This document shows positions 1 through 64,000 of a stretch of DNA of 64,000 bases, piece by piece. Origin of the DNA: Solibacillus sp. FSL H8-0538. GTDB taxonomy: Bacteria; Bacillota; Bacilli; Bacillales_A; Planococcaceae. Positions within the stretch are counted from its first letter, which is position 1. Each line of letters opens with the position of its first letter. A program made the position numbers and the translations under genes. The notes under the pieces are model-generated. The model made no database searches, had not been told where the DNA came from, and was given only the letters and a program-made list of their open reading frames with translations. The stretch spans positions 2,347,001 through 2,411,000 of the forward strand of contig NZ_JBBOPI010000001.1 of the NCBI RefSeq assembly GCF_038003525.1, given 5' to 3'.

Positions 1-1278
1 TCCCGCATGCTTATTCGGATTTTTACGGTTCACCTCATCACGGTAAAACATAAACGGTACGCCAGTTTCAAGCTGACTACGCATAATGCGCTTCATGATT
101 TCAATCGCCGGGATTGTTTCTTTTGAAAGCAATGGATGTGCAACACATTCCGCGTAACGAGTACGGAAGCTTCCTTCACCACGTTGCTCATCATAAATAT
201 CTTCTAGAGAATAGCCCATCAATGTACGCACTTCATGTGGGTCAAATAAATACCAATTTGAGCGTGCTTCCACTGCCTCCATAAAAATATCGGGCAAACA
301 TACACCAGTGAAAATATCATGTGCGCGCATACGCTCGTCACCATTATTAAGTCGCAAATCTAAAAACGTTAAAATATCTTTATGCCAAACGTCTAAATAA
401 ACTGCGATCGCACCTTGTCGCTGTCCAAGCTGATCAACTGAAACTGCGGTATTATTTAATTGTTTAATCCAAGGAAGAACGCCGCTTGATGCGCCTTTAT
501 AGCCACGAATTGATGAACCACGACTTCGCACTTTGCCCATATAAACACCAATTCCGCCACCATATTTAGACAATGTCGCCACATCTGTATTCGTGTCATA
601 AATGCTTTGTAAACTATCATCCACAGTATCGATAAAGCAACTTGATAATTGGCCATGTGTTTTCCCCGCATTGGATAATGTCGGTGTTGCTACTGTCATA
701 TATAAATTACTTAATGCCCAGTACGCCTCTTCTACTTTTTGCAGGCGACTATCCGTTTCATGCATCATGAGTGTCATCGCAATAATTAGCCAGCGCTGTT
801 GCGGGAGCTCCGCATTTGTACCGTCAAAATCACGCACAACATAGCGGTCCATTAATGTACGTAGGCCAATGTATGTGAAGTATTGGTCGCGCTCAGGCTG
901 AATGATTGTGCCTAGTAATTGGCGCTCGGCTTTTGAATATTGTTGAATGAGTAACTCGTTTAGTAAACCTTTTTCAACAAGCACCTCAATCCAACCACTG
1001 AAATCGGCATACGGCTGTTCTATATTAAATTTTTGCTTCTGCGCTTCATATATTTTTTCAAGTAGCAGGCGCTCGGCAACAAACGTCCAGTATGGCTCCT
1101 GTTCGTCAATATAACTAATCGTTTCTAAAATGCACGCATCTGTCCATTGTGCATATGTCGCTTGTTCATTTTTACGTCGCCATTTTGCTGAAAAACGAAT
1201 AAATTGTTCGAGCTGTTCCTCACCGAATTCTTTGATTAAATTTTCTACTACTTGCTGCTCATCTTTTACCTCAATCAT
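1..1278 (-). CDS. nrdA: Class I ribonucleoside-diphosphate reductase large subunit (3' end outside window)
   Basis: The reading frame is open from an ATG at 1278 to the window edge, giving the first 426 residues. The large subunit reduces ribonucleotides to deoxyribonucleotides with a radical-generating small subunit. Visible features are the LSSCF segment carrying the N-terminal redox cysteine, the SKYGGGIGV segment, a DVWHKDILTFLDLR block and NRKNPNKHAG at the edge; these match class I NrdA rather than B12-dependent NrdJ. The first ~85 residues do not show a clear ATP-cone. AAAGGA lies 9 nt before the start. A cobalamin riboswitch and terminator lie upstream, so expression should fall when B12 is plentiful. 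The C-terminal cysteines and the small subunit gene cannot be seen. Confidence 0.88.
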   Translation of the reverse strand, partial: MIEVKDEQQVVENLIKEFGEEQLEQFIRFSAKWRRKNEQATYAQWTDACILETISYIDEQEPYWTFVAERLLLEKIYEAQKQKFNIEQPYADFSGWIEVLVEKGLLNELLIQQYSKAERQLLGTIIQPERDQYFTYIGLRTLMDRYVVRDFDGTNAELPQQRWLIIAMTLMMHETDSRLQKVEEAYWALSNLYMTVATPTLSNAGKTHGQLSSCFIDTVDDSLQSIYDTNTDVATLSKYGGGIGVYMGKVRSRGSSIRGYKGASSGVLPWIKQLNNTAVSVDQLGQRQGAIAVYLDVWHKDILTFLDLRLNNGDERMRAHDIFTGVCLPDIFMEAVEARSNWYLFDPHEVRTLMGYSLEDIYDEQRGEGSFRTRYAECVAHPLLSKETIPAIEIMKRIMRSQLETGVPFMFYRDEVNRKNPNKHAG

Positions 1279-1386
1279 CCTGACACATCCTTTTTGCATT
1301 TTAAAAAAGACACATCTCCCCCAAATATAAAAAGAGATGATGTTCTTTCGTTTGTGAATAACATAAATTTTCATTTTTTATCCACA

Positions 1387-1421
1387 AAAAAGCGAATCCT
1401 GCATTTAACAGGATTCGCTTA
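1387..1421 (-). terminator. Intrinsic terminator of the nrdA riboswitch leader
   Basis: On the minus strand a 12-bp stem (AAGCGAATCCTG / CAGGATTCGCTT) with a 7-nt loop is followed by a T run. It sits between the cobalamin aptamer and nrdA, the position expected for the expression platform. A second helix-forming stretch at 1429-1476 (GAAATGG and CCATTTC arms) could be part of the alternative fold. Confidence 0.85.
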
Positions 1422-1507
1422 TATAAGAAATGGAAAGAGAAGCACACTGAAAAGAGAGCTCTCGCTTCCATTTCCTAGCCCCCGAAGAAATGCGCAAATT
1501 GTTTACA

Positions 1508-1655
1508 AGGCAGGTCTCCTGGCTTCGCTTCATCCTCATCATTCACCTTCCCGTACCTTCGTACAGTGGCTATTGAATATTCGTCAGCGTTACAGTTGCG
1601 GGGACAGCATCAGCATCTCACTGATTTCCCTTTTAATCTACATATAGTAGAACCT
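1508..1655 (-). ncRNA. Cobalamin riboswitch upstream of nrdA
   Basis: Read on the minus strand, the segment contains the B12-box side GTCCCCGCAACTGT followed by GCCACTG and ends with GCCAGGAGACCTGCC, the hallmark 3' part of cobalamin aptamers. The aptamer points towards nrdA and is followed by an intrinsic terminator at 1387-1421, so ligand binding most likely causes premature termination. Aptamer class (adenosyl- or methyl/hydroxo-cobalamin) was not resolved. Confidence 0.93.
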
Positions 1656-1699
1656 TAATAAACAAAACACTATATATTGTATCGTTAGAAACTCATGTC

Positions 1700-1729
1700 A
1701 TTGTATCACACGTATTAATGTCACTTCAA
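1700..1729 (-). promoter_or_regulatory. SigA-type promoter for the nrdA leader
   Basis: On the minus strand TTGAAG (-35, 1724-1729) and TACAAT (-10, 1700-1705) are separated by 18 nt. The predicted start near 1693 would place the cobalamin aptamer at the 5' end of the transcript. Confidence 0.6.
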
Positions 1730-1806
1730 GCACTATATTTTTTGTGCCATTTTAAAAACGGGGATATGCGCTGAAACTATGCTGTAAAAATGATTTTTCA
1801 TAAATT

Positions 1807-2475
1807 TCACGCACGGTAAATTTTCTTCACCGGGGCTGTTATTAACTTATTAAATTTTTCCACAAACTCTTCGCGCACTGCGACAAGTACTGCCGTGGAT
1901 GGCCCTGCTGAGCATTGTAAATCAATGTCACATGTATAGCCTGCTCCGATAAAGCGCTCAATTTCTGCACCAATTCCTTTTGAACCAGTTGGCCACACTG
2001 CTGTAACGATATTCGCTTGCAGTGCCGTATGAATTTCTCCTAGCTTAGCCACCTTTTGCGCGTTCGCTATAACCGCATCTCCAACGAGTGGCATACCTAC
2101 TAGGAAAAATTGGCAATCTATTTTTGTTACATGAAACGTCGGACGCCCAATAATCGTTAACGATAAACCCGATTGCAGCGACTCAAAATTGGATTCACTA
2201 GAACCTGTTACTGGTGGCAACGGCTCACTTATTTCATCAAAAACTTGCTGAAAGCCGCGCAAATAACCGTCCCATGCATCATTGCCCGAAAAATTGGCAA
2301 GCAGAAGTTGCGCTGGCTTAGCTCCTGCGCACCACTGCTCAAGTACGGCCACACGCGCTGTAAAATAAGCATTTACTTCATTTGGTACCTGCACAAGGTC
2401 AGCTTCCTTTTCACCAATACAGCCGGCATTATCAATTGTGACAATCATTTCATCAATAGCTACTGCATTTCTCAT
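1807..2475 (-). CDS. cblS: Alpha-ribazole kinase (CblS-like, PurM/AIR-synthase fold)
   Basis: This 222-residue protein begins with an acidic segment around residues 12-26 (TIDNAGCIGEKEAD) and ends with a glycine-rich GPSTAVLVAV stretch, resembling AIR-synthase-related ATP-binding proteins. In Listeria and Geobacillus, CblS of this type phosphorylates alpha-ribazole, replacing the CobT route to alpha-ribazole phosphate. Here it is the last gene of a cobalamin operon, overlapping cblT by ATGA, and no cobT is present, which fits. The start has an AAGGATT ribosome site. Assignment rests on operon context and general resemblance; another PurM-fold kinase is possible. Confidence 0.72.
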   Translation of the reverse strand: MRNAVAIDEMIVTIDNAGCIGEKEADLVQVPNEVNAYFTARVAVLEQWCAGAKPAQLLLANFSGNDAWDGYLRGFQQVFDEISEPLPPVTGSSESNFESLQSGLSLTIIGRPTFHVTKIDCQFFLVGMPLVGDAVIANAQKVAKLGEIHTALQANIVTAVWPTGSKGIGAEIERFIGAGYTCDIDLQCSAGPSTAVLVAVREEFVEKFNKLITAPVKKIYRA

Positions 2476-2963
2476 GATTGTAATCCTTGTTTTTGTACGA
2501 TTGGTTTTAAAATTGGCATCACAACCATGACAAGTACTACATTAATCACTGTTGCTACGAGTAGTGAAGGCACTGATCCAATATAAAACTCCGGGGATAC
2601 TAAGAAATAAAACGGGAATGGTGAAATAATACCGTTCGCGATAATTAAAAATATCCATTTCAATAGTTTAAAGTTTTTACGGTGTAATACATTAAATACA
2701 TAGACAATAATAAACATTTCCGCTGCGATTAATGCATGAAATACACCTAGGGGCATCCCTGCGCTAAGTCCCGTTGCAAGATGACCAATCGCTCCTGCAA
2801 AGCCAGAATACAGTGGTGGTAAAAATAACACACTTAAAAAAGCTGGTGCAGAATCAAGTGCCGCTGTTGTAATAAATCCTGGCACTTTAATGAAACTACC
2901 AATCACACAAATTGCTGCTACTAGTGCCGTTAACACCATTAAACGTAATTTTACTTTATCCAT
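2472..2963 (-). CDS. cblT: ECF-type transporter substrate-binding (S) component, CblT-like
   Basis: A 163-residue membrane protein with about five hydrophobic segments and the MVLTALVAAICVIGSF opening typical of ECF S components. It sits directly before cblS with an ATGA overlap, so its likely substrate is alpha-ribazole, imported for lower-ligand salvage; this is inferred from the CblT/CblS pairing known in Firmicutes. The start at 2963 was chosen over upstream starts because AAAGGAGAA lies just before it and the S-component family begins here. The energising ECF A/A'/T module is not in the window and would be shared. Confidence 0.78.
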   Translation of the reverse strand: MDKVKLRLMVLTALVAAICVIGSFIKVPGFITTAALDSAPAFLSVLFLPPLYSGFAGAIGHLATGLSAGMPLGVFHALIAAEMFIIVYVFNVLHRKNFKLLKWIFLIIANGIISPFPFYFLVSPEFYIGSVPSLLVATVINVVLVMVVMPILKPIVQKQGLQS

Positions 2964-2965
2964 GT

Positions 2966-3379
2966 TTATTCTCCTTTTAATAGCTGCGGAATGCCGTACC
3001 AAACACGTACAACCTGCTCGCTTTCTTCGCATAATTTTTGATATAGCCTGCCACATGTATCACGCAGCTGTCTTTGTTTTTGATCAAGTGGTACAACTCC
3101 GCGGCTCATATCGGTGCAAATGCAAATAACAGTTGTCTCTTGGTCAAGCTGTACAAGCTTTGCACTTAGTTTTTCCGCAACAATGTCTTCATCTATGTGA
3201 AGCCTAGTTTCGATTATTTTTTCAAAGCTCCCAATAATGATAAATTGCTCTTTTGTAAATGCTTTATCAGCGGGGAGTTCTCCTTCAAATGTAAAAATCC
3301 GATGCGAAGCAATAGCTTTTAATTGTGTTTTGACGTATTGTCTTTTTCCGTTAAAAGCGCCTCCGAGTATAACTTGCAT
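2966..3379 (-). CDS. Short CobU-like protein without a normal P-loop
   Basis: A 137-residue protein whose C-terminal half (DMSRGVVPLDQKQRQLRDTCGR, then VWYGIPQLLK) resembles the end of CobU, the adenosylcobinamide kinase/guanylyltransferase. The N-terminal loop reads GGAFNGKR instead of GGxxxGKS, and the histidine region seen as RIERHQQDR in the neighbouring full-length CobU (4689-5240) is missing. It starts after a strong AAGGAGGTG site and overlaps the cobC 3' end by 61 nt; cblT follows after 2 nt. It may be a specialised or non-catalytic CobU partner. The function is not known. Confidence 0.62.
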   Translation of the reverse strand: MQVILGGAFNGKRQYVKTQLKAIASHRIFTFEGELPADKAFTKEQFIIIGSFEKIIETRLHIDEDIVAEKLSAKLVQLDQETTVICICTDMSRGVVPLDQKQRQLRDTCGRLYQKLCEESEQVVRVWYGIPQLLKGE

Positions 3380-3930
3380 CGCGCACCTCCTTGAAAGTCC
3401 TTAATGTTTGACCATTCTAAAGTATAGAGTGTTCGGTGATTCGCCATTACTTGCTGAAAATTGGTTACATCTGGCGCAAATTGTGCAAGTAATATCCGAA
3501 TAACCCCTCCGTGTACAACGAATGTATACTGTCCAGCAGCAACCACAATGTCCTTGACTGCATTTAATACGCGTGCTTGAAACGCAGCTAAGCTTTCACC
3601 GTTTAGAGGTGGATTATTTCCTGGGCAATCAATCCATGCACGATACGACAAATTATCTTTTAATTCTTCATACGTCTTCATTTCAAAATCACCGAAATGC
3701 GTTTCACGTAAATCCGCATGTGCTTTAAACTTAGCAGATGGAAAATACAGTGCTGCCGTTTGCTCACAACGCATTAAATCACTTCCGTAAACGACAGTTG
3801 TTGCTACTGGAATATTCATATGTACTTGCTCTGTCACGATTGGTTCATCTGTCCAGCCAATGTATTTACGGGCTATATTTGCCGCTGTTTTTTCGTGGCG
3901 AATTAAATGAAGAATAACGCGGTCATCCAT
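3319..3930 (-). CDS. cobC: Histidine phosphatase, CobC-like alpha-ribazole phosphatase
   Basis: A 203-residue phosphoglycerate-mutase-fold phosphatase. The catalytic LIRHEKT motif is at residues ~9-15, a second arginine/glutamate region at ~90-97 (LRETHFGDFE), and the second catalytic histidine in VVHGGVIR near residue 139. CobC removes the phosphate from adenosylcobalamin 5'-phosphate or alpha-ribazole phosphate in the last steps of B12 assembly. The gene overlaps cobS by 28 nt upstream and the CobU-like gene by 61 nt downstream, so it is translated as part of a tightly packed operon. The last ~20 residues lie entirely in the overlap. Confidence 0.82.
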   Translation of the reverse strand: MDDRVILHLIRHEKTAANIARKYIGWTDEPIVTEQVHMNIPVATTVVYGSDLMRCEQTAALYFPSAKFKAHADLRETHFGDFEMKTYEELKDNLSYRAWIDCPGNNPPLNGESLAAFQARVLNAVKDIVVAAGQYTFVVHGGVIRILLAQFAPDVTNFQQVMANHRTLYTLEWSNIKDFQGGARCKLYSEALLTEKDNTSKHN

Positions 3931-4676
3931 AACACAAGCTCCGTCCCTTCACATAAAGCACCGAGCAGATCCCCGCTCATGCCACCAAAATTTTTCGTCG
4001 TCCAGTGACGATAAATTACTACAATTATCGCAATTATCACGAATAACACTGCTAATCCTGTCAGTTGCAACCAAATAACAGCTGCTAGTAAACCCATTAC
4101 ATAAACAGCCACCAACCATTTTAATAAAACAGGCTCTACAGTCTTCTTAAAATACGCAGCTAAGCCTTTTTCCTTTGATGGCTTCATTGTTAAAAAGTAC
4201 AGTAAAATCGCCATACGAGCGAGCATAGGTATACAAATGAAATACGGAAGAAGGGCAGTACTTCCATGCTGTAACGCTTCATAGATGACGCCTATCTTTA
4301 ACAATAGTAAACACATTAAACTGATAGCACCGAATGCACCCGTGCGAGGATCATCTAAAATTTCTAGACGCTTTTCCTTATCCCCATACGAAAAATATGC
4401 ATCACTTAAATCAACCCAGCCATCTAAGTGAATGCCACCTGTAAATGCTATTGTAGCCACGACGAGTAGTATTACTAAAAATAGCGTAGAAACCGGTGCA
4501 ACCGTTGTGAAAAGCAGTACCAAACACGCAAGAACGGTTCCCATTAGTAAACCGATAAAAGGCAACCAACCATACATCCATGTTACACTTCTCGCATTCA
4601 TAGCAACCTGCTTCTGAACGGGAATCGCCGTAAAAAATTGGATTGCTAAAACAAATCCAGTTAAACTATTTTTCAA
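3903..4676 (-). CDS. cobS: Adenosylcobinamide-GDP ribazoletransferase (cobalamin synthase)
   Basis: This 257-residue integral membrane enzyme joins adenosylcobinamide-GDP to alpha-ribazole (phosphate) to give the complete cobalamin. Family features visible are the N-terminal AIQFFTAIPV segment, the acidic GGIHLDGWVDLSDAY motif at residues ~80-95 that binds metal and nucleotide, DDPRTGAFGA at ~107-116, and GGMSGDLLGA near the C-terminus, with several hydrophobic helices between. The start is a TTG preceded by GGTGA. It overlaps cobC and follows cobU by 12 nt. Confidence 0.93.
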   Translation of the reverse strand: MKNSLTGFVLAIQFFTAIPVQKQVAMNARSVTWMYGWLPFIGLLMGTVLACLVLLFTTVAPVSTLFLVILLVVATIAFTGGIHLDGWVDLSDAYFSYGDKEKRLEILDDPRTGAFGAISLMCLLLLKIGVIYEALQHGSTALLPYFICIPMLARMAILLYFLTMKPSKEKGLAAYFKKTVEPVLLKWLVAVYVMGLLAAVIWLQLTGLAVLFVIIAIIVVIYRHWTTKNFGGMSGDLLGALCEGTELVLWMTALFFI

Positions 4677-4688
4677 TCTTATTTCACC

Positions 4689-5240
4689 TTACTTCCATTG
4701 TTGTACGAGTTGAAACTGTACTTCATACGCCTCATCACTATTATAAACAATCCACTGGTGCAATTGCCCTAAAGTTTGGCGATATAAATTGACTTCCTCG
4801 TACCCTGAAGGCGGTTCGTCTAACACCTCATTTGAAACGATAACGACATTTACTCCATTTGTCTTCCAAGTAGTAAGTTGCTCCTTAAAGCCGTTTATAT
4901 ACGCTGCGATAGCGCGATGACGGTCAGATGCTTGCTCTGTATAGTAAAGTATGTTGGATAACCAAGTCGTTACGCATTCGAAAAGCACGATTTCTTTACG
5001 TGCGTATGTCTCTACAACTTTTGGAAACTCCGTCTGCATTTCGATTGTTTGCCACTTGAGCGGTCCTTGATTACGATCTTGTTGATGGCGTTCAATCCGT
5101 TTTTGCATTTCCTGATCAAATGCTACACCGGTAGCAATATAAATACACTCTTTTCGGTACCCTAACTGTTCAACGAGGCGTTCGGCAAAGGCACTTTTTC
5201 CGCTTCGTACCCCTCCAGTAATAAAGGTTAGCTTTCCCAT
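4689..5240 (-). CDS. cobU: Adenosylcobinamide kinase / adenosylcobinamide-phosphate guanylyltransferase
   Basis: A 183-residue bifunctional enzyme that phosphorylates adenosylcobinamide and then attaches GMP, giving the substrate of CobS. The P-loop GGVRSGKS is at residues ~9-16, the RIERHQQDR segment carries the histidine expected to be guanylylated, and VIVSNEV precedes the C-terminal half. Length matches the family (~180). It lies between btuF (64 nt upstream, with a hairpin between) and cobS. Confidence 0.93.
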   Translation of the reverse strand: MGKLTFITGGVRSGKSAFAERLVEQLGYRKECIYIATGVAFDQEMQKRIERHQQDRNQGPLKWQTIEMQTEFPKVVETYARKEIVLFECVTTWLSNILYYTEQASDRHRAIAAYINGFKEQLTTWKTNGVNVVIVSNEVLDEPPSGYEEVNLYRQTLGQLHQWIVYNSDEAYEVQFQLVQQWK

Positions 5241-5264
5241 TTCACGTCACCACCTTTAATGACT

Positions 5265-5302
5265 AAAAGAGCAAACTCATGGCCCGAGCTTGCTCTTTTC
5301 GT
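5265..5302 (-). terminator. Hairpin between btuF and cobU
   Basis: On the minus strand AAAAGAGCAA and TTGCTCTTTT arms, with inner CTC/GAG pairs, form a strong stem immediately after the btuF stop codon. The T tract is short, so it may act as a partial terminator or 3' stabiliser rather than a full stop for the operon. Confidence 0.55.
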
Positions 5303-5303
5303 G

Positions 5304-6257
5304 TTATTTAAATAAATCTGGATATACCGTTTGTGCAACAAGTTCTACTGCTTCACCAATACGTGTTGCAGGACGGGATAACACATCACCATCTACTAAG
5401 TAAACTTCTTTATTAGTTACTGCTTGAATTGTATCCCAACCTGCACGTGATAAAATTTCACCTACAGCGTCGTCTAAATACGTAGCGGGTGTTAGAATTG
5501 TTTCTGGGCTACGTGTTATTACGTCTTCTTCCGTAACACTTAACCAACCTGTTTGATCAACAAATACGTTGTCTACACCAGCCGCTGTTAAAATCTCGTG
5601 CTGGAATGTTTCGCTACCTGCTGTCCAAATGTCTGGAGCTGGAGATACTTCATAATATACTTTTTTCTTTGTTTCTAATGTATTTGTTTTTTCCTGAACA
5701 GCTGCAATTTGTGCTTGAACATCTGCAATGACTTTTTCGCCTGTTTCTTCAACGCCCATTACTTCAGATAATTGCACAACATCTGAATAAACATCCTCAA
5801 ATGAAGCTGCAGATTGAATCATAAATACTTTTAAGCCCGCATCTTCAAGCTGGGTAATTTGAGCCTCATCAGCATTCGAATAAGCGATTACTACGTCTGG
5901 ATTTAATTCTACAACACGTTCAGCATCAATTGTTACAGATGTAGACACACGCTCGATTTCTAATGCTTCAGCTGGGTAAGTATCGTATTCTGTAGCACCA
6001 ATGATTTTATCCCCTACACCTAGTGAGAATAAAATTTCTGTACTACTAGGTTGTAGCGAGACAATTGTTTCTGGTACTTCGTCAAATGTTACTTCCACAC
6101 CACGATCATCTACTACTTTATAAGGACCTGCTTCTTCAACCACATCTTCCGTTTTTCCTTCTTTAGGAGATAGTTCTAACGTTTCTTTATCGTCTGAGCA
6201 TGCTACTAAAAGTAGTGTTGCTGCAAGTGGCGCTAACCATTTCAGTTTAAATTTCAT
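5304..6257 (-). CDS. btuF: Cobalamin/corrinoid ABC transporter substrate-binding lipoprotein
   Basis: A 317-residue secreted lipoprotein: the signal LLLVAC puts the lipidated cysteine near residue 20, followed by an acidic linker and then a class III periplasmic-binding fold of the BtuF/FhuD type (PETIVSLQPSSTEILFSLGV, NPDVVIAYS, ALGVDN-like AAGVDNVF). It should capture corrinoids at the cell surface for an ABC importer. No permease or ATPase gene (BtuC, BtuD) lies nearby, so those must be elsewhere. The stop overlaps by TAATG with the upstream adenosyltransferase-like gene, indicating one operon under the riboswitch at 7049-7207. Confidence 0.88.
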   Translation of the reverse strand: MKFKLKWLAPLAATLLLVACSDDKETLELSPKEGKTEDVVEEAGPYKVVDDRGVEVTFDEVPETIVSLQPSSTEILFSLGVGDKIIGATEYDTYPAEALEIERVSTSVTIDAERVVELNPDVVIAYSNADEAQITQLEDAGLKVFMIQSAASFEDVYSDVVQLSEVMGVEETGEKVIADVQAQIAAVQEKTNTLETKKKVYYEVSPAPDIWTAGSETFQHEILTAAGVDNVFVDQTGWLSVTEEDVITRSPETILTPATYLDDAVGEILSRAGWDTIQAVTNKEVYLVDGDVLSRPATRIGEAVELVAQTVYPDLFK

Positions 6258-6802
6258 TATTGTTCCTCTTTTCGTTTTTTCGTTGGGTACGATTTACTTT
6301 CAAATGGAATTTCTGCGTGATCATGCTGCTTGTTCATGTACACTGCCATAACAAAAAATACATTTGCTAGTAAGCCTAAGTAATCAAATAAAATTTCAGG
6401 TACTTCACGTTCCAAGCTTACTTTATGTAAGGCGCGGTAAGATTTCTTCGCTTCGCTTCGACAAATATGAAGACGAGCCGCGCTTTCAACTCCTTGTGGT
6501 AATAAGAACTGCTGAATCGTGCCTTCCACATGGCTAACATAAAAATCATAACGTGCGCTTAACCAGCTTAAGTCCTCCTCTGTTACAGCTAGCTTACCGC
6601 GTACGGACCCATTAACATCATAGGCCATTGGATGAATGATACGTAAATCGTCCAGTACAACTTGAGCTGTTTCATCATCAAGAAGCGTTGGTAATACGGC
6701 CCCAATACGTGTTGTTAGTGAATCTGTGCGAATTTCAAAATCTACTAAGCTAATTTTTTCACGCATAAACGGATAGCAAGAGTATCGGATGTCTTTCTTC
6801 AT
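6257..6802 (-). CDS. Divergent cob(I)alamin adenosyltransferase-like protein
   Basis: A 181-residue protein with the core of the PduO-type adenosyltransferase family: FLLPQGVESAARLHICRSEA at residues ~115-134 and the C-terminal LFDYLGLLANVFFVMAVYMN helix. These enzymes transfer the adenosyl group of ATP to cob(I)alamin or cobinamide. The usual N-terminal TKxGDxG ATP-binding segment is missing; the protein starts MKKDIRYSCYPF. It is the first gene after the cobalamin riboswitch, with a TAGGAGGAG site 10 nt before the ATG. Either a divergent adenosyltransferase or a non-catalytic corrinoid-binding relative. Confidence 0.68.
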   Translation of the reverse strand: MKKDIRYSCYPFMREKISLVDFEIRTDSLTTRIGAVLPTLLDDETAQVVLDDLRIIHPMAYDVNGSVRGKLAVTEEDLSWLSARYDFYVSHVEGTIQQFLLPQGVESAARLHICRSEAKKSYRALHKVSLEREVPEILFDYLGLLANVFFVMAVYMNKQHDHAEIPFESKSYPTKKRKEEQ

Positions 6803-6935
6803 AAATAGCGCTCCTCCTAATGAATTCCATGAATAATAAAAGCCTTCGGAAAATTACAAAGATACTTCTCATCCAAAAGTAAAGCGGGATGATTCTTTTA
6901 TTAGGTGGCCATGAAAATGGGGCTTTCTTAACCAC

Positions 6936-6962
6936 AAAAAAAGCCACCCAAGAATGGATGGC
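6936..6962 (-). terminator. Intrinsic terminator of the cobalamin operon leader
   Basis: On the minus strand GCCATCC and GGGTGGC arms close a 6-nt loop (one G-T pair) and are followed by seven T. It lies between the aptamer and the first structural gene and is the likely expression platform. Confidence 0.82.
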
Positions 6963-7048
6963 ATACTAAATAGATTGTCAAAAAAACTCTACTAAATCGC
7001 CGTACATTCTCTTTAATTCCGAAGAGCGTTGTTACGTTCAGAAAAAGA

Positions 7049-7207
7049 TTGGTCTCCTGGCTTGCGCTTCACTTTACTTATGAACGCCTTCCCATCCATT
7101 TGATAGTGGCAATATGTTCATGTTCATCAGCGCTTACAGTTACGGACATAGCTTCGGATTTTCACCGAATTCCCATTTATGCATAATGCATCTTTCCCCT
7201 GCAAACT
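7049..7207 (-). ncRNA. Cobalamin riboswitch controlling the B12 scavenging operon
   Basis: On the minus strand the segment carries GGGAATTCGGTG, a cobalamin B12-box region (TCCGTAACTGTAAGCGCTGA), GCCACTATC and the terminal GCCAGGAGACC. It points into the adenosyltransferase-btuF-cobU-cobS-cobC-cobU-like-cblT-cblS operon. The terminator at 6936-6962 indicates transcriptional control by the pathway's end product. Confidence 0.93.
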
Positions 7208-7330
7208 TATTCACTTGAATAACAATGTATCATAGTATTTTGTGAATTTATAGATAAATCCTAAAAAATTTAAAATTCAGCTTTATTTTATACTATTTAT
7301 TACATGAAAGCTATAATACCATATTCATAA

Positions 7331-7741
7331 TTAGATACAATTCGGGCACTTACCATAAATTTCGAATTTATGTGCCTCAACTTCGTAGCCAGGTAATTTC
7401 TCGCCTAGCATTTCCATGGGACAAATGGATAATTCTTTGACATTCCCACAATCACTGCAAATAAAGTGATGATGATGGTGATCTGATTCACAATGCATGC
7501 GGAAATTACGCTCACCATTTAATTCTGTTTCTTCTAAAATCCCCAAATCAACAAATGTGGAAAGGTTACGGTAAATTGTGTCAAAGCTCATACCAGGAAA
7601 GTCTTTTTTCAATACTGTTAGTAAGTCACGTGCAGTCAAATATTTTTCAGTATTCGAAAACATGTCTAAAATGAGCTCTCGTTTATCTGTTTTTTTATAG
7701 CCGTTATCCTTTAATATTTCCCACGCGCGCGTTGAATTCAC
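7331..7741 (-). CDS. zur: Zinc uptake regulator, Fur family
   Basis: A 136-residue Fur-family repressor. The N-terminal winged-helix domain (residues ~1-80) contains the DTIYRNL recognition helix; the C-terminal metal domain has a HHHHH run near residue 89, CSDCG and terminal CPNC that make the structural zinc site. The zinc-rich motif set and position directly after znuB (ATGA overlap) identify it as Zur rather than Fur or PerR. A Zur box at 9385-9405 in front of znuC implies autoregulation through the znuC-znuB-zur transcript. Confidence 0.92.
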   Translation of the reverse strand: MNSTRAWEILKDNGYKKTDKRELILDMFSNTEKYLTARDLLTVLKKDFPGMSFDTIYRNLSTFVDLGILEETELNGERNFRMHCESDHHHHHFICSDCGNVKELSICPMEMLGEKLPGYEVEAHKFEIYGKCPNCI

Positions 7742-8604
7742 AGTACTTGTTCCCCTTCCTTTTTCGCTGATAATTTAAGCAACACTTGTTTCGCTACAAT
7801 AACAATTAATAATATGAGAATTGACGTGACAACGATTGTTCCGCCTGGTGCTAAATTTAAATAAAACGCACTAACTAAGCCAACCAATACTGATAGCTCT
7901 CCGAATAAAATGGCATAAATAATCGCTTCTTTAAAACCATTCGCAATGCGCATTGCAGCCGCTACTGGTAATGTCATTAAACTAGACACAAGTAAAATTC
8001 CTACAATCCGCATACTTGCTGCAATCACAAGTGCAACAACAACCATAAATAATAAATGGATCCATTTTGCTGGAAGTCCGCTCGCCTTCGCATATTCTTC
8101 ATCAAATGATAGCACAAATAATTCCTTAAAGAAGAAGAATAAAAATATGATTACGACAACAGCAATGGCAACAACGACCCATAAATCTTGGCGTGACACA
8201 GCTGACACCGAACCAAATAGATAACTCATTAGATCTGTACTAAAACCACTCGCAAGCGAAATAAAAATCGCACTAAGGCCAATTCCGCCCGACATAATAA
8301 TTGGAATCGCAAGCTCCTCATAATGCTTATAAAGACGGCGCAAGCGTTCAATTAAAATGGAGCCACTCACAGATGCAATAATTCCTAAATATATCGGATT
8401 TAGTAGCGCAAGTGCTGTTACGGACTGACTTAAATACAGACTCCCGGCAATTCCAGCAAGTGTCACATGTGATAGTGCATCCGCAATAAGCGACAGTCTT
8501 CGTACAACGATAAATACACCTAACAGCGGTGCGATCACTCCAATAATAAGCCCTGAGAAAAAGGCGTTTTGTAAAAATTCATAGTTTAGTATTGCTTCAA
8601 TCAT
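7738..8604 (-). CDS. znuB: Zinc ABC transporter permease
   Basis: A 288-residue ABC-3 family permease with about eight hydrophobic segments; GVIAPLLGVFIVVRRLSLIADALSH-type sequence near the N-terminus is typical of zinc/manganese permeases. It forms the membrane channel with ZnuC. It follows znuC by 16 nt and overlaps zur by 4 nt. The substrate-binding protein (ZnuA/AdcA) is not in the window. Zinc rather than manganese is inferred from the zur linkage. Confidence 0.92.
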   Translation of the reverse strand: MIEAILNYEFLQNAFFSGLIIGVIAPLLGVFIVVRRLSLIADALSHVTLAGIAGSLYLSQSVTALALLNPIYLGIIASVSGSILIERLRRLYKHYEELAIPIIMSGGIGLSAIFISLASGFSTDLMSYLFGSVSAVSRQDLWVVVAIAVVVIIFLFFFFKELFVLSFDEEYAKASGLPAKWIHLLFMVVVALVIAASMRIVGILLVSSLMTLPVAAAMRIANGFKEAIIYAILFGELSVLVGLVSAFYLNLAPGGTIVVTSILILLIVIVAKQVLLKLSAKKEGEQVL

Positions 8605-8620
8605 GTTTGCCTTCTCCTCT

Positions 8621-9367
8621 TTAGTGAATCTTTCTTACGGCGTGACCATACCAAGCATCTAACTCATTTTGCGAAATCGAGTCAAAGTCATTTTTATAGC
8701 CGTGGAAATGAATCGTTTGATTTAAACAAGCAACATGGCTAATGCGATTTGATACCGTGTCTACATCATGTGTTACTATAATCATCGTCATATTATGTTC
8801 CGCATTTAAATGCGCTAGCATATCATAAAACGCCTGCACATTTTCATGGTCAATCCCAACAGTCGGCTCATCTAATATGAGCAGCTTTGGTTCTGCCACA
8901 AGCGCACGTGCAATAAACACACGCTGTTGCTGACCACCTGATAGCTGACCAATATTGCGCTTCGCAAATTGCGCCATGCCCACAGATTGCAAGGCTATAT
9001 GCACTCGTTCATTGGCGTCTTTTGGCATAAGTTTAAATAGCCCGACTTTTTTCGTGAGGCCGCTTTTCACAACTTCCTCCACAGTTGCTGGGAAGCCGGA
9101 GTTAAAAGCATTCGATTTTTGCGACACATAGCCAATCAATTCACGGTTTTTAAACATATTCGCATTTTCTTCAAAAAGGTGAATTTCACCTGACATCGGC
9201 TTTAATAACCCTAAAATTAATTTTAGTAATGTGGATTTGCCCGAACCATTCGGGCCAAGTAAAGCAAGAAAGTCTCCCTCTTCCACACGGAATGAGATAT
9301 TTTTCAACACTTGCGTATAGTCATATTGAAACGACACATTTTTCAGTTCAATTAAAGTTTTTTTCAT
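8621..9367 (-). CDS. znuC: Zinc ABC transporter ATP-binding protein
   Basis: A 248-residue ABC ATPase: Walker A GPNGSGKST, signature LSGGQQQR, Walker B LLILDEPTVGID and an H-loop in IIVTHD. It energises ZnuB. The start at 9367 is preferred over an ATG at 9397 because GGAAAGAAGAG precedes it and because the upstream ATG falls inside the Zur box and lacks a ribosome site. First gene of the znuC-znuB-zur operon. Confidence 0.93.
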   Translation of the reverse strand: MKKTLIELKNVSFQYDYTQVLKNISFRVEEGDFLALLGPNGSGKSTLLKLILGLLKPMSGEIHLFEENANMFKNRELIGYVSQKSNAFNSGFPATVEEVVKSGLTKKVGLFKLMPKDANERVHIALQSVGMAQFAKRNIGQLSGGQQQRVFIARALVAEPKLLILDEPTVGIDHENVQAFYDMLAHLNAEHNMTMIIVTHDVDTVSNRISHVACLNQTIHFHGYKNDFDSISQNELDAWYGHAVRKIH

Positions 9368-9384
9368 TCGTTTCTCTTCTTTCC

Positions 9385-9405
9385 AATTCAAAATCATTAC
9401 GATTT
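9385..9405 (-). promoter_or_regulatory. Zur operator
   Basis: On the minus strand AAATCGTAATGATTTTGAATT matches 18 of 21 positions of the Bacillus Zur/Fur-type palindrome built on TCGTAAT-N-ATTACGA. It starts just downstream of the predicted transcription start of znuC, where bound Zur would block transcription. Confidence 0.75.
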
Positions 9406-9415
9406 ACAATTTGTT

Positions 9416-9444
9416 AGTATAGTTTACTTTAAATGCTTTGTAAA
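9416..9444 (-). promoter_or_regulatory. SigA promoter of znuC-znuB-zur
   Basis: On the minus strand TTTACA (9439-9444), a 17-nt spacer and TATACT (9416-9421) form a near-consensus promoter. The Zur box begins about 10 nt beyond the -10 element. Confidence 0.8.
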
Positions 9445-9470
9445 GGAAATCAACTTGAAAGGATGCGAAT

Positions 9471-9707
9471 TTGAATAAATTAGAATGGTTAGAAAATTTA
9501 CAGACGATGTCAGATGAGGAATTACAAAAATTTGCCCAGGGAGAAGGACTTAGTTTTTCGCTAAAGGAAATCAAGAAACTGCGAAAATTATTTCAGAATG
9601 CCTCCGTTACTTGGCTATTTACTGGCATACCAGAAGACGTATTTGTTCGTGCAAACGGAATTATCGGTGAAGACCGCCTTAAACGATTACAACGACTACT
9701 TCTATAA
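9471..9707 (+). CDS. Small hypothetical protein divergent from znuC
   Basis: A 78-residue charged, mostly helical protein starting at TTG (9471) with GAAAGGAT just upstream. It is rich in leucine, glutamate and lysine (for example LEWLENLQTMSDEELQKFAQ) and has no signal peptide or membrane segment. Not recognised. It diverges from znuC and shares the short promoter region, so zinc control is possible but unproven. B. subtilis has the unrelated-looking yqfT at a similar place. It converges on the dacC-like gene, with the terminator at 9722-9759 between. Confidence 0.68.
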   Translation: MNKLEWLENLQTMSDEELQKFAQGEGLSFSLKEIKKLRKLFQNASVTWLFTGIPEDVFVRANGIIGEDRLKRLQRLLL

Positions 9708-9721
9708 TAGATTATATCACT

Positions 9722-9759
9722 TAAAAAAAGAAAAGCGCCGGAGCAATATGCCGGCGCTT
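9722..9759 (-). terminator. Bidirectional-type terminator between the small gene and dacC
   Basis: A 9-bp GC-rich stem (AAGCGCCGG / CCGGCGCTT) with a 9-nt loop; the minus-strand side is followed by a T-rich tract, terminating the carboxypeptidase gene. It may also stop the convergent small gene. Confidence 0.85.
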
Positions 9760-9805
9760 CTACTATAAAACAGTAAACTCTAGGCATGAATTTGCTGTTT
9801 TCTCA

Positions 9806-11245
9806 TTAATAATTCGTAATAATCGATTCGACGACGCGGTCCATTGACTTAATAATTGTTGGATTTTTATTATCTGCCATTATCGAGAATGCAAAGGTGC
9901 GACCGCTTTTCGCTGTTACATAACCTGCTAATGTATAAACATTCGTAATCGAGCCCGTTTTTGCCACAACTCGCCCCCGTAATGCCGTCGCTGTAAAACG
10001 ATTGCGTAAGCTGCCTCCAACTAAACGATCCTTTATTCCACCAACTGGAAGCCCTTTAGAAAATACCGGATAAATTTCTTCGTTTCGCATATTTACTAAT
10101 AATAATGTTTGATTATTCGCTGATACCCGATTTTGGTGAGACATTCCAGAACCATCCTCTATCGACCACTTGTTCATTGCTAGGCCGATTGATGTACCAT
10201 AATCACTCACTACCTTTAATCCTGTCGCTGTATCGCCAACACCATATACTTCGCGCCCCATTGCCTTCACTAAAATATCTGCAATGCTGTTATTGCTTAA
10301 TTTAATAAATGTTGGATAAAGCGCTTTTAATGTTAACGAGTTTTTCGTATAAATTTTATTTGCTTGTTTCGGTACTTCTTTCTGACTCACAGTAGAATTG
10401 GAACGGAATTTCAATCCAGCTCCTTCTAAAATAAACTTGGCTGAATGTAATGTATTGATCGTCGGGTTTTGGAAGGTTACCCATTCCTTTGTTGAACTTC
10501 CTAAAGGTAAATTACCTGAAATGACGATTTCATTTGAGTTGTACTTACGTTTAATTGAGATCGTGTTTTTTAATCCTTTAGCTACGGTTTTCGCTTGATT
10601 AATGACTTTCATCCCGCTTAAATTTGGAATTGCTTCGTAGCTTACTGTTTTCCCTACTTTTGTTGACATGGCCGTAATAATAAGTGTACTTGCGTCATAA
10701 TCACTATTCGGTGACATCGTTAAAGCCGAAGTCCGTGCCGCAAAGTAATACGTTTCTTCTTTTGCTACAATACCCGGTGTTAATGTCGAACCCGAGAATG
10801 CACTATCATCCCCGTATATATGGCCGTTAATTGTGCGAATCCCTTCATGTTTTAACACTTTAGAAAACTGTAGAAAATCATCCTTTTGAAGCGTCGGGTC
10901 TCCACTCCCTTTTATGTATATATCACCATTTAAAACCGTATCCTCAACTGTTCCATCAATGTAAAATTCCGTTTTAAAACGGTATTCTTCCCCTAGTTTT
11001 GCTAGTGCCGCACTACCTGTTAATAATTTTAATGTGGAAGCTGGTTTCATCGCAGTATTACCGCCTTGCTCATATAATACTTTGCCTGTTTGTAAAGAAC
11101 GTAATGAAACCGTCACACTAGAAGACCCTAGATTTTTTGTAACCGCCTTATCCATAATGCTTGAGGCTACCGCTTCTATTGGCATAATCATCGTTGAAAA
11201 TGCTAGCATAAACATTAGGAATAGCATAATTATTTTCTTCCCCAA
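9806..11245 (-). CDS. dacC: D-alanyl-D-alanine carboxypeptidase/endopeptidase, S13 family
   Basis: A 479-residue exported penicillin-binding protein. A signal peptide covers residues ~1-28; the serine acyl-enzyme motif is ASTLK near residue 69, the SxN motif SNN near 317, and KTGS near 428. The long insertion between the first two motifs is typical of S13 (PBP4/DacB/DacC) enzymes, which trim or cleave peptidoglycan peptides. It has its own terminator, and the nfo terminator lies just upstream, so it is probably monocistronic. Confidence 0.9.
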   Translation of the reverse strand: MGKKIIMLFLMFMLAFSTMIMPIEAVASSIMDKAVTKNLGSSSVTVSLRSLQTGKVLYEQGGNTAMKPASTLKLLTGSAALAKLGEEYRFKTEFYIDGTVEDTVLNGDIYIKGSGDPTLQKDDFLQFSKVLKHEGIRTINGHIYGDDSAFSGSTLTPGIVAKEETYYFAARTSALTMSPNSDYDASTLIITAMSTKVGKTVSYEAIPNLSGMKVINQAKTVAKGLKNTISIKRKYNSNEIVISGNLPLGSSTKEWVTFQNPTINTLHSAKFILEGAGLKFRSNSTVSQKEVPKQANKIYTKNSLTLKALYPTFIKLSNNSIADILVKAMGREVYGVGDTATGLKVVSDYGTSIGLAMNKWSIEDGSGMSHQNRVSANNQTLLLVNMRNEEIYPVFSKGLPVGGIKDRLVGGSLRNRFTATALRGRVVAKTGSITNVYTLAGYVTAKSGRTFAFSIMADNKNPTIIKSMDRVVESIITNY

Positions 11246-11320
11246 TAAAATCCCTCTTTTCTCTGTTTATTATTATTATGAAATAAACTATTGCAATATT
11301 AAATAAATTATAATCAAAAA

Positions 11321-11353
11321 AAGTACCAAGAGTCCATCTCTCGGTACTTTTTT
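11321..11353 (-). terminator. Terminator of nfo
   Basis: AAGTACC and GGTACTT arms with an inner GAGA/TCTC pairing form a stem followed on the minus strand by a run of T, just after the nfo stop codon. Confidence 0.85.
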
Positions 11354-11357
11354 ACGA

Positions 11358-12245
11358 TTAGTCGCGCATAGCATCGATTAACTCTGGCTTAAATTCACCT
11401 GAGCGCAGCATGTCGATTTCATATTTATAAGGTGCCTTTTTGTTTTTCGCATCTGGACCAACAAAAGGTGTTTCCAATATTTTGGGAACGTGCATTAACT
11501 GTTCATGATGCACAATATATTTTAGTGCATCAAAGCCAATTTCACCAAAGCCGATGTTTTCGTGTCGGTCTTTACCAGCACCGCGCACATTTTTAGAGTC
11601 ATTAATATGCAATACTTTAATGCGGTCAATGCCGACAATTTTGTCGAACTCGTTTAATACACCATCAAAGTCATTTACAATATCATAGCCTGCATCATGC
11701 GTATGGCATGTGTCAAAACAAACAGATAGGCGTTCGTTATTTGTGACACCGTCAATAATTCGAGCGATTTCATCAAAGCTTCGGCCAATTTCTGTTCCTT
11801 TGCCAGCCATTGTTTCAAGAGCGATTTGCACTGAAAGTTCCAGAGACAATACTTCGTTTAAGCCTTCGACGATTTTAGCGATTCCAACATCTGCCCCTGC
11901 GCCAACATGGGCACCTGGATGTAGGACGATTTGTGTCGCTTCAAGTGCAGCCGTACGTTTGATTTCCTCTTGAAGGAAATCAACGCCTAGCCGGAACGTC
12001 TCTGGTTTGGTTGTATTGCCGAGATTAATAATATAGGGAGCATGGACAACAATATTGCTCATGCCGTTTTCTTGCATATGCAGAAGACCTTTCATTATGT
12101 TTAGCTCTGCAATTGATTTACGGCGCGTATTTTGCGGTGCACCTGTGTAAATCATAAATGTGTTGGCACCGTAAGAAAGTGCTTCTTCGCTTGCACCAAG
12201 AAGCATATGCTTACCGCTCATCGACACGTGAGAACCTAGCAACAT
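11358..12245 (-). CDS. nfo: Endonuclease IV (AP endonuclease)
   Basis: A 295-residue zinc-dependent TIM-barrel nuclease that cuts DNA 5' of abasic sites in base excision repair. Signature blocks are GSHVSMSG at the N-terminus, [49 protein letters not shown] and LHINDSKN, supplying the histidine, glutamate and aspartate metal ligands. It follows cshB by 12 nt and shares its transcript. Confidence 0.95.
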
Positions 12246-12257
12246 AAAAGAATCCCC

Positions 12258-13562
12258 CTAGTCATTATTACGGCGTGCTTTAATACGACGCTCGCGTTTT
12301 TTGACTTTTTCCATTTCCCATTTCATATTACGCTTGTAGCCTGGTTTAACTTTCTTCGGCTTACGTACTAATGCTTTGGCTTTGACATCAATTTCATTTT
12401 CTTGTTTCACACGATTTTTACGTTGGTGACGGTCTTTAAGATCTGTCCATTCACCATTTTTCACGTCTTTTTGAGCAAATGGAATACCCATTTTTTCAAT
12501 ACGCGCAATTGCATCCTCGTCCTCTGGTTGGAAAAGCGTAATCGCTGTTCCTTTTGTACCTGCACGCGCTGTACGACCTACACGGTGGATGAAGAATTCT
12601 AGATCCTCTGGAAGTTCGTAGTTAATTACATGTGAAATTCCTTGAATATCAATACCACGCGCAGCAAGATCAGTTGCTACGATGTATTGAAATTCAAGAT
12701 CACGAACTTGCTTCATCATTTTTTTACGGTCACGTGGACTTAAATCTCCGTGAATTTGACCAACGCGAATACCTTGCTCCGCTAGGAAGTTAGCTACTGA
12801 TTCCGCATTTTTACGTGTATTACAGAAGATCACCGCTAAGAATGGATTAATCCCTTTCATTACTTCCAGTAAACGTGTATTACGTGCTTTTGAACGAATC
12901 GGCACTAGAACAAAGTCAATGCCTTCTGCTACTGGCTTTTTGTCGTTCATATGGATGTGCACAGGTGCGTCCATATATTTTTTTAGAAATGGTTTTAAGT
13001 TCTCAGGAATTGTAGCTGAGAACACGTACATTTCTAGGTTTTCTGGCATATGTGAAGCAAAGCCATCAATTTCCTCAATGAAGCCCATATCAAATGCTAA
13101 ATCTGCCTCATCGACAACTAAAATAGGTGCCGTGTGTACAAGTAATGCATTTTCTTTTACTAGGTCACGAATACGTCCTGGTGTTCCTACCACGATCTGT
13201 GGCTGAGTTTTTAATTTATCGATTTGACGTTGTTTGTCTGTTCCACCAATAAATAATTTTGACTGAATGTCCGTTCCTTCAGTTAATTGGTTTAGCGCAT
13301 CAAAAATTTGTTGCGCTAGCTCACGAGTTGGAGATGTGATCACCGCTTGAACTTCTTGTTTTTCTTCATTAATACGTTGCACGATTGGCAATAAGAAACT
13401 ATGTGTTTTCCCTGTACCAGTATGCGCTTGTCCGATTGCACTCTTCCCTTTTAATACGAGTGGAATCATTTCTTTTTGAATGGGTGTCGGTTCTGTAAAT
13501 CCAAGTTTTGCAATGGCGTCCTGCAAAAATGGCTTTAAATTATAATCAGTATATTTCGACAT
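12258..13562 (-). CDS. cshB: DEAD-box RNA helicase
   Basis: A 434-residue ATP-dependent RNA helicase of the cold-shock CshB type. Motifs in order: TPIQ (Q motif), AHTGTGKT (I), PTRELA (Ia), VDEADL (II, DEAD), SATIP (III), VATDLAARGID (V) and HRVGRTARAG (VI). The C-terminal ~70 residues are very basic, suiting RNA binding. AGGAGG precedes the start. Identification as CshB rests on the nfo and yqfQ/ispH neighbourhood conserved in B. subtilis. Confidence 0.92.
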   Translation of the reverse strand: MSKYTDYNLKPFLQDAIAKLGFTEPTPIQKEMIPLVLKGKSAIGQAHTGTGKTHSFLLPIVQRINEEKQEVQAVITSPTRELAQQIFDALNQLTEGTDIQSKLFIGGTDKQRQIDKLKTQPQIVVGTPGRIRDLVKENALLVHTAPILVVDEADLAFDMGFIEEIDGFASHMPENLEMYVFSATIPENLKPFLKKYMDAPVHIHMNDKKPVAEGIDFVLVPIRSKARNTRLLEVMKGINPFLAVIFCNTRKNAESVANFLAEQGIRVGQIHGDLSPRDRKKMMKQVRDLEFQYIVATDLAARGIDIQGISHVINYELPEDLEFFIHRVGRTARAGTKGTAITLFQPEDEDAIARIEKMGIPFAQKDVKNGEWTDLKDRHQRKNRVKQENEIDVKAKALVRKPKKVKPGYKRNMKWEMEKVKKRERRIKARRNND

Positions 13563-13684
13563 TTTTCGTACCTCCTTACATCTATCCTAGTGTACCATAA
13601 TTCGTACATTTAGTAGACCATTTGCATATGATAGCTTTAATCCCCCCTAGCGTCAAATAGTAATTGTTATAAAGAAAGGAGAAT

Positions 13685-14143
13685 ATGATGCGACCTCCGT
13701 ATTTTTATCCACCAACGTATACGATGAATGCGTTCCAAATGCCCTATGCGGGTTTTTCGCCTTTTGCGATGAGACCTCCTATTCCAATGCAAGCGCCTTT
13801 TCCTATGCAACCGCAAATTCCAGTGCAACCGCAAATCCCATTGCAAGCGGCTACTGGTGCGATGCCAAGAATCGACAGCTTTCTAGCCAATGCCAATTCA
13901 CTATTTAATAATGCGCAAAAATTTACGCCATATTTTCAACAGGCAGCCCCAATGTTTAAAAATTTGCCTGCCTTATGGAAAATTTACAAAGGCTTTAAAG
14001 ATACACCAGCAGATTCAGATTTTGAATTAGAATCAACCGCGCCGCAAGCAACAGGACCTGCACAACCACAGCCACAGAGCCAAGTCCCATTAACACCTCG
14101 TCCATCTGTACCAAGAATTTACCAGCCGCCTTTTGATTTTTAA
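13685..14143 (+). CDS. yqfQ: YqfQ-type proline-rich protein
   Basis: A 152-residue protein with a very proline-, methionine- and glutamine-rich N-terminal third (short PIPMQAPF / MQPQIPVQPQ repeats), a central helical block around residues 60-100 (DSFLANANSLFNNAQKF) and a proline-rich tail. This matches the YqfQ family, which in B. subtilis lies between cshB and ispH as here and has no assigned function. AAAGGAG precedes the start. The proline-rich ends suggest low structural order. Confidence 0.8.
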   Translation: MMRPPYFYPPTYTMNAFQMPYAGFSPFAMRPPIPMQAPFPMQPQIPVQPQIPLQAATGAMPRIDSFLANANSLFNNAQKFTPYFQQAAPMFKNLPALWKIYKGFKDTPADSDFELESTAPQATGPAQPQPQSQVPLTPRPSVPRIYQPPFDF

Positions 14144-14169
14144 AAATAATAAAAATACAGCATGAACTT

Positions 14170-14198
14170 TTGTATTAAACGTGTCCCTCCGTTATAAT
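14170..14198 (+). promoter_or_regulatory. SigA promoter of ispH
   Basis: TTGTAT (14170-14175), a 17-nt spacer and a perfect TATAAT (14193-14198). It lies downstream of an alternative GTG start at 14181 for ispH, so that longer frame cannot be fully encoded by this transcript. Confidence 0.82.
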
Positions 14199-14231
14199 AA
14201 ATATACGGAAGCACGAAAGGAGTTCATACAG

Positions 14232-15200
14232 TTGAAAGTACTTAAAATCAATCCACGTGGCTATTGTTATGGTGTTGTTGACGCTATGGTCATCGCACGC
14301 AATGCAGCAATGGATAAAACATTACCTCGACCAATCTACATACTAGGTATGATTGTGCACAATAAACATGTAACAGATGCATTTGAACAAGAAGGCATCA
14401 TTACTCTTGACGGAGAAAATCGTAAAGATATTATCGAACAAGTGGAACAAGGAACGGTTATTTTTACAGCGCACGGCGTATCACCTGAAATTCGTGAAAT
14501 TGCTAAGCGTAAAGGACTTGTATCAATTGATGCTACATGTCCTGATGTAACAGTTACACATGATTTAATTAGGGAAAAAACGGCAGAAGGCTACGATATT
14601 ATCTATATTGGTAAAAAGGGACATCCAGAGCCCGAGGGAGCAATCGGTGTTGCACCCGACCATGTTCACTTAGTGCAATCAATAACAGATATTGACAATC
14701 TGAAGTTTGAAAATAAAAAGATTTTAGTAACAAATCAAACAACAATGAGTCAATGGGATGTTTCATTTTTGATGGATAGTTTAAAAGAGAAATTCCCGCA
14801 TATTGAAGTGCATAAGGAAATTTGTTTGGCTACTCAAGTACGTCAGGAAGCGGTTGCCGAGCAGGCTGGCGTTTCGGATTTATTGATCGTTGTCGGGGAC
14901 CCAAAATCAAATAATTCGAATCGCCTAACGCAAGTTTCGGTTGAAATCGCTGGCACACCGTCTTATCGTGTGGCCGATATTTCAGACCTTAAATTAGAAT
15001 GGTTGGAAGGTGTAGAAACCGTTGCTGTTACAGCTGGTGCATCAACACCAACACCGATTGTGAAGGAAGTTATTGCATTCTTAGAAAAATTTGACCAAAA
15101 CGATCCTGCTACACATGAAATTGTTCGTACAGTAACGCTTGATAAAATTTTACCCAAAATTAAAGAACCTAAGCCTGTCGAAAAAATTATGCCTTACTAA
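14232..15200 (+). CDS. ispH: 4-hydroxy-3-methylbut-2-enyl diphosphate reductase
   Basis: A 322-residue iron-sulfur enzyme making IPP and DMAPP in the last step of the MEP isoprenoid pathway. The three cluster cysteines are seen in GYCYGV (near residue 12), DATCPDV and KEICLATQ; histidines sit in VHNKHV and TAHGVS. The TTG start at 14232 was chosen because AAAGGAG lies 8-9 nt before it and the promoter ends at 14198; the longer frame from 14181 overlaps the -10 region. A perfect palindrome follows the stop. Confidence 0.94.
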
Positions 15201-15203
15201 TTA

Positions 15204-15247
15204 AAAAGGGAACCTAAACTATTTTAAAATAGTTTAGGTTCCCTTTT
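15204..15247. terminator. Bidirectional terminator between ispH and the 15252 gene
   Basis: A perfect inverted repeat with 22-nt arms centred between 15225 and 15226 (AAAAGGGAACC ... GGTTCCCTTTT) with T tracts on both strands. It serves the converging ispH and yqfO transcripts. Confidence 0.92.
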
Positions 15248-15251
15248 AGCC

Positions 15252-15470
15252 TTATTTTTCACAATTAAATTGATACGATGTCGTGACGATAAAGCCACCT
15301 TTTTCGACGATTGCCTGGCCGCCCTCACTCTCACAATTTGTAACCAGCAAATCAATTTGTTTATTATAAATAACTGACATAGCTATGGTGAAACCTAGTC
15401 CGATAATGGCAATAATTCCACCAATAACAAGCCACGCTCGGGCATTATTTCGTTGTTCATTTTGTTCCAT
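15252..15470 (-). CDS. Small membrane protein downstream of yqfO
   Basis: A 72-residue protein with a hydrophilic N-terminus (MEQNEQRNNARAW), one transmembrane helix at residues ~13-33 and an extracytoplasmic tail with two cysteines (near residues 46 and 70) that could form a disulfide. AAGGGGAA precedes the ATG and yqfO ends 12 nt upstream, so it is the last gene of the trmK-yqfO operon. No family was recognised. Confidence 0.7.
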   Translation of the reverse strand: MEQNEQRNNARAWLVIGGIIAIIGLGFTIAMSVIYNKQIDLLVTNCESEGGQAIVEKGGFIVTTSYQFNCEK

Positions 15471-15482
15471 TTCAAATTCCCC

Positions 15483-16604
15483 TTAAATGAATGTAAACGG
15501 CTCTGTATGAATTTGGGATTGAATAAATTCTACTGGCAATTTTTTCTCTGAACAAAGCGTTGCCATTTTCTCAACAACACCTTTGATCATCACTTTTTCT
15601 ACATGATGACCTGGATCTACAATGCTCAGTCCTTGAACCTCTGCATCTTGCGCCATGTGGAAGCCGATATCACCTGTAACAAATACATCTGCACCGGCAC
15701 GTTTTGCAGTACGGATATATTTATTACCATCACCACCAACAACCGCTACCTTTGATACAAGCCCTTCAACAGGACCTACTACACGCACACAAGGCACGTC
15801 TAGCTGCACTTTAACGAACTCCGCGAACTGCTTTAATGTCATTGGCTCAGCAAGCTTTCCAATGCGTCCTAAGCCCTGTTCGTTCGTTTCAAGCGCCATG
15901 ACAAATAAATCATACGCTGGCTCCTCATATGGATGTACGTTTAACATTGCCTTCAATACTTTATTTTTCATCCAAGTTGGAAACACGACTTCAATTTTTT
16001 GTTCTGTCTCCTGTTGTACCTCACCAATTTCACCAACGAACGGATTCGCGCCTTCAAGTGCTCGGAAGCGCCCTTCACCTAATACGCTAAAGCTACATGT
16101 ATCATATTGACCAATTTGGCCTGCACCGGCTGTAGCAAGTGCCGTACGCACAGTTGTCGCATACTCCACTGGTACAAACACAGCGAGCTTCATTAATTGC
16201 TCACTATACGTATGCTCTAAAATTTGACGTTGCTGCAATCCTAGTGCGTCTGCTAATAAATCGTTCACACCACCTTGTGCAACATCCAGATTTGTATGTG
16301 CCGCATAAACAGCGATATCATTTTTAATAAGCTTTTCATACAATTTGCCTTGTGGGTTGTCCGTTCGTAAATTCGCCAGTTTGAAGAAGATCGGGGGGTG
16401 ATGTGCAATAATTAGCTCACATCCCTCCGCAATCGCCTCCTCTACAACAGCATCAGTTACATCTAGCGTGACAAGGACCTTAGTTACTTCTTTATTTAAT
16501 GTACCAATCGCTAGTCCAATCGGATCATTTGGCATACATGCAAGTTTTTTTGGCGACCATGATTCAAACAATTGAATGATTTCATTGCCATTTACTTTCT
16601 TCAT
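15483..16604 (-). CDS. yqfO: Nif3-like dinuclear metal-centre protein (YqfO)
   Basis: A 373-residue Nif3/GTP cyclohydrolase I type 2 homologue. The N-terminal AHHPPIFF motif near residue 67 and the C-terminal DPGHHVEK supply metal ligands; a CutA/PII-like insertion (roughly residues 130-230) separates the halves, as in Bacillus YqfO. The biochemical role remains unsettled in the family. It overlaps trmK by ATGA, the conserved arrangement of Firmicutes. Confidence 0.9.
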   Translation of the reverse strand: MKKVNGNEIIQLFESWSPKKLACMPNDPIGLAIGTLNKEVTKVLVTLDVTDAVVEEAIAEGCELIIAHHPPIFFKLANLRTDNPQGKLYEKLIKNDIAVYAAHTNLDVAQGGVNDLLADALGLQQRQILEHTYSEQLMKLAVFVPVEYATTVRTALATAGAGQIGQYDTCSFSVLGEGRFRALEGANPFVGEIGEVQQETEQKIEVVFPTWMKNKVLKAMLNVHPYEEPAYDLFVMALETNEQGLGRIGKLAEPMTLKQFAEFVKVQLDVPCVRVVGPVEGLVSKVAVVGGDGNKYIRTAKRAGADVFVTGDIGFHMAQDAEVQGLSIVDPGHHVEKVMIKGVVEKMATLCSEKKLPVEFIQSQIHTEPFTFI

Positions 16605-17296
16605 GCAAGCGCCTCCTGTACGAGCGAAATGAGATGATTTAATTCTGCACGTTTTGCTTCAATTTCAGCTGTTGCATCTGCTTTTTCAATTGATGTTAGT
16701 ACACGCTGCCAATTTGCCACTTCACGGCTCCATTTTTGTACAAAAATATTCGTACGATTCGCAAGCAACTGCTTCCCTAATAGAATTTCGGCTTCTGTTA
16801 ATGCCATTGCACCTCGTTGTAGTACTAATACTTCATACACTTTCTCATCTTCTTCTAAAATCACTTCATCTTGTAAAGCCCAACCATTTTTTAACGCCCA
16901 TTCACGAATGACTTTCGCATGAATATTTGGTTGAAGGATTAAGCGTGTCACAGATTTCAAGGCCCCTGGATGCTTTTCTAAAATCGACACAATTAATGGA
17001 CCACCCATACCAGCAATCGTTACCGTATCAACACGATCCGACTCCTCTATAGCAGCTAACCCATCTGCCATACGAACGATAATTTTTTCAGTTAGTTCTT
17101 CTGTACGCACTTGACGCACCGCCGATTCATAAGGACCCTTTACAACCTCGCCAGCTACTGCACGTGCAGCGATGCCTTTATGAATTAAATAACACGGTAA
17201 ATACGCATGATCACTACCAATATCTGCAAGTACTGCTCCTGTTGGAACAAAGAACGCTACCGATTCTAGTCTTTTTGAAAGCTTTTGTGCATTCAT
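16601..17296 (-). CDS. trmK: tRNA (adenine-22 N1) methyltransferase
   Basis: A 231-residue class I methyltransferase: VLADIGSDHAYLP at residues ~20-32 is the SAM-binding motif, with VTIAGMGGPLI following and RLILQPN near 150. TrmK methylates A22 of tRNAs in Gram-positive bacteria. The C-terminal ~70 residues are helical and charged, as in the family. It overlaps yqfO. Confidence 0.93.
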   Translation of the reverse strand: MNAQKLSKRLESVAFFVPTGAVLADIGSDHAYLPCYLIHKGIAARAVAGEVVKGPYESAVRQVRTEELTEKIIVRMADGLAAIEESDRVDTVTIAGMGGPLIVSILEKHPGALKSVTRLILQPNIHAKVIREWALKNGWALQDEVILEEDEKVYEVLVLQRGAMALTEAEILLGKQLLANRTNIFVQKWSREVANWQRVLTSIEKADATAEIEAKRAELNHLISLVQEALA

Positions 17297-17360
17297 AATT
17301 TATTACCTCACTTAAACATTTTCGCTAAATTTCAGCATTCCTCTTCTATTATATAAAAAA

Positions 17361-17395
17361 ATAAATCCTTAGTCGCCTAAACAACTAAGGATTTA
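17361..17395 (-). terminator. Terminator of cccA
   Basis: AAATCCTTAGT and ACTAAGGATTT arms (11 bp, 10-nt loop) with a T-rich tract on the minus strand, directly after cccA. Confidence 0.88.
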
Positions 17396-17404
17396 CAAAA
17401 AATA

Positions 17405-17743
17405 TTATTTTAATGAAGAAATGTAATCAGCAATTGCTTGAGCTTCAGCTTCAGATTTCATACCTGGAGTCATAAAGTTAGAGCCTTCTAAGCCGTTTAC
17501 TAGAACGTCAGTGATATGTGCTGGATCTTGACCTACTAATTTAGGACCCATACCACCCTCTAATTCGCCGCCGTGACAGCTAATGCAAGATGCTACTAAG
17601 TCCGCGCCACCTTCTGCTGTTTCAGTAGTTTCTCCGCCTTCTGCTGCTTCTTCCTTGGTTGCACCTTCTAATGACATAAAGAAAATAAGTCCGATACCGA
17701 ATGCCATAATTAAGATGTAAGGAATAATTGGATTGTTTTTCAT
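17405..17743 (-). CDS. cccA: Cytochrome c-550, membrane-anchored
   Basis: A 112-residue cytochrome c: a membrane anchor at residues ~5-23 (IPYILIMAFGIGLIFFM), a low-complexity Glu/Thr/Ala linker, then a haem-binding CISCH motif near residue 53 and the axial methionine in NFMTPGMKS. It carries electrons at the outer face of the membrane. GGAGGG 8 nt before 17743 fixes the start over an upstream ATG at 17761. The position between rpoD and trmK matches B. subtilis. Confidence 0.93.
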   Translation of the reverse strand: MKNNPIIPYILIMAFGIGLIFFMSLEGATKEEAAEGGETTETAEGGADLVASCISCHGGELEGGMGPKLVGQDPAHITDVLVNGLEGSNFMTPGMKSEAEAQAIADYISSLK

Positions 17744-17887
17744 CTGTGTACCCTCCCTCATTTATAATTCTACTTCTATAAATAATAGAATCTAGTCAAC
17801 AATCATTATTGTACTGCATTCTATTCAAAACGAAAAGCCCTAAACACGAACTTTTACGATGATTGTAACAAAATAGACATTTATCTG

Positions 17888-19030
17888 TTATTGTTGCAAA
17901 ATATGTCTTGCAATAACCATTTTTTGGACTTCGGACGTTCCTTCCCCAATTTCAAGTAATTTTGCATCGCGTAGGAAGCGCTCCACCTCGTATTCCTTCA
18001 TATAGCCATATCCCCCGTGTATTTGAATTGCCTCATCACAGACCTCCATCGCCATTTCCGAAGCAAAGTATTTGGCAATGGCCGCTTCCTTGCCAAACGA
18101 TCGACCTTGATCTTTTAGCCATGCCGCCTTATAAACAAATGTGCGTGCCAGCTCGATCTTTACTGCCATATCAGCTAATTTAAACTGCGTAGCCTGAAAT
18201 TCAGCAAGCGCTTTACCAAACTGCCTACGCTGTTTTGAATATTTTACCGCTTTATTAAAGGCTCCTTGCGCAATCCCTACAGCCATCGCAGCAATTCCTA
18301 TACGCCCACCATCCAGTGTCGTTAAAAACTGCTTAAAGCCATTACCGCGCACACCTAGTAGATTTCCCTCTGGTACGACGACATTATCTAGAATGAGTTC
18401 AGTCGTATTTGAAGCATTAAGGCCCATTTTGTCATAATCCGCTTTAATGGTAAAACCTTGCGTATCAGTTGGAACGATGACCGCACTTATTTCTTTTTTC
18501 CCTTTTTCAATATTCGTAATCGCTGTCAATGCTAAATGCTTAGCATAGCTAGCATTTGTAATAAACACTTTTGAACCGTTAATTGTAAACTGTCCATTTG
18601 CAAGCTTAGCACTCGTTTCGGTACCTCCCGCATCAGAACCTGCATTCGGCTCCGTTAAACCAAATGCACCAAATGACTCGCCTTTACAAATAGGCACCAA
18701 ATATTTTTGCTTTTGCTCCTCTGTACCGAATAAATTTAGCGGCGCGCCGCCTAGTGAAATATGTGCAGAATACGTAATTCCTGTCGATGCACATACGCGG
18801 CTCAGCTCCTCTGTAACAATGGCAAAACTGATAGTATCAGCACCTGCCCCCCCGTATACTTCTGGAAATGGTAGTCCCATCATGCCCATTTCAGACAATT
18901 GTTTAAATACTTTCAGGGGGAATTCCTTCGTTTTATCACGTTCAATCGCACCAGGGGCAACTACCTCATCAGCAAACTCCTTTAGTGTCTGTTGAATCAT
19001 CTTCTGTTCGTCCGTTAAATCGAAATGCAT
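17888..19030 (-). CDS. Acyl-CoA dehydrogenase
   Basis: A 380-residue flavoenzyme with the signatures GAFGLTEPNAGSD (near residue 125) and QIHGGYGYMKEYEVERFLRDAK (near 340) with the catalytic glutamate context of short-chain acyl-CoA dehydrogenases. It oxidises an acyl-CoA with an electron-transfer flavoprotein as acceptor; the chain length cannot be read from sequence alone. Start 19030 (ATG) is chosen because AAAGGG lies 8 nt upstream; a GTG at 19039 is too close. It stands alone without other beta-oxidation genes. Confidence 0.9.
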   Translation of the reverse strand: MHFDLTDEQKMIQQTLKEFADEVVAPGAIERDKTKEFPLKVFKQLSEMGMMGLPFPEVYGGAGADTISFAIVTEELSRVCASTGITYSAHISLGGAPLNLFGTEEQKQKYLVPICKGESFGAFGLTEPNAGSDAGGTETSAKLANGQFTINGSKVFITNASYAKHLALTAITNIEKGKKEISAVIVPTDTQGFTIKADYDKMGLNASNTTELILDNVVVPEGNLLGVRGNGFKQFLTTLDGGRIGIAAMAVGIAQGAFNKAVKYSKQRRQFGKALAEFQATQFKLADMAVKIELARTFVYKAAWLKDQGRSFGKEAAIAKYFASEMAMEVCDEAIQIHGGYGYMKEYEVERFLRDAKLLEIGEGTSEVQKMVIARHILQQ

Positions 19031-19200
19031 CACGTTCACCCTTTCGGTAAAATGCTAGCTATAATCCTATTTTAATAGAAATTCCATTCTTTTAACAGAA
19101 TAAACCAAACATATTGTAGAATATTTTAATACCACAAAATTATTTCAAGGTTTGTAAAATTTATTATTCAAGGGATTTATTATGCTGATATTTTTTTATA

Positions 19201-19283
19201 TTAGAAAGACACAACTCACCCAAAATAGGATCAGTTGATGTCCTTACTTATGTGGATGAGAAAGCTATACTTTCTTATTCACC
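19201..19283. repeat. Double-hairpin repeat R1, copy A
   Basis: Starts TTAGAAAGACACAACTC and ends in a CAC-containing hairpin arm. The first hairpin is degraded; the second keeps full pairing through G-U substitutions (GTGGATGAGAAAG / CTTTCTTATTCAC). Related copies lie at 34495, 37601, 55659 and 62912. Confidence 0.8.
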
Positions 19284-19286
19284 AAA

Positions 19287-19318
19287 ATAAAAAAAAGCCC
19301 TTCCTCGAAAGGAAAGAC
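19287..19318 (-). terminator. Terminator of the 19321-19884 gene
   Basis: On the minus strand GTCTTTCC and GGAAGGGC pair around TTTCGA and are followed by eight or more T, starting just after the stop codon. Confidence 0.82.
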
Positions 19319-19320
19319 CG

Positions 19321-19884
19321 TCATGCTTTACCAAAAATAAACCAAAAACCCGCCATTACAACTAAGCCAAGCCCCCCTGAAAACGTGAAATAGACTAGCT
19401 TCATCTTTAAACCAGATAATAACCACATAGCACAGTTTAATGCGAGTAAACCGTATAGCACCATATCATTATTCTCGAAATAGGAGGCACTTACTTTTAC
19501 ACTTAACCCTAAAAACAATAAGGCAGACGTCAATTGTAATACAGGTGCCAATACGTTATTTTTTTTCGCAAAATAAAACGCAGTCATTAAACAAATAAAG
19601 GCCGCTACACCTACGATAACTGCAACGAGCCACACAACTTTCACTGTAAATAGTAGCGCTAATAAAATAATTGCGACAAGTGGAAATATTAAAGCTCGTC
19701 CCTTACTTTTACGATTTTCCTGTGCTTTAACAGCCTGTGTGGCATTGCCCTTCATTTCTTCTTGATCTTGATTTCCTTCTGTGTAAAGCGTCAACAAAAA
19801 GTCACAATAATGTTCCGGCAATAGTTTATTTTTCTTCCAAAATGCAATTTCATTAACAATGATTTGCTTTTTTTGATTTGACAT
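19321..19884 (-). CDS. Hypothetical membrane protein
   Basis: A 187-residue protein with a soluble N-terminal segment of about 65 residues (KKQIIVNEIAFWKKNKLLPEHYCDFLLTLYTEG) and about five closely spaced transmembrane helices after that. Start 19884 is preferred because TTGGAGAA lies 7 nt upstream. The N-terminal segment looks like a short helical bundle found in several Bacillales membrane proteins of unknown role. It is monocistronic with its own terminator. Confidence 0.75.
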   Translation of the reverse strand: MSNQKKQIIVNEIAFWKKNKLLPEHYCDFLLTLYTEGNQDQEEMKGNATQAVKAQENRKSKGRALIFPLVAIILLALLFTVKVVWLVAVIVGVAAFICLMTAFYFAKKNNVLAPVLQLTSALLFLGLSVKVSASYFENNDMVLYGLLALNCAMWLLSGLKMKLVYFTFSGGLGLVVMAGFWFIFGKA

Positions 19885-20022
19885 AAGCATTTCTCCAAAA
19901 TTGTTTAATTATGTATATACAACTATTGTAAGTGAATCGGAGTTGTTCTCGCATCCGTAAAAAGTAACATCATTCACACATAATAGACCTATTTTAAAGA
20001 AAAGCTTTGTTGAACGCTACTA

Positions 20023-20100
20023 TTGATTTTTCAACAAGCGTATAGTCTCGCCAAAGGTCAACACAACGTCGGTTATGCTGCATGGATGCCGTATTTTTAC
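20023..20100 (+). pseudogene. Possible short frame interrupted by the IS element (left part)
   Basis: If the IS and one copy of its target duplication are removed, an uninterrupted frame of about 42 codons runs from a TTG near 20023 across the junction to a TAA near 21530 (…AAWMPYFY joined to QPHLLYKARL…). There is no clear ribosome site and no recognised family, so it may be chance. Confidence 0.2.
20093..20100. repeat. Left 8-bp target duplication of the IS
   Basis: ATTTTTAC directly abuts the left inverted repeat; the identical octamer abuts the right end at 21476-21483. ISL3-family elements make 8-bp duplications. Confidence 0.93.
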
Positions 20101-21475
20101 GGTTCTTTGTCAATAGTTGGGGTGGGGATACAATTCTCCACCCTTATCCTATTTCATTGCCGACTGTTTTGTATTGATGTGTTAATAAAATTTTGGCGCG
20201 TAATCGATCAAATCGACGGTAGCCAAAAGCATTGCGTTTAATTACTTTTGTTAAATTATTTAAACCTTCTACGAAGCCATTTGAATAGTTAAATGTAAAA
20301 GAGTTGAGGATTTCTGTTTGCCAATTTTGAAGGGTTTTCACACTGCGTTGAAACTCCGGAATATCAGCTTCTTCTACCGCTTCATAAAACTTCAGAAGGA
20401 ATTCCTTCGTTTCCTTTAGTTTCTCTGCACCATTCTCTTTCGCCAGTTCAAACCATTCTCGAAACTGTTCCTTTAACTGATAAGCCAATTTTAATTCTGC
20501 TGAAAAGCTGAAATAGCGTTTTAAATACCACTGGTCTTTCTCAGTTACATCCTTAGGTTTCTTAAAAAATACATGACGCTTCTTCTTTACTTTCTTACGA
20601 TCGTAATCATTCCATTCCTTCTGAATACGTACTCGAACACGATCGATTGCCCAATAAATATAGCGAACAAAGTGAAAGCGATCCGCAATGATAATTGGGT
20701 TATCCAGCGCTTCTTGAACTGCTGCTTTAAATGAATGACTCATATCCATAACGACCATTTCAACATTTGCCCCATGCTCACGCAAATAGGCTTTAATGGT
20801 TTCTTTTTTCCGGTCCGGTAAAATATCAATAGGTTCTTTTGTCACTGCATCGGCAATAATTAGTTGAAACTTTTCCCCACCTGCATTGCCTTTGAATTCA
20901 TCAATGGCAATCACCTTTGGCAAGGCTGTTTCTCCCTTAATTTTTCCAGGAACAATCCGATCAAATCTGCGAATGATGGTACTAACCGATGCCCCATATT
21001 GGTGCGCAATCTCAGTGAAGGTTTTGGCTTTCACTGAACGGATTTGAGCCATTTGATTCCACTCATTAGAATAGCGTTGATAGGGCGAAACAACTTGATT
21101 CTTCTCCGCAAAACGCTTCCCGCACGTACAAGCATAACGGCGTTTACGATAAAATAAAGTCGTCATTCGTTCTGCCATTTTTAAATGTTTTACCTTAGTC
21201 CAACGATAATCGTGCACACGGCGTGTATCTTCTCCACAGTTTGGACAAACCTGCGTCGTTATGGGCATTTCAAAATGAATCAGATACTGCCCTCCACGCA
21301 CCTCTGTCTTTAAAATAATCGCGTCTTCAAATCCTGGTAAACTTATGTTAGAATGCATGTACACGTAACCCCCATCTTATCTTTTGTTCAGCAACTAAAG
21401 TATAAGACATTTGGGTGTTACGTGTCTTTTTTTACCCTCAAATTGTAGTAATACCCCAACATTTAGTATAGAACC
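20101..21475 (-). mobile_element. ISL3-family insertion sequence, 1375 bp
   Basis: Imperfect terminal inverted repeats of 23 bp (20101-20123 GGTTCTTTGTCAATAG…, and 21453-21475 reversed GGTTCTATACTAAATG…) match at 17 of 23 positions, including GGTTCT and GTTGGGGT. One full-length transposase lies inside. Perfect 8-bp target repeats flank it, so it is a recent, probably still active insertion between rpoD and the membrane protein gene at 19321. Confidence 0.95.
20144..21358 (-). CDS. ISL3-family transposase
   Basis: A ~404-residue DDE transposase. An N-terminal zinc finger (CPNCGEDTRRVHDY and CTCGKRF, residues ~35-90) and a helix-turn-helix (FTEIAHQYGASVSTIIRRFD) precede the DDE core: IAIDEFKG holds the first aspartate, VVMDMSHSF the second and the glutamate lies in GFVEGLNN near the C-terminus. 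No frameshift or stop is present. Start taken at ATG 21358, with GGGGG ten nt upstream; a GTG at 21364 is the alternative. Confidence 0.94.
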   Translation of the reverse strand: MHSNISLPGFEDAIILKTEVRGGQYLIHFEMPITTQVCPNCGEDTRRVHDYRWTKVKHLKMAERMTTLFYRKRRYACTCGKRFAEKNQVVSPYQRYSNEWNQMAQIRSVKAKTFTEIAHQYGASVSTIIRRFDRIVPGKIKGETALPKVIAIDEFKGNAGGEKFQLIIADAVTKEPIDILPDRKKETIKAYLREHGANVEMVVMDMSHSFKAAVQEALDNPIIIADRFHFVRYIYWAIDRVRVRIQKEWNDYDRKKVKKKRHVFFKKPKDVTEKDQWYLKRYFSFSAELKLAYQLKEQFREWFELAKENGAEKLKETKEFLLKFYEAVEEADIPEFQRSVKTLQNWQTEILNSFTFNYSNGFVEGLNNLTKVIKRNAFGYRRFDRLRAKILLTHQYKTVGNEIG

Positions 21476-21483
21476 ATTTTTAC
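21476..21483. repeat. Right 8-bp target duplication of the IS
   Basis: ATTTTTAC, identical to 20093-20100, follows the right inverted repeat without a gap. Confidence 0.93.
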
Positions 21484-21585
21484 CAACCCCACCTGCTATA
21501 CAAGGCAAGGTTGCACAAAGTTTTTAGCTACTAACCCTTTTTTCATAAAATTCAACAATGAAATTTAACAGAGCCTATAGAAAAA

Positions 21586-21611
21586 GAGCACTCCGGCTAA
21601 CCGAAGTGCTC
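21586..21611 (-). terminator. Terminator of the dnaG-rpoD operon
   Basis: On the minus strand GAGCACTTCGG and CCGGAGTGCTC form an 11-bp stem with a 4-nt loop, followed by TTTTTC, 8 nt after the rpoD stop codon. Confidence 0.9.
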
Positions 21612-21618
21612 GTAAATA

Positions 21619-22749
21619 CTATTCTAAAAAGTCTTTTAAACGTTTAGAGCGTGATGGATGACGTAGCTTGCGTAGAGCTTTTGCTTCGATTTGGCGAATA
21701 CGCTCACGTGTAACGCCAAATACCTTCCCTACTTCTTCTAAGGTACGTGTACGGCCATCATCTAAACCGAAACGTAGACGTAATACATTTTCTTCACGGT
21801 CTGTTAATGTGTCCAACACATCTTCTAATTGTTCTTTTAATAACTCGTATGCCGCGTGATCAGATGGGGATTGTGCTTCTGAGTCTTCTATGAAGTCTCC
21901 TAAGTGGGAATCGTCCTCTTCCCCGATTGGTGTTTCAAGAGATACTGGCTCTTGTGCAATTTTTAAAATTTCTCGTACTTTTTCAGGCGTTAAGTCCATT
22001 TCTTCCCCGATTTCCTCTGGAGAAGGCTCGCGACCTAAGTCTTGAAGTAATTGACGTTGTACACGAATCAGTTTATTTATTGTTTCAACCATATGCACAG
22101 GGATACGGATTGTACGCGCTTGGTCAGCAATCGCGCGTGTAATCGCTTGACGGATCCACCACGTTGCATAAGTTGAGAATTTGAATCCTTTGCGATGGTC
22201 GAACTTTTCAACCGCCTTAATAAGACCCATATTCCCTTCTTGAATTAAATCAAGGAATAACATACCACGACCAACATAACGTTTTGCAATTGATACTACA
22301 AGACGTAAGTTCGCTTCTGCTAAACGTTTACGCGCTTCTTCGTCACCTTGCTCAATACGTTCTGCTAAACGAATTTCTTCTTCAGCAGATAATAAATCTA
22401 CACGGCCGATTTCTTTTAAATACATGCGTACTGGATCGTTAATTTTAACGCCAGGGGGAACACTTAAATCATTTAAATCGAATGCTTCTTCGCTGGCTTC
22501 TTGCTTAGAAAGTGCATCCTCCTCAAATTCTTCTTTCCCATCAACTGTAATATTATCATCGGCATCTAATAATTCGGCAAAGTTGAAAATTTCTTCATTC
22601 TCAACATCGAATTTAGATAATCGATCCGAAATTTCCTTCATTGAAATTTCGCCGTCTTGTTTAGCCTTTTCTTGAAGTAACTTTTTAACCTCTTCTATTG
22701 AAAGCCCATTTACTAATGTTTCTTTCGAACGTTCTGACTTGTCCGCCAT
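21619..22749 (-). CDS. rpoD: Primary sigma factor SigA (RpoD)
   Basis: A 376-residue housekeeping sigma factor. Region 1.1 spans the acidic N-terminal ~90 residues; region 1.2 begins [11 protein letters not shown]; region 2 holds [34 protein letters not shown] and the -10 reading segment [17 protein letters not shown]; region 4 ends with the helix-turn-helix [28 protein letters not shown]. Start at 22749 is set by AGAAGGAGGAAGG. It follows dnaG by 31 nt, the usual macromolecular synthesis operon. Confidence 0.97.
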
Positions 22750-22780
22750 AAACCTTCCTCCTTCTAACAACCAAATCGCG

Positions 22781-24604
22781 TTAAATTCCCGTTAACGATC
22801 TTCTTAAATGAATTATCTGTTGGGCAATTTCAAGTGCTCGTCTATGTTCGTGCATCTTTTCCGCTTCTTTTTGATCATGACTTAATCTATCTATTTCTAC
22901 TTTTAAACGGTGTTTTTGTATTTGCTTTAAACAATCTGCAATTTCGGCTTCAGCATGTTCTGGATCACGTTCTACAAGGGCCGCCTCCATTACTATTTTG
23001 CGCAATTCTGCATCATTTAAAACTTCGGCAAAGCGCTGATAATCAGCTGTGGGAAATTCCTCATAAAAACCGATTAAACGTACAAATACTGCAGCGTATT
23101 CATCTCGGATAAATGGATGGGGATCCTCACTATTTAATACTTTATCCACAACATGTACATTGTGTAACATGTGTGACAATAATAAACGTTCTGCACGGTC
23201 AGTCGCGGTTAGTGGCTTCCTATGTTGCACCATTTCAAGCTGCGGTCGCATTTTTTGCTGTACGCGCTTCTGATGCTTCACTTCATCTGCCCCTAATTTA
23301 CGAAACTGTGCATAAATGGCCTCTTGCGAAATATCCGTTTCACTCGCAAGCTGTCGAATATATAAATCGCGTTCGGTTGGCGAAGATTTACCCGTAAGAT
23401 GCTCAAGCACCTCTTGGATATACTGCAATGTATCATTTTCAAATTGAAAATTTTTACCTTTCTTAGCGTGCATCATCATGAAAGCAATGTAAGCATGAGG
23501 TTTTTCTAATATTTGATCCGTAAATGCCTCTGCTCCGTATTGTCGAATGTAGTCATCCGGGTCAAGCTTATCGGGTAAAACTGCTACCTCAACTTTCAGC
23601 TTTTCTTCATGCAACATTTGAGCGGCCCTCTTTGCAGCCTCAAAACCAGCATTATCACCATCATAGCAAATCGTAATTTGCTCCACTAAGCGCTTGAGCT
23701 TTTGTATATGCTGGGGTGTTAAAGACGTACCCATTGTTGCTACTACATTAAAAACGCCTGCTCGATTTGCGGCAAGCACATCGACAAAACCTTCCATTAA
23801 TACAACTTGGCGACTTTTTCGAATCGCGGCTCTTGCCTTGTCCAAATTGTATAGCACCTGACTTTTATGAAAAATCGGTGACTCCGGACTATTTAAATAC
23901 TTTGCTTCATCGGCACCTGTAGTTAATATACGTCCAGAAAAAGCAATGACCTTGCCGTTTTCATCGCGAATCGGGAATATAATTCTGCTCCGGAATCGGT
24001 CAAAATACGTTTGATCGCTTTCTTTTTGAATAATGAGGCCACTTTCAGCCATTTCGTCTAGCGGAAACCCTTTTCGTTCCAATAGTACAGATAGGGTGTC
24101 CCAAGAAGGTAACGCCCATCCTATACGATTTGTTTCGATTAGTTCACGGGTAAATCCTCTTTCTAGCAAATAATTTAATGCAGGTTCCCCGTCTTCCGTA
24201 TTGACCAACAAATGATGATAAAATTCGACAGCAAAGGCATGGGCCTCGCGCATCGATTCCTCTTTCTTTGAAAAAGGCTTGGTAGCTTGTTGTCCAGTTT
24301 GTACCTGCACATCTATCGAAACGCCTACGCGCTCTCCAAGTTTCACTACCGCATCTGGAAACGCGATATTTTCCATGTCCATAATGAACGTAATCGCATT
24401 ACCTCCTGCTCCGCAGCCAAAGCAGTGAAAAATCTGTTTATCTTGAGACACTGAAAAAGAGGGTGTTTGTTCACCGTGAAATGGACATAATCCAAACCAG
24501 TTGCGCCCTCTCTTCGTTAACTGCATATAATCGCTAATTACATCGACTATATCAGACTGCGAACGAATCTGCTCAATCAAATGTTCAGGTATTTTCCCAG
24601 TCAT
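22781..24604 (-). CDS. dnaG: DNA primase
   Basis: A 607-residue primase making RNA primers at the replication fork. The CHC2 zinc finger is at residues ~41-65 ([11 protein letters not shown] … CFGCG), the catalytic Toprim domain around 260-350 ([31 protein letters not shown]), and a DnaB-binding helical C-terminal domain from ~450. First gene of the dnaG-rpoD operon; the 0.2-kb spacer upstream shows no clear promoter. Confidence 0.96.
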
Positions 24605-24786
24605 TTCATCACCATCTATAAGTTGCTATCTAACAAGATTCGAGATGAATTCGAAAAATCCTCTATTTTACGACAAAAAAAGTAGGTTGTTTCTTACTTA
24701 TCTCTCTTAAATAATATTTTTACCACAATTTTATTATTATAAAACAAAACGAGTAATATATCCATGTTTTTTAAATAATTCGCGTT

Positions 24787-24815
24787 AAAAAAACCTCCTC
24801 TTTACCTAGAGGTGG
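24787..24815 (-). terminator. Terminator of yqfL
   Basis: On the minus strand CCACCTCT and AGAGGAGG arms (one mismatch) are followed by seven T, 15 nt after the yqfL stop codon. Confidence 0.82.
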
Positions 24816-24830
24816 CTTTATTTAAATTAT

Positions 24831-25643
24831 TTATTTGTTTCGTTCAAGAATATCTATTATTTTATTTGCTGTTTCTTCTACCGCTTTATTTGTCACATCA
24901 ATTACCGTACATCCGACTTTATTCACAACTTTATAGAAATGTTCAATTTCTTGTTCAATGCGAGAATGCTGTGCATACACTGCATCCTCCGTTAAACCAA
25001 GTGCAATTAAACGTTCCTTACGAATATTATTTAACTTTTCTGGAGAAATAACTAAACCAAAACATTTTTTCGGATCAACTAATTCTAACTCTTTAGGTGG
25101 TTCTACTTCTGGTACGAGCGGGACATTTGCCACTTTTAAACGTTTATGAGCTAGATATTGTGATAAAGGCGTTTTTGACGTACGTGAAACACCGAGAAGT
25201 ACAACATCTGCAAGTAAAAGCCCACGCGGATCTCTGCCATCATCATATTTCACTGCAAATTCAATGGCCTCTATTTTTTTAAAGTAGTAGTCATCTAGCT
25301 GATGCACAAGTCCTGGCTGCTCCAAAGGTCGCTCGTCCACTGAACGTTCAATGAGTTCCATCATTGGACCAAGTAAATCTATTGCTGGAACATTATTTTC
25401 GACCGCTATACTGTACAGCGCTTTACGCATTTCCTTTTCAACAAGAGTAAATACAATAGCCGCCTTTTGCTTTTTAGCAATATGTACAATTTTTTCGATT
25501 TGATCAATTGTCTCAATATGAGGAAATCTACGAATGCTTACTTTTTCGAAATTTGGTCTAAACTGGCTTACAACAGCCTTCACTGCATTTTCACCTGTTT
25601 CACCTACAGAATCCGAAACAACAAAAATCAATAGTCTTTTCAT
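24831..25643 (-). CDS. yqfL: Pyruvate,phosphate dikinase/PEP synthase regulatory kinase-pyrophosphorylase
   Basis: A 270-residue DUF299 protein. The N-terminal VVSDSVGETGENAV motif and the P-loop-like GVSRTSKTPLSQYLA near residue 153 are diagnostic. The family phosphorylates and dephosphorylates a threonine of PPDK or PEP synthase using ADP, switching the enzyme off and on. It follows ccpN by 12 nt, as in B. subtilis, where it modulates CcpN activity; hence a role in gluconeogenic control. Confidence 0.92.
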   Translation of the reverse strand: MKRLLIFVVSDSVGETGENAVKAVVSQFRPNFEKVSIRRFPHIETIDQIEKIVHIAKKQKAAIVFTLVEKEMRKALYSIAVENNVPAIDLLGPMMELIERSVDERPLEQPGLVHQLDDYYFKKIEAIEFAVKYDDGRDPRGLLLADVVLLGVSRTSKTPLSQYLAHKRLKVANVPLVPEVEPPKELELVDPKKCFGLVISPEKLNNIRKERLIALGLTEDAVYAQHSRIEQEIEHFYKVVNKVGCTVIDVTNKAVEETANKIIDILERNK

Positions 25644-25655
25644 GTTATACTCACC

Positions 25656-26303
25656 TTACAAATCATGCGTATCTGCTAGAGAAATAAACGCACGCGTAAT
25701 ATTTGTTTTTGTTAAACGTCCAACAATTTCAAGTCCGTGCTCCGTTTCATTCACAACTGGCATGGAATCAATTTGACGATCAATTAGCTTTTTTGCAGCT
25801 AAAATAAGCGAATCTGTTTTTAAACAATACGCAATATTCGGCATTCTCGTCATAATAATATGTACAGGAATTTTATTTAAATCTTGCGTCCCAATACTTG
25901 ATCTAAGAAGATCTTTACGAGAAAGAACTCCTTGTAAATAGGCATTTTTGTCCACAACAAATAAAGTACCCACATCCTCTAAAAACATATGACAAATGGC
26001 ATCATATACCGTCATATTTTCAGAAACGACAACTGGTACTGCCTGAAAATCTTTTACTTTTAAATTCATCATAGACTCTGTTATTGATACTGCTGATTTC
26101 TTACCAGCGTAAAAATAGCCTACACGTGGTCTTGCGTCTAAAAAGCCCGCCATTGTTAAAATTGCTAAGTCTGGTCTAAGCGTTGCGCGAGTCAAACCAA
26201 GTCGCTCTGCAATTTGCTCTCCTGTAATAGGTCCATTCTCTTTGACGATTTGTAAAATAGCGTCTTGACGTTTATTGAGTTCTATTGGACTCACCCGCTT
26301 CAA
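25656..26303 (-). CDS. ccpN: CcpN transcriptional repressor (HTH plus CBS pair)
   Basis: A 215-residue regulator: a winged helix-turn-helix at residues ~10-65 (ITGEQIAERLGLTRATLRPDLAIL) followed by two CBS domains (VYDAICHMFLEDVGTLFVVD and LILAAKKLIDRQIDSMPVV). CcpN represses gluconeogenic genes in glycolytic conditions, sensing ATP/ADP. The start is uncertain: TTG 26303 is given; GTG 26294 is possible, since the B. subtilis protein aligns from about there. It heads the ccpN-yqfL pair and diverges from the glycyl-tRNA synthetase gene. Confidence 0.92.
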   Translation of the reverse strand: MKRVSPIELNKRQDAILQIVKENGPITGEQIAERLGLTRATLRPDLAILTMAGFLDARPRVGYFYAGKKSAVSITESMMNLKVKDFQAVPVVVSENMTVYDAICHMFLEDVGTLFVVDKNAYLQGVLSRKDLLRSSIGTQDLNKIPVHIIMTRMPNIAYCLKTDSLILAAKKLIDRQIDSMPVVNETEHGLEIVGRLTKTNITRAFISLADTHDL

Positions 26304-26381
26304 ATAGTGTTATACTGATTACTTAATTATTATATACTATTCTGTTATATATTGCTAAGAAAAGAACTGCATGCTAAAGTA

Positions 26382-26410
26382 TTGACACAGGTTAATTTTT
26401 GACGCATAGT
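26382..26410 (+). promoter_or_regulatory. SigA promoter of glyQS
   Basis: A perfect TTGACA (26382-26387), a 17-nt spacer and CATAGT (26405-26410). The transcript would begin near 26417 with the T-box leader. Confidence 0.7.
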
Positions 26411-26416
26411 AAAGTC

Positions 26417-26645
26417 AAATAAGCAATGAACGGACAATAAGTATCTTTTCGACACGAGCGAGTAGGAGATGGTGAAAGCCTACAACAGAAAAGAGAAACG
26501 GCATCCGGGAGCTATCTTTTAAAAAAGTGGTTTATGAGTAAATAGTGATTACAAATATTACGTTTACTTATTAACAAACAGGGTGGAACCGCGGGTATTA
26601 GCACTCGTCCCTGGGCAAATATGCCCAGCGACGGGTGCTATTTTT
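26417..26645 (+). ncRNA. T-box leader of the glycyl-tRNA synthetase gene
   Basis: The conserved T-box stretch AGGGTGGAACCGCGGG-like sequence lies at 26579-26595, followed by a terminator whose stem (AGCACTCGTC…GACGGGTGCT) spans 26600-26640 with a T run. A GTAGG/CCTAC helix at 26462-26483 belongs to stem I. The GGC at 26500-26502 in AAACGGCATCC is the likely glycine specifier codon. Uncharged tRNA-Gly should stabilise the antiterminator. Confidence 0.93.
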
Positions 26646-26714
26646 GTTTCACTAGTCAGAAATTTAGCTCTCGTACTTGCTGTGGCAACACTATTATTGA
26701 AGGAGGTCATTTAT

Positions 26715-28103
26715 ATGACAAAAAAAACAATGGAAACAATCGTTAGCTTAGCTAAACAACGTGGCTTCGTTTTCCCAGGCTCTGAAATTTATGGCGGCTT
26801 AGCAAATACTTGGGATTACGGTCCACTAGGGGTCGAACTGAAAAACAACGTAAAAAAAGCTTGGTGGCAAAAATTCGTTCAAGAATCAGAGCACAATGTT
26901 GGTCTTGACGCTGCTATTTTAATGAATCCACGTGCTTGGGTTGCATCTGGTCACGTTGGTAACTTCAACGACCCAATGATCGACTGTAAATCTTGTAAAG
27001 CTCGTCATCGTGCAGACAAATTAATCGAAGACGCTTCCCTTGAAAAAACAGGCAAAGAAATTATTGTTGATGGTATGTCATTCGACCAAATGAAAGCAAA
27101 AATGGAAGAATTAGAAGTAACATGCCCAGACTGCGGTAAAGTAGACTTCACTGACATCCGTCAATTCAACTTAATGTTTAAAACATTCCAAGGTGTAACA
27201 GAATCTTCAACAAACGAAATTTTCCTTCGTCCAGAAACAGCACAAGGGATTTTTGTTAACTTTAAAAATGTTCAACGTTCAATGCGTAAACGTACGCCAT
27301 TTGGTATCGCACAAATCGGTAAGTCATTCCGTAACGAAATCACTCCAGGTAACTTCACATTCCGCACACGCGAATTCGAACAAATGGAGCTTGAATTCTT
27401 CTGTAAACCAGGTACTGACCTTGAGTGGCACGCTTACTGGAAAAACTTCTGTAAAGACTGGTTATTAAATTTAGACATGAAAGAAGATTCTATGCGCCTA
27501 CGTGACCACGAAGAAGACGAATTATCACATTATTCAAATGCAACAACAGATATCGAATTCCGCTTCCCATTCGGATGGGGCGAATTATGGGGCGTTGCTG
27601 ACCGTACAGACTTTGACTTAAAACAACATATGGAGCATTCAGGTGAAGATTTCACTTATATCGATCCAATTACAAACGAACGCTATGTACCTTACTGCAT
27701 CGAGCCGTCTCTAGGTGCTGACCGCGTAACGCTTGCATTCTTATGTGACGCTTATGATGAAGAAGCTTTAGATTGCGATGACAAACGTACCGTATTACGT
27801 TTCCACCCAGCTCTAGCTCCATTCAAAGCAGCAGTTCTTCCTTTATCTAAAAAGTTAGCTGAAGAAGCAACTGACGTATGGGCTGATTTACGTAAAGCAT
27901 TCCCAGTTGATTATGATGAGTCACAATCAATCGGTAAACGCTACCGTCGTCAAGATGAAATCGGTACACCATTCTGTATAACGTTCGACTTCGACTCAAA
28001 AGAAGACGGCCAAGTAACAGTACGTCACCGCGACTCAATGGAACAAATCCGCATGCCTATTTCAGAAGTTAAAGCCTATATTGAAAAGCATTTACAATTT
28101 TAA
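26715..28103 (+). CDS. glyQS: Glycyl-tRNA synthetase, single-chain (dimeric) type
   Basis: A 462-residue class II synthetase of the archaeal/eukaryotic-like alpha2 type. Motif 2 is seen at [25 protein letters not shown]; the N-terminal [20 protein letters not shown] and a zinc-binding set ([14 protein letters not shown]) are family features. The start at 26715 follows GAAGGAGGT; a longer open frame back to 26583 is only the translated T-box and terminator. Codons are strongly biased to A/T endings, as for a highly expressed gene. Confidence 0.96.
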
Positions 28104-28113
28104 GGAAAAGATT

Positions 28114-28148
28114 GGGACAGTGCCGCACTTAGCGGACTGTCCCTTTTT
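28114..28148 (+). terminator. Terminator of glyQS
   Basis: GGGACAGT-GCCGC and GCGG-ACTGTCCC arms followed by TTTTT, 10 nt after the stop codon. Confidence 0.9.
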
Positions 28149-28157
28149 CTATGCATG

Positions 28158-28208
28158 CGGATTGCTGATGTAAAAGCCTATATCGAAAAGCATTTACAAT
28201 TTTATTAA
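28158..28208 (+). pseudogene. Second copy of the glyQS 3' end
   Basis: The segment encodes [16 protein letters not shown] and a stop. From 28170 it matches the true gene end (28068-28101) at 32 of 34 bases, and the two differences are synonymous. It lies behind the glyQS terminator, has no start codon, and is followed by its own terminator. It looks like the tail of a lost second gene copy or a duplication remnant. Confidence 0.8.
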
Positions 28209-28215
28209 TAACATT

Positions 28216-28246
28216 AGCGCTACCCAACAATTGGGCGGCGCTTTTT
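28216..28246 (+). terminator. Terminator after the glyQS 3' remnant
   Basis: AGCGC-ta-CCCAA and TTGGG-cg-GCGCT arms followed by TTTTT. Having a second terminator behind a second gene tail supports origin from a complete 3' end. Confidence 0.8.
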
Positions 28247-28401
28247 CGCGAGTTTTCATGGAAATAAATTGCATTTCACAAACTAAAAAGAATCAGATGA
28301 ATATGTTGGATACTACACTAGTAGATATATAGGTGGTTACCTATTTTGAAGCAGGTCAATTTCGCTACTCTATTAATAAGACGAGGTAACCATTCTAGCA
28401 T

Positions 28402-28590
28402 GTAGTAGAAATCGTACAACAAGCATTAATACACGTTCCAACGGTATTAAACGCAGTAGAAACACCAACAGTCGAATCATTTGACGAAGCATAGAAAAGT
28501 TTAAAGGATGACAGCGAAGAAATTATAAAAGCAAGCTATGGTCATCTCGATTTTTCAGCAACAGAAGATCGCTTAAAAGTACTTAAATAA
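28402..28590 (+). pseudogene. Decayed protein-coding remnant
   Basis: Read in one frame the segment gives protein-like sequence (VVEIVQQALIHVPTVLNAVE … ASYGHLDFSATEDRLKVLK) broken by a TAG at 28492 and without a start; further stops lie upstream at 28387 and 28396. A terminator follows at once (28595-28640). No family recognised. The 28250-28400 stretch before it shows no open frame. Confidence 0.5.
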
Positions 28591-28594
28591 TAAG

Positions 28595-28641
28595 AAAGGC
28601 TATGCGGAAGTTATATAGAACTCCCGCATAGCCTTTTTTAT
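28595..28641. terminator. Bidirectional terminator
   Basis: AAAGGCTATGCGG and CCGCATAGCCTTT form a 13-bp stem with a T run on the plus strand; the minus side (…CCTTTCTTATT) is weaker. It separates the remnant from the convergent polysaccharide deacetylase. Confidence 0.85.
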
Positions 28642-28668
28642 TTCGTTAATTCTTTATATTCATCTATC

Positions 28669-29403
28669 CTAATTACTCACTTTAACATTTGCAACACGTA
28701 AGAGCTCTGAGATGGTGACAAATTTATAGTTTTGTTTTTGCAGTTCCGGTAAGATTTCTTTGAGTGCTTCTACAGTTTGCTTACGATTCCCTCCGCCATC
28801 GTGAAATAAAATGATATTCCCGGGTTTCGTCCCTTGCATTACTTTTTTGACAATTTTTTTTACCCCTGGATTTGTCCAATCTTCCGTGTCCTGATGCCAA
28901 GACCACATGACTACTTTATAGCCCTTATTCGCAACAAGGTCGATCATATCATCTGTATATTGCCCACCAACCGGTCGAAACAGCACCGGATAAAATCCTG
29001 TAATGCTGTAGATAATATCATTTGTCTGTTTTAATTGTTTTTCTAGCTCTGGCACAGTTATTTTCAATGGATGTGTAAAAGTGTGATTTGCTAGTTCATG
29101 TCCTTCGTTATATTCCCGTAAAACAACATCAGGATTCTTTTCTGCGTTTGCACCAACTACAAAAAACGTTGCTTTTGCATCGTATTTGGCAAGTAAATCT
29201 AAAATTTGCGCAGTGTATTCTGGATGTGGCCCATCATCAAATGTTAGGGCAATCTTTTTTTCCTCTGTTTTAATCTCCCAAAGCACTTGTCCGGTTTCTT
29301 CATAATAACGTCTCCCCTTGTCAGCGGCAGTAGTAAAGGTAACATAACTTATCGAAATGCAGATGAATAATACAATTAAAATAACAATACTTTTACGTGT
29401 CAA
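28669..29403 (-). CDS. Polysaccharide deacetylase (NodB domain), membrane-anchored
   Basis: A ~244-residue protein with an N-terminal membrane anchor (SIVILIVLFICISISYV) and a NodB deacetylase domain: TFDDGPHPEYT at residues ~57-67 with the catalytic and metal aspartates, HELANHTFTH with the two metal histidines, FRPVGGQY and ILFHDGGG. Likely removes acetyl groups from peptidoglycan or another wall glycan. Start TTG 29403 is chosen for its GGTAGGTGA site; TTG 29418 is possible. The family includes PdaB-type spore proteins, but assignment is not certain. Confidence 0.85.
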   Translation of the reverse strand: MTRKSIVILIVLFICISISYVTFTTAADKGRRYYEETGQVLWEIKTEEKKIALTFDDGPHPEYTAQILDLLAKYDAKATFFVVGANAEKNPDVVLREYNEGHELANHTFTHPLKITVPELEKQLKQTNDIIYSITGFYPVLFRPVGGQYTDDMIDLVANKGYKVVMWSWHQDTEDWTNPGVKKIVKKVMQGTKPGNIILFHDGGGNRKQTVEALKEILPELQKQNYKFVTISELLRVANVKVSN

Positions 29404-29520
29404 ATCGTCACCTACCAATCATCAAGGACATCGTGTTCTTAATATTTTCTGAAAGCGATTAATTATACCTTCATAATTTTTAACACATGCAAAACTTAGT
29501 AATTGTTGATTTTTTCAAAT

Positions 29521-29653
29521 AGGCACAAATAATAAAATTTAACTCGTTAAAATACGCGGTTTTGGTTACCGAAACGACTCTCATTTCTTCCTGTAACTTC
29601 ACTTTTAAACGGGGCGTTAATTTTGTCATGCCCGGCTTTTCGGGATGAACCCA
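29521..29653. other. Conserved intergenic element E, copy 1
   Basis: This stretch and 33545-33675 share a patterned conservation: AGGCACA, then after 29 nt GCGGTTTTGG-yTACC, GAC-CTCATTTCTT-CTG, ACTT, AAAC-GGG, AATTTT, CCC, CTTT-CGG and GATGAACCC, in the same order and nearly the same spacing. The pattern of short invariant blocks separated by variable bases looks like a structured regulatory RNA or protein-binding array. No known class was matched by eye. Confidence 0.6.
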
Positions 29654-29666
29654 ATCTGACTAACAA

Positions 29667-29684
29667 ATATATATATATATATAT
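29667..29684. repeat. (AT)9 dinucleotide tract
   Basis: Nine uninterrupted AT units in the leader between element E copy 1 and the ribosome site of the Tat-signal oxidoreductase subunit. Confidence 0.9.
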
Positions 29685-29826
29685 TTATTTATTATCTAAC
29701 GACCAGTTTAAAAACTACAAATTACTACCAATAAAATTTTACTTTTCCAAATTGATTATAATTTACTTTTTTTGCGAATTATTAAATATAGAACAATATC
29801 CATACATTTTGGAGAGGAGGATTTAT

Positions 29827-30600
<774 letters not shown>

Positions 30601-30620
30601 TTTCAAGGGGGTTTTTATAG

Positions 30621-32333
30621 ATGGCAACAACATTACCAAGTGTAGACGTTGTAACAGTTGGTGTAGGTTGGACTGGCGGTATTATTGCTGCGGAGTGTAC
30701 AAAAGCTGGCTTAAAAGTTGTAGGTTTAGAGCGTGGACAAAAACGCGGGACGGAGGATTTCCTGAATGTCCATGACGAGTATCGTTATGCCATTCGCTAT
30801 GACTTGATGCAAAACCTTTCAAAGGAGACTATATCCTTCCGTAATGACCGCAAAATGAAAGCTTTACCGATGCGTCAGCTCGGTTCCTTTTTATTAGGAG
30901 AGGGACTTGGAGGGTCTGGAACACACTGGAACGGTCAGACTTATCGCTTTTTACCGTATGATTTCAAGATTAAAACAATGACAGACGAACGTTATGGTGC
31001 CAATAAATTAGGCCCCGATTATTTATTGCAGGATTGGGGCTTAACATACGATCAGCTAGAGCCCTATTTCGATAAATTCGAAAAAACGACAGGTATTTCA
31101 GGTGAAGATAAAAATCCGTTTAGTGGAAAACGTACCAATCCATTTCCAACACCTCCAATGAAAAAGACACCGATGCTTGTGCAATTTGAAAAAGCAGCAA
31201 AAAATTTAAAATTATCGCCTTACATGGTTCCTTCTGCAAACTTATCAGAAGCCTATCAAAATCCTGATGGTGAAACAATTAACGCCTGTCAATATTGCGG
31301 ATTCTGCGAGCGTTTCGGTTGTGAATATGGCGCAAAAACATCAGCAGAAATTACAGTTGTACCTACCGCTTTAAAAACAGGTAAATTTGACCTCCGCTTC
31401 AATTCCAATGTTGTTGAAATTTTAAAGCAGGGCAACAAAGTAACAGGTGTCAAATATTTAGATACGATATCCGGTGAAGAATTCATACAACCTGCGAATG
31501 TTATTGTGTTGACAAGCTATGTCTTTAACAACGCCAAACTGTTAATGGTTTCCAATATTGGACAGCAATACGATCCAGCAACAGGTAAAGGAACACTTGG
31601 ACGAAACTATTGCTATCAGATTTTACCAGGTGCGGCTGGATTCTTTGATGAACAATACAACACATTTATGGGTGCAGGTTCACTTGGTATGACCATAGAC
31701 GACTTTAATGGTGATAACTTCGATCATAGTGAATTGAATTTCATACATGGTGGAAATATTGCACTTACGCAAACAGGTACACGTCCAATCGGCTCGAACC
31801 CAACACTACCCGATACACCAACATGGGGACCAGAGTTTAAAAAACAATCGATTCATTACTATACACGTTCATTTGGTGTTGGTGCGCAAGGTGCTTCCAT
31901 GCCATATAAAGAAAACTATTTGTCACTTGATTCCGTATACAAGGACGCTTATGGTTTACCATTAGTGCAGCTAACGTACAACTTTACGGATCAAGATCGT
32001 GCGCTTCATAAATTCATTTCTGCGCGTGCGGCCGATATTATGAAAGAAATGGGTGCAAAAACCGTCGTCCCAAGTGGAGAGATTAAAGACTACAACATCG
32101 TCCCTTACCAAACGACGCATAATACAGGTGGAACAGTCATGAGTTTAACGCCAGAGGATGGCGTTGTGAATAACTACCTACAGCATTGGGACGTAGAAAA
32201 TCTTTTCGCTGTTAGTGCCGGAAACTTCCCTCATAATAGTGGTTATAATCCAACAGGTACTTTAGGAGCGCTAGCCTATCGCTGTGCAGAAGGCATCATT
32301 AAATATAGTAAATCAGGTGGATCTTTAGTTTAA
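30621..32333 (+). CDS. GMC-family oxidoreductase, gluconate 2-dehydrogenase large subunit-like
   Basis: A 570-residue FAD enzyme. The N-terminal dinucleotide fold reads VTVGVGWTGGIIAAE with ERGQKR closing the second strand; GEGLGGSGTHWNG is the GMC signature 1 region; CQYCGFCERFGCEYGAK is a cysteine-rich segment near residue 223; HNTGGTVMS and SAGNFPHNSGYNPTGTLGALA form the C-terminal active-site and FAD region. It has no signal, so it should be carried through Tat by the preceding subunit. No cytochrome subunit follows. Substrate (gluconate, sorbitol or other polyol) is not determined. Confidence 0.9.
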   Translation: MATTLPSVDVVTVGVGWTGGIIAAECTKAGLKVVGLERGQKRGTEDFLNVHDEYRYAIRYDLMQNLSKETISFRNDRKMKALPMRQLGSFLLGEGLGGSGTHWNGQTYRFLPYDFKIKTMTDERYGANKLGPDYLLQDWGLTYDQLEPYFDKFEKTTGISGEDKNPFSGKRTNPFPTPPMKKTPMLVQFEKAAKNLKLSPYMVPSANLSEAYQNPDGETINACQYCGFCERFGCEYGAKTSAEITVVPTALKTGKFDLRFNSNVVEILKQGNKVTGVKYLDTISGEEFIQPANVIVLTSYVFNNAKLLMVSNIGQQYDPATGKGTLGRNYCYQILPGAAGFFDEQYNTFMGAGSLGMTIDDFNGDNFDHSELNFIHGGNIALTQTGTRPIGSNPTLPDTPTWGPEFKKQSIHYYTRSFGVGAQGASMPYKENYLSLDSVYKDAYGLPLVQLTYNFTDQDRALHKFISARAADIMKEMGAKTVVPSGEIKDYNIVPYQTTHNTGGTVMSLTPEDGVVNNYLQHWDVENLFAVSAGNFPHNSGYNPTGTLGALAYRCAEGIIKYSKSGGSLV

Positions 32334-32403
32334 GTACGGTGCATCCGTTACCTTAAGCTTGCTGCAAGACTGCCTAAATATGTATAAAAAGGAGGCATGA
32401 CCT

Positions 32404-32610
32404 ATGGGAGGACTTGGTGCAATTGGTGTTCCTGGATTAATCATTATTTTGGTCATTGTGTTAATCGTTTTTGGCCCGAAGAAATTACCTGAAATCGGTG
32501 GCGCAGTGGGTAAAACCTTTGCAGAGTTTAAAAAATCCACTAAAGGCTTAATTGACGACGATGATGATGTACCAACAAAGAAAATAGAAAAAAAATCAGA
32601 TGTTTCGTAG
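32404..32610 (+). CDS. tatA: Twin-arginine translocase subunit TatA
   Basis: A 68-residue protein: one N-terminal membrane helix ([16 protein letters not shown]) with the conserved FGP hinge and an amphipathic helix [19 protein letters not shown], then an acidic tail (DDDDD). It forms the Tat pore with TatC. An AAGGAGG site precedes the start. The placement after the Tat substrate and before tatC makes a dedicated export unit. Confidence 0.95.
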
Positions 32611-32621
32611 GGGGCTTTCCT

Positions 32622-33476
32622 ATGGACCCATATGAAAAAAAAAAATATTTAAGTCCCATTGATAAAATAAAAAACGAGCCTCCCGCACCGATGGAGGCTT
32701 CTATTGAATCATCATATGATTCCAGTACATCGGACATTGTGCTTGAGGAAACCGTAAAGAACGAGCCACTTATTCCTGGCGAATCACTATTTGGGCATCT
32801 TACGGAGCTACGTAAACAGATTATAAAAGCTCTAGTCGTCTTTGTACTATTTTTTATAATCGTATTCTCTACTATTAATATTTGGTTTCCATATGTCACA
32901 CGTGGACATTCACTTGTGATTTTAGGACCGCTCGAGGTTGTAAAATTCTATATGACGATTTCATCAACTTTAGCCCTCGGATTGTCCTTGCCCTTTTTCG
33001 TTCACTTTCTTTGGAGTTTCGTAAAGCCTGGCTTAAAGGAGGAAGAAAGTCGCTTTCTTGGGCTTTATGCGCCAGTTATGTTTTTACTATTTTTACTAGG
33101 CATAGCATTCGGTTATTTTGTCGTCAATCCGCTCAGCTATTCGTTTTTAGTGGGCCTTGGTGCAGCGAATTTTAATGTCATGGTATCTGCAAGTGAATAC
33201 ATGCATTTTTTAATCATGACAACGGTACCACTTGGGTTATTATTTGAATTGCCGATTGTTGCACTTTTTTTATCATCCTTAGGTATATTAACGGCCGAAT
33301 CCATGAAAAAAGTACGCGGTTGGTCTTACATCGCGATGGGTTTAGGCTCTGCGCTCATAACACCTCCCGATTTCATCAGTCAGCTACTCGTATTAATTCC
33401 AATGATTATTTTATATGAAATAAGTATTACCCTTGTAAAACGTATAGAACGTAAACAAATAGAAAGCACTGTATAG
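32622..33476 (+). CDS. tatC: Twin-arginine translocase subunit TatC
   Basis: A 284-residue protein with six predicted membrane helices and the TatC signature HLTELRKQ at residues ~53-60, GPLEVVKFYM and FLWSFVKPGLKEEE. It is the receptor for twin-arginine signals. An extra hydrophilic N-terminal extension of about 50 residues (rich in Ser, Glu, Pro) precedes the core and is longer than in the usual ~245-residue Bacillus TatC. A terminator overlaps the stop codon. Confidence 0.95.
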   Translation: MDPYEKKKYLSPIDKIKNEPPAPMEASIESSYDSSTSDIVLEETVKNEPLIPGESLFGHLTELRKQIIKALVVFVLFFIIVFSTINIWFPYVTRGHSLVILGPLEVVKFYMTISSTLALGLSLPFFVHFLWSFVKPGLKEEESRFLGLYAPVMFLLFLLGIAFGYFVVNPLSYSFLVGLGAANFNVMVSASEYMHFLIMTTVPLGLLFELPIVALFLSSLGILTAESMKKVRGWSYIAMGLGSALITPPDFISQLLVLIPMIILYEISITLVKRIERKQIESTV

Positions 33477-33499
33477 TAATGATGCAGTGCTTATTTTTT
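33464..33499 (+). terminator. Terminator of the Tat operon
   Basis: AAGCACTG and CAGTGCTT arms with a 13-nt loop and a following T run. The left arm lies inside the last codons of tatC. Confidence 0.85.
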
Positions 33500-33544
33500 C
33501 TTTAATTCCTTAACAAATATTTCACATAGGGTAAAAATACGATA

Positions 33545-33675
33545 AGGCACATTACTATTACCAAAACTTCGGCTTACAGGCGGTTTTGGCTACCATAATG
33601 ACACTCATTTCTTTCTGCGACTTTGCTTGGAAACTGGGATATAAATTTTCTTACCCTACTTTCGGTGATGAACCC
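33545..33675. other. Conserved intergenic element E, copy 2
   Basis: Shares the block order of copy 1 (29521-29653), including AGGCACA, then GCGGTTTTGG exactly 35 nt downstream in both copies, CTCATTTCTT, AATTTT and GATGAACCC. It ends 60 nt before the start codon of the 33736 gene. Confidence 0.6.
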
Positions 33676-33735
33676 CATTTTTATTCCAAATATTATATAA
33701 TTTAACTAAAATGAACTTTGATTGAGGTGGGAGAT

Positions 33736-34215
33736 ATGTTTTTTTCATTGACGAAGCAGGAGAGCAAAGACGTTGAGACAAAGGATTTATATGAGCAGCT
33801 TTATACAATCGTACTAACCTTATTGAAGCAGGAATTACCGGAACTGAACGGAAGACATCATCTACTCTATACAGCAAACGTCCAGTTGGAGCAGTACCGA
33901 ACAAATTCACAGCTCCACCGTAAACGTGCTAATGTGCATACAGCAATCGGCGCATTTCATAAACAGGCGTATGATTTTAGCTTAAAGCACTTTAATCAGC
34001 TCCAGATTTTAATAGATTCGTATATTCATTTAAGCGTTATTGAGGAGCGTAATTTATTTAATCATCGTTTAAAAATGAAAGATGGTCTCATTACATTAAT
34101 TTATGAGGAACTCCAGCAAAAAAAACAACTCGAGTTTCCTCCACAACTAGAAGAAAAATTTTGGCATGCATTAAAAGAAGACATTTTTCCTGTTTTAGCA
34201 ATACTTGAGGGATAA
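33736..34215 (+). CDS. Hypothetical helical protein
   Basis: A 159-residue soluble protein, predicted almost fully alpha-helical, with no signal peptide (LYEQLYTIVLTLLKQELPELN near the start; HFNQLQILIDSYIHLSVIEERN in the middle). ATG 33736 follows GAGGTGGGAG. It has an element E copy in front, like the Tat operon, so both may answer to one signal. No family recognised; no cofactor or catalytic motif is visible. Confidence 0.72.
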   Translation: MFFSLTKQESKDVETKDLYEQLYTIVLTLLKQELPELNGRHHLLYTANVQLEQYRTNSQLHRKRANVHTAIGAFHKQAYDFSLKHFNQLQILIDSYIHLSVIEERNLFNHRLKMKDGLITLIYEELQQKKQLEFPPQLEEKFWHALKEDIFPVLAILEG

Positions 34216-34319
34216 CATAAAAAATAACCACAAATCGAGATTAATAGTTCCTCTTTTATGTTAAAAGACGGTAAATTACAAACTTAAAAAAGCAGCTGTC
34301 TAATAAGTCAGATTTTGAA

Positions 34320-34490
34320 TTAAACGGAGATAGCATGAGCTGAAGGTCTCGTAGGAGGCATTTAGGAACGAAGGCTAAGAACGCCACGTCCTGTGGTAAC
34401 GCCTTCGTGACCAACATCGTGTTGGCCCGAGGAGACTGCAGCCATGCCTGTGGTAAGCGTCCGCCGCAGCGGAAATCAACCTTGCAGAAT
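34320..34490. repeat. GC-rich hairpin spacer (R3 type)
   Basis: A base composition clearly richer in G and C than the flanks. It contains compact hairpins GCCAC-GTCCT-GTGGT (34383-34397) and CCAAC-ATCGT-GTTGG (34411-34425) and the tail CGCCGCAGCGGAAATCAACC. No plausible coding frame. Related hairpins occur at 39620-39676 and 57989-58031. Confidence 0.6.
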
Positions 34491-34494
34491 TTTA

Positions 34495-34575
34495 TTAGAA
34501 AGACACAACTCCCCAAAATGCGGTGAGTTGAAGTCCTTTTTTATGTGGATGGGAACGTGATTCTTTCTTATCCAC
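34495..34575. repeat. Double-hairpin repeat R1, copy B
   Basis: TTAGAAAGACACAACTC start, reduced first hairpin, second hairpin GTGGATGGGAACG / CTTTCTTATCCAC. It directly follows the GC-rich spacer, between convergent genes. Confidence 0.8.
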
Positions 34576-34639
34576 TTATAAAATTTGACAATCATTTTTT
34601 ATTTTTTACTTTTGGATAACCCCTTTTTTGTATATCTAT

Positions 34640-35614
34640 TTATTGGTGTATCGCAACAGCATGTGCCCCTAATTGTTGATAGCTTTTAAACACTTGTGCC
34701 TGGTTATGCTCTTGAATCCCATGAAGTGGATTCATGAGAATAAGAGAATCGTCTTTTCTTCCCACAAGTACAACTGCATGTAAATTCTTAAACATTTGGT
34801 GGTATTCATTTGTTTCTGTGATATACCAGCCATCCCCAGCTATTGGCACACTTAAATCTAATGTTACCCATAGAACAACCGGTATTCCTTGTTCTAACGT
34901 ATTCAAAATAGCTTCAGGTGAATAACCACTTAAATTGCTTACGTTCAAATTTACTTGCTTTTTTGTAATAATAGCAAGTGCTGCGTCCACAAGTGGATTC
35001 GCTAAGACATACGTTCCATTTACGCGGTCACGAGGGTCTCCAGCAAAGGCCATTTGTGGATCAGGTCCATACCTAACTCCATCTTTCCATTTAAATGCTT
35101 GCTTCGGTAAATAGTCATCTGCCATTTCAGTTTTGGATACTTCCACACCGTAATAGTTCAATACAGCTGTCAAAGAAGTAATTTCACAACCATGTGGCAA
35201 CTCAGGGTTTTGTAAAACGACCGGCACTGCTAAATTATTGTGCTGATTAACCGCATGTGTTTGAATAACAAAAACGGGTCTTTCTTTTTGATAGATGAAA
35301 TCTTTCACAGTCACATTTGCGAGCGTTTCTTGCATAGCGTTTTCGGTCTGCACATGTACGGTATATTCTTTTCCTACAATTAAGTCATGAAAAATGAACT
35401 CCCCTTCAATAGAAGCGGATTGCTCACTTAATACTTCTTTTGTCTCAGCATCGAATAACGTCACGCTTGTATTCGTTAACGGCGCGCCGCTTGAAAATTC
35501 TACAGTGAGAATCTTTAATTCACCTGAAGTGACGTGCATAATTTCTTGTTGACAAGCTCCCAACAAACATAAGCAAACGCTCATTAAAATCCCAAGTGAC
35601 TTCACTCTGTTCAA
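34640..35614 (-). CDS. C39-like cysteine peptidase lipoprotein
   Basis: A ~324-residue exported protein. The signal ends in a lipobox LLGAC near residue 20; an Ig-like/carboxypeptidase-regulatory beta domain follows (residues ~30-110), then a peptidase C39-like domain with LPHGCEITSL holding the putative catalytic cysteine and FKNLHAVVLVG the histidine. Target unknown. Start TTG 35614 is proposed because AGGAG lies about 10 nt upstream; ATG 35623 touches the ribosome site. It lies 24 nt after asnB, probably co-transcribed. Confidence 0.82.
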   Translation of the reverse strand: MNRVKSLGILMSVCLCLLGACQQEIMHVTSGELKILTVEFSSGAPLTNTSVTLFDAETKEVLSEQSASIEGEFIFHDLIVGKEYTVHVQTENAMQETLANVTVKDFIYQKERPVFVIQTHAVNQHNNLAVPVVLQNPELPHGCEITSLTAVLNYYGVEVSKTEMADDYLPKQAFKWKDGVRYGPDPQMAFAGDPRDRVNGTYVLANPLVDAALAIITKKQVNLNVSNLSGYSPEAILNTLEQGIPVVLWVTLDLSVPIAGDGWYITETNEYHQMFKNLHAVVLVGRKDDSLILMNPLHGIQEHNQAQVFKSYQQLGAHAVAIHQ

Positions 35615-35638
35615 TGAATTCATTCTCCTGTGCACTCG

Positions 35639-37489
35639 CTACTTATAATCAATAAAAAACCGTTTATACCAGACTAGGAAAACATATACCGTCCAAATAT
35701 AACGTGCATGATTGGCTTTTTTATCATAATGTTCTTCTAAATAGCCGATTAATTTTTTACAGTCAAAGAACTCTGCTGCAAAATCTGCTTGGAACATTTC
35801 CTTTACTTGCAAATAATAGTTTTCTTCACGTAGCCAATGACGAATTGGTACAGGGAAACCTAGTTTTGGACGTTGCGCCCATTCCGCTGGTAACTCTTTG
35901 TGTGCAGCTTCACGCAATACATGCTTCGTATTGTGCTCATTCACCCTATATTGTGAAGGAATATTTTTAGCCACTTCCATGACATCTTTATCTAAGAAAG
36001 GAACACGTAACTCAATGGAGTGAGCCATACTCATTTTGTCAGCTTTTAATAAAATATCTCCTGGCAACCACAAATGTAAATCTAGATATTGCATTTTTGT
36101 CACATCATCTTCACCAGGTACCTCATCATAGATCGCTTTTGTAATGGTCTTAACAGATGGTCCTGCTTGATATTCTGATGTTAATACTTGCAGGGCGTCT
36201 TGTTCATCCCAGACGACTGCCTCCCCAATAAATCGTTCTTCTACCGTCTGACCGCCCTTTACTAAAAACTGCGTGTACTTGTTTTTTGGCAGTTTTTCGG
36301 CTTGCTTACGGATACCTTGACGTAAGCTGCTTGGTAATTGCTCATAAGTTTTCATTTTAGATGATGGTTGGTACCATTCGTAGCCACCAAAAATCTCATC
36401 AGCACCTTCACCCGATAACACAACCGTTACATCTTTACTCGCTAGCTCAGATAAAAAATATAACGGTACTGAAGATGGATTTGATTGAGGTTCATCCATA
36501 TGCCATTGAATATCCGACAATGCCTCAAAACACTGCTCTGCTGTTAAATATTTTCGTTCATTTTGTACACCAAGTTGATCTGATAAATCCTTGGCTAAAT
36601 GCGTTTCATTAAACATCGCCTCATGTTCCTCAAAACCAACAGAGAATGATTTAGTTGGTCTTAAGAGAGACGTAATGTAACTCGAATCAATTCCACCAGA
36701 CAAGAAAGCTCCCACTTTTACATCACTAATTTTATGTGCTGCTACGGACTCTTCCAACACTTGTTGAATCTCTTGGACATAGTGCTCCATTGACGCTTCT
36801 GTTGCATGGTATTTCTTATCCCAATACTTCGTGATCTTTCTTTCGCCGTTTTGAATGACCATATAGTGCGCCGGTGGTAATTTATAAACACCCTTGAAAA
36901 ACGTTTCATTCATTGCTGAATATTGAAATGTTAAATATGGACGTAGCGCATCTTTATTTAACTCTTTCATAAAGGCCGGGTAAGGTAAAAATGACTTAAT
37001 TTCAGAGCCGAATAAAAAGCTACCGTCCGTTGTATGATCTGTGTAATACAGTGGCTTAATGCCAAACCCATCGCGGGCAATAAATACAAGATCCTTTTGT
37101 TGATCCCAAATACAGAAAGCAAACATGCCTTTCAGTTTTTGAACAAATTCAAAGCCGTATTCCACATAGCCATAAATAAGCACCTCACTATCGGATTCCG
37201 TCTTGAACTGATGTCCTTTAGCAATTAAATCGGCTTTTAGTGTTTGATAGTTATAAATTTCACCATTGAATACAAGTACAATTTGACCATCCTCGCTATA
37301 AAGTGGTTGATTTGCATGCTCATTTAAATCGATAATACTTAAACGACGAAATCCCAAGGTAATATGGTGATCTGTATGTACACCGCCACTATCTGGGCCA
37401 CGGTGAATAATCGTATTCATCATTTGTTGAATCACTTCTTCATGTTTCCAATCTTTCTTTCCATGTATATAACCGATAAATCCACACAT
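35639..37489 (-). CDS. asnB: Asparagine synthetase (glutamine-hydrolysing)
   Basis: A 616-residue two-domain enzyme. Cys2 (MCGFIGY) is the glutaminase nucleophile; the class II amidotransferase domain covers residues ~1-210 (HRGPDSGG, NGEIYN). The synthetase domain has the PP-loop LSGGIDSSY near residue 258 and VVLSGEGADEIFGGY. It makes asparagine from aspartate, glutamine and ATP. Several AsnB paralogues act in wall amidation instead; this copy cannot be separated by sequence reading. Confidence 0.94.
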   Translation of the reverse strand: MCGFIGYIHGKKDWKHEEVIQQMMNTIIHRGPDSGGVHTDHHITLGFRRLSIIDLNEHANQPLYSEDGQIVLVFNGEIYNYQTLKADLIAKGHQFKTESDSEVLIYGYVEYGFEFVQKLKGMFAFCIWDQQKDLVFIARDGFGIKPLYYTDHTTDGSFLFGSEIKSFLPYPAFMKELNKDALRPYLTFQYSAMNETFFKGVYKLPPAHYMVIQNGERKITKYWDKKYHATEASMEHYVQEIQQVLEESVAAHKISDVKVGAFLSGGIDSSYITSLLRPTKSFSVGFEEHEAMFNETHLAKDLSDQLGVQNERKYLTAEQCFEALSDIQWHMDEPQSNPSSVPLYFLSELASKDVTVVLSGEGADEIFGGYEWYQPSSKMKTYEQLPSSLRQGIRKQAEKLPKNKYTQFLVKGGQTVEERFIGEAVVWDEQDALQVLTSEYQAGPSVKTITKAIYDEVPGEDDVTKMQYLDLHLWLPGDILLKADKMSMAHSIELRVPFLDKDVMEVAKNIPSQYRVNEHNTKHVLREAAHKELPAEWAQRPKLGFPVPIRHWLREENYYLQVKEMFQADFAAEFFDCKKLIGYLEEHYDKKANHARYIWTVYVFLVWYKRFFIDYK

Positions 37490-37600
37490 ATATAAGTTCT
37501 CCTATTTTTCTACTTGTTTTAGGTTGTGAAATTGTATGCTTCATATATTTCACCCAATAGAAATTTGTTTCATGCTGAACTAACGGATTAGAGAATCACC

Positions 37601-37682
37601 TAGAAGGACACAACTCTTACAAAACAGGGTGAGTTGATGCCCTTTTTTATGTGGATGGGAACGTGATACTTTCTTATCCACC
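37601..37682. repeat. Double-hairpin repeat R1, copy C
   Basis: TAGAAGGACACAACTC start; second hairpin GTGGATGGGAACG / CTTTCTTATCCAC as in copy B. It lies in the 405-bp spacer between asnB and the TVP38-family gene; the rest of that spacer (37490-37600 and 37683-37840) is AT-rich and shows nothing clear. Confidence 0.8.
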
Positions 37683-37841
37683 AAGATAAAAAGATCGAAT
37701 ACCAATCATACTCTACCTAAATACTGAAAATTAATTTGTTCCCGTTTCCATATGGAGTAAAATCCAATCCATTCACTTTTTAAGTATAATATAAGTTTAT
37801 GTATGAATTGTTTTTATTTGGAAAAATAAAAACATAAAATA

Positions 37842-37868
37842 AAAAGATGTCGTAAATTAGACATCTTT
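37842..37868 (-). terminator. Terminator of the TVP38-family gene
   Basis: AAAGATGTC and GACATCTTT arms with a T-rich tract on the minus strand, about 27 nt past the stop codon. Confidence 0.82.
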
Positions 37869-37894
37869 CATCCTGTCTATTCAATTCCTTGAGG

Positions 37895-38443
37895 CTAAGA
37901 CCATTTCTTTTTTAGCTGTACACCGATTAAAAATAATACACCGCTAAATAAAGACACCCATATAACCGTTAGCCATCTATCATTAGCAATGTTATGACCT
38001 GCTAGTGTATATGCTAACATTGTTGGAAACTTCCCTAAAACTGTCGCTACAAAAAATGATGAAAACGAGATTCCCGCAATACCTCCAAACATATTAATCG
38101 CTGCGGATGGAAGTACAGGAATTATACGTGCGATTAAAACCGCTAAAAAACCATTTTGTTGAAGTAAATTCAAAAAACCTTCAACTTTCGCCCAACGTTC
38201 TATTTTTCTTAGCGCCCAGCTCTGAAAAAAATGACGTACAAAGAGGAACATTAGACTCGCCCCAACTACTGTACCTCCCCAACTAATTGCCAAGGCTGGC
38301 CAAAAATCAAAAGTGGTCGCGATTGTCCCTGCAATTAAAGGAATCGGAAACGCTGGTACAAAGGAAAGAGCCATCATAATCAGAAAACTAATAAAGCCTG
38401 CAAATACATGCCCAGCTTCAATCCACTCGTTAATCTGTGCCAT
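37895..38443 (-). CDS. TVP38/TMEM64 (VTT domain) membrane protein
   Basis: A 182-residue protein with about five membrane segments. PAFPIPLIAGTIATTFDFWPALAISWGGTVVGA near residues 30-62 and RIIPVLPSAAINMFGGIAGIS near 108-128 are the paired re-entrant motifs of the DedA/TVP38 superfamily, linked to phospholipid scrambling or flipping. Monocistronic. The exact lipid substrate is not readable. Confidence 0.86.
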   Translation of the reverse strand: MAQINEWIEAGHVFAGFISFLIMMALSFVPAFPIPLIAGTIATTFDFWPALAISWGGTVVGASLMFLFVRHFFQSWALRKIERWAKVEGFLNLLQQNGFLAVLIARIIPVLPSAAINMFGGIAGISFSSFFVATVLGKFPTMLAYTLAGHNIANDRWLTVIWVSLFSGVLFLIGVQLKKKWS

Positions 38444-38673
38444 TGATACACATGCTTTCTTTTCTCAAATAGTATATTTCTTCAGCTACTGGTTCTAGCT
38501 CAGACTCTTCTGCTTTTTCACTTTAATTAAGTGTAACTGTTGACCATTTTTTAATGCTAAATGCTTCGCTTTAGTATAAGACAACGAAAATCAATGTGAT
38601 TTAACAAGCTAGTAACGATTCATTTGATATGGTTCATACCTAAACCTGAACCCGTTTAACTTGAAATAGTCGT

Positions 38674-39453
38674 TTATTGTTCTTTTTCTTCCACCTTGCG
38701 TGGCTGTAATTCTGGTGTTCGCTCCAACTGCTCAATAAACGATCTTGATTTCAAACGAATGCCTGTTTGCTCCTCGTAAATCGTCGTGACAATTCTTTTA
38801 ATGAATTGTTTCGTTTGCAGCTTGAGCTCAAGCTTGCCTATTTGATCAATCGGGACTGTGTAAAACATGCGGATGAGCTTCACCTGCGTTGGTGTCAGAC
38901 GAATAATGTACGGATCTAAATGGAAGCAGCGGTGACATAAAAAGCCTCCCTGACTAAAAGAAAAAGCAAATTCTCCGTCCACTGCACCACAGCCTGCACA
39001 TGCATGAAGAATAGGCTGCACACCCGCGTAAGGTAGTAGCTTCCAGTCAACAAATAAAGCGACCGCTTCTGGATCATATCCTTCATCAATTGCATTCAAC
39101 GCCTGAAGTAGTACATCAAATACGAATGGTTCAGGGGTGCCTTCTTCGACTAAACGATCTGTTAATTCAACAATATAGCTCGCATACGCCGTTGCAACGA
39201 TATCCGTTTGCACATGACGCATTGCGTTAAAATGCTCACCCTGTTGCATCGTGCCCATGCCGGACGTGCGCTGTACTAAATATGAGCCGTGCATAAATGG
39301 TTGTGTTACCCCAGCAAGACGACTTGTTGGTTTTTTCGCGCCTCTCGCCATACAGGCTACTTTTCCAGCCTCGCGTGTCATGAGCGTCACAATTTTATTT
39401 GATTCCCCGTAAGCACGGGCTTTTAAAACAATGCCTTCCCATTTATGAAGCAA
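38674..39453 (-). CDS. recO: DNA repair protein RecO
   Basis: A ~259-residue protein with an N-terminal OB fold (HKWEGIVLKARAYGESNKIVTL, ARGAKKPTSRL) and a C-terminal zinc site (CAGCG … CHRC near residues 145-170). RecO loads RecA onto single-stranded DNA with RecR. Start TTG 39453 is proposed by alignment to B. subtilis RecO; ATG 39465 is possible but has AAAGG immediately against it. Confidence 0.93.
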   Translation of the reverse strand: MLHKWEGIVLKARAYGESNKIVTLMTREAGKVACMARGAKKPTSRLAGVTQPFMHGSYLVQRTSGMGTMQQGEHFNAMRHVQTDIVATAYASYIVELTDRLVEEGTPEPFVFDVLLQALNAIDEGYDPEAVALFVDWKLLPYAGVQPILHACAGCGAVDGEFAFSFSQGGFLCHRCFHLDPYIIRLTPTQVKLIRMFYTVPIDQIGKLELKLQTKQFIKRIVTTIYEEQTGIRLKSRSFIEQLERTPELQPRKVEEKEQ

Positions 39454-39600
39454 AGACTCGCACATCCTTTAAATGACTATTATCTATTTATTATACATGA
39501 AAAAAGACGTATAGAGGCAGTAGCTGTCTTACATTTATATTTATTGTATTTGTCAAATCGTTTATCACAGGGTTGAGCAAAAGCGCTAAATTACCTACCT

Positions 39601-39735
39601 AGCCTCCCTGACATGCGCTGGCCGAAAACAACGCCGCGTCCATGCGGCATTGTCGGCATTAGCACGTCCTTGTGCGTCGAGAGTCCGAAGTGAAGGCGTT
39701 CTCTCCCTTCGCCTTGTCGATGGGAGAGTCATCCG
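39601..39735. repeat. GC-rich hairpin spacer between recO and era (R3 type)
   Basis: Contains nested hairpins: GCCGC-GTCCAT-GCGGC (39633-39648) inside GCCGA/TCGGC arms (39621-39656), and GCAC-GTCCTT-GTGC (39662-39675). Composition is much richer in G and C than the neighbouring genes. No coding frame; the small yqzL gene found here in B. subtilis was not seen. Confidence 0.55.
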
Positions 39736-39746
39736 TTATTATCCAC

Positions 39747-39780
39747 AAAAAAAGGATAGCAACGGCATGCCGCACTATCC
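39747..39780 (-). terminator. Terminator of the era transcript
   Basis: GGATAG and CTATCC arms enclosing a CGGCATGCCG palindrome, followed by a T run on the minus strand, 8 nt after the era stop codon. Confidence 0.88.
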
Positions 39781-39787
39781 TAAAGTA

Positions 39788-41477
<1,690 letters not shown>

Positions 41478-41491
<14 letters not shown>

Positions 41492-41963
41492 TGGTGTCAC
41501 GACCTAAACCGTAAGACGCCAAAATTTCGTCTTGTTTGCCGAACATTTCCTTTTCATCTTGTTCTGTCATATGATCATAGCCAAGTAAATGCAAGAAGCC
41601 ATGCACCGCTAGGAAGCCAAGCTCACGTTCAAATGAATGACCATATTCCTGCGCTTGTTCTTTCGTGCGATCTGTCGAAATAATAATATCGCCTAAAATA
41701 CGCGGAATCCCTTCCCCAATAATTTGCACTTCCCCATCGCCTAATTCCTCTAGCGCGAAAGATATTACATCTGTCGGTTGATCTTTATCGCGGTATTCGC
41801 GGTTAATTTCATGAATCGCCTCATTTGTAACAAATGAAATCGACACCTCTGAGCCGTCCTCGATATTTTCTACTTCTGCAGCATGTTGTAATAGTTTTTC
41901 AACAAGTGCAATATGCGCCTCTTTTACTTCGTTTGTTTCATCTAAAAAATCAATATTTAACAT
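41478..41963 (-). CDS. ybeY: rRNA maturation endoribonuclease YbeY
   Basis: A 161-residue zinc-dependent RNase for 16S rRNA 3' processing and ribosome quality control. The metal motif [11 protein letters not shown] (H-x3-H-x5-H) lies near residues 120-130, and the conserved arginine/aspartate strand [15 protein letters not shown] near 60-75. It follows pgpH by 12 nt. Confidence 0.96.
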
Positions 41964-41975
41964 ATTGTTCCCCTC

Positions 41976-44093
41976 CTACGCTTCTTTTGGATACTCAATG
42001 CGTGAATGGAAAATCCCATTTAACGTTTCACATAACACTCGTTCAATCGTTTTTAACTCTTTAATCGAAACGTCACATTCGTCAAACTGATTGTCTTGCA
42101 CACGGTCTTGAATAATTGATTGAATTAATTTTTGAATTTTTTCTGCGCTTGGTTGCTTCATAGAACGCACCGCTGCCTCTACACTATCCGCAATACTAAT
42201 AATAGCAGCTTCCTTCGTTTGTGGTTTTGGCCCTGGGTAACGGAATACCATCTCATCTAGCTGTTTCCCTTCTTCCTTTGCTTTAAACAAGAAGAATTTC
42301 AGTAGGCTTGTTCCGTGATGCTGTAGCGCTATATCGATAATCTCTTGCGGCATTTTATGTTTCTTTAGAAGTTCCGCACCGTCCGTCGTATGCGCAATTA
42401 TAATTTCTGCACTATTTTCAGGGGACATGCTATCATGTGGATTAATTCCTGACATTTGATTTTCAATAAAAAATAACGCGCGCCTTGTTTTTCCAACATC
42501 ATGATAATAACAGCCCACGCGTGCGAGTAGTCCGTCTGCACCGATTGCCTCGCATGCCGCCTCTGCCAAATTCGCTACCATAACACTATGATGATATGTA
42601 CCTGGTGTTTCCATTAAAATTTTCTTCAGTAATGGATGATTCGGGTTCGATAATTCGATTAAACGCATTGTCGACAACAATCCAAATGCAGATTCGAAAA
42701 ACGGCAGTAACCCCATCGTTAGCGCGCCAGATAAAATCCCAGACACAATCCCTGCTGAAGTATAGAAGCCAATCTCCATAAAGCCATATCCAGACTGTGA
42801 CATTAGTAAATAAAAGGCGATAAATAATAAATTTACAACCATAATGACACCGCAAGCCTGCAATAAATGCGCACGCTTTTCCAAACTGCGCATAAAGAAT
42901 AATGATGCAAAGCCTCCGAAAATAATATACAGCGCAATATCCATTTGTAAAACAGCCGCATAGCCTTCATGAAACATAACACCTGCAGCTGCTGCAGTCA
43001 TAACCGTTACTACGCTCGCTGCCTTTTCATTTGCGAGTAAGCGGACAAGCATAGTCGCCAGTGCTGACGGATAAACAAATCCTATCATGACGTCAAAATT
43101 TTCTGCTACAAGACTCATTAACTTCATCATAACAATAGATAATGAATATACAATTACTGTCACAAGAAGTGCATTGCGTTTTTTTGTTAGCTCCGCTTTT
43201 GAATGGTCGAATAAAATATATATAAAGGACATTTGCAATAGTACTAATATTATTAATCCAATAATTGGCTTCATAGAAGTTTGATTATCGATCATGCCAA
43301 GCAACTCTAATTGGCGATATACTTCGCGGTTAATGACTTCGCCTTCCTGTATGATAATTTGCCCTTGTAAAATACGTGTTGGCTCTATTGCTTCACGTGC
43401 CTGCTGAACTAGCGCTGCTTTTTTTTCTTCATCTAGCAGTTCTGTCTCTACAATAGCAGCTCGACCAATTGTAATTACCACGTTTAACACGGATTCATCA
43501 ATGCTAATTTGCTGACGTATTTTACTTTCAAACTCATTGCGAAACGCAGTTAAATTTTCTTTACGAATCGGCTTTTTTAAACTTCCTTCTACTAAATTAG
43601 TTAATATATCTCGAGCATTTTGCAAATTCACTTCGCTCGCTGTTAATAAAGACTCTAGCTGCGTATCCGTAATTGTTAACGATTCTTGATTTTCAATAAT
43701 ATCTTTTAGTTTATTTCGTAATAGACTTATCCGTTCTTCACGTGAATATGGTTTTTCCATTTGTGAGAGTTCGGTTTTCACATCAATAGCAATGTCAAAT
43801 ATCGTAGTTACAAATGTCTCACGATGACCAGCGATTTCATCATGAAAAACATAAACGGGCTCAACTGCATTTCCTGCTACGGTACGCTCTTGCTCAGTTT
43901 TGACGGTATCCTCAACCGTTTTGACGGACCGAATCGTTTCCGGGGCAAGCTCAGTTAACTGAATATCATATGTAACACCTAAAACGTTTCCAAGCATTAA
44001 GAAAAACTGTAAAAACGCGGTAAGGAGAAGGACAGAAATTAAAAAAGATCTAAAACCAATTAAATCAACTATTTTTTTCAGTTGCTTATCCAT
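41976..44093 (-). CDS. pgpH: Cyclic-di-AMP phosphodiesterase PgpH (7TM-HD)
   Basis: A 705-residue membrane enzyme. One N-terminal helix, a large extracytoplasmic 7TMR-HDED domain (residues ~45-270), then a block of seven helices (~275-470), and a cytosolic HD hydrolase domain with YHHSVMVANLAEAA and YYHDVGKTRR (H…HD) and HTTDGAELLKKH. It degrades c-di-AMP. The gene order phoH-pgpH-ybeY matches B. subtilis yqfF. Confidence 0.94.
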   Translation of the reverse strand: MDKQLKKIVDLIGFRSFLISVLLLTAFLQFFLMLGNVLGVTYDIQLTELAPETIRSVKTVEDTVKTEQERTVAGNAVEPVYVFHDEIAGHRETFVTTIFDIAIDVKTELSQMEKPYSREERISLLRNKLKDIIENQESLTITDTQLESLLTASEVNLQNARDILTNLVEGSLKKPIRKENLTAFRNEFESKIRQQISIDESVLNVVITIGRAAIVETELLDEEKKAALVQQAREAIEPTRILQGQIIIQEGEVINREVYRQLELLGMIDNQTSMKPIIGLIILVLLQMSFIYILFDHSKAELTKKRNALLVTVIVYSLSIVMMKLMSLVAENFDVMIGFVYPSALATMLVRLLANEKAASVVTVMTAAAAGVMFHEGYAAVLQMDIALYIIFGGFASLFFMRSLEKRAHLLQACGVIMVVNLLFIAFYLLMSQSGYGFMEIGFYTSAGIVSGILSGALTMGLLPFFESAFGLLSTMRLIELSNPNHPLLKKILMETPGTYHHSVMVANLAEAACEAIGADGLLARVGCYYHDVGKTRRALFFIENQMSGINPHDSMSPENSAEIIIAHTTDGAELLKKHKMPQEIIDIALQHHGTSLLKFFLFKAKEEGKQLDEMVFRYPGPKPQTKEAAIISIADSVEAAVRSMKQPSAEKIQKLIQSIIQDRVQDNQFDECDVSIKELKTIERVLCETLNGIFHSRIEYPKEA

Positions 44094-44225
44094 TATGCAC
44101 CCCCAACTCTATATATGTTTATTCTACCAATTTATTAATATTATTTCATGAAAACAACAGATGTTTTTTTATTCAATAATAGAAACATACATCTAGCCAA
44201 AAATAGGGCGAGCGTTTAAGAAAGG

Positions 44226-44430
44226 TATAATTCCCTTACCACGAACTAAAGCGCTAAAGCGCCTGCTTAGCCCCGACAAGCTGCTTGCTAGCCCGAAGCG
44301 AAAGTAAACGATCCACCACTTTCGCTAGAGGGCAGACCGCGACCTTGAGGGGCTGGCGCTTTAGCCTAGACGTAGCATTTACTTATTTGAAAGTTATCCA
44401 CATGGCGAAGTTTTATAATTCCCTTACCAC
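44226..44430. repeat. R2 repeat, copy X, bounded by a 17-bp direct repeat
   Basis: The core 44328-44421 is about 90 % identical to 47778-47871 (shared CAGACCGCGACC, GGGGCTGGCGCTTTAGCC, TTATCCACATGGCGAA). Upstream a hairpin AGCGAAAGT … ACTTTCGCT precedes the core. The unit is bounded by TATAATTCCCTTACCAC at 44226-44242 and 44414-44430. The stretch 44178-44222 before it resembles part of repeat R1. No gene lies in 44094-44469. Confidence 0.75.
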
Positions 44431-44463
44431 TAAAAAAGCAAAACCCTATGAAGGATTTTGCTT
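44431..44463 (-). terminator. Terminator of phoH
   Basis: AAGCAAAA and TTTTGCTT arms (with inner CC/GG) followed by a T run on the minus strand, 8 nt after the stop codon. Confidence 0.85.
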
Positions 44464-44469
44464 GTCGTT

Positions 44470-45429
44470 TTATAATTCTTGCTCGGCGTACGCTTGAATT
44501 ACTCTTGCTACAAGTGGATGTCTTACAACATCGCCCTGTTCAAGGATTTGGAAGTGTATATCTTTTACATATTTTAATGTGCGCTCGGCGATAATTAAGC
44601 CTGATTCTCTGTTTTTTGGTAAGTCAATTTGTGTTTTATCCCCTGTAATGACCATTTTCGAACCGAAACCAAGTCGCGTTAGAAACATTTTCATTTGCTG
44701 ATGTGTAGTATTTTGTGCCTCGTCTAAAATTACGAAGGCATCATCTAATGTACGGCCACGCATATATGCAAGCGGTGCAATTTCAATTGTACCTCGCTCA
44801 ATTAGGCGCTGGGTTTGCTCAGTACCGTAAATATCATGTAGCGCATCATATAAAGGGCGTAAATACGGATCTACCTTCTCTTTCAAGTCCCCTGGTAAAA
44901 ATCCTAGTGACTCCCCAGCTTCTACAGCAGGACGTGATAAGATAATACGCTTCACATGTCCATTTTTAAGTGCCTGAGTTGCCATCACTACCGCTAAATA
45001 CGTTTTCCCCGTACCTGCTGGACCGATACCGAAAATTAAATCCTTATGACGAATCGCCTTTATGTATTCGCGCTGACCAATAGTTTTTGCACGAATGGTC
45101 TTGCCCTTAGAATTACGTGCGATTTCTTCATCGTATAGCTCAGCAAAATACTCAATAGTGCCCTTGCCCACCATTTCAATTGCCGTCGTCACGTCACGTT
45201 GGTCAATATTAATATTTTTTCGAATTACTTTTAGTAAAGCTTCTAAAACAAGTGATGCATTCCTTTTTTGCTGTTCATCCTCGCCAGCAATTTGAATCAC
45301 TTCGCCTCGAGTAATAATTTGCACTTTGAATGTCTCTTCAATGAGCGTAATATTCCCATCTGAGATGCCAAGTAACATAACTGCTTCATTCGGATTATCA
45401 ATTTGTAGCTCTACTAGTTTTTCTGACAT
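44470..45429 (-). CDS. phoH: PhoH-like ATPase
   Basis: A ~319-residue protein: an N-terminal KH-like segment (residues ~10-85) followed by a P-loop ATPase domain with GPAGTGKTYLAV (near 135), RPAVEAGESLGFLPGD and Walker B VILDEAQNTT. The family is linked to RNA metabolism. ATG 45429 follows AAGGAGAA at good spacing. It comes directly after yqfD. Confidence 0.93.
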   Translation of the reverse strand: MSEKLVELQIDNPNEAVMLLGISDGNITLIEETFKVQIITRGEVIQIAGEDEQQKRNASLVLEALLKVIRKNINIDQRDVTTAIEMVGKGTIEYFAELYDEEIARNSKGKTIRAKTIGQREYIKAIRHKDLIFGIGPAGTGKTYLAVVMATQALKNGHVKRIILSRPAVEAGESLGFLPGDLKEKVDPYLRPLYDALHDIYGTEQTQRLIERGTIEIAPLAYMRGRTLDDAFVILDEAQNTTHQQMKMFLTRLGFGSKMVITGDKTQIDLPKNRESGLIIAERTLKYVKDIHFQILEQGDVVRHPLVARVIQAYAEQEL

Positions 45430-45431
45430 AA

Positions 45432-46541
45432 TCATTCTCCTTGATAAATAGGGTAGGGTGTCGCAATGTTTTCATTTACCAAAAATAGGACTTTCCCCTT
45501 TACTGTATCATCATCAATCGTCACGTGCAAAAGATTTTCTTTTTTTATGACTGATTTTAACGGTAAAGACTGCAACATCTTTTCATGAAGTAACGGTAAA
45601 ACGAATGATTCGATCTGCTCCTCTTCTAGTACCTCTGTAACACTTGCGAACTTCTGATAAGGTACTCTATCTACCAGCAATGCTAACGGCTTTACAGACT
45701 GTCCCTCGATCGCCTCAGCAATACGTTGCCAATCCCATTTGAGCTCCCACCCGTGCTCAATTAGCGTCTGGTACTCGACATTACGCGGAATTGTAAAAGT
45801 AGATTCAAGCCAGTAATCCGCATATACCTCCCCCACGGCTCCGACGACGAAGCGTTCCTCCCCCCTTTCTAATATCCCTGACACGAGCGTATCGCCTTTA
45901 TAAACAGTCATATTTGGAAATACTTTACGCTCTCCACTTTGTAGCTGAAAATGCGTAATGACGCCACTATTAGACGCTATGAGATGATGTGGCTTTGATA
46001 GGTTTTCTTTCGATTCATTAATCGGTGCCAACTGCGGCGAAATAATTATTTTGCTTCCTTGCTTTGTTATATGTACCCATGAAAATTCTCTGTAATTTTG
46101 CATGATCTCTTGACGCATTAAATAGTCATTTAGCAATCGGCTTTTGTGCATAGGTGCATGTAATGTTAGCTCCTCCTGTAAAAACTGCTGTACGCTATCT
46201 GCTAGTTCAATTGTTGGTGCCTCCACGTCGATGCGCCAAATAAATTGCATGAGTACGAGTGGCATAAGGATTAACAGCATCACACCGAACAATGTTGTGG
46301 CATCCTTTTGTAAAATGCGTGACGGGTTTGCATATCTAATTTGAAGCTTTAAGCGAAAACGGCGGCGCCCCTTTCTTACATGGGTGAGATGACGGCGTTC
46401 CAATGCAAATTGTATTGTTTTTTCCTTTACTGTAAACTGGTACATATTTACGCGTGCACCATGTAAATATTGGAAAAATTCACCTACACCTGTTGTTCGT
46501 TGCACTGTAATAAAAATTAGTCGTCGGTTCCACTTTTTCAT
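45432..46541 (-). CDS. yqfD: Sporulation protein YqfD
   Basis: A 369-residue protein with a single membrane helix near residues 84-103 and a long extracytoplasmic part containing repeated beta-rich segments (PNMTVYKGDTLVSGILERG), similar to sporulation stage IV YqfD. In B. subtilis the homologue is made under SigE in the mother cell and aids spore development. It overlaps yqfC by ATGA. Confidence 0.9.
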   Translation of the reverse strand: MKKWNRRLIFITVQRTTGVGEFFQYLHGARVNMYQFTVKEKTIQFALERRHLTHVRKGRRRFRLKLQIRYANPSRILQKDATTLFGVMLLILMPLVLMQFIWRIDVEAPTIELADSVQQFLQEELTLHAPMHKSRLLNDYLMRQEIMQNYREFSWVHITKQGSKIIISPQLAPINESKENLSKPHHLIASNSGVITHFQLQSGERKVFPNMTVYKGDTLVSGILERGEERFVVGAVGEVYADYWLESTFTIPRNVEYQTLIEHGWELKWDWQRIAEAIEGQSVKPLALLVDRVPYQKFASVTEVLEEEQIESFVLPLLHEKMLQSLPLKSVIKKENLLHVTIDDDTVKGKVLFLVNENIATPYPIYQGE

Positions 46542-46774
46542 AACACCAACCGCTCAATTGTGAAGCTTTGGAGCTCTTCACATAAAATAATAAAGCCGTC
46601 CTCTTGTAAGTACTTAACGGCTAATTCCTTCCCTGTAATATGAACGGAAAAGGGCTTAATTATACAAGTACACTGCTGCTCTGTAATGGATTGTATTGTG
46701 TAATCACCACTATATTTCATCACTTCAAAGCGGTTTAACTGTAGCATTTGCTCGGTTTGGAATAATTTCTTCAA
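46538..46774 (-). CDS. yqfC: Sporulation protein YqfC
   Basis: A ~78-residue YabP/YqfC-family protein (LNRFEVMKYSGDYTIQSITEQ, then VHITGKELAVKYLQEDGFIILCEELQSFTIE), as found upstream of yqfD in sporulating Bacillales. The start is TTG 46774, preceded by GGGGG at 46783-46787; an open frame back to 46840 crosses a terminator and is not used. The ribosome site lies inside that terminator's 3' arm. Confidence 0.82.
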   Translation of the reverse strand: MKKLFQTEQMLQLNRFEVMKYSGDYTIQSITEQQCTCIIKPFSVHITGKELAVKYLQEDGFIILCEELQSFTIERLVL

Positions 46775-46775
46775 T

Positions 46776-46819
46776 AAAAAAACCCCCTTTTGCCGTAATA
46801 TATGCCGCGGCAAAAGAGG
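46776..46819 (-). terminator. Terminator upstream of yqfC that contains its ribosome site
   Basis: CTTTTGCCG (46808-46816 region) and CGGCAAAAG (46787-46795 region) pair across a 12-nt loop; the 3' arm runs into GGGGG and seven T on the minus strand. It ends the lipoprotein transcript, and the G5 tract is the Shine-Dalgarno site of yqfC. Confidence 0.82.
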
Positions 46820-46846
46820 ACATGTATCAAATTTAAACATTCACAT

Positions 46847-47389
46847 TTACTCTTTTATCGGAAGTTCCCATATCGTGGTATCGCCGAGCGCATCACCTGA
46901 GCTCACACTATTTGGTTCCTTGAATGCTACTGGTACAGTTACCTCAAGCGTATCCACTAACTTATAAACAGATTTAGACAGGTTAAAAGCAATACGAAAT
47001 TGCAATTCTTCACCCTTCTCAAGCGTAAACTGCGCTTTTCCATCGGATTTCACTAATTGCTCAGCAATATTTCCAAAGCGCTGACCGGTAGAAGTTTCTG
47101 CAAAAAAGCTTGGTGTGTAATAAATAGTACTTTCAGTGCCGTTTCGTAACGTTAAATAGCCTGCAACGTTAACCGAGCCTTTTTTTATTTCATTTTTCTT
47201 CTCAATTTCAGATAAGTTTTGTAACTCACTCACCTCGTACGACATTTCAAGTAACACGCCTTCCATTTCGTGCATGAGCGGTTCACTATGACTATATAAA
47301 AGGTTATTTCCAATATCCGCTTCTACACCTTTACCACAGCCTCCTAGTAACGCGCTAAGTAGAATGACCGGTAGTATTAGCCTTTTCAT
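46847..47389 (-). CDS. Hypothetical lipoprotein
   Basis: A 180-residue secreted lipoprotein: signal MKRLILPVILLSALLGGC with the lipidated cysteine at residue 18. The mature part is beta-rich (VNVAGYLTLRNGTESTIYYTP, FTLEKGEELQFRIAFNLSKSVYK), like an immunoglobulin-type or DUF4352-style domain. No catalytic motif. It is separated from floA by a repeat-rich spacer. Confidence 0.75.
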   Translation of the reverse strand: MKRLILPVILLSALLGGCGKGVEADIGNNLLYSHSEPLMHEMEGVLLEMSYEVSELQNLSEIEKKNEIKKGSVNVAGYLTLRNGTESTIYYTPSFFAETSTGQRFGNIAEQLVKSDGKAQFTLEKGEELQFRIAFNLSKSVYKLVDTLEVTVPVAFKEPNSVSSGDALGDTTIWELPIKE

Positions 47390-47739
47390 TCGCCTGCACC
47401 TCCAATGAATCGATTCTTACGTTACATTACCCAAACATAAGGTTATTCAGCTACTTTTTTGTGGTTCAACACCATAACTTGGGGTTGATTTATGTTTTGG
47501 CTGGATGCCTTCTAGGGGGCGTTCGATGTGCCGCTTTCCTCGCTACGCTTAGTCATTAATTTTTTTCAGCCAAAATTCCACTTTTATACTTGCTATAACG
47601 TTGTGCACTGGCTACATTGCCTTGTTAATACCTACCATCTTTTTGTCGTTGGTGCGGATTTATTCTATATTTTCCCATTATATAAATTATATACCACACC
47701 CACTCTTTTTACACAACTTAAGCAAGATGAACTAACCAC

Positions 47740-47872
47740 GAACAAAAATGCGAAGGCGCTCTTTGCCTTCTTCGCATGAGGACAGACCGCGACCTCGAGG
47801 GGCTGGCGCTTTAGCCTAGACGATTCATTTACTTATTTAAATGTTATCCACATGGCGAAATTTTATAATTTC
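47740..47872. repeat. R2 repeat, copy Y
   Basis: Core 47778-47871 matches the copy at 44328-44421. Its upstream hairpin GCGAAGGC … CCTTCTTCGC differs in sequence from the hairpin of copy X but occupies the same place. The preceding 47390-47740 has no gene; it holds weakly structured AT-rich sequence. Confidence 0.75.
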
Positions 47873-47882
47873 CTTCACAACT

Positions 47883-47927
47883 AAAAAACCACACCTTAGT
47901 CCGATGTTTCGCGGCTAGGGTGCGGTT
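47883..47927 (-). terminator. Terminator of the 47955-48428 gene
   Basis: On the minus strand AACCGCACCCTAG pairs with CTAAGGTGTGGTT (two mismatches) and is followed by TTTTTT. Confidence 0.82.
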
Positions 47928-47954
47928 CATTTATTATTGCCTGTTTAATAGCAG

Positions 47955-48428
47955 TTACCGTTGTTTTGCTTTCGGCGGACCTAAAACTTCAGACATGATG
48001 ATTGCTTGCATTAATTGTTTTTTTGAAGTAGGCACTACATAAAACGGATCATTCGTTTCCTGTTCCTTTATCTTTTGTACAAGTGGACGTTCTTGCTTCT
48101 CAGTCACTTCTGTACGCATCGGTGCACGTTTATTATTGGCACGTGACACAGGTTCTGCAACTTTTTGTTCGAGTACTGGTTCCGTTACAAGCTCAGGAAT
48201 CGGTTGGCTTTTTTGAGTAAGTTGCCCAAAAATTTCATTCGTGAACTCCTCAAGTGACTTAGCCGGTCGATTTCGCTCCGTCGTTTGAACAGGAGGGTAA
48301 AGCGGTTTTGGCATTTGTTGCTTACTAAATGGAGGCATTTGCTTGTCGTTTTTTTGTTTATTTTTTTTACCATTACTTAGTAGCAAACTAATAGCAAAAA
48401 TGATGATTGGAAATAATAAACTACTCAT
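47955..48428 (-). CDS. Hypothetical single-pass membrane protein downstream of floA
   Basis: A 157-residue protein: one N-terminal helix (SSLLFPIIIFAISLLLS), then a basic, proline- and glutamine-rich disordered stretch, and a short conserved-looking C-terminal segment (KKQLMQAIIMSEVLGPPKAK). The last segment recurs in Bacillales proteins of this position and could be a docking peptide. It lies 36 nt after floA and is probably co-transcribed with it. Confidence 0.72.
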   Translation of the reverse strand: MSSLLFPIIIFAISLLLSNGKKNKQKNDKQMPPFSKQQMPKPLYPPVQTTERNRPAKSLEEFTNEIFGQLTQKSQPIPELVTEPVLEQKVAEPVSRANNKRAPMRTEVTEKQERPLVQKIKEQETNDPFYVVPTSKKQLMQAIIMSEVLGPPKAKQR

Positions 48429-48464
48429 ACGTACAAATACTCCTTTCTACAGGCTGCCGCGCAC

Positions 48465-49463
48465 TCACTTCGACGTTGAATCCGGCTTATCTGTTGATAC
48501 TTTTGAAATCGATTCACGCATTGATGTATCCGCTTGAATATTTTTATAGTTCATATAGTCCATAATTCCAAAGTTGCCTGAACGTAATGCTTCCGCCATT
48601 GCCATTGGAACTTCTGCTTCTGCTTCTACTACTTTTGCCTTCATTTCTTGGACTTTCGCGACCATCTCTTGTTCATTCGCTACGGCCATTGCACGACGTT
48701 CCTCTGCTTTTGCTTGGGCGATGTTTTTATCTGCCTGTGCTTGCTCCATTTGAAGCTCGGCCCCGATGTTTTTACCGATATCAACGTCCGCGATATCAAT
48801 CGATAGAATTTCAAATGCTGTACCGGAGTCTAACCCTTTTGCTAGAACCGTTTGTGAAATTAAGTCTGGATTTTCTAATACTTTCGAGTGTGACTCAGAA
48901 GAACCCAAAGTACTTACAATCCCTTCACCAACACGGGCAACAATTGTTTCTTCTCCAGCACCACCGACTAAACGGTCTAAGTTTGCGCGCACTGTAATAC
49001 GTGCCTTTGCTTTTACTTCAATACCGTTCATCGCAACACCAGCGATAAATGGCGTTTCGATCACTTTTGGGTTTACCGACATTTGAACTGCTTCTAATAC
49101 GTCACGTCCAGCAAGGTCAATTGCTGCTGCACGTTCAAATGTTAATTCAATGTTTGCACGGTGCGCTGCGATTAATGCATTGACTACGCGGTCTACATTA
49201 CCACCCGCTAAATAGTGAGACTCTAACTGGTTAATTGTCACGTCAATACCTGCTTTATGAGCTTTAATTAATGGATTAACGATACGTGACGGGATAACAC
49301 GACGTAAGCGCATCCCAATTAATGTGAAAATACTTACGCGAACACCTGCTGCAAGTGCACTAATCCATAGCGCAACTGGAACAAATGTGAAAAATACAGA
49401 TAATATGACGAACGCTACTACAATGACAATAATAAGCGTAATCGCTGCTGCATCAATAACCAT
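48465..49463 (-). CDS. floA: Flotillin-like protein FloA
   Basis: A 332-residue membrane scaffold of functional membrane microdomains. A hairpin-like hydrophobic N-terminus (residues ~4-35) is followed by the SPFH domain ([27 protein letters not shown]) and a long Ala/Glu-rich coiled coil with [20 protein letters not shown]. It follows yqeZ by 2 nt, the standard NfeD-flotillin pair. Confidence 0.95.
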
Positions 49464-49465
49464 TG

Positions 49466-50791
49466 TTATTCCTCCACTCTCTCTTTTAGTTCTCGCGCAA
49501 CAATACGCGAGCCTTCAACTTTAATAATCTCTACTTTCTTGCCAGCATCAACATAGCTTCCTTCAGAAACTGCATCGATTCGTTCTTGATCGACTTCAAT
49601 AACACCTGAAGGTCGCAATGGAGTTAATGAAGTACCGACTTTACCAATAAGCTCGATGCGATTTTGATTGGACACATAGCCCTCTTCTGTTGTTGTCGCA
49701 TCCCTCAAGACAAGCTTATTAAAGACATGCAGTTTTTTTCCGAAGAACTTCATAATAATCACCATTCCTATTACTGCAATAAACATTGCAATTAAAATTG
49801 AGTACGCCATATGAACGAGGCTCGCACCAGAAAATAATAAGCTAATAATAATAAGTGCTCCACCAATTAGGCCGACAATCGCACCAGGAACGAAAAACTC
49901 TGCCACAACTAATACTAGCCCAATAACAAATAATATAATTGTTTCGTAGCCAGCAAAACCTGCAATTGTATGGCCGAAGAAAAACAGCCCTAAAGAAGAT
50001 AAGCCAACAAGACCCGGTACACCAAAGCCTGGTGAATATAACTCAAGCACTAAACCAAGGCTTGCAAGTGATAACAAAATAGGAACGACAACCGGATTGG
50101 TTATTATTCGTGCTACTTGCTCCGAAAGTGTAGGTTCCATGCCAATGACTTCACTACCCTTTAAATCTGCTAATACTAACACATCTTCCAGTGAGCTCGC
50201 AGTCCCTTCTGAATATCCTACTTCTAACGCCTCATCTGCCGAAAGCGTTAAAAGTTCGCCTACTGGTGCTAGTTCCGGTATATCAATTCGTTTATTCGCC
50301 ATGGCTAGAGCATATTTCGGATCACGACCAGACGTTTCTGCCGCTGCCCTCATTTGTGCTAGCCAAGCGCTATTTGCCTTTTCATCTGCCGCATTACCTG
50401 CTGAGTCGATTACCGCCGCTGCGCCAATTGTTCCATTAGGTACCATATAAATTTCATCGGCATGCAGCGCAATAAATGCACCTGCTGAATGCGCTTTCGA
50501 ATTAATAAATGCGATTACTTTTATAGGAGCTTCATCAATCAGCTTCCCAATATCCGTTGCAGCATCTACAAAACCACCTGGTGTATGTATTTCCAACACA
50601 ATGGCTTCTGCATTATTTTCGGTCGCTTCTTTAAACGCACGCTCTAAAAATGCCTTTAACCCTTTTTCTACCTCCGCTTCAATCGGTACATGGTACACCT
50701 TATCACTCGCAAATGCGGTCATTGTCGGAAGAACTAATGTGAAAGATAGAACGAGAATGAAAATCCAACTAATTCCTTTTGCCTTTTTCAT
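49466..50791 (-). CDS. NfeD/ClpP-class membrane serine protease (YqeZ)
   Basis: A 441-residue protein. After a signal peptide (residues ~1-29) comes a ClpP/crotonase-fold protease domain ([31 protein letters not shown] with the catalytic serine, then a lysine region), four membrane helices (~230-345) and a C-terminal NfeD OB-fold ([21 protein letters not shown]). It pairs with FloA in membrane quality control. In B. subtilis this gene is yqeZ. Confidence 0.93.
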
Positions 50792-51143
50792 CTTGTCACC
50801 CCTTTCTCATCTTTTTCAAGCTTATAGTTCTTTATACGACTCACACCTGCAAAAGTTTCAAATTTCATTAAAAATTTGCCAATTAATTTTATTGTACACT
50901 ATGCTTAAACTAAATGTGGTTTAGTTGCCCCTCCTGTTAAATTCCCTCATAAAGTGAATGGCTATTTAAAAGTTGGCTTTGCTTTAAATTAACGTCTGAA
51001 TTTTTCATCAAAAATTCAAATTAACAAATAGAACATACAACTTAACGGTAAATAAGTGCCAGTGTCGCTTAACTTCAAATAAGTTGTAGATCAATTTCGC
51101 CAAATGAGCCAAAGTACGAAAAATAACAATAGAATTTATTTTT

Positions 51144-51165
51144 CGAAAGACACAACTCGGCTAAA
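51144..51165. repeat. Fragment of repeat R1
   Basis: CGAAAGACACAACTCGGCTA matches the first ~20 bases of R1; the rest is missing. It lies in the 840-bp gene-free spacer between yqeZ and rpsU. Confidence 0.5.
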
Positions 51166-51250
51166 AAAATTTTAAAAGCTCTCCTCTATTTAGACATTTC
51201 CTCTTTTACACAATATTTTATTTTTGAGTGAAATTTTTTCGTACCTTTGC

Positions 51251-51562
51251 CCCCTAAATTCCCCTTCGCAAGTTTAGCGGGATTTCATTGTTTGTCAGTG
51301 CTCCTGTATCGCTTCACTTGCTTCTCCACAGACAGTATATTTTTTGAAATTTGATTTTTGATGAAGAAAATTTCCGTTTCTAAAGCAAAACATGGGTATC
51401 CATTAATAAGGATACCCATGTTTCATTTTTGTCGTACGACTGGAACTATGCTCTCGTGACAACCTATAAAGTTTTGCTGATCGAATATTAACGAGCTTTT
51501 ATACCGTTTTCTTTTCTCAGCAAAATACCCCTAAACTCACCTTCGCAAGTTTAGGGGTATAT
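51251..51562. repeat. Related hairpins in the yqeZ-rpsU spacer
   Basis: CCCCTAAACT-caccttcgca-AGTTTAGGGG (51527-51556) and a weaker version CCCCTAAAT…AAGTTTAGCGGG (51251-51281) share the same loop CCTTCGCA. Between them lies a perfect hairpin AACATGGGTATCC/GGATACCCATGTT (51389-51421). The 51527 hairpin with TTTTGC on the minus strand can end the rpsU transcript. No gene was seen in 50792-51632. Confidence 0.65.
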
Positions 51563-51632
51563 GATTGTTTTCTGCTCAATGAATCATAAAATTGCGTGTT
51601 ATGAACGTAGGGATTTTTAATGGGAAATTAAA

Positions 51633-51806
51633 TTACCACTTACGTTTACGTGCAGCTTCTGATTTCTTTTTACGTTTAACGCTAGGTTTTTCGTAGAACT
51701 CGCGCTTTCTAACTTCTTGAATTGTACCACTTTTTGATACAGTACGTTTGAAGCGGCGAAGAGCATCTTCAAGCGATTCGTTTTTGCGAACGACAGTTTT
51801 TGACAT
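51633..51806 (-). CDS. rpsU: 30S ribosomal protein S21
   Basis: A 57-residue, very basic protein ([20 protein letters not shown] … [12 protein letters not shown]), the usual length and sequence of bS21. GGGAGGGAAAGAG before 51806 fixes the start. S21 acts in initiation near the anti-Shine-Dalgarno. The yqeY gene that follows rpsU in B. subtilis is absent here. Confidence 0.97.
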
Positions 51807-51919
51807 CTCTCTTTCCCTCCCTCCGAACACACGTCAATACATAGCATTAACTCACTGTTAATGTGTACTAAAGAATTATATCGTAATGTTACGATACAGT
51901 CAATAGAAACTATACGAAA

Positions 51920-52588
51920 TTAATAGTTTGATTCTGAAATTAATCCATTCATAATGGCAACACCTGATGAAGCACCAATTCGAGTTGCACCATTGGCAAT
52001 CATTTTTTGCATATCTTCTAAGCTACGAACCCCACCAGATGCTTTTACACCCAAATCTGGACCAACTGTTTGACGCATTAACGCGATATCTTCCGCCGTT
52101 GCGCCACCAGTAGAAAATCCAGTTGAAGTTTTTACAAAATCAGCACCTGCTTCAACAGAAAGTTCGCAAGCTTTCACTTTTTCTTCTTCTGTTAACAGGC
52201 ACGTTTCAATAATTACTTTTACTAAAGTACCATTTGCAGCATCTACAACTGCTTTAATGTCTTCCTGAACTAAGTCAAACTCACCGTTTTTAAGTGCACC
52301 GATGTTAATAACCATATCGATTTCACCCGCGCCATTCGCGATTGCATCTTTTGTTTCAAAAGCTTTTACCGCTGATGTAGAAGCACCTAATGGGAAACCA
52401 ATAACTGTACATACTTTTACTTCAGTTCCACCTAATAGTTCTGCACTGTACTTTACCCAAGTCGGGTTTACACAAACCGATGCAAAAACGTACTTTTTTG
52501 CTTCTTCACAGATTGTAGCAATTTGTTCGCGTGTAGCGTCTGCTTTTAATAAAGTGTGGTCAATCATTGCATTATAATGTTGCGTCAT
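51920..52588 (-). CDS. deoC: Deoxyribose-phosphate aldolase
   Basis: A 222-residue TIM-barrel aldolase splitting deoxyribose 5-phosphate to glyceraldehyde 3-phosphate and acetaldehyde. [11 protein letters not shown] at the N-terminus, [10 protein letters not shown] (Schiff-base region) and [15 protein letters not shown] with the catalytic lysine near residue 152 are family blocks. ATG 52588 is 8 nt after GGGAG; ATG 52594 is too close. Monocistronic. Confidence 0.95.
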
Positions 52589-52702
52589 GTTCATAGCTCC
52601 CTTTTGGAATTTATATAGGTTGTCCGTACGTCTTTATCATATCATTAAATTAGTCACTCATGAAGTGCCAGACAATTCTTTTAATTTTCGCTAATAATCT
52701 TT

Positions 52703-53242
52703 TTAAGGAACTATTTTTTCAGCAATAAACTCATTATTTGCCGTATCAAAATATTGTATTTTTACAGTTGGCTCCATCTTATTGACAATCTGATAGGCTA
52801 ATGCATTTTTCAATAAAATCTCTTCCGTTAGTACAAAGTTTTCGTCATATAACATCTCTTTACTTCTTACATTAAAAATGAATTCCGAGAAATGGTTATT
52901 AAATTGTACGTTCGTCACTATAGCCTCCGCGTTCTCATCAGAAACAGCTTTTTCGAACTCATTGAACATGGCGACAGCATGTTGTGAAATTTCCTCTGCG
53001 CTTTGTTGCTGCATGATGATCGTAATCGAGCCATCTGTGTTATCAACTTTTTCAAAATCCCCCGCTTTCAATTCCAAATTTAGCGCCCCGTAATGATCCG
53101 CTACTTCACTAGGAATTTCTATCTCAATGACAGGACCAACTCCCGTTTCACCAAAAATATGACTAACGGCAATCTCCTCATTCGCACATCCTATCATTGC
53201 CACTAGTAACACGGGCAAGAAAATTCTTTTTACATACTTCAT
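52703..53242 (-). CDS. Hypothetical lipoprotein upstream of deoC
   Basis: A 179-residue exported lipoprotein: signal MKYVKRIFLPVLLVAMIGC with the lipid cysteine at 19. The mature sequence is acidic, with VTNVQFNNHFSEFIFNVRSKEM and a PTVKIQYFDTANNEFI tail. No family recognised. Its partner genes are unclear; it is 0.3 kb from mtaB and 0.1 kb from deoC. Confidence 0.74.
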   Translation of the reverse strand: MKYVKRIFLPVLLVAMIGCANEEIAVSHIFGETGVGPVIEIEIPSEVADHYGALNLELKAGDFEKVDNTDGSITIIMQQQSAEEISQHAVAMFNEFEKAVSDENAEAIVTNVQFNNHFSEFIFNVRSKEMLYDENFVLTEEILLKNALAYQIVNKMEPTVKIQYFDTANNEFIAEKIVP

Positions 53243-53483
53243 CTCATCACCTTCTATTCCGTTAATTTCTACTAAAAACTATCATTTCATTCATTCTTAG
53301 TTGGCTAAAAACGGTCGACAAATATGGTTTTTTTCTATGCATCTCTATATTGTACGTTGGCACCAATTTTCTTACGACTAGATAACTAATATTTTTGTGT
53401 ATCTTTTACAATACTTAACTCTACCATCTTCTCCTTAATATCATTTTTATATAACACAATATGAACGAGTAACTATTTCAAAT

Positions 53484-53529
53484 CAAAAAAGCTGAGCTGA
53501 AAGTGAAATTGTCCACTTTCAGCTCAGCT
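53484..53529 (-). terminator. Terminator of mtaB
   Basis: A perfect 16-bp stem (AGCTGAGCTGAAAGTG / CACTTTCAGCTCAGCT) with an 8-nt loop and a T run on the minus strand. Confidence 0.93.
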
Positions 53530-53546
53530 CTCTATTAACATGTTTA

Positions 53547-54881
53547 TTATTTTACTTGTTCTTCTAATATACGAACAAATTGACCTTCATTGTATGGATA
53601 GCCCGCTTTTGTAATTTTTACTTTCACAAGCTTGCCTACCATATCTTCACTACCTTCAAATAATATTTTTAGGTAGTTCGTTGAGTAACCAACATAAAGG
53701 TTTTCGGTGCCGCCTTCATTGAAACGTTCTTCTGGAATGACTTCAAGTACTTCGTTTTCAAAACGTGACGCGTACTCTTTTGCTAATTGGTCATTTAATG
53801 CGATTAGGCGGTGGACACGGTCGTTTTTAATGTCTTCATCAATTTGATCGTCCATGCGTGCTGCTGGTGTGCCAGTACGTTTTGAGTACGGGAATACGTG
53901 TAGCTCCGAAAACTTGTGATCACGAATGAAGTTATATGTTTCCATGAACTCTTCCTCTGTTTCACCAGGGAATCCAACGATAACGTCCGATGTAACGGCT
54001 AAGTCAGGTAGGGCTTCCGAAAGTTTTTTAATACGATCAGAGAAGAAGTCCATTGTGTATTTACGACGCATACGTTTTAATACAGTATCCGACCCCGATT
54101 GAATCGGAATGTGTAAGTGATTTACGACGATATTTGATTCACGAATTACATCAATTACTTCATCAGATAACTGAGAAGCCTCGATTGAAGAAATACGTAA
54201 ACGTTTAAGACCTGTTACTTGTGATTCAAGATCACGTAGTAATTGTGCCAAGTTATAATCTTTTAAGTCTTCCCCGTAACCACCTGTGTGGATACCTGTT
54301 AGGACGATTTCAAGATAGCCTGCATCAACAAGTTGCTGTGCTTGCTTCACTACTTCCTGTGGATCACGTGAGCGCATGAGTCCTCGCGCCCAAGGAATAA
54401 TACAGAAAGTACAGAAGTTATTACAGCCTTCTTGAATTTTTAGTGATGCACGTGTACGGTCGGTAAACGCAGGAACGTCTAATTCCTCATACACACGGTT
54501 TTTCATAATGTTACGAACTGCGTTAATAGGTTGACGCTCTTCGCGGAATTCGTCGATATAACCGAGCATTTTTTCGCGGTCTTGCGTACCTACAACGATA
54601 TCGACACCAGGAATCGCCATAATTTCTGCTGGTGATGTTTGTGCATAACAGCCTGTTACGCAAATAACCGCATCTGGATTTTGTCGAATGGCGCGACGGA
54701 TTACTTGACGAGATTTTTTATCGCCGGTATTTGTTACGGTACATGTATTTACGACATAAACGTCCGCTTGATGTTCAAAGTCCGTACGGTCATATCCTTG
54801 CTCTTTAAATAGCTGCCAGATTGCTTCTGTTTCGTAATGATTTACTTTACAGCCTAATGTGTGAAAAGCCACAATTGACAA
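53547..54881 (-). CDS. mtaB: tRNA t6A37 methylthiotransferase MtaB
   Basis: A 444-residue radical-SAM enzyme adding a methylthio group to t6A37 of tRNA. N-terminal UPF0004 domain cysteines lie in TLGCKVN, NTCTVT and VTGCYAQ; the radical SAM motif is CNNFCTFC near residue 155; a TRAM domain ends the protein. TTG 54881 follows AGAGGTG; longer frames upstream overlap rsmE. Second-last gene of the dnaK-dnaJ-prmA-rsmE-mtaB region. Confidence 0.93.
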   Translation of the reverse strand: MSIVAFHTLGCKVNHYETEAIWQLFKEQGYDRTDFEHQADVYVVNTCTVTNTGDKKSRQVIRRAIRQNPDAVICVTGCYAQTSPAEIMAIPGVDIVVGTQDREKMLGYIDEFREERQPINAVRNIMKNRVYEELDVPAFTDRTRASLKIQEGCNNFCTFCIIPWARGLMRSRDPQEVVKQAQQLVDAGYLEIVLTGIHTGGYGEDLKDYNLAQLLRDLESQVTGLKRLRISSIEASQLSDEVIDVIRESNIVVNHLHIPIQSGSDTVLKRMRRKYTMDFFSDRIKKLSEALPDLAVTSDVIVGFPGETEEEFMETYNFIRDHKFSELHVFPYSKRTGTPAARMDDQIDEDIKNDRVHRLIALNDQLAKEYASRFENEVLEVIPEERFNEGGTENLYVGYSTNYLKILFEGSEDMVGKLVKVKITKAGYPYNEGQFVRILEEQVK

Positions 54882-54897
54882 GGCTTGTACACCTCTT

Positions 54898-55641
54898 TCA
54901 TTCAAATTCATAAGAAATGGCAGAGAGCGCATAAAGTGGCGCTGTTTCTGCACGTAAAATACGTGGTCCGAGTGACATAGTTTGCGCGCCGGCATCAATT
55001 AATGCTGCTGATTCCTTGCGCGAAATTCCGCCTTCAGGTCCAAAGATTAATAAAATAGATTCCGATTTCATATCATACACTTTTTTTAGCTTATCCGCAA
55101 ACCTTGTGCGCACCTCTTGCTTCGCATCTTCCTCGTCTGCAATAAATACCGCATCATAATTTGGAATAATTTCTAAAAGTTTTTTGAATGCAATTGGATG
55201 CAAAATCGCCGGTACATGTGTACGGTGAGATTGCTCCGCTGCTTCCTGGGCAATTTTTTGCAGACGCTCTGTTTTCTTTTCACCTTTTTTATCATCCCAT
55301 TTTACAATAGAGCGTTCAGCTGAAAACGGGATAAGTGCATGCATGCCAAGCTCGGTGCCCTTTTGTGTAATTAAGTCAAGCTTATCACCCTTCGGCAAAC
55401 CACAAGCAATATCGACATTAATCGGCATTTCTGGTGACGGAATCGTTTCGCCAGTTTGACGAACTGTTACATTCTGGTCAATGTCTAGTATTTCACAAAT
55501 ATACGCTGTATCAATATGTACGGCGATGATTTTATCCCCTACTGCCATACGCATAACTTTACTCATATGACGTGCATTGTCACCTGTAATGACCGTTTCT
55601 CCAACCTCATTAAAAGGCTCCTGTACAAAATAACGTTGCAT
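54898..55641 (-). CDS. rsmE: 16S rRNA m3U1498 methyltransferase RsmE
   Basis: A 247-residue SPOUT methyltransferase. An N-terminal PUA-like domain (VITGDNARHMSKVMRM) is followed by the SPOUT knot with ILLIFGPEGGIS and LGPRILRAETAPLYAL, the SAM-binding knot. It methylates U1498 in the decoding region. It is 16 nt upstream of mtaB. Confidence 0.95.
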   Translation of the reverse strand: MQRYFVQEPFNEVGETVITGDNARHMSKVMRMAVGDKIIAVHIDTAYICEILDIDQNVTVRQTGETIPSPEMPINVDIACGLPKGDKLDLITQKGTELGMHALIPFSAERSIVKWDDKKGEKKTERLQKIAQEAAEQSHRTHVPAILHPIAFKKLLEIIPNYDAVFIADEEDAKQEVRTRFADKLKKVYDMKSESILLIFGPEGGISRKESAALIDAGAQTMSLGPRILRAETAPLYALSAISYEFE

Positions 55642-55658
55642 AAAAAAAGTACCTCCTT

Positions 55659-55717
55659 ATTAGAAAGACACAACTCGCCCTAAATAGGGCGAGTTGATGT
55701 CCTTTATTATCCACTAA
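55659..55717. repeat. Double-hairpin repeat R1, copy D, internally deleted
   Basis: Complete first hairpin (CAACTCGCCC / GGGCGAGTTG) and the ATCCAC end, but most of the second hairpin is missing. It lies between prmA and rsmE, close to the rsmE ribosome site. Confidence 0.8.
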
Positions 55718-55722
55718 GAAAA

Positions 55723-55750
55723 ACAACAGCTACTTGATAGCAGCTGTTGA
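55723..55750 (-). terminator. Hairpin after prmA
   Basis: CAACAGCT and AGCTGTTG arms (plus inner pairs) with TTTTTC on the minus strand, 14 nt past the prmA stop codon. It should reduce read-through into rsmE. Confidence 0.82.
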
Positions 55751-55763
55751 ATTTTTCATTTCA

Positions 55764-56714
55764 TTACGCTAGTGGGCGACGTGCAATAATCGCTACCCAG
55801 TCTTCCATCATTAATACTTCTTCAATGATAAAACCTGAAGCTTCTAATGACGTTTTCACATCTTCTTTTTTCGCACCGATAATACCAGATGTTACGTACA
55901 GTCCGCCGGGTTTTACGATTGAAAATGCATCGTCAGTAAAGGTCATAATAATTTCAGCTAAAATATTTGCTACGACTACATCTGCCGGTTCCTTTACTGT
56001 ATCCAGTAAGTTACCGTGGAATACTTCGACTTTGTCAGCAACTTTATTTAATGCAACATTTTCACGCGCAGAATTTACCGCGACTTCGTCTAAGTCAAGT
56101 GCGTGAACACTCTTTGCGCCTAGCATTGCAGCACCAATTGATAATACTCCGGAACCTGTACCTACATCGATTACTGTATTGCCTTGTTCGACTACTTTTT
56201 CAAGCGCTTGAAGACACATAACCGTCGTTGGATGTGTACCCGTACCGAATGCCATACCTGGATCTAATTCAATAATTAACTCATCTGTGCTAACTGGTGT
56301 GTAGTCTTCCCATGTTGGAACAATTGTAAAGCGCTCTGAGATTTTTACTGGGTGATAGTACTGTTTCCAAGCCGTTGCCCAGTCTTCTTCATTTACTTCA
56401 CATACCGACAGGACATTGTCGCCAATATTAATATCGAAATTGACTAGATTAGCAATTGCAAGTCTGATTTCTTCAACAGTTTCAGCCAAAAAGCTTGTTG
56501 CCGATAAATATGCTTTTACATTGACGCCTTTTTTAGGGAAATCAGCTGGATTTAATGCGTAAATTTCACCAAAGCGATCGACTCTTTCTTTATCCAATTC
56601 CTTTGAATCTTCAATTACAACGCCGCTCGCACCAGCTTCATGTAAAATGTTTGTTACAGCATCAACGGCTTCGTGTGTTGTTAAAATCGATAATTCCGTC
56701 CATTTCACTTGCAT
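55764..56714 (-). CDS. prmA: Ribosomal protein L11 methyltransferase
   Basis: A 316-residue class I methyltransferase. The SAM-binding motif [15 protein letters not shown] is near residue 177, with ALDLDEVAV and [10 protein letters not shown] following; [14 protein letters not shown] is the PrmA signature. It methylates L11. It follows dnaJ by 12 nt. Confidence 0.95.
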
Positions 56715-56726
56715 TCCGCTCCCTTA

Positions 56727-57848
56727 CTATTCACCTTTTAATTTTTTCTTAATTTTATCTAATAGTGAGCTTCCTTGTTCTTCAGGAATATCACCACTAA
56801 TTTCTGCAAATTCACGTAGTAAGTGCTTTTGTTTTTCAGTAAGCTTCGTTGGAGTTGCAACGTTTACGATTACATATTGGTGCCCCATACCGTAGCCGTG
56901 TACGTTTTTTACACCTTTATCTTTTAGACGGAATTGTGCGCCTGATTGTGTACCCGCCGGAATTTTTAATTTCACTTTTCCGTGCACTGTCGGTACTTCA
57001 ATTTCGTCCCCTAGTGCTGCTTGTGGGAAGGTTAATTTTAGCTCATACATAATATCGTCGCCGTCACGTTCGAAATACTCGTGCTTGCGAACATTAAATA
57101 CTATGTATAGGTCACCTGCTGGGCCGCCGTTGATACCTGGCTCCCCTTGACCTGATACGCGTAATTGTTGCCCATCATCAACACCAGCTGGGATGTTAAC
57201 TTTGATTTTCTTACGTTTTTGAACAGTTCCTGCACCGCGACAAGGTGTACATTTTTCAACGATAATTTTGCCTGCGCCACGACAGCTAGGACAAGATCGC
57301 TTATTCGTCATACGTCCAAACGGTGTATCCACAGCCTGGTTAATTTGTCCTGCACCGTTACATTGCGAACATGTTTGTGGGTTTGTTCCTGGTTTTGCAC
57401 CAGAACCATTACATGTGTCGCATTTCTCGTCTTTCGGAATTTCAATCTCTGTTTCTTTTCCGAAAACGGCTTCTTCAAAACTAATGTTCATGCGGAATTG
57501 TAGGTCGTCCCCTTTACGAGGTGCATTTGGATCTTGACGGCGTCCACTGCCACCAAAGAACGAGCTGAAAATATCTTCGAAGCCGCCAAAACCACCACCG
57601 TTGAAGCCTCCTCCACCAAAGCCAGCATTTGGATCTTCGTGACCGAATTGATCATAGCGCGCACGCTTTTGGTCGTCGCTCAATACTTCATAAGCTTCCG
57701 CAACTTCTTTAAACTTTTCATCAGCACCATCTTCTTTATTTAAATCTGGGTGGAATTGTTTTGATAATTTACGGTACGCTTTTTTAATTTCATCTTTACT
57801 TGCACTTTTTGAAATGCCAAGTACCTCATAATAATCGCGCTTACTCAT
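56727..57848 (-). CDS. dnaJ: Chaperone DnaJ
   Basis: A 373-residue Hsp40. J domain residues ~1-70 with HPD (FHPDLNK), a Gly/Phe region ([14 protein letters not shown]), four CxxCxGxG zinc repeats ([32 protein letters not shown]) and a C-terminal substrate domain. It stimulates DnaK ATPase. It is set apart from dnaK by a 233-bp spacer with hairpins and a possible promoter. Confidence 0.97.
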
Positions 57849-57879
57849 TGTTCACTCTCCGCTCTTTCTACATAACGTC

Positions 57880-57889
57880 TATTGTAACA
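57880..57889 (-). promoter_or_regulatory. Possible extended -10 promoter of dnaJ
   Basis: On the minus strand TG-T-TACAAT (TACAAT at 57881-57886) lies 33 nt before the dnaJ ATG. A good -35 box is not evident. Confidence 0.35.
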
Positions 57890-57948
57890 TGATAAAAAAA
57901 TGATGTATGCCTAGCTTTTATACAAAATTATTTTTTTCGTCTATACAG

Positions 57949-57984
57949 TGAAAAAGTCAAAGCCGTCTATCCGGTCTTTGACTT
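57949..57984 (-). terminator. Terminator-like hairpin between dnaK and dnaJ
   Basis: AAGTCAAAG and CTTTGACTT arms with inner CCG/CGG, followed by T-rich sequence on the minus strand. It should cut part of the dnaK transcripts before dnaJ. Confidence 0.78.
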
Positions 57985-57985
57985 T

Positions 57986-58046
57986 GGTCCGACAGGATGT
58001 CGGTCAGACAACAGTTGCCGCAGAACGCGGCAAACTTAGGTTGTCT
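57986..58046. repeat. GC-rich hairpin pair after dnaK (R3 type)
   Basis: CCGAC-AGGAT-GTCGG (57989-58003; loop ATCCT on the other strand) and GCCGC-AGAAC-GCGGC (58017-58031) lying inside GACAAC/GTTGTC arms (58007-58045). The pattern matches the GC-rich hairpins at 34383 and 39633. Confidence 0.6.
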
Positions 58047-58081
58047 TCCTTAATGCTATTTTTGTAAAAAATGGTAGTAGA

Positions 58082-59971
<1,890 letters not shown>

Positions 59972-59974
59972 TTA

Positions 59975-60529
59975 TTATTCGTTTACAGAAACCATTGCTG
60001 GACGTAATACGCGGTCTTTTAATTTATAACCCTTTTGAAGCTCGCGTAATACAGTGCCCGCTTCTTTTTCACTATCCTGTTCTTGCATAACAGCTTGGTG
60101 AATATTTGGATCAAAGGACATGCCCTCTGCAGGGATCACCTCAAGGCCTTCACGATTTGTTGCTTCAAGGAGTTGCTTGAAAACCATTTCAACCCCTTTA
60201 TATAACGAAGCCGCTTCTTCAGACGCCACTTCAACTTGAAGTGCTCGGTCTAAATTATCAAGCACAGGTAATAGCTCCGTTAATAGGCTTTGTGCGCGGT
60301 ACTTTTCCGCAGCTTCGCGGTCCAGCTTGCTACGACGTGCTAAATTATCATAATCTGCACGTAAGCGTAAGTAACGAGCTTCCTCGTCCGCTAGCTTTGC
60401 TTCAAGCTCCCCGATTTTTGCTTCGTTTTCATCAACAACAACTTCTACTTGCTCTGTTGCTGTTTCAACTTCTTCTACAGTTGCTGTTACTTCTTCCACT
60501 ACTTCTTTGTTTTCTTTCACTTCAGACAC
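59975..60529 (-). CDS. grpE: Nucleotide exchange factor GrpE
   Basis: A 184-residue protein with a long acidic N-terminal region (residues ~1-55, Val/Glu/Thr-rich), a coiled coil (residues ~40-90) and the C-terminal beta domain ([39 protein letters not shown]). It releases ADP from DnaK. It is 12 nt after hrcA. Confidence 0.97.
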
Positions 60530-60541
60530 TAGTAATCCTCC

Positions 60542-61576
60542 TCATAGTGAATCATTGCGACCCTTCATAAAGGCGTGTGTTAAGCCCCTGCGCATCACAT
60601 CAAGAATTGTAACAACTCGTTGGTAATCCATGCGCGTTGGACCAATTATTGCAATTGATCCATGCTGCTCGTCACAGACTAAAAAAGATGCCGTAATAAC
60701 GCTACAATTTTCCATTGCTAAATGGTTATTTTCCGAACCAATTCGAATTTGAATCCCTGAACTGTCTGGTTGGAAAATCGATTGCAATTGGCTCTCCTTG
60801 TCCATCAAATCCATCAGCATTCGGACTTTATTTAAATCGTGGAACTCGGGTTGGTTGAACATATTTGTTTTACCACCGTAGTATATTTTACCTTCTGATT
60901 GATTCGTTGCAACAGTTAATAATGATTGAATAACTGATTCAGCCGTACTAACATGTTGCCTCAGTAAGGCGAGCGCTTCACTTTCAAGCTTCAAATGAAA
61001 CTCATGCAAGGAAACACCTGTTAGCCGGTCATTTAAAATATTTACCATTTTTTCAATGTCAGAAGGGCTAAAACCTGGTGGCAATGTTAATAGTCGATTT
61101 TCAACATGTCCATTGTCCGTCACGATTATTGCCACTGCGGTATGCTCCGTAAGTGGAACAATTTGAAACCTTTTCACCCGGTGTTTTTGTACATCGGGTC
61201 CAAGTAAAATTGTCGTGTACGTCGTCAGCTCCGATAAAATATTCGCAGATTCACGAATAATTTGCTCAGTCTCCACAATTTGTTTTTGGAAAATGGAATG
61301 GATTTGCTTGACTTCATTTGATGTTATAGTTTGAGGCTGTAATAAATGATCTACATAAAAACGATAACCTTTTTCGGACGGTACACGACCAGAAGATGTA
61401 TGCGTTTTTTCTATAAAGCCTAGTTCCTCTAAATCAGCCATTTCATTACGAATAGTAGCAGAACTAAAGGTAATTTCTTCTTTTTTCGAAATTTGACGCG
61501 ACCCTACTGGTTGAGCAGACGACACAAAATCATCTACTATTACTTGTAAAATTTGTAACTGCCGATTTGTTAACAT
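60542..61576 (-). CDS. hrcA: Heat-shock repressor HrcA
   Basis: A 344-residue repressor. N-terminal winged helix (LTNRQLQILQVIVDDFVSSAQPVGS, FSSATIRNEMADLEELG) and a GAF-like effector domain. It binds CIRCE, keeping the operon off until heat stress. ATG 61576 follows AGAGGTGATAACG; an ATG/TTG upstream at 61597 would start inside the CIRCE. First gene of hrcA-grpE-dnaK-dnaJ. Confidence 0.96.
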   Translation of the reverse strand: MLTNRQLQILQVIVDDFVSSAQPVGSRQISKKEEITFSSATIRNEMADLEELGFIEKTHTSSGRVPSEKGYRFYVDHLLQPQTITSNEVKQIHSIFQKQIVETEQIIRESANILSELTTYTTILLGPDVQKHRVKRFQIVPLTEHTAVAIIVTDNGHVENRLLTLPPGFSPSDIEKMVNILNDRLTGVSLHEFHLKLESEALALLRQHVSTAESVIQSLLTVATNQSEGKIYYGGKTNMFNQPEFHDLNKVRMLMDLMDKESQLQSIFQPDSSGIQIRIGSENNHLAMENCSVITASFLVCDEQHGSIAIIGPTRMDYQRVVTILDVMRRGLTHAFMKGRNDSL

Positions 61577-61590
61577 CGTTATCACCTCTG

Positions 61591-61617
61591 TTAGCACTCG
61601 GTAAGAAGGAGTGCTAA
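61591..61617. promoter_or_regulatory. CIRCE operator
   Basis: TTAGCACTC-N9-GAGTGCTAA is a perfect match to the CIRCE inverted repeat, immediately upstream of hrcA. Confidence 0.98.
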
Positions 61618-61627
61618 TACTATTATT

Positions 61628-61656
61628 AAATTAGCAAATCTCTAATTTTATGTCAA
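61628..61656 (-). promoter_or_regulatory. SigA promoter of the hrcA operon
   Basis: TTGACA (61651-61656), 17-nt spacer, TAATTT (61628-61633) on the minus strand; the CIRCE follows at the transcription start. Confidence 0.82.
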
Positions 61657-61665
61657 TGGAATCGC

Positions 61666-62811
61666 TCAATCTTCTAATAAAAAATGTTGAAAAACTTCAT
61701 TTCCGACAAATCGACCTTTTCGTGTAAGGCGAATTCCGACGTCATCTACTGAAATTAGCTTGGCCTTTTGTAACGTTTTTATAATTTCTCCGTATTTTTC
61801 ATGCATCGTTTGACCAAACTTTATTTCAAACTCTACATGCGTCACACCCGCTGTTTTTCGTAAGCCTAAAAACATTTGCTCTTCTAATTTTTCCTGGTCC
61901 GTTACTTCATGTGTAAAAATGAGCGGACGTTCACCACTCATAATCGCATCAATATATTTTTTAATTGGACCATGGTTAGAGTAACGTACACCTTGTAAAT
62001 AACCGTGTGCACCAGCGCCAAAACCCGCGTATTCATCATTATCCCAATAAATTTTATTATGTGTTGAAGCGTACCCTTCATGCGCAAAATTACTTATTTC
62101 GTATTGCCCCTTACCGTGAGCCGCCATCGTGTCCATTAATACGGCATACATATCTGCCTCTAAATCCTCTGTTGGCAAATGTAGCTTCCCCTTTGCATAT
62201 TGGATGTAGAAAATTGTTTTTGGCTCAACGATTAATGAATACGCTGAGTAATGTGGCAAGCCTAGTGCTAGTGCCTTATCTAAAGTATCCTTCCATTGCT
62301 CCATCGTTTGTCCAGGCAAGCCGTACATCAAATCGACACTAATGTTTTCGAAGCCGACACGTTTCGCATTTTCGATTGTTTCATACACATGCTCATTTGA
62401 GTGTGTTCGGCCGATTTTTTGTAGCAGCCCCTGATCAAATGACTGGACGCCCATACTTAGACGGTTTACCCCGCCATTATAAAGTGCCTGTAACTTTTCA
62501 ACTGTAAGCTCATCAGGGTTTGCTTCTGAGCTAAACTCTTTTAAGTTTGACATTGGAATATGTTTCGCAATATGCGCAAGTAATGTTGTAATTTGTTGTG
62601 GAGACAAGGAGGTTGGTGTGCCCCCACCTAAAAATATTGTTTCAATATTAGCAAATGCTTCTGGCATCAGAGCAACCGTTAGTTCGATTTCTCTACCAAG
62701 TGCCTCAATATATTCATCAACTGGCTGATTTTTAAAATACACTTTATTAAAATCACAGTAATTACAAATTTGATGACAAAAAGGAATGTGAATGTATACA
62801 CCTCTAGCCAT
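61666..62811 (-). CDS. hemW: Radical-SAM haem chaperone HemW
   Basis: A ~381-residue HemN-like protein. The radical SAM motif CHQICNYCDF (C-x3-C-x2-C) starts near residue 13, with GGGTPTSL, SSEANPDE and GVQSFDQ following. The N-terminal extension and cysteine found in true HemN are missing; hence HemW. ATG 62811 follows GGAAGTGG. The hrcA promoter lies within its downstream spacer. Confidence 0.92.
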   Translation of the reverse strand: MARGVYIHIPFCHQICNYCDFNKVYFKNQPVDEYIEALGREIELTVALMPEAFANIETIFLGGGTPTSLSPQQITTLLAHIAKHIPMSNLKEFSSEANPDELTVEKLQALYNGGVNRLSMGVQSFDQGLLQKIGRTHSNEHVYETIENAKRVGFENISVDLMYGLPGQTMEQWKDTLDKALALGLPHYSAYSLIVEPKTIFYIQYAKGKLHLPTEDLEADMYAVLMDTMAAHGKGQYEISNFAHEGYASTHNKIYWDNDEYAGFGAGAHGYLQGVRYSNHGPIKKYIDAIMSGERPLIFTHEVTDQEKLEEQMFLGLRKTAGVTHVEFEIKFGQTMHEKYGEIIKTLQKAKLISVDDVGIRLTRKGRFVGNEVFQHFLLED

Positions 62812-62911
62812 TAAAACCACTTCCTTTAAATAATTTAAACGCTTCTACGTCTATTACTTCCCTTATTGTAGCGTTTCTTTCGTAAAAAACAATTTTCTGC
62901 TATTTAAGAAA

Positions 62912-62994
62912 TTAGAAAGACACAACTCGCCCAAAATAGGGCGAGTTGATGTCCTTACTTATGTGGTTAAGAAAGTTATACTTTCTTAACCACT
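62912..62994. repeat. Double-hairpin repeat R1, copy E (most complete)
   Basis: First hairpin CAACTCGCCC / GGGCGAGTTG, with extra outer pairs GACA/TGTC, and second hairpin GTGGTTAAGAAAG / CTTTCTTAACCAC (13 bp, perfect, 62963-62993). Lies between hemW and the 63033 gene. Confidence 0.85.
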
Positions 62995-63025
62995 AAAAAA
63001 CCGTACTCTGCGTATGAGAGTACGG
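62994..63025 (-). terminator. Terminator of the 63033-63359 gene
   Basis: CCGTACTCT and AGAGTACGG arms, 7-nt loop, T run on the minus strand. Confidence 0.9.
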
Positions 63026-63032
63026 CAACATT

Positions 63033-63359
63033 TTATATTGAAAATACTGGTTCTTCTTTATTCAACATCATGACAAGATCGATAGCATTGAGCTCTGGTA
63101 ACTTCGCCGAGAAACGTTTTGCCTCAACCGTTGAATTAAACGGAAATGCATCCAGCTCTTTTATTACTTCATATTTATCGTCTATTAAACGCATTAAATA
63201 TAGTCGTACAGTTGGGCTGCATGTTTTTGATAAATCAAAGTTCTCACCCGCCATTAAAATACCGATATTTTCCGAATTTGGACTAATAATCGTATCAAGT
63301 GTATGTAGTTCGTCAAGAACAAACCACTCTGGCACATTGATTTCAATTTGCTTACTCAT
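63033..63359 (-). CDS. Hypothetical protein
   Basis: A 108-residue soluble protein (SKQIEINVPEWFVLDELHTLDTII … LPELNAIDLVMMLNKEEPVF). It has no signal or membrane segment and no recognised motif. ATG 63359 follows AGGGAGATGG. It stands alone between hemW and the gene-free right end, with its own terminator. The upstream 63360-64000 stretch is AT-rich, with short hairpin-like repeats (for example ATTTAGGGAACAAATTTG) and no clear gene. Confidence 0.7.
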   Translation of the reverse strand: MSKQIEINVPEWFVLDELHTLDTIISPNSENIGILMAGENFDLSKTCSPTVRLYLMRLIDDKYEVIKELDAFPFNSTVEAKRFSAKLPELNAIDLVMMLNKEEPVFSI

Positions 63360-64000
63360 AAAATCCATCTCCCTAACTGAAGTATTTTTTGCTCCATCAC
63401 ATAGGATGTAATTACTTGCTCGCTATAGTGATTGTCATATCTATCAAGATGCTTTTACGTGTATTGCTTATTTAGTACTTGTTTCAAATTTAGGGAACAA
63501 ATTTGTTTCTCTAAATCTAAATCCTAGATTCACTCGCCATAAACGGGCGATAAAACTCCAACACAATTGAAGTTTTACGTAACGTGCTAGGCACTAAAAA
63601 TAACAAGCATGTGAAGCTTCATAGCTACTAACATCATTTGTTAATATTAACACCATTTTACTACAATCATAAAATTATTAAAAGAACCAATATTAAAAAT
63701 ATTTTTATTATTCAGATATTCAAAATAGGTATTTATACTATTTTTTACCATATAATTATAAACTTCTTTTGCTACACCATTTAAGCTAACAATAATGGTT
63801 TTTGTTATAAACTTATGAAAAATAGTAAAAATAAAATCTTATAATTATTGAATTATGTATACATATCACAAAAATATTACATCGCACCATAATATTTTTT
63901 TCTTAAACATCAATTTATTTTTAGCATTCCACACAAAAAACAACCCTTTTTTTACCAAAAACCATTTTATGTAGCATATAACGCTATGCTAAGATACGAA

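What the first reader, a model, noticed from the sequence alone, without database searches (positions are those of the whole stretch)
2966..3379. Second CobU-like protein lacking the P-loop serine and the guanylylated histidine region
It keeps the C-terminal CobU half and a strong ribosome site but has GKR for GKS and is 46 residues shorter than the full CobU next door. Conservation of such a pair would suggest a partner or a new step, perhaps in alpha-ribazole handling next to cblT/cblS.
Basis: partly seen in the sequence, partly recalled or inferred. Interest (0 to 1): 0.55.

Follow-up and report, generated by a model that had tools for sequence, protein, structure and literature searches.

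The report
Two-part CobU enzyme for vitamin B12
A vitamin-B12 enzyme known as one protein (CobU) appears to have been divided in many Gram-positive bacteria into two complementary subunits, one keeping the nucleotide-binding and histidine motifs and the other a C-terminal motif the first has lost, and several relatives have joined the two again into a single gene.

Summary
In detail: window 2966-3379(-) encodes a 137-aa CobU relative without the P-loop serine and the guanylylated-histidine element. It is no decaying copy: 188 of 200 same-family genomes carry it, the 12 without it have no CobU match, median dN/dS is 0.15. That core pattern is in 36 of 38 canonical CobUs, 0 of 185 long and 180 of 186 short proteins. 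Pairs occur in ten families of the window's class and in other Bacillota. Eight genera carry natural long-short fusions. In 185 pairs the strongest coupling of all links the two loops. Best explanation: a heteromeric adenosylcobinamide kinase/guanylyltransferase whose site is completed across the subunit interface; assembly and activity are inferred. Against it: six genomes of one distant family have a long-type CobU with no short partner found. A role specific to alpha-ribazole is unlikely: CblT/CblS were not detected in 15 of 40 loci.

The parts
2966..3379 (-). short CobU subunit (137 aa): CobU core without the guanylylated-His element, P-loop serine replaced, CobU C-terminal motif retained
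   Evidence: PF02283 35.3 bits over the C-terminal half; AF2 pLDDT 92.8, Foldseek to CobU; motif counts
4689..5240 (-). long CobU subunit (183 aa): P-loop, guanylylated-His motif and DC motif intact, C-terminal motif lost
   Evidence: PF02283 139.4 bits; alignment and motif counts
3059..3103 (-). residues 93-107 of the short subunit (RGVVP.....R..RD), the motif absent from the long subunit; V95 is the strongest covariation partner of long V139
3341..3364 (-). degenerate P-loop of the short subunit (GGAFNGKR)
5193..5216 (-). P-loop of the long subunit (GGVRSGKS)
5085..5087 (-). His52 of the long subunit, in the column that is 100% His in canonical CobU and that I equate with the guanylylated His46 of Salmonella CobU (recalled)
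   Evidence: column 55
4818..4832 (-). residues 137-141 of the long subunit (NEVLD) in place of canonical NEVGx; V139 couples with short V95
3319..3379 (-). 61-nt overlap of the CobC 3' end with the short gene's 5' end
   Evidence: seen as couplings at a constant residue offset of 184
3319..3930 (-). CobC-type alpha-ribazole phosphatase, between CobS and the short gene
   Evidence: PF00300 91.2 bits; TIGR03162 105.1 bits, below its cut-off of 162.9
3903..4676 (-). CobS, AdoCbi-GDP ribazoletransferase (uses the product of CobU)
   Evidence: PF02654; TIGR00317 over cut-off
2472..2963 (-). ECF S component, CblT by position and recall
   Evidence: PF12822 33.3 bits, cut-off 30.7
1807..2475 (-). 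CblS (alpha-ribazole kinase) by position and recall; no Pfam or NCBIfam match over cut-off
7030..7210 (-). cobalamin riboswitch upstream of the operon
   Evidence: Rfam RF00174, 95.5 bits

Best explanation
The two CobU relatives are the two subunits of one heteromeric adenosylcobinamide kinase / adenosylcobinamide-phosphate guanylyltransferase. The long subunit brings the P-loop, the histidine that carries GMP and the DC motif. The short subunit has lost these but brings the C-terminal G[IV]VP...R..RD motif, which the long one has lost. Complementary loss gives a working enzyme if the C-terminal motif acts in trans, across the subunit interface, on the partner's P-loop/His site. In a canonical homo-oligomer each subunit would donate its C-terminal motif to a neighbour; after duplication one copy kept only the catalytic side and the other only the donated side, as with the catalytic and non-catalytic subunits of F1-ATPase. 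The complex would make AdoCbi-P and AdoCbi-GDP for CobS. Shown here: reciprocal motif loss, co-occurrence, synteny, natural fusions, covariation of the two loops, purifying selection. Inferred: physical complex, about 1:1 stoichiometry, trans active site, catalytic activity.
For: (1) Reciprocal motif loss. Core pattern of the C-terminal motif: canonical 36 of 38, long 0 of 185, short 180 of 186 (the stricter pattern with the first Gly: 38 of 38, 0 of 185, 143 of 186). By column: P-loop Lys 100% in canonical and in the three long groups; His column 100% canonical, 100/96/100% long; Pro of GIVP 92% canonical, 11 and 11% in the two larger long groups, 100% in the three short groups; first Arg 92%, 6 and 14%, 100/97/100%. 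(2) Co-occurrence: each of 54 of 61 family genomes has one near-full-profile and one C-half PF02283 match, 7 have none (two of the 54 also have a third match under cut-off); 12 of 12 family genomes lacking the short protein have no PF02283 match; 80 of 80 named loci have both (80 kept of 137 relatives). (3) Order long-CobS-CobC-short in 40 of 40 loci from ten families; long-CobS-short in 39 of 40 loci of family f131, chosen for having both on one contig. (4) Eight natural in-frame long-short fusions in eight genera, each with two PF02283 stretches. (5) DCA on 185 pairs: long V139-short V95 is the strongest coupling, within or between proteins, 3.19, against maxima of 0.88-1.46 in 12 within-clade permutations and 1.39 and 1.45 for long with CobS and CobC; size-compensating; r=-0.64, 0 of 1000 independent simulations as extreme on either of two trees. 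(6) dN/dS median 0.15 short, 0.14 long.
Against: Six genomes of family f131 (G770, G834, G838, G846, G854, G866; 90-100% complete) have a long-type CobU without the motif and no short protein: none in the fetched loci and none elsewhere at E 1e-3 with a single-sequence query (a diverged short could be missed, and no profile search was left). There the long type must work alone, or with an unseen partner, or not at all. G518 has a short protein and no long one found (75% complete, contig ends in cobS). No binding or activity data; the multimer could not be modelled; no coordinates of CobU to see where the motif lies. Not every C-terminal column is lost in the long type: the second Arg is kept in 41% and Gly155 in 94% of 110 Bacilli long proteins. 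Six of 186 short proteins fail the core pattern. The covarying pair was picked post hoc; shared-branch changes are moderate (9 of 32 and 29, all 9 compensating, P 4e-4), and with a cruder coding the pair ranks 889th of 13,231. Couplings to short residues 9 and 10 are confounded by the cobC overlap. 29 of 186 short proteins have an intact GKT. Order or strand differs in L345 and L350. No search was made for an unrelated guanylyltransferase such as CobY.
Confidence: 0.7

Rival explanations
1. The long protein does all the chemistry alone; the short one is a regulatory or stabilising pseudo-enzyme that binds it.
For: The long protein keeps P-loop, His and DC motifs; the short protein's P-loop is degenerate; six f131 genomes have a long-type CobU with no short found. 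It also explains co-occurrence, fusions and covariation.
Against: The long protein lacks a motif found in 36 of 38 canonical CobUs and kept in 180 of 186 short ones. A regulator would not be expected to keep just the residues its partner has lost, nor to be absent from the window's family only when CobU is absent too (12 of 12).
Confidence: 0.2
2. Division of labour: one protein is the AdoCbi kinase and the other the guanylyltransferase, working separately.
For: CobU has two activities and there are two proteins; the genes are close.
Against: P-loop and His stay together in the long protein and both are degenerate or missing in the short one, so the split does not follow the two activities. 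Fusions and covariation point to contact.
Confidence: 0.05
3. The short protein works on alpha-ribazole with CblT/CblS.
For: Adjacent to CblT/CblS in the window and in many relatives.
Against: CblT and CblS not detected in 15 of 40 loci with the pair (short stretches and profiles built from the window's family, so some may be missed); the retained motif is that of CobU; the fusions seen are with long CobU or CobC.
Confidence: 0.02
4. A decaying duplicate without function.
For: Truncated, P-loop Ser lost.
Against: 188 of 200 genomes, invariant residues over ten families, dN/dS 0.15.
Confidence: 0.01

Closest known systems
CobU, bifunctional adenosylcobinamide kinase / adenosylcobinamide-phosphate guanylyltransferase (PF02283; structures 1C9K, 1CBU, 8YEP, 8YKC, 7TM8, 9VIO)
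   Same: fold, family, operon neighbours CobS and CobC; between them the two proteins hold the motifs of canonical CobU
   Different: motifs divided over two proteins, each reciprocally degenerate; canonical CobU is one polypeptide (homotrimer, recalled)
F1-ATPase alpha/beta (mechanistic analogy only)
   Same: RecA-type fold (F1 subunits are the first non-CobU PDB matches of the long model); homologous catalytic and non-catalytic subunits sharing interface sites (recalled)
   Different: not a member; no evidence for a rotary or hexameric machine
CobY, non-homologous archaeal guanylyltransferase
   Same: second half of the CobU reaction
   Different: different family; the short protein matches CobU

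Membership tests
CobU (bifunctional), short protein alone | PF02283 match over cut-off | tested here: met
   35.3 bits vs 27, C-terminal half only
CobU (bifunctional), short protein alone | Walker A GK[ST] | tested here: not met
   GKR here; GKT in 29 of 186 short proteins, GKS in none (one had no pattern match)
CobU (bifunctional), short protein alone | guanylylated His motif and DC motif | tested here: not met
   His column unoccupied in the three short groups, DC columns unoccupied in most; His helix absent from the model
CobU (bifunctional), short protein alone | C-terminal G[IV]VP...R..RD motif | tested here: met
   window and 180 of 186 short proteins
CobU (bifunctional), long protein alone | Walker A, His and DC motifs | tested here: met
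CobU (bifunctional), long protein alone | C-terminal G[IV]VP...R..RD motif | tested here: not met
   not in the window's long protein and 0 of 185 long proteins
CobU, long plus short together | all motifs present between the two | tested here: met
CobU, long plus short together | physical complex | not testable with these tools
   indirect: eight fusions, covariation
CobU, long plus short together | AdoCbi kinase and AdoCbi-P guanylyltransferase activity | not testable with these tools
   context only: CobS in the operon
CobU, long plus short together | obligatory pairing | tested here: inconclusive
   holds in the window's family but six f131 genomes have a long type with no short found
alpha-ribazole handling (CblT/CblS) | obligatory association with CblT/CblS | tested here: not met
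   neither detected in 15 of 40 loci, within the stretch fetched

The most novel reading that the evidence does not exclude
Beyond a two-subunit enzyme, the short subunit is a scaffold that couples CobU to the later nucleotide-loop enzymes. It is fused to the long CobU in eight genera and to CobC in two others, overlaps cobC in the window, and in most loci seen lies next to cobS or cobC. The split would have freed it to assemble a CobU-CobS-CobC metabolon that hands AdoCbi-GDP and AdoCbl-phosphate on directly.
Probability: 0.2. Interest if true: 0.78.

Novelty: new variant of a known kind. Interest (0 to 1): 0.67.

Why it matters
CobU has been studied as a single polypeptide since the 1990s (recalled). 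If it is two-part in many Bacillota, probably including gut Lachnospiraceae (name inferred), genome-based B12 predictions that count CobU genes may score one half as a complete enzyme. It also makes a structural question testable: which residues of CobU act across subunits. The pair predicts that the C-terminal motif works in trans, and natural split, fused and orphan forms give ready material for the test.

Tried and rejected
Decaying copy: rejected. Alpha-ribazole as specific role: rejected. Split by activity: unlikely, since P-loop and His stay together. Covariation of short with CobC (up to 2.68) was first a worry; five of the six strongest (short 2, 15, 14, 10, 9 with CobC 186, 199, 198, 194, 193) lie at a constant offset of 184, i.e. 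the overlapping reading frames. hmmalign to the canonical model leaves the short N-terminus unaligned, so the short P-loop was counted by pattern. The shared-branch test with a crude coding was weak.

One has a pair with a 104-aa short protein (G789), one is an eighth fusion (G819), one has a canonical CobU (G833), and six have a long type without a short one.

Literature: ten searches. I saw the listings, and passages found by term in PMC5718407, PMC6461909, PMC8123684, PMC6593275 and PMC3541065. None that I saw describes a two-part or heteromeric CobU; the library holds open-licence papers only, and I found no CobU structure paper in it. The CobU homotrimer, His46 and its numbering, and the CblT/CblS naming rest on recall.

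Rows left out: from the canonical set I dropped loci of paired genomes and L225-L227 (genomes G300 and G446, whose CobU frame looks broken). The canonical set is the 30 best-scoring loci plus eight genomes with one CobU match over cut-off, so it is not a random sample; some of the 30 come from genomes with two CobU matches. In the tree three canonical rows over 260 aa were left out (35 of 38 used) and long rows were subsampled to 63. Identical sequences were merged.

Full report
What is there. On the minus strand the window holds a B12 nucleotide-loop operon: cobalamin riboswitch (7030-7210), a PduO-type adenosyltransferase, a BtuF-like protein, CobU (4689-5240), CobS, CobC, the short CobU relative (2966-3379), an ECF S component and a putative CblS. 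The short gene has ATG and an AAGGAGGT ribosome site and overlaps cobC by 61 nt. It matches PF02283 over its C-terminal half. An AlphaFold2 model (pLDDT 92.8) has CobU structures as its 24 best PDB hits. Against the long model it lacks the helix that carries the catalytic His and one strand.

It is not a relic. A protein search finds it in 188 of 200 genomes of the same family. In a 61-genome sample, 54 have one near-full and one C-half CobU match and 7 have none. The 12 of the 200 genomes without the short protein have no PF02283 match (two are only 76 and 81% complete). Eighty of 80 named loci, nearly all titled as Planococcaceae genera (80 kept of 137 relatives), carry both. dN/dS in close pairs has a median of 0.15 (18 of 19 pairs usable) against 0.14 for the long gene (21 of 21).

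The long CobU is reciprocally degenerate. Its C-terminus reads SNEVLDE....Y...LG.LHQ where canonical CobU has NEVGxGIVP...R.[FY]RD..G..NQ. In a 299-genome sample of the class, 175 have CobU over the cut-off. Forty-five have the short protein at E below 1e-15: 26 of the window's family and 19 of nine other families; the next-best match, 3e-11, lies inside a full canonical CobU. I fetched the long protein of those 19, of G001 and of 20 loci of the window's family. Pattern counts over everything collected: core C-terminal motif in 36 of 38 canonical proteins, 0 of 185 long (110 Bacilli, 28 and 40 non-Bacilli, 7 fusion halves) and 180 of 186 short (110, 29, 40, 7); the stricter pattern with the first Gly gives 38 of 38, 0 of 185 and 143 of 186, the window's own short protein failing it because it has Ser there. 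The column table shows the swap, with two columns against a clean picture: the second Arg is kept in 41% and Gly155 in 94% of Bacilli long proteins. GKT survives in 29 of 186 short proteins, and a few have Gln for the P-loop Lys, so that site seems free of catalytic constraint.

Genomic context. The order long-CobS-CobC-short holds in 40 of 40 loci from ten families (other genes may lie between). In 15 of them neither CblT nor CblS was detected in the fetched stretch, so the pair follows CobU/CobS/CobC rather than alpha-ribazole salvage.

Beyond the class. A wider alignment finds the short type in other Bacillota. In a 398-genome phylum sample I count 25 genomes in 15 families with a short-type match, plus one cut by a contig end (G1008); 239 genomes match at all, and the listed remainder (the list was cut) are partial C-terminal matches, nearly all in longer reading frames. 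Five of the 25 that had not been looked at before (G991, G972, G981, G932, G931) were then fetched: 5 of 5 have a long type beside the short. G518 has a short one and no long one found (75% complete). One genome (G715) has two pairs.

Family f131. Of 150 genomes, 94 match a long-short query: 78 in two or more places, 5 with one match spanning both halves, 11 with one partial match. In 40 loci chosen for having both on one contig, long-CobS-short holds in 39, with CobC next in 28 (several fetched stretches end there). Exceptions: L345 and L350. Of the 11 I fetched 9: a pair (G789), a fusion (G819), a canonical CobU (G833), and six long-type CobUs (all over the PF02283 cut-off) with no short gene in the fetched locus, three of them with CobS and CobC directly after. 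These orphans speak against obligatory pairing everywhere, unless a diverged partner was missed.

Natural fusions. Eight genera of f131 have long and short in one reading frame: L287, L335-L340 and L403; Pfam finds two CobU stretches in each. On a tree of N-terminal parts (98 rows) long proteins are separated from canonical ones by a single change (94% of 200 bootstrap trees; branch support 95/63), in line with one origin of the split. The seven fusions included fall in five places (L287; L336; L338; L339, in an unresolved fork; L335+L337+L340). Two other genera have short fused to CobC (L341, L342).

Covariation. Mean-field DCA on 185 distinct pairs (111 Bacilli, 67 other, 7 fused; effective number 158) puts long V139 with short V95 first among all couplings (within-protein pairs nearer than five residues left out): 3.19; 12 within-clade permutations reach 0.88-1.46 at most. 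The residues sit in the long protein's NEVLD loop and the short protein's RGVVP. Further pairs lie around them (L140-N10, V150-V95, D141-R93, R48-V96). Controls on subsets: long-CobS 1.39 and short-CobS 1.18 where long-short gives 3.07 (n=177); long-CobC 1.45 where long-short gives 2.69 (n=160); short-CobC 2.68, mainly from the overlapping frames. V139-V95 states are size-compensating (V-I 96, I-V 25, L-V 19 of 185). Against independent evolution simulated on two trees the correlation -0.64 was not reached in 1000 runs each; D/E141 with R/K93 was reached in 1 of 1000. These pairs were chosen post hoc; event counts are moderate (9 shared changes, all compensating, P 4e-4; rank 889 of 13,231 with a crude coding).

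Reading. Two homologues, each missing what the other keeps, together in the window's family without an exception seen, sometimes fused, with covarying loops: the economical explanation is one heteromeric enzyme with its sites at the long-short interface. Complementary loss suggests a trans contribution of the C-terminal motif. The six orphan long types in a distant family mean that this dependence may be lost, or was never absolute, in some lineages. Activity, complex and stoichiometry are not shown.

Noticed in passing
window 1492-1673(-): A second cobalamin riboswitch (125.5 bits) lies upstream of what looks like a ribonucleotide reductase gene at the window's left end, which suggests B12 control of an alternative reductase (gene identity by eye, not tested).
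   Followed up: no
L401, L404, L405, L406, L407, L408: Long-type CobU without the C-terminal motif and without a short partner in six genomes of family f131.
   Followed up: partly
L341:2478-3461(-) and L342:2626-3603(-): Short CobU fused to CobC phosphatase in two genera.
   Followed up: partly
window 3319-3379: The cobC/short overlap (reading frames from their first start codon) is present in 20 of 20 same-family loci and appears in DCA as couplings at constant offset 184: a caution for coevolution studies of overlapping genes.
   Followed up: yes
L033-L051, between short and CblT (e.g. L033:6707-7342): A divergent PduO-type adenosyltransferase (25-29% identity to the window's) follows the short gene in 12 of 20 same-family loci.
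   Followed up: no
L291 and L292 (genome G715): One genome carries two long/short pairs; in L292 the short gene follows the long one directly.
   Followed up: no
L156: A record titled Arthrobacter carries the pair amid Planococcaceae, perhaps a mislabelled record.
   Followed up: no
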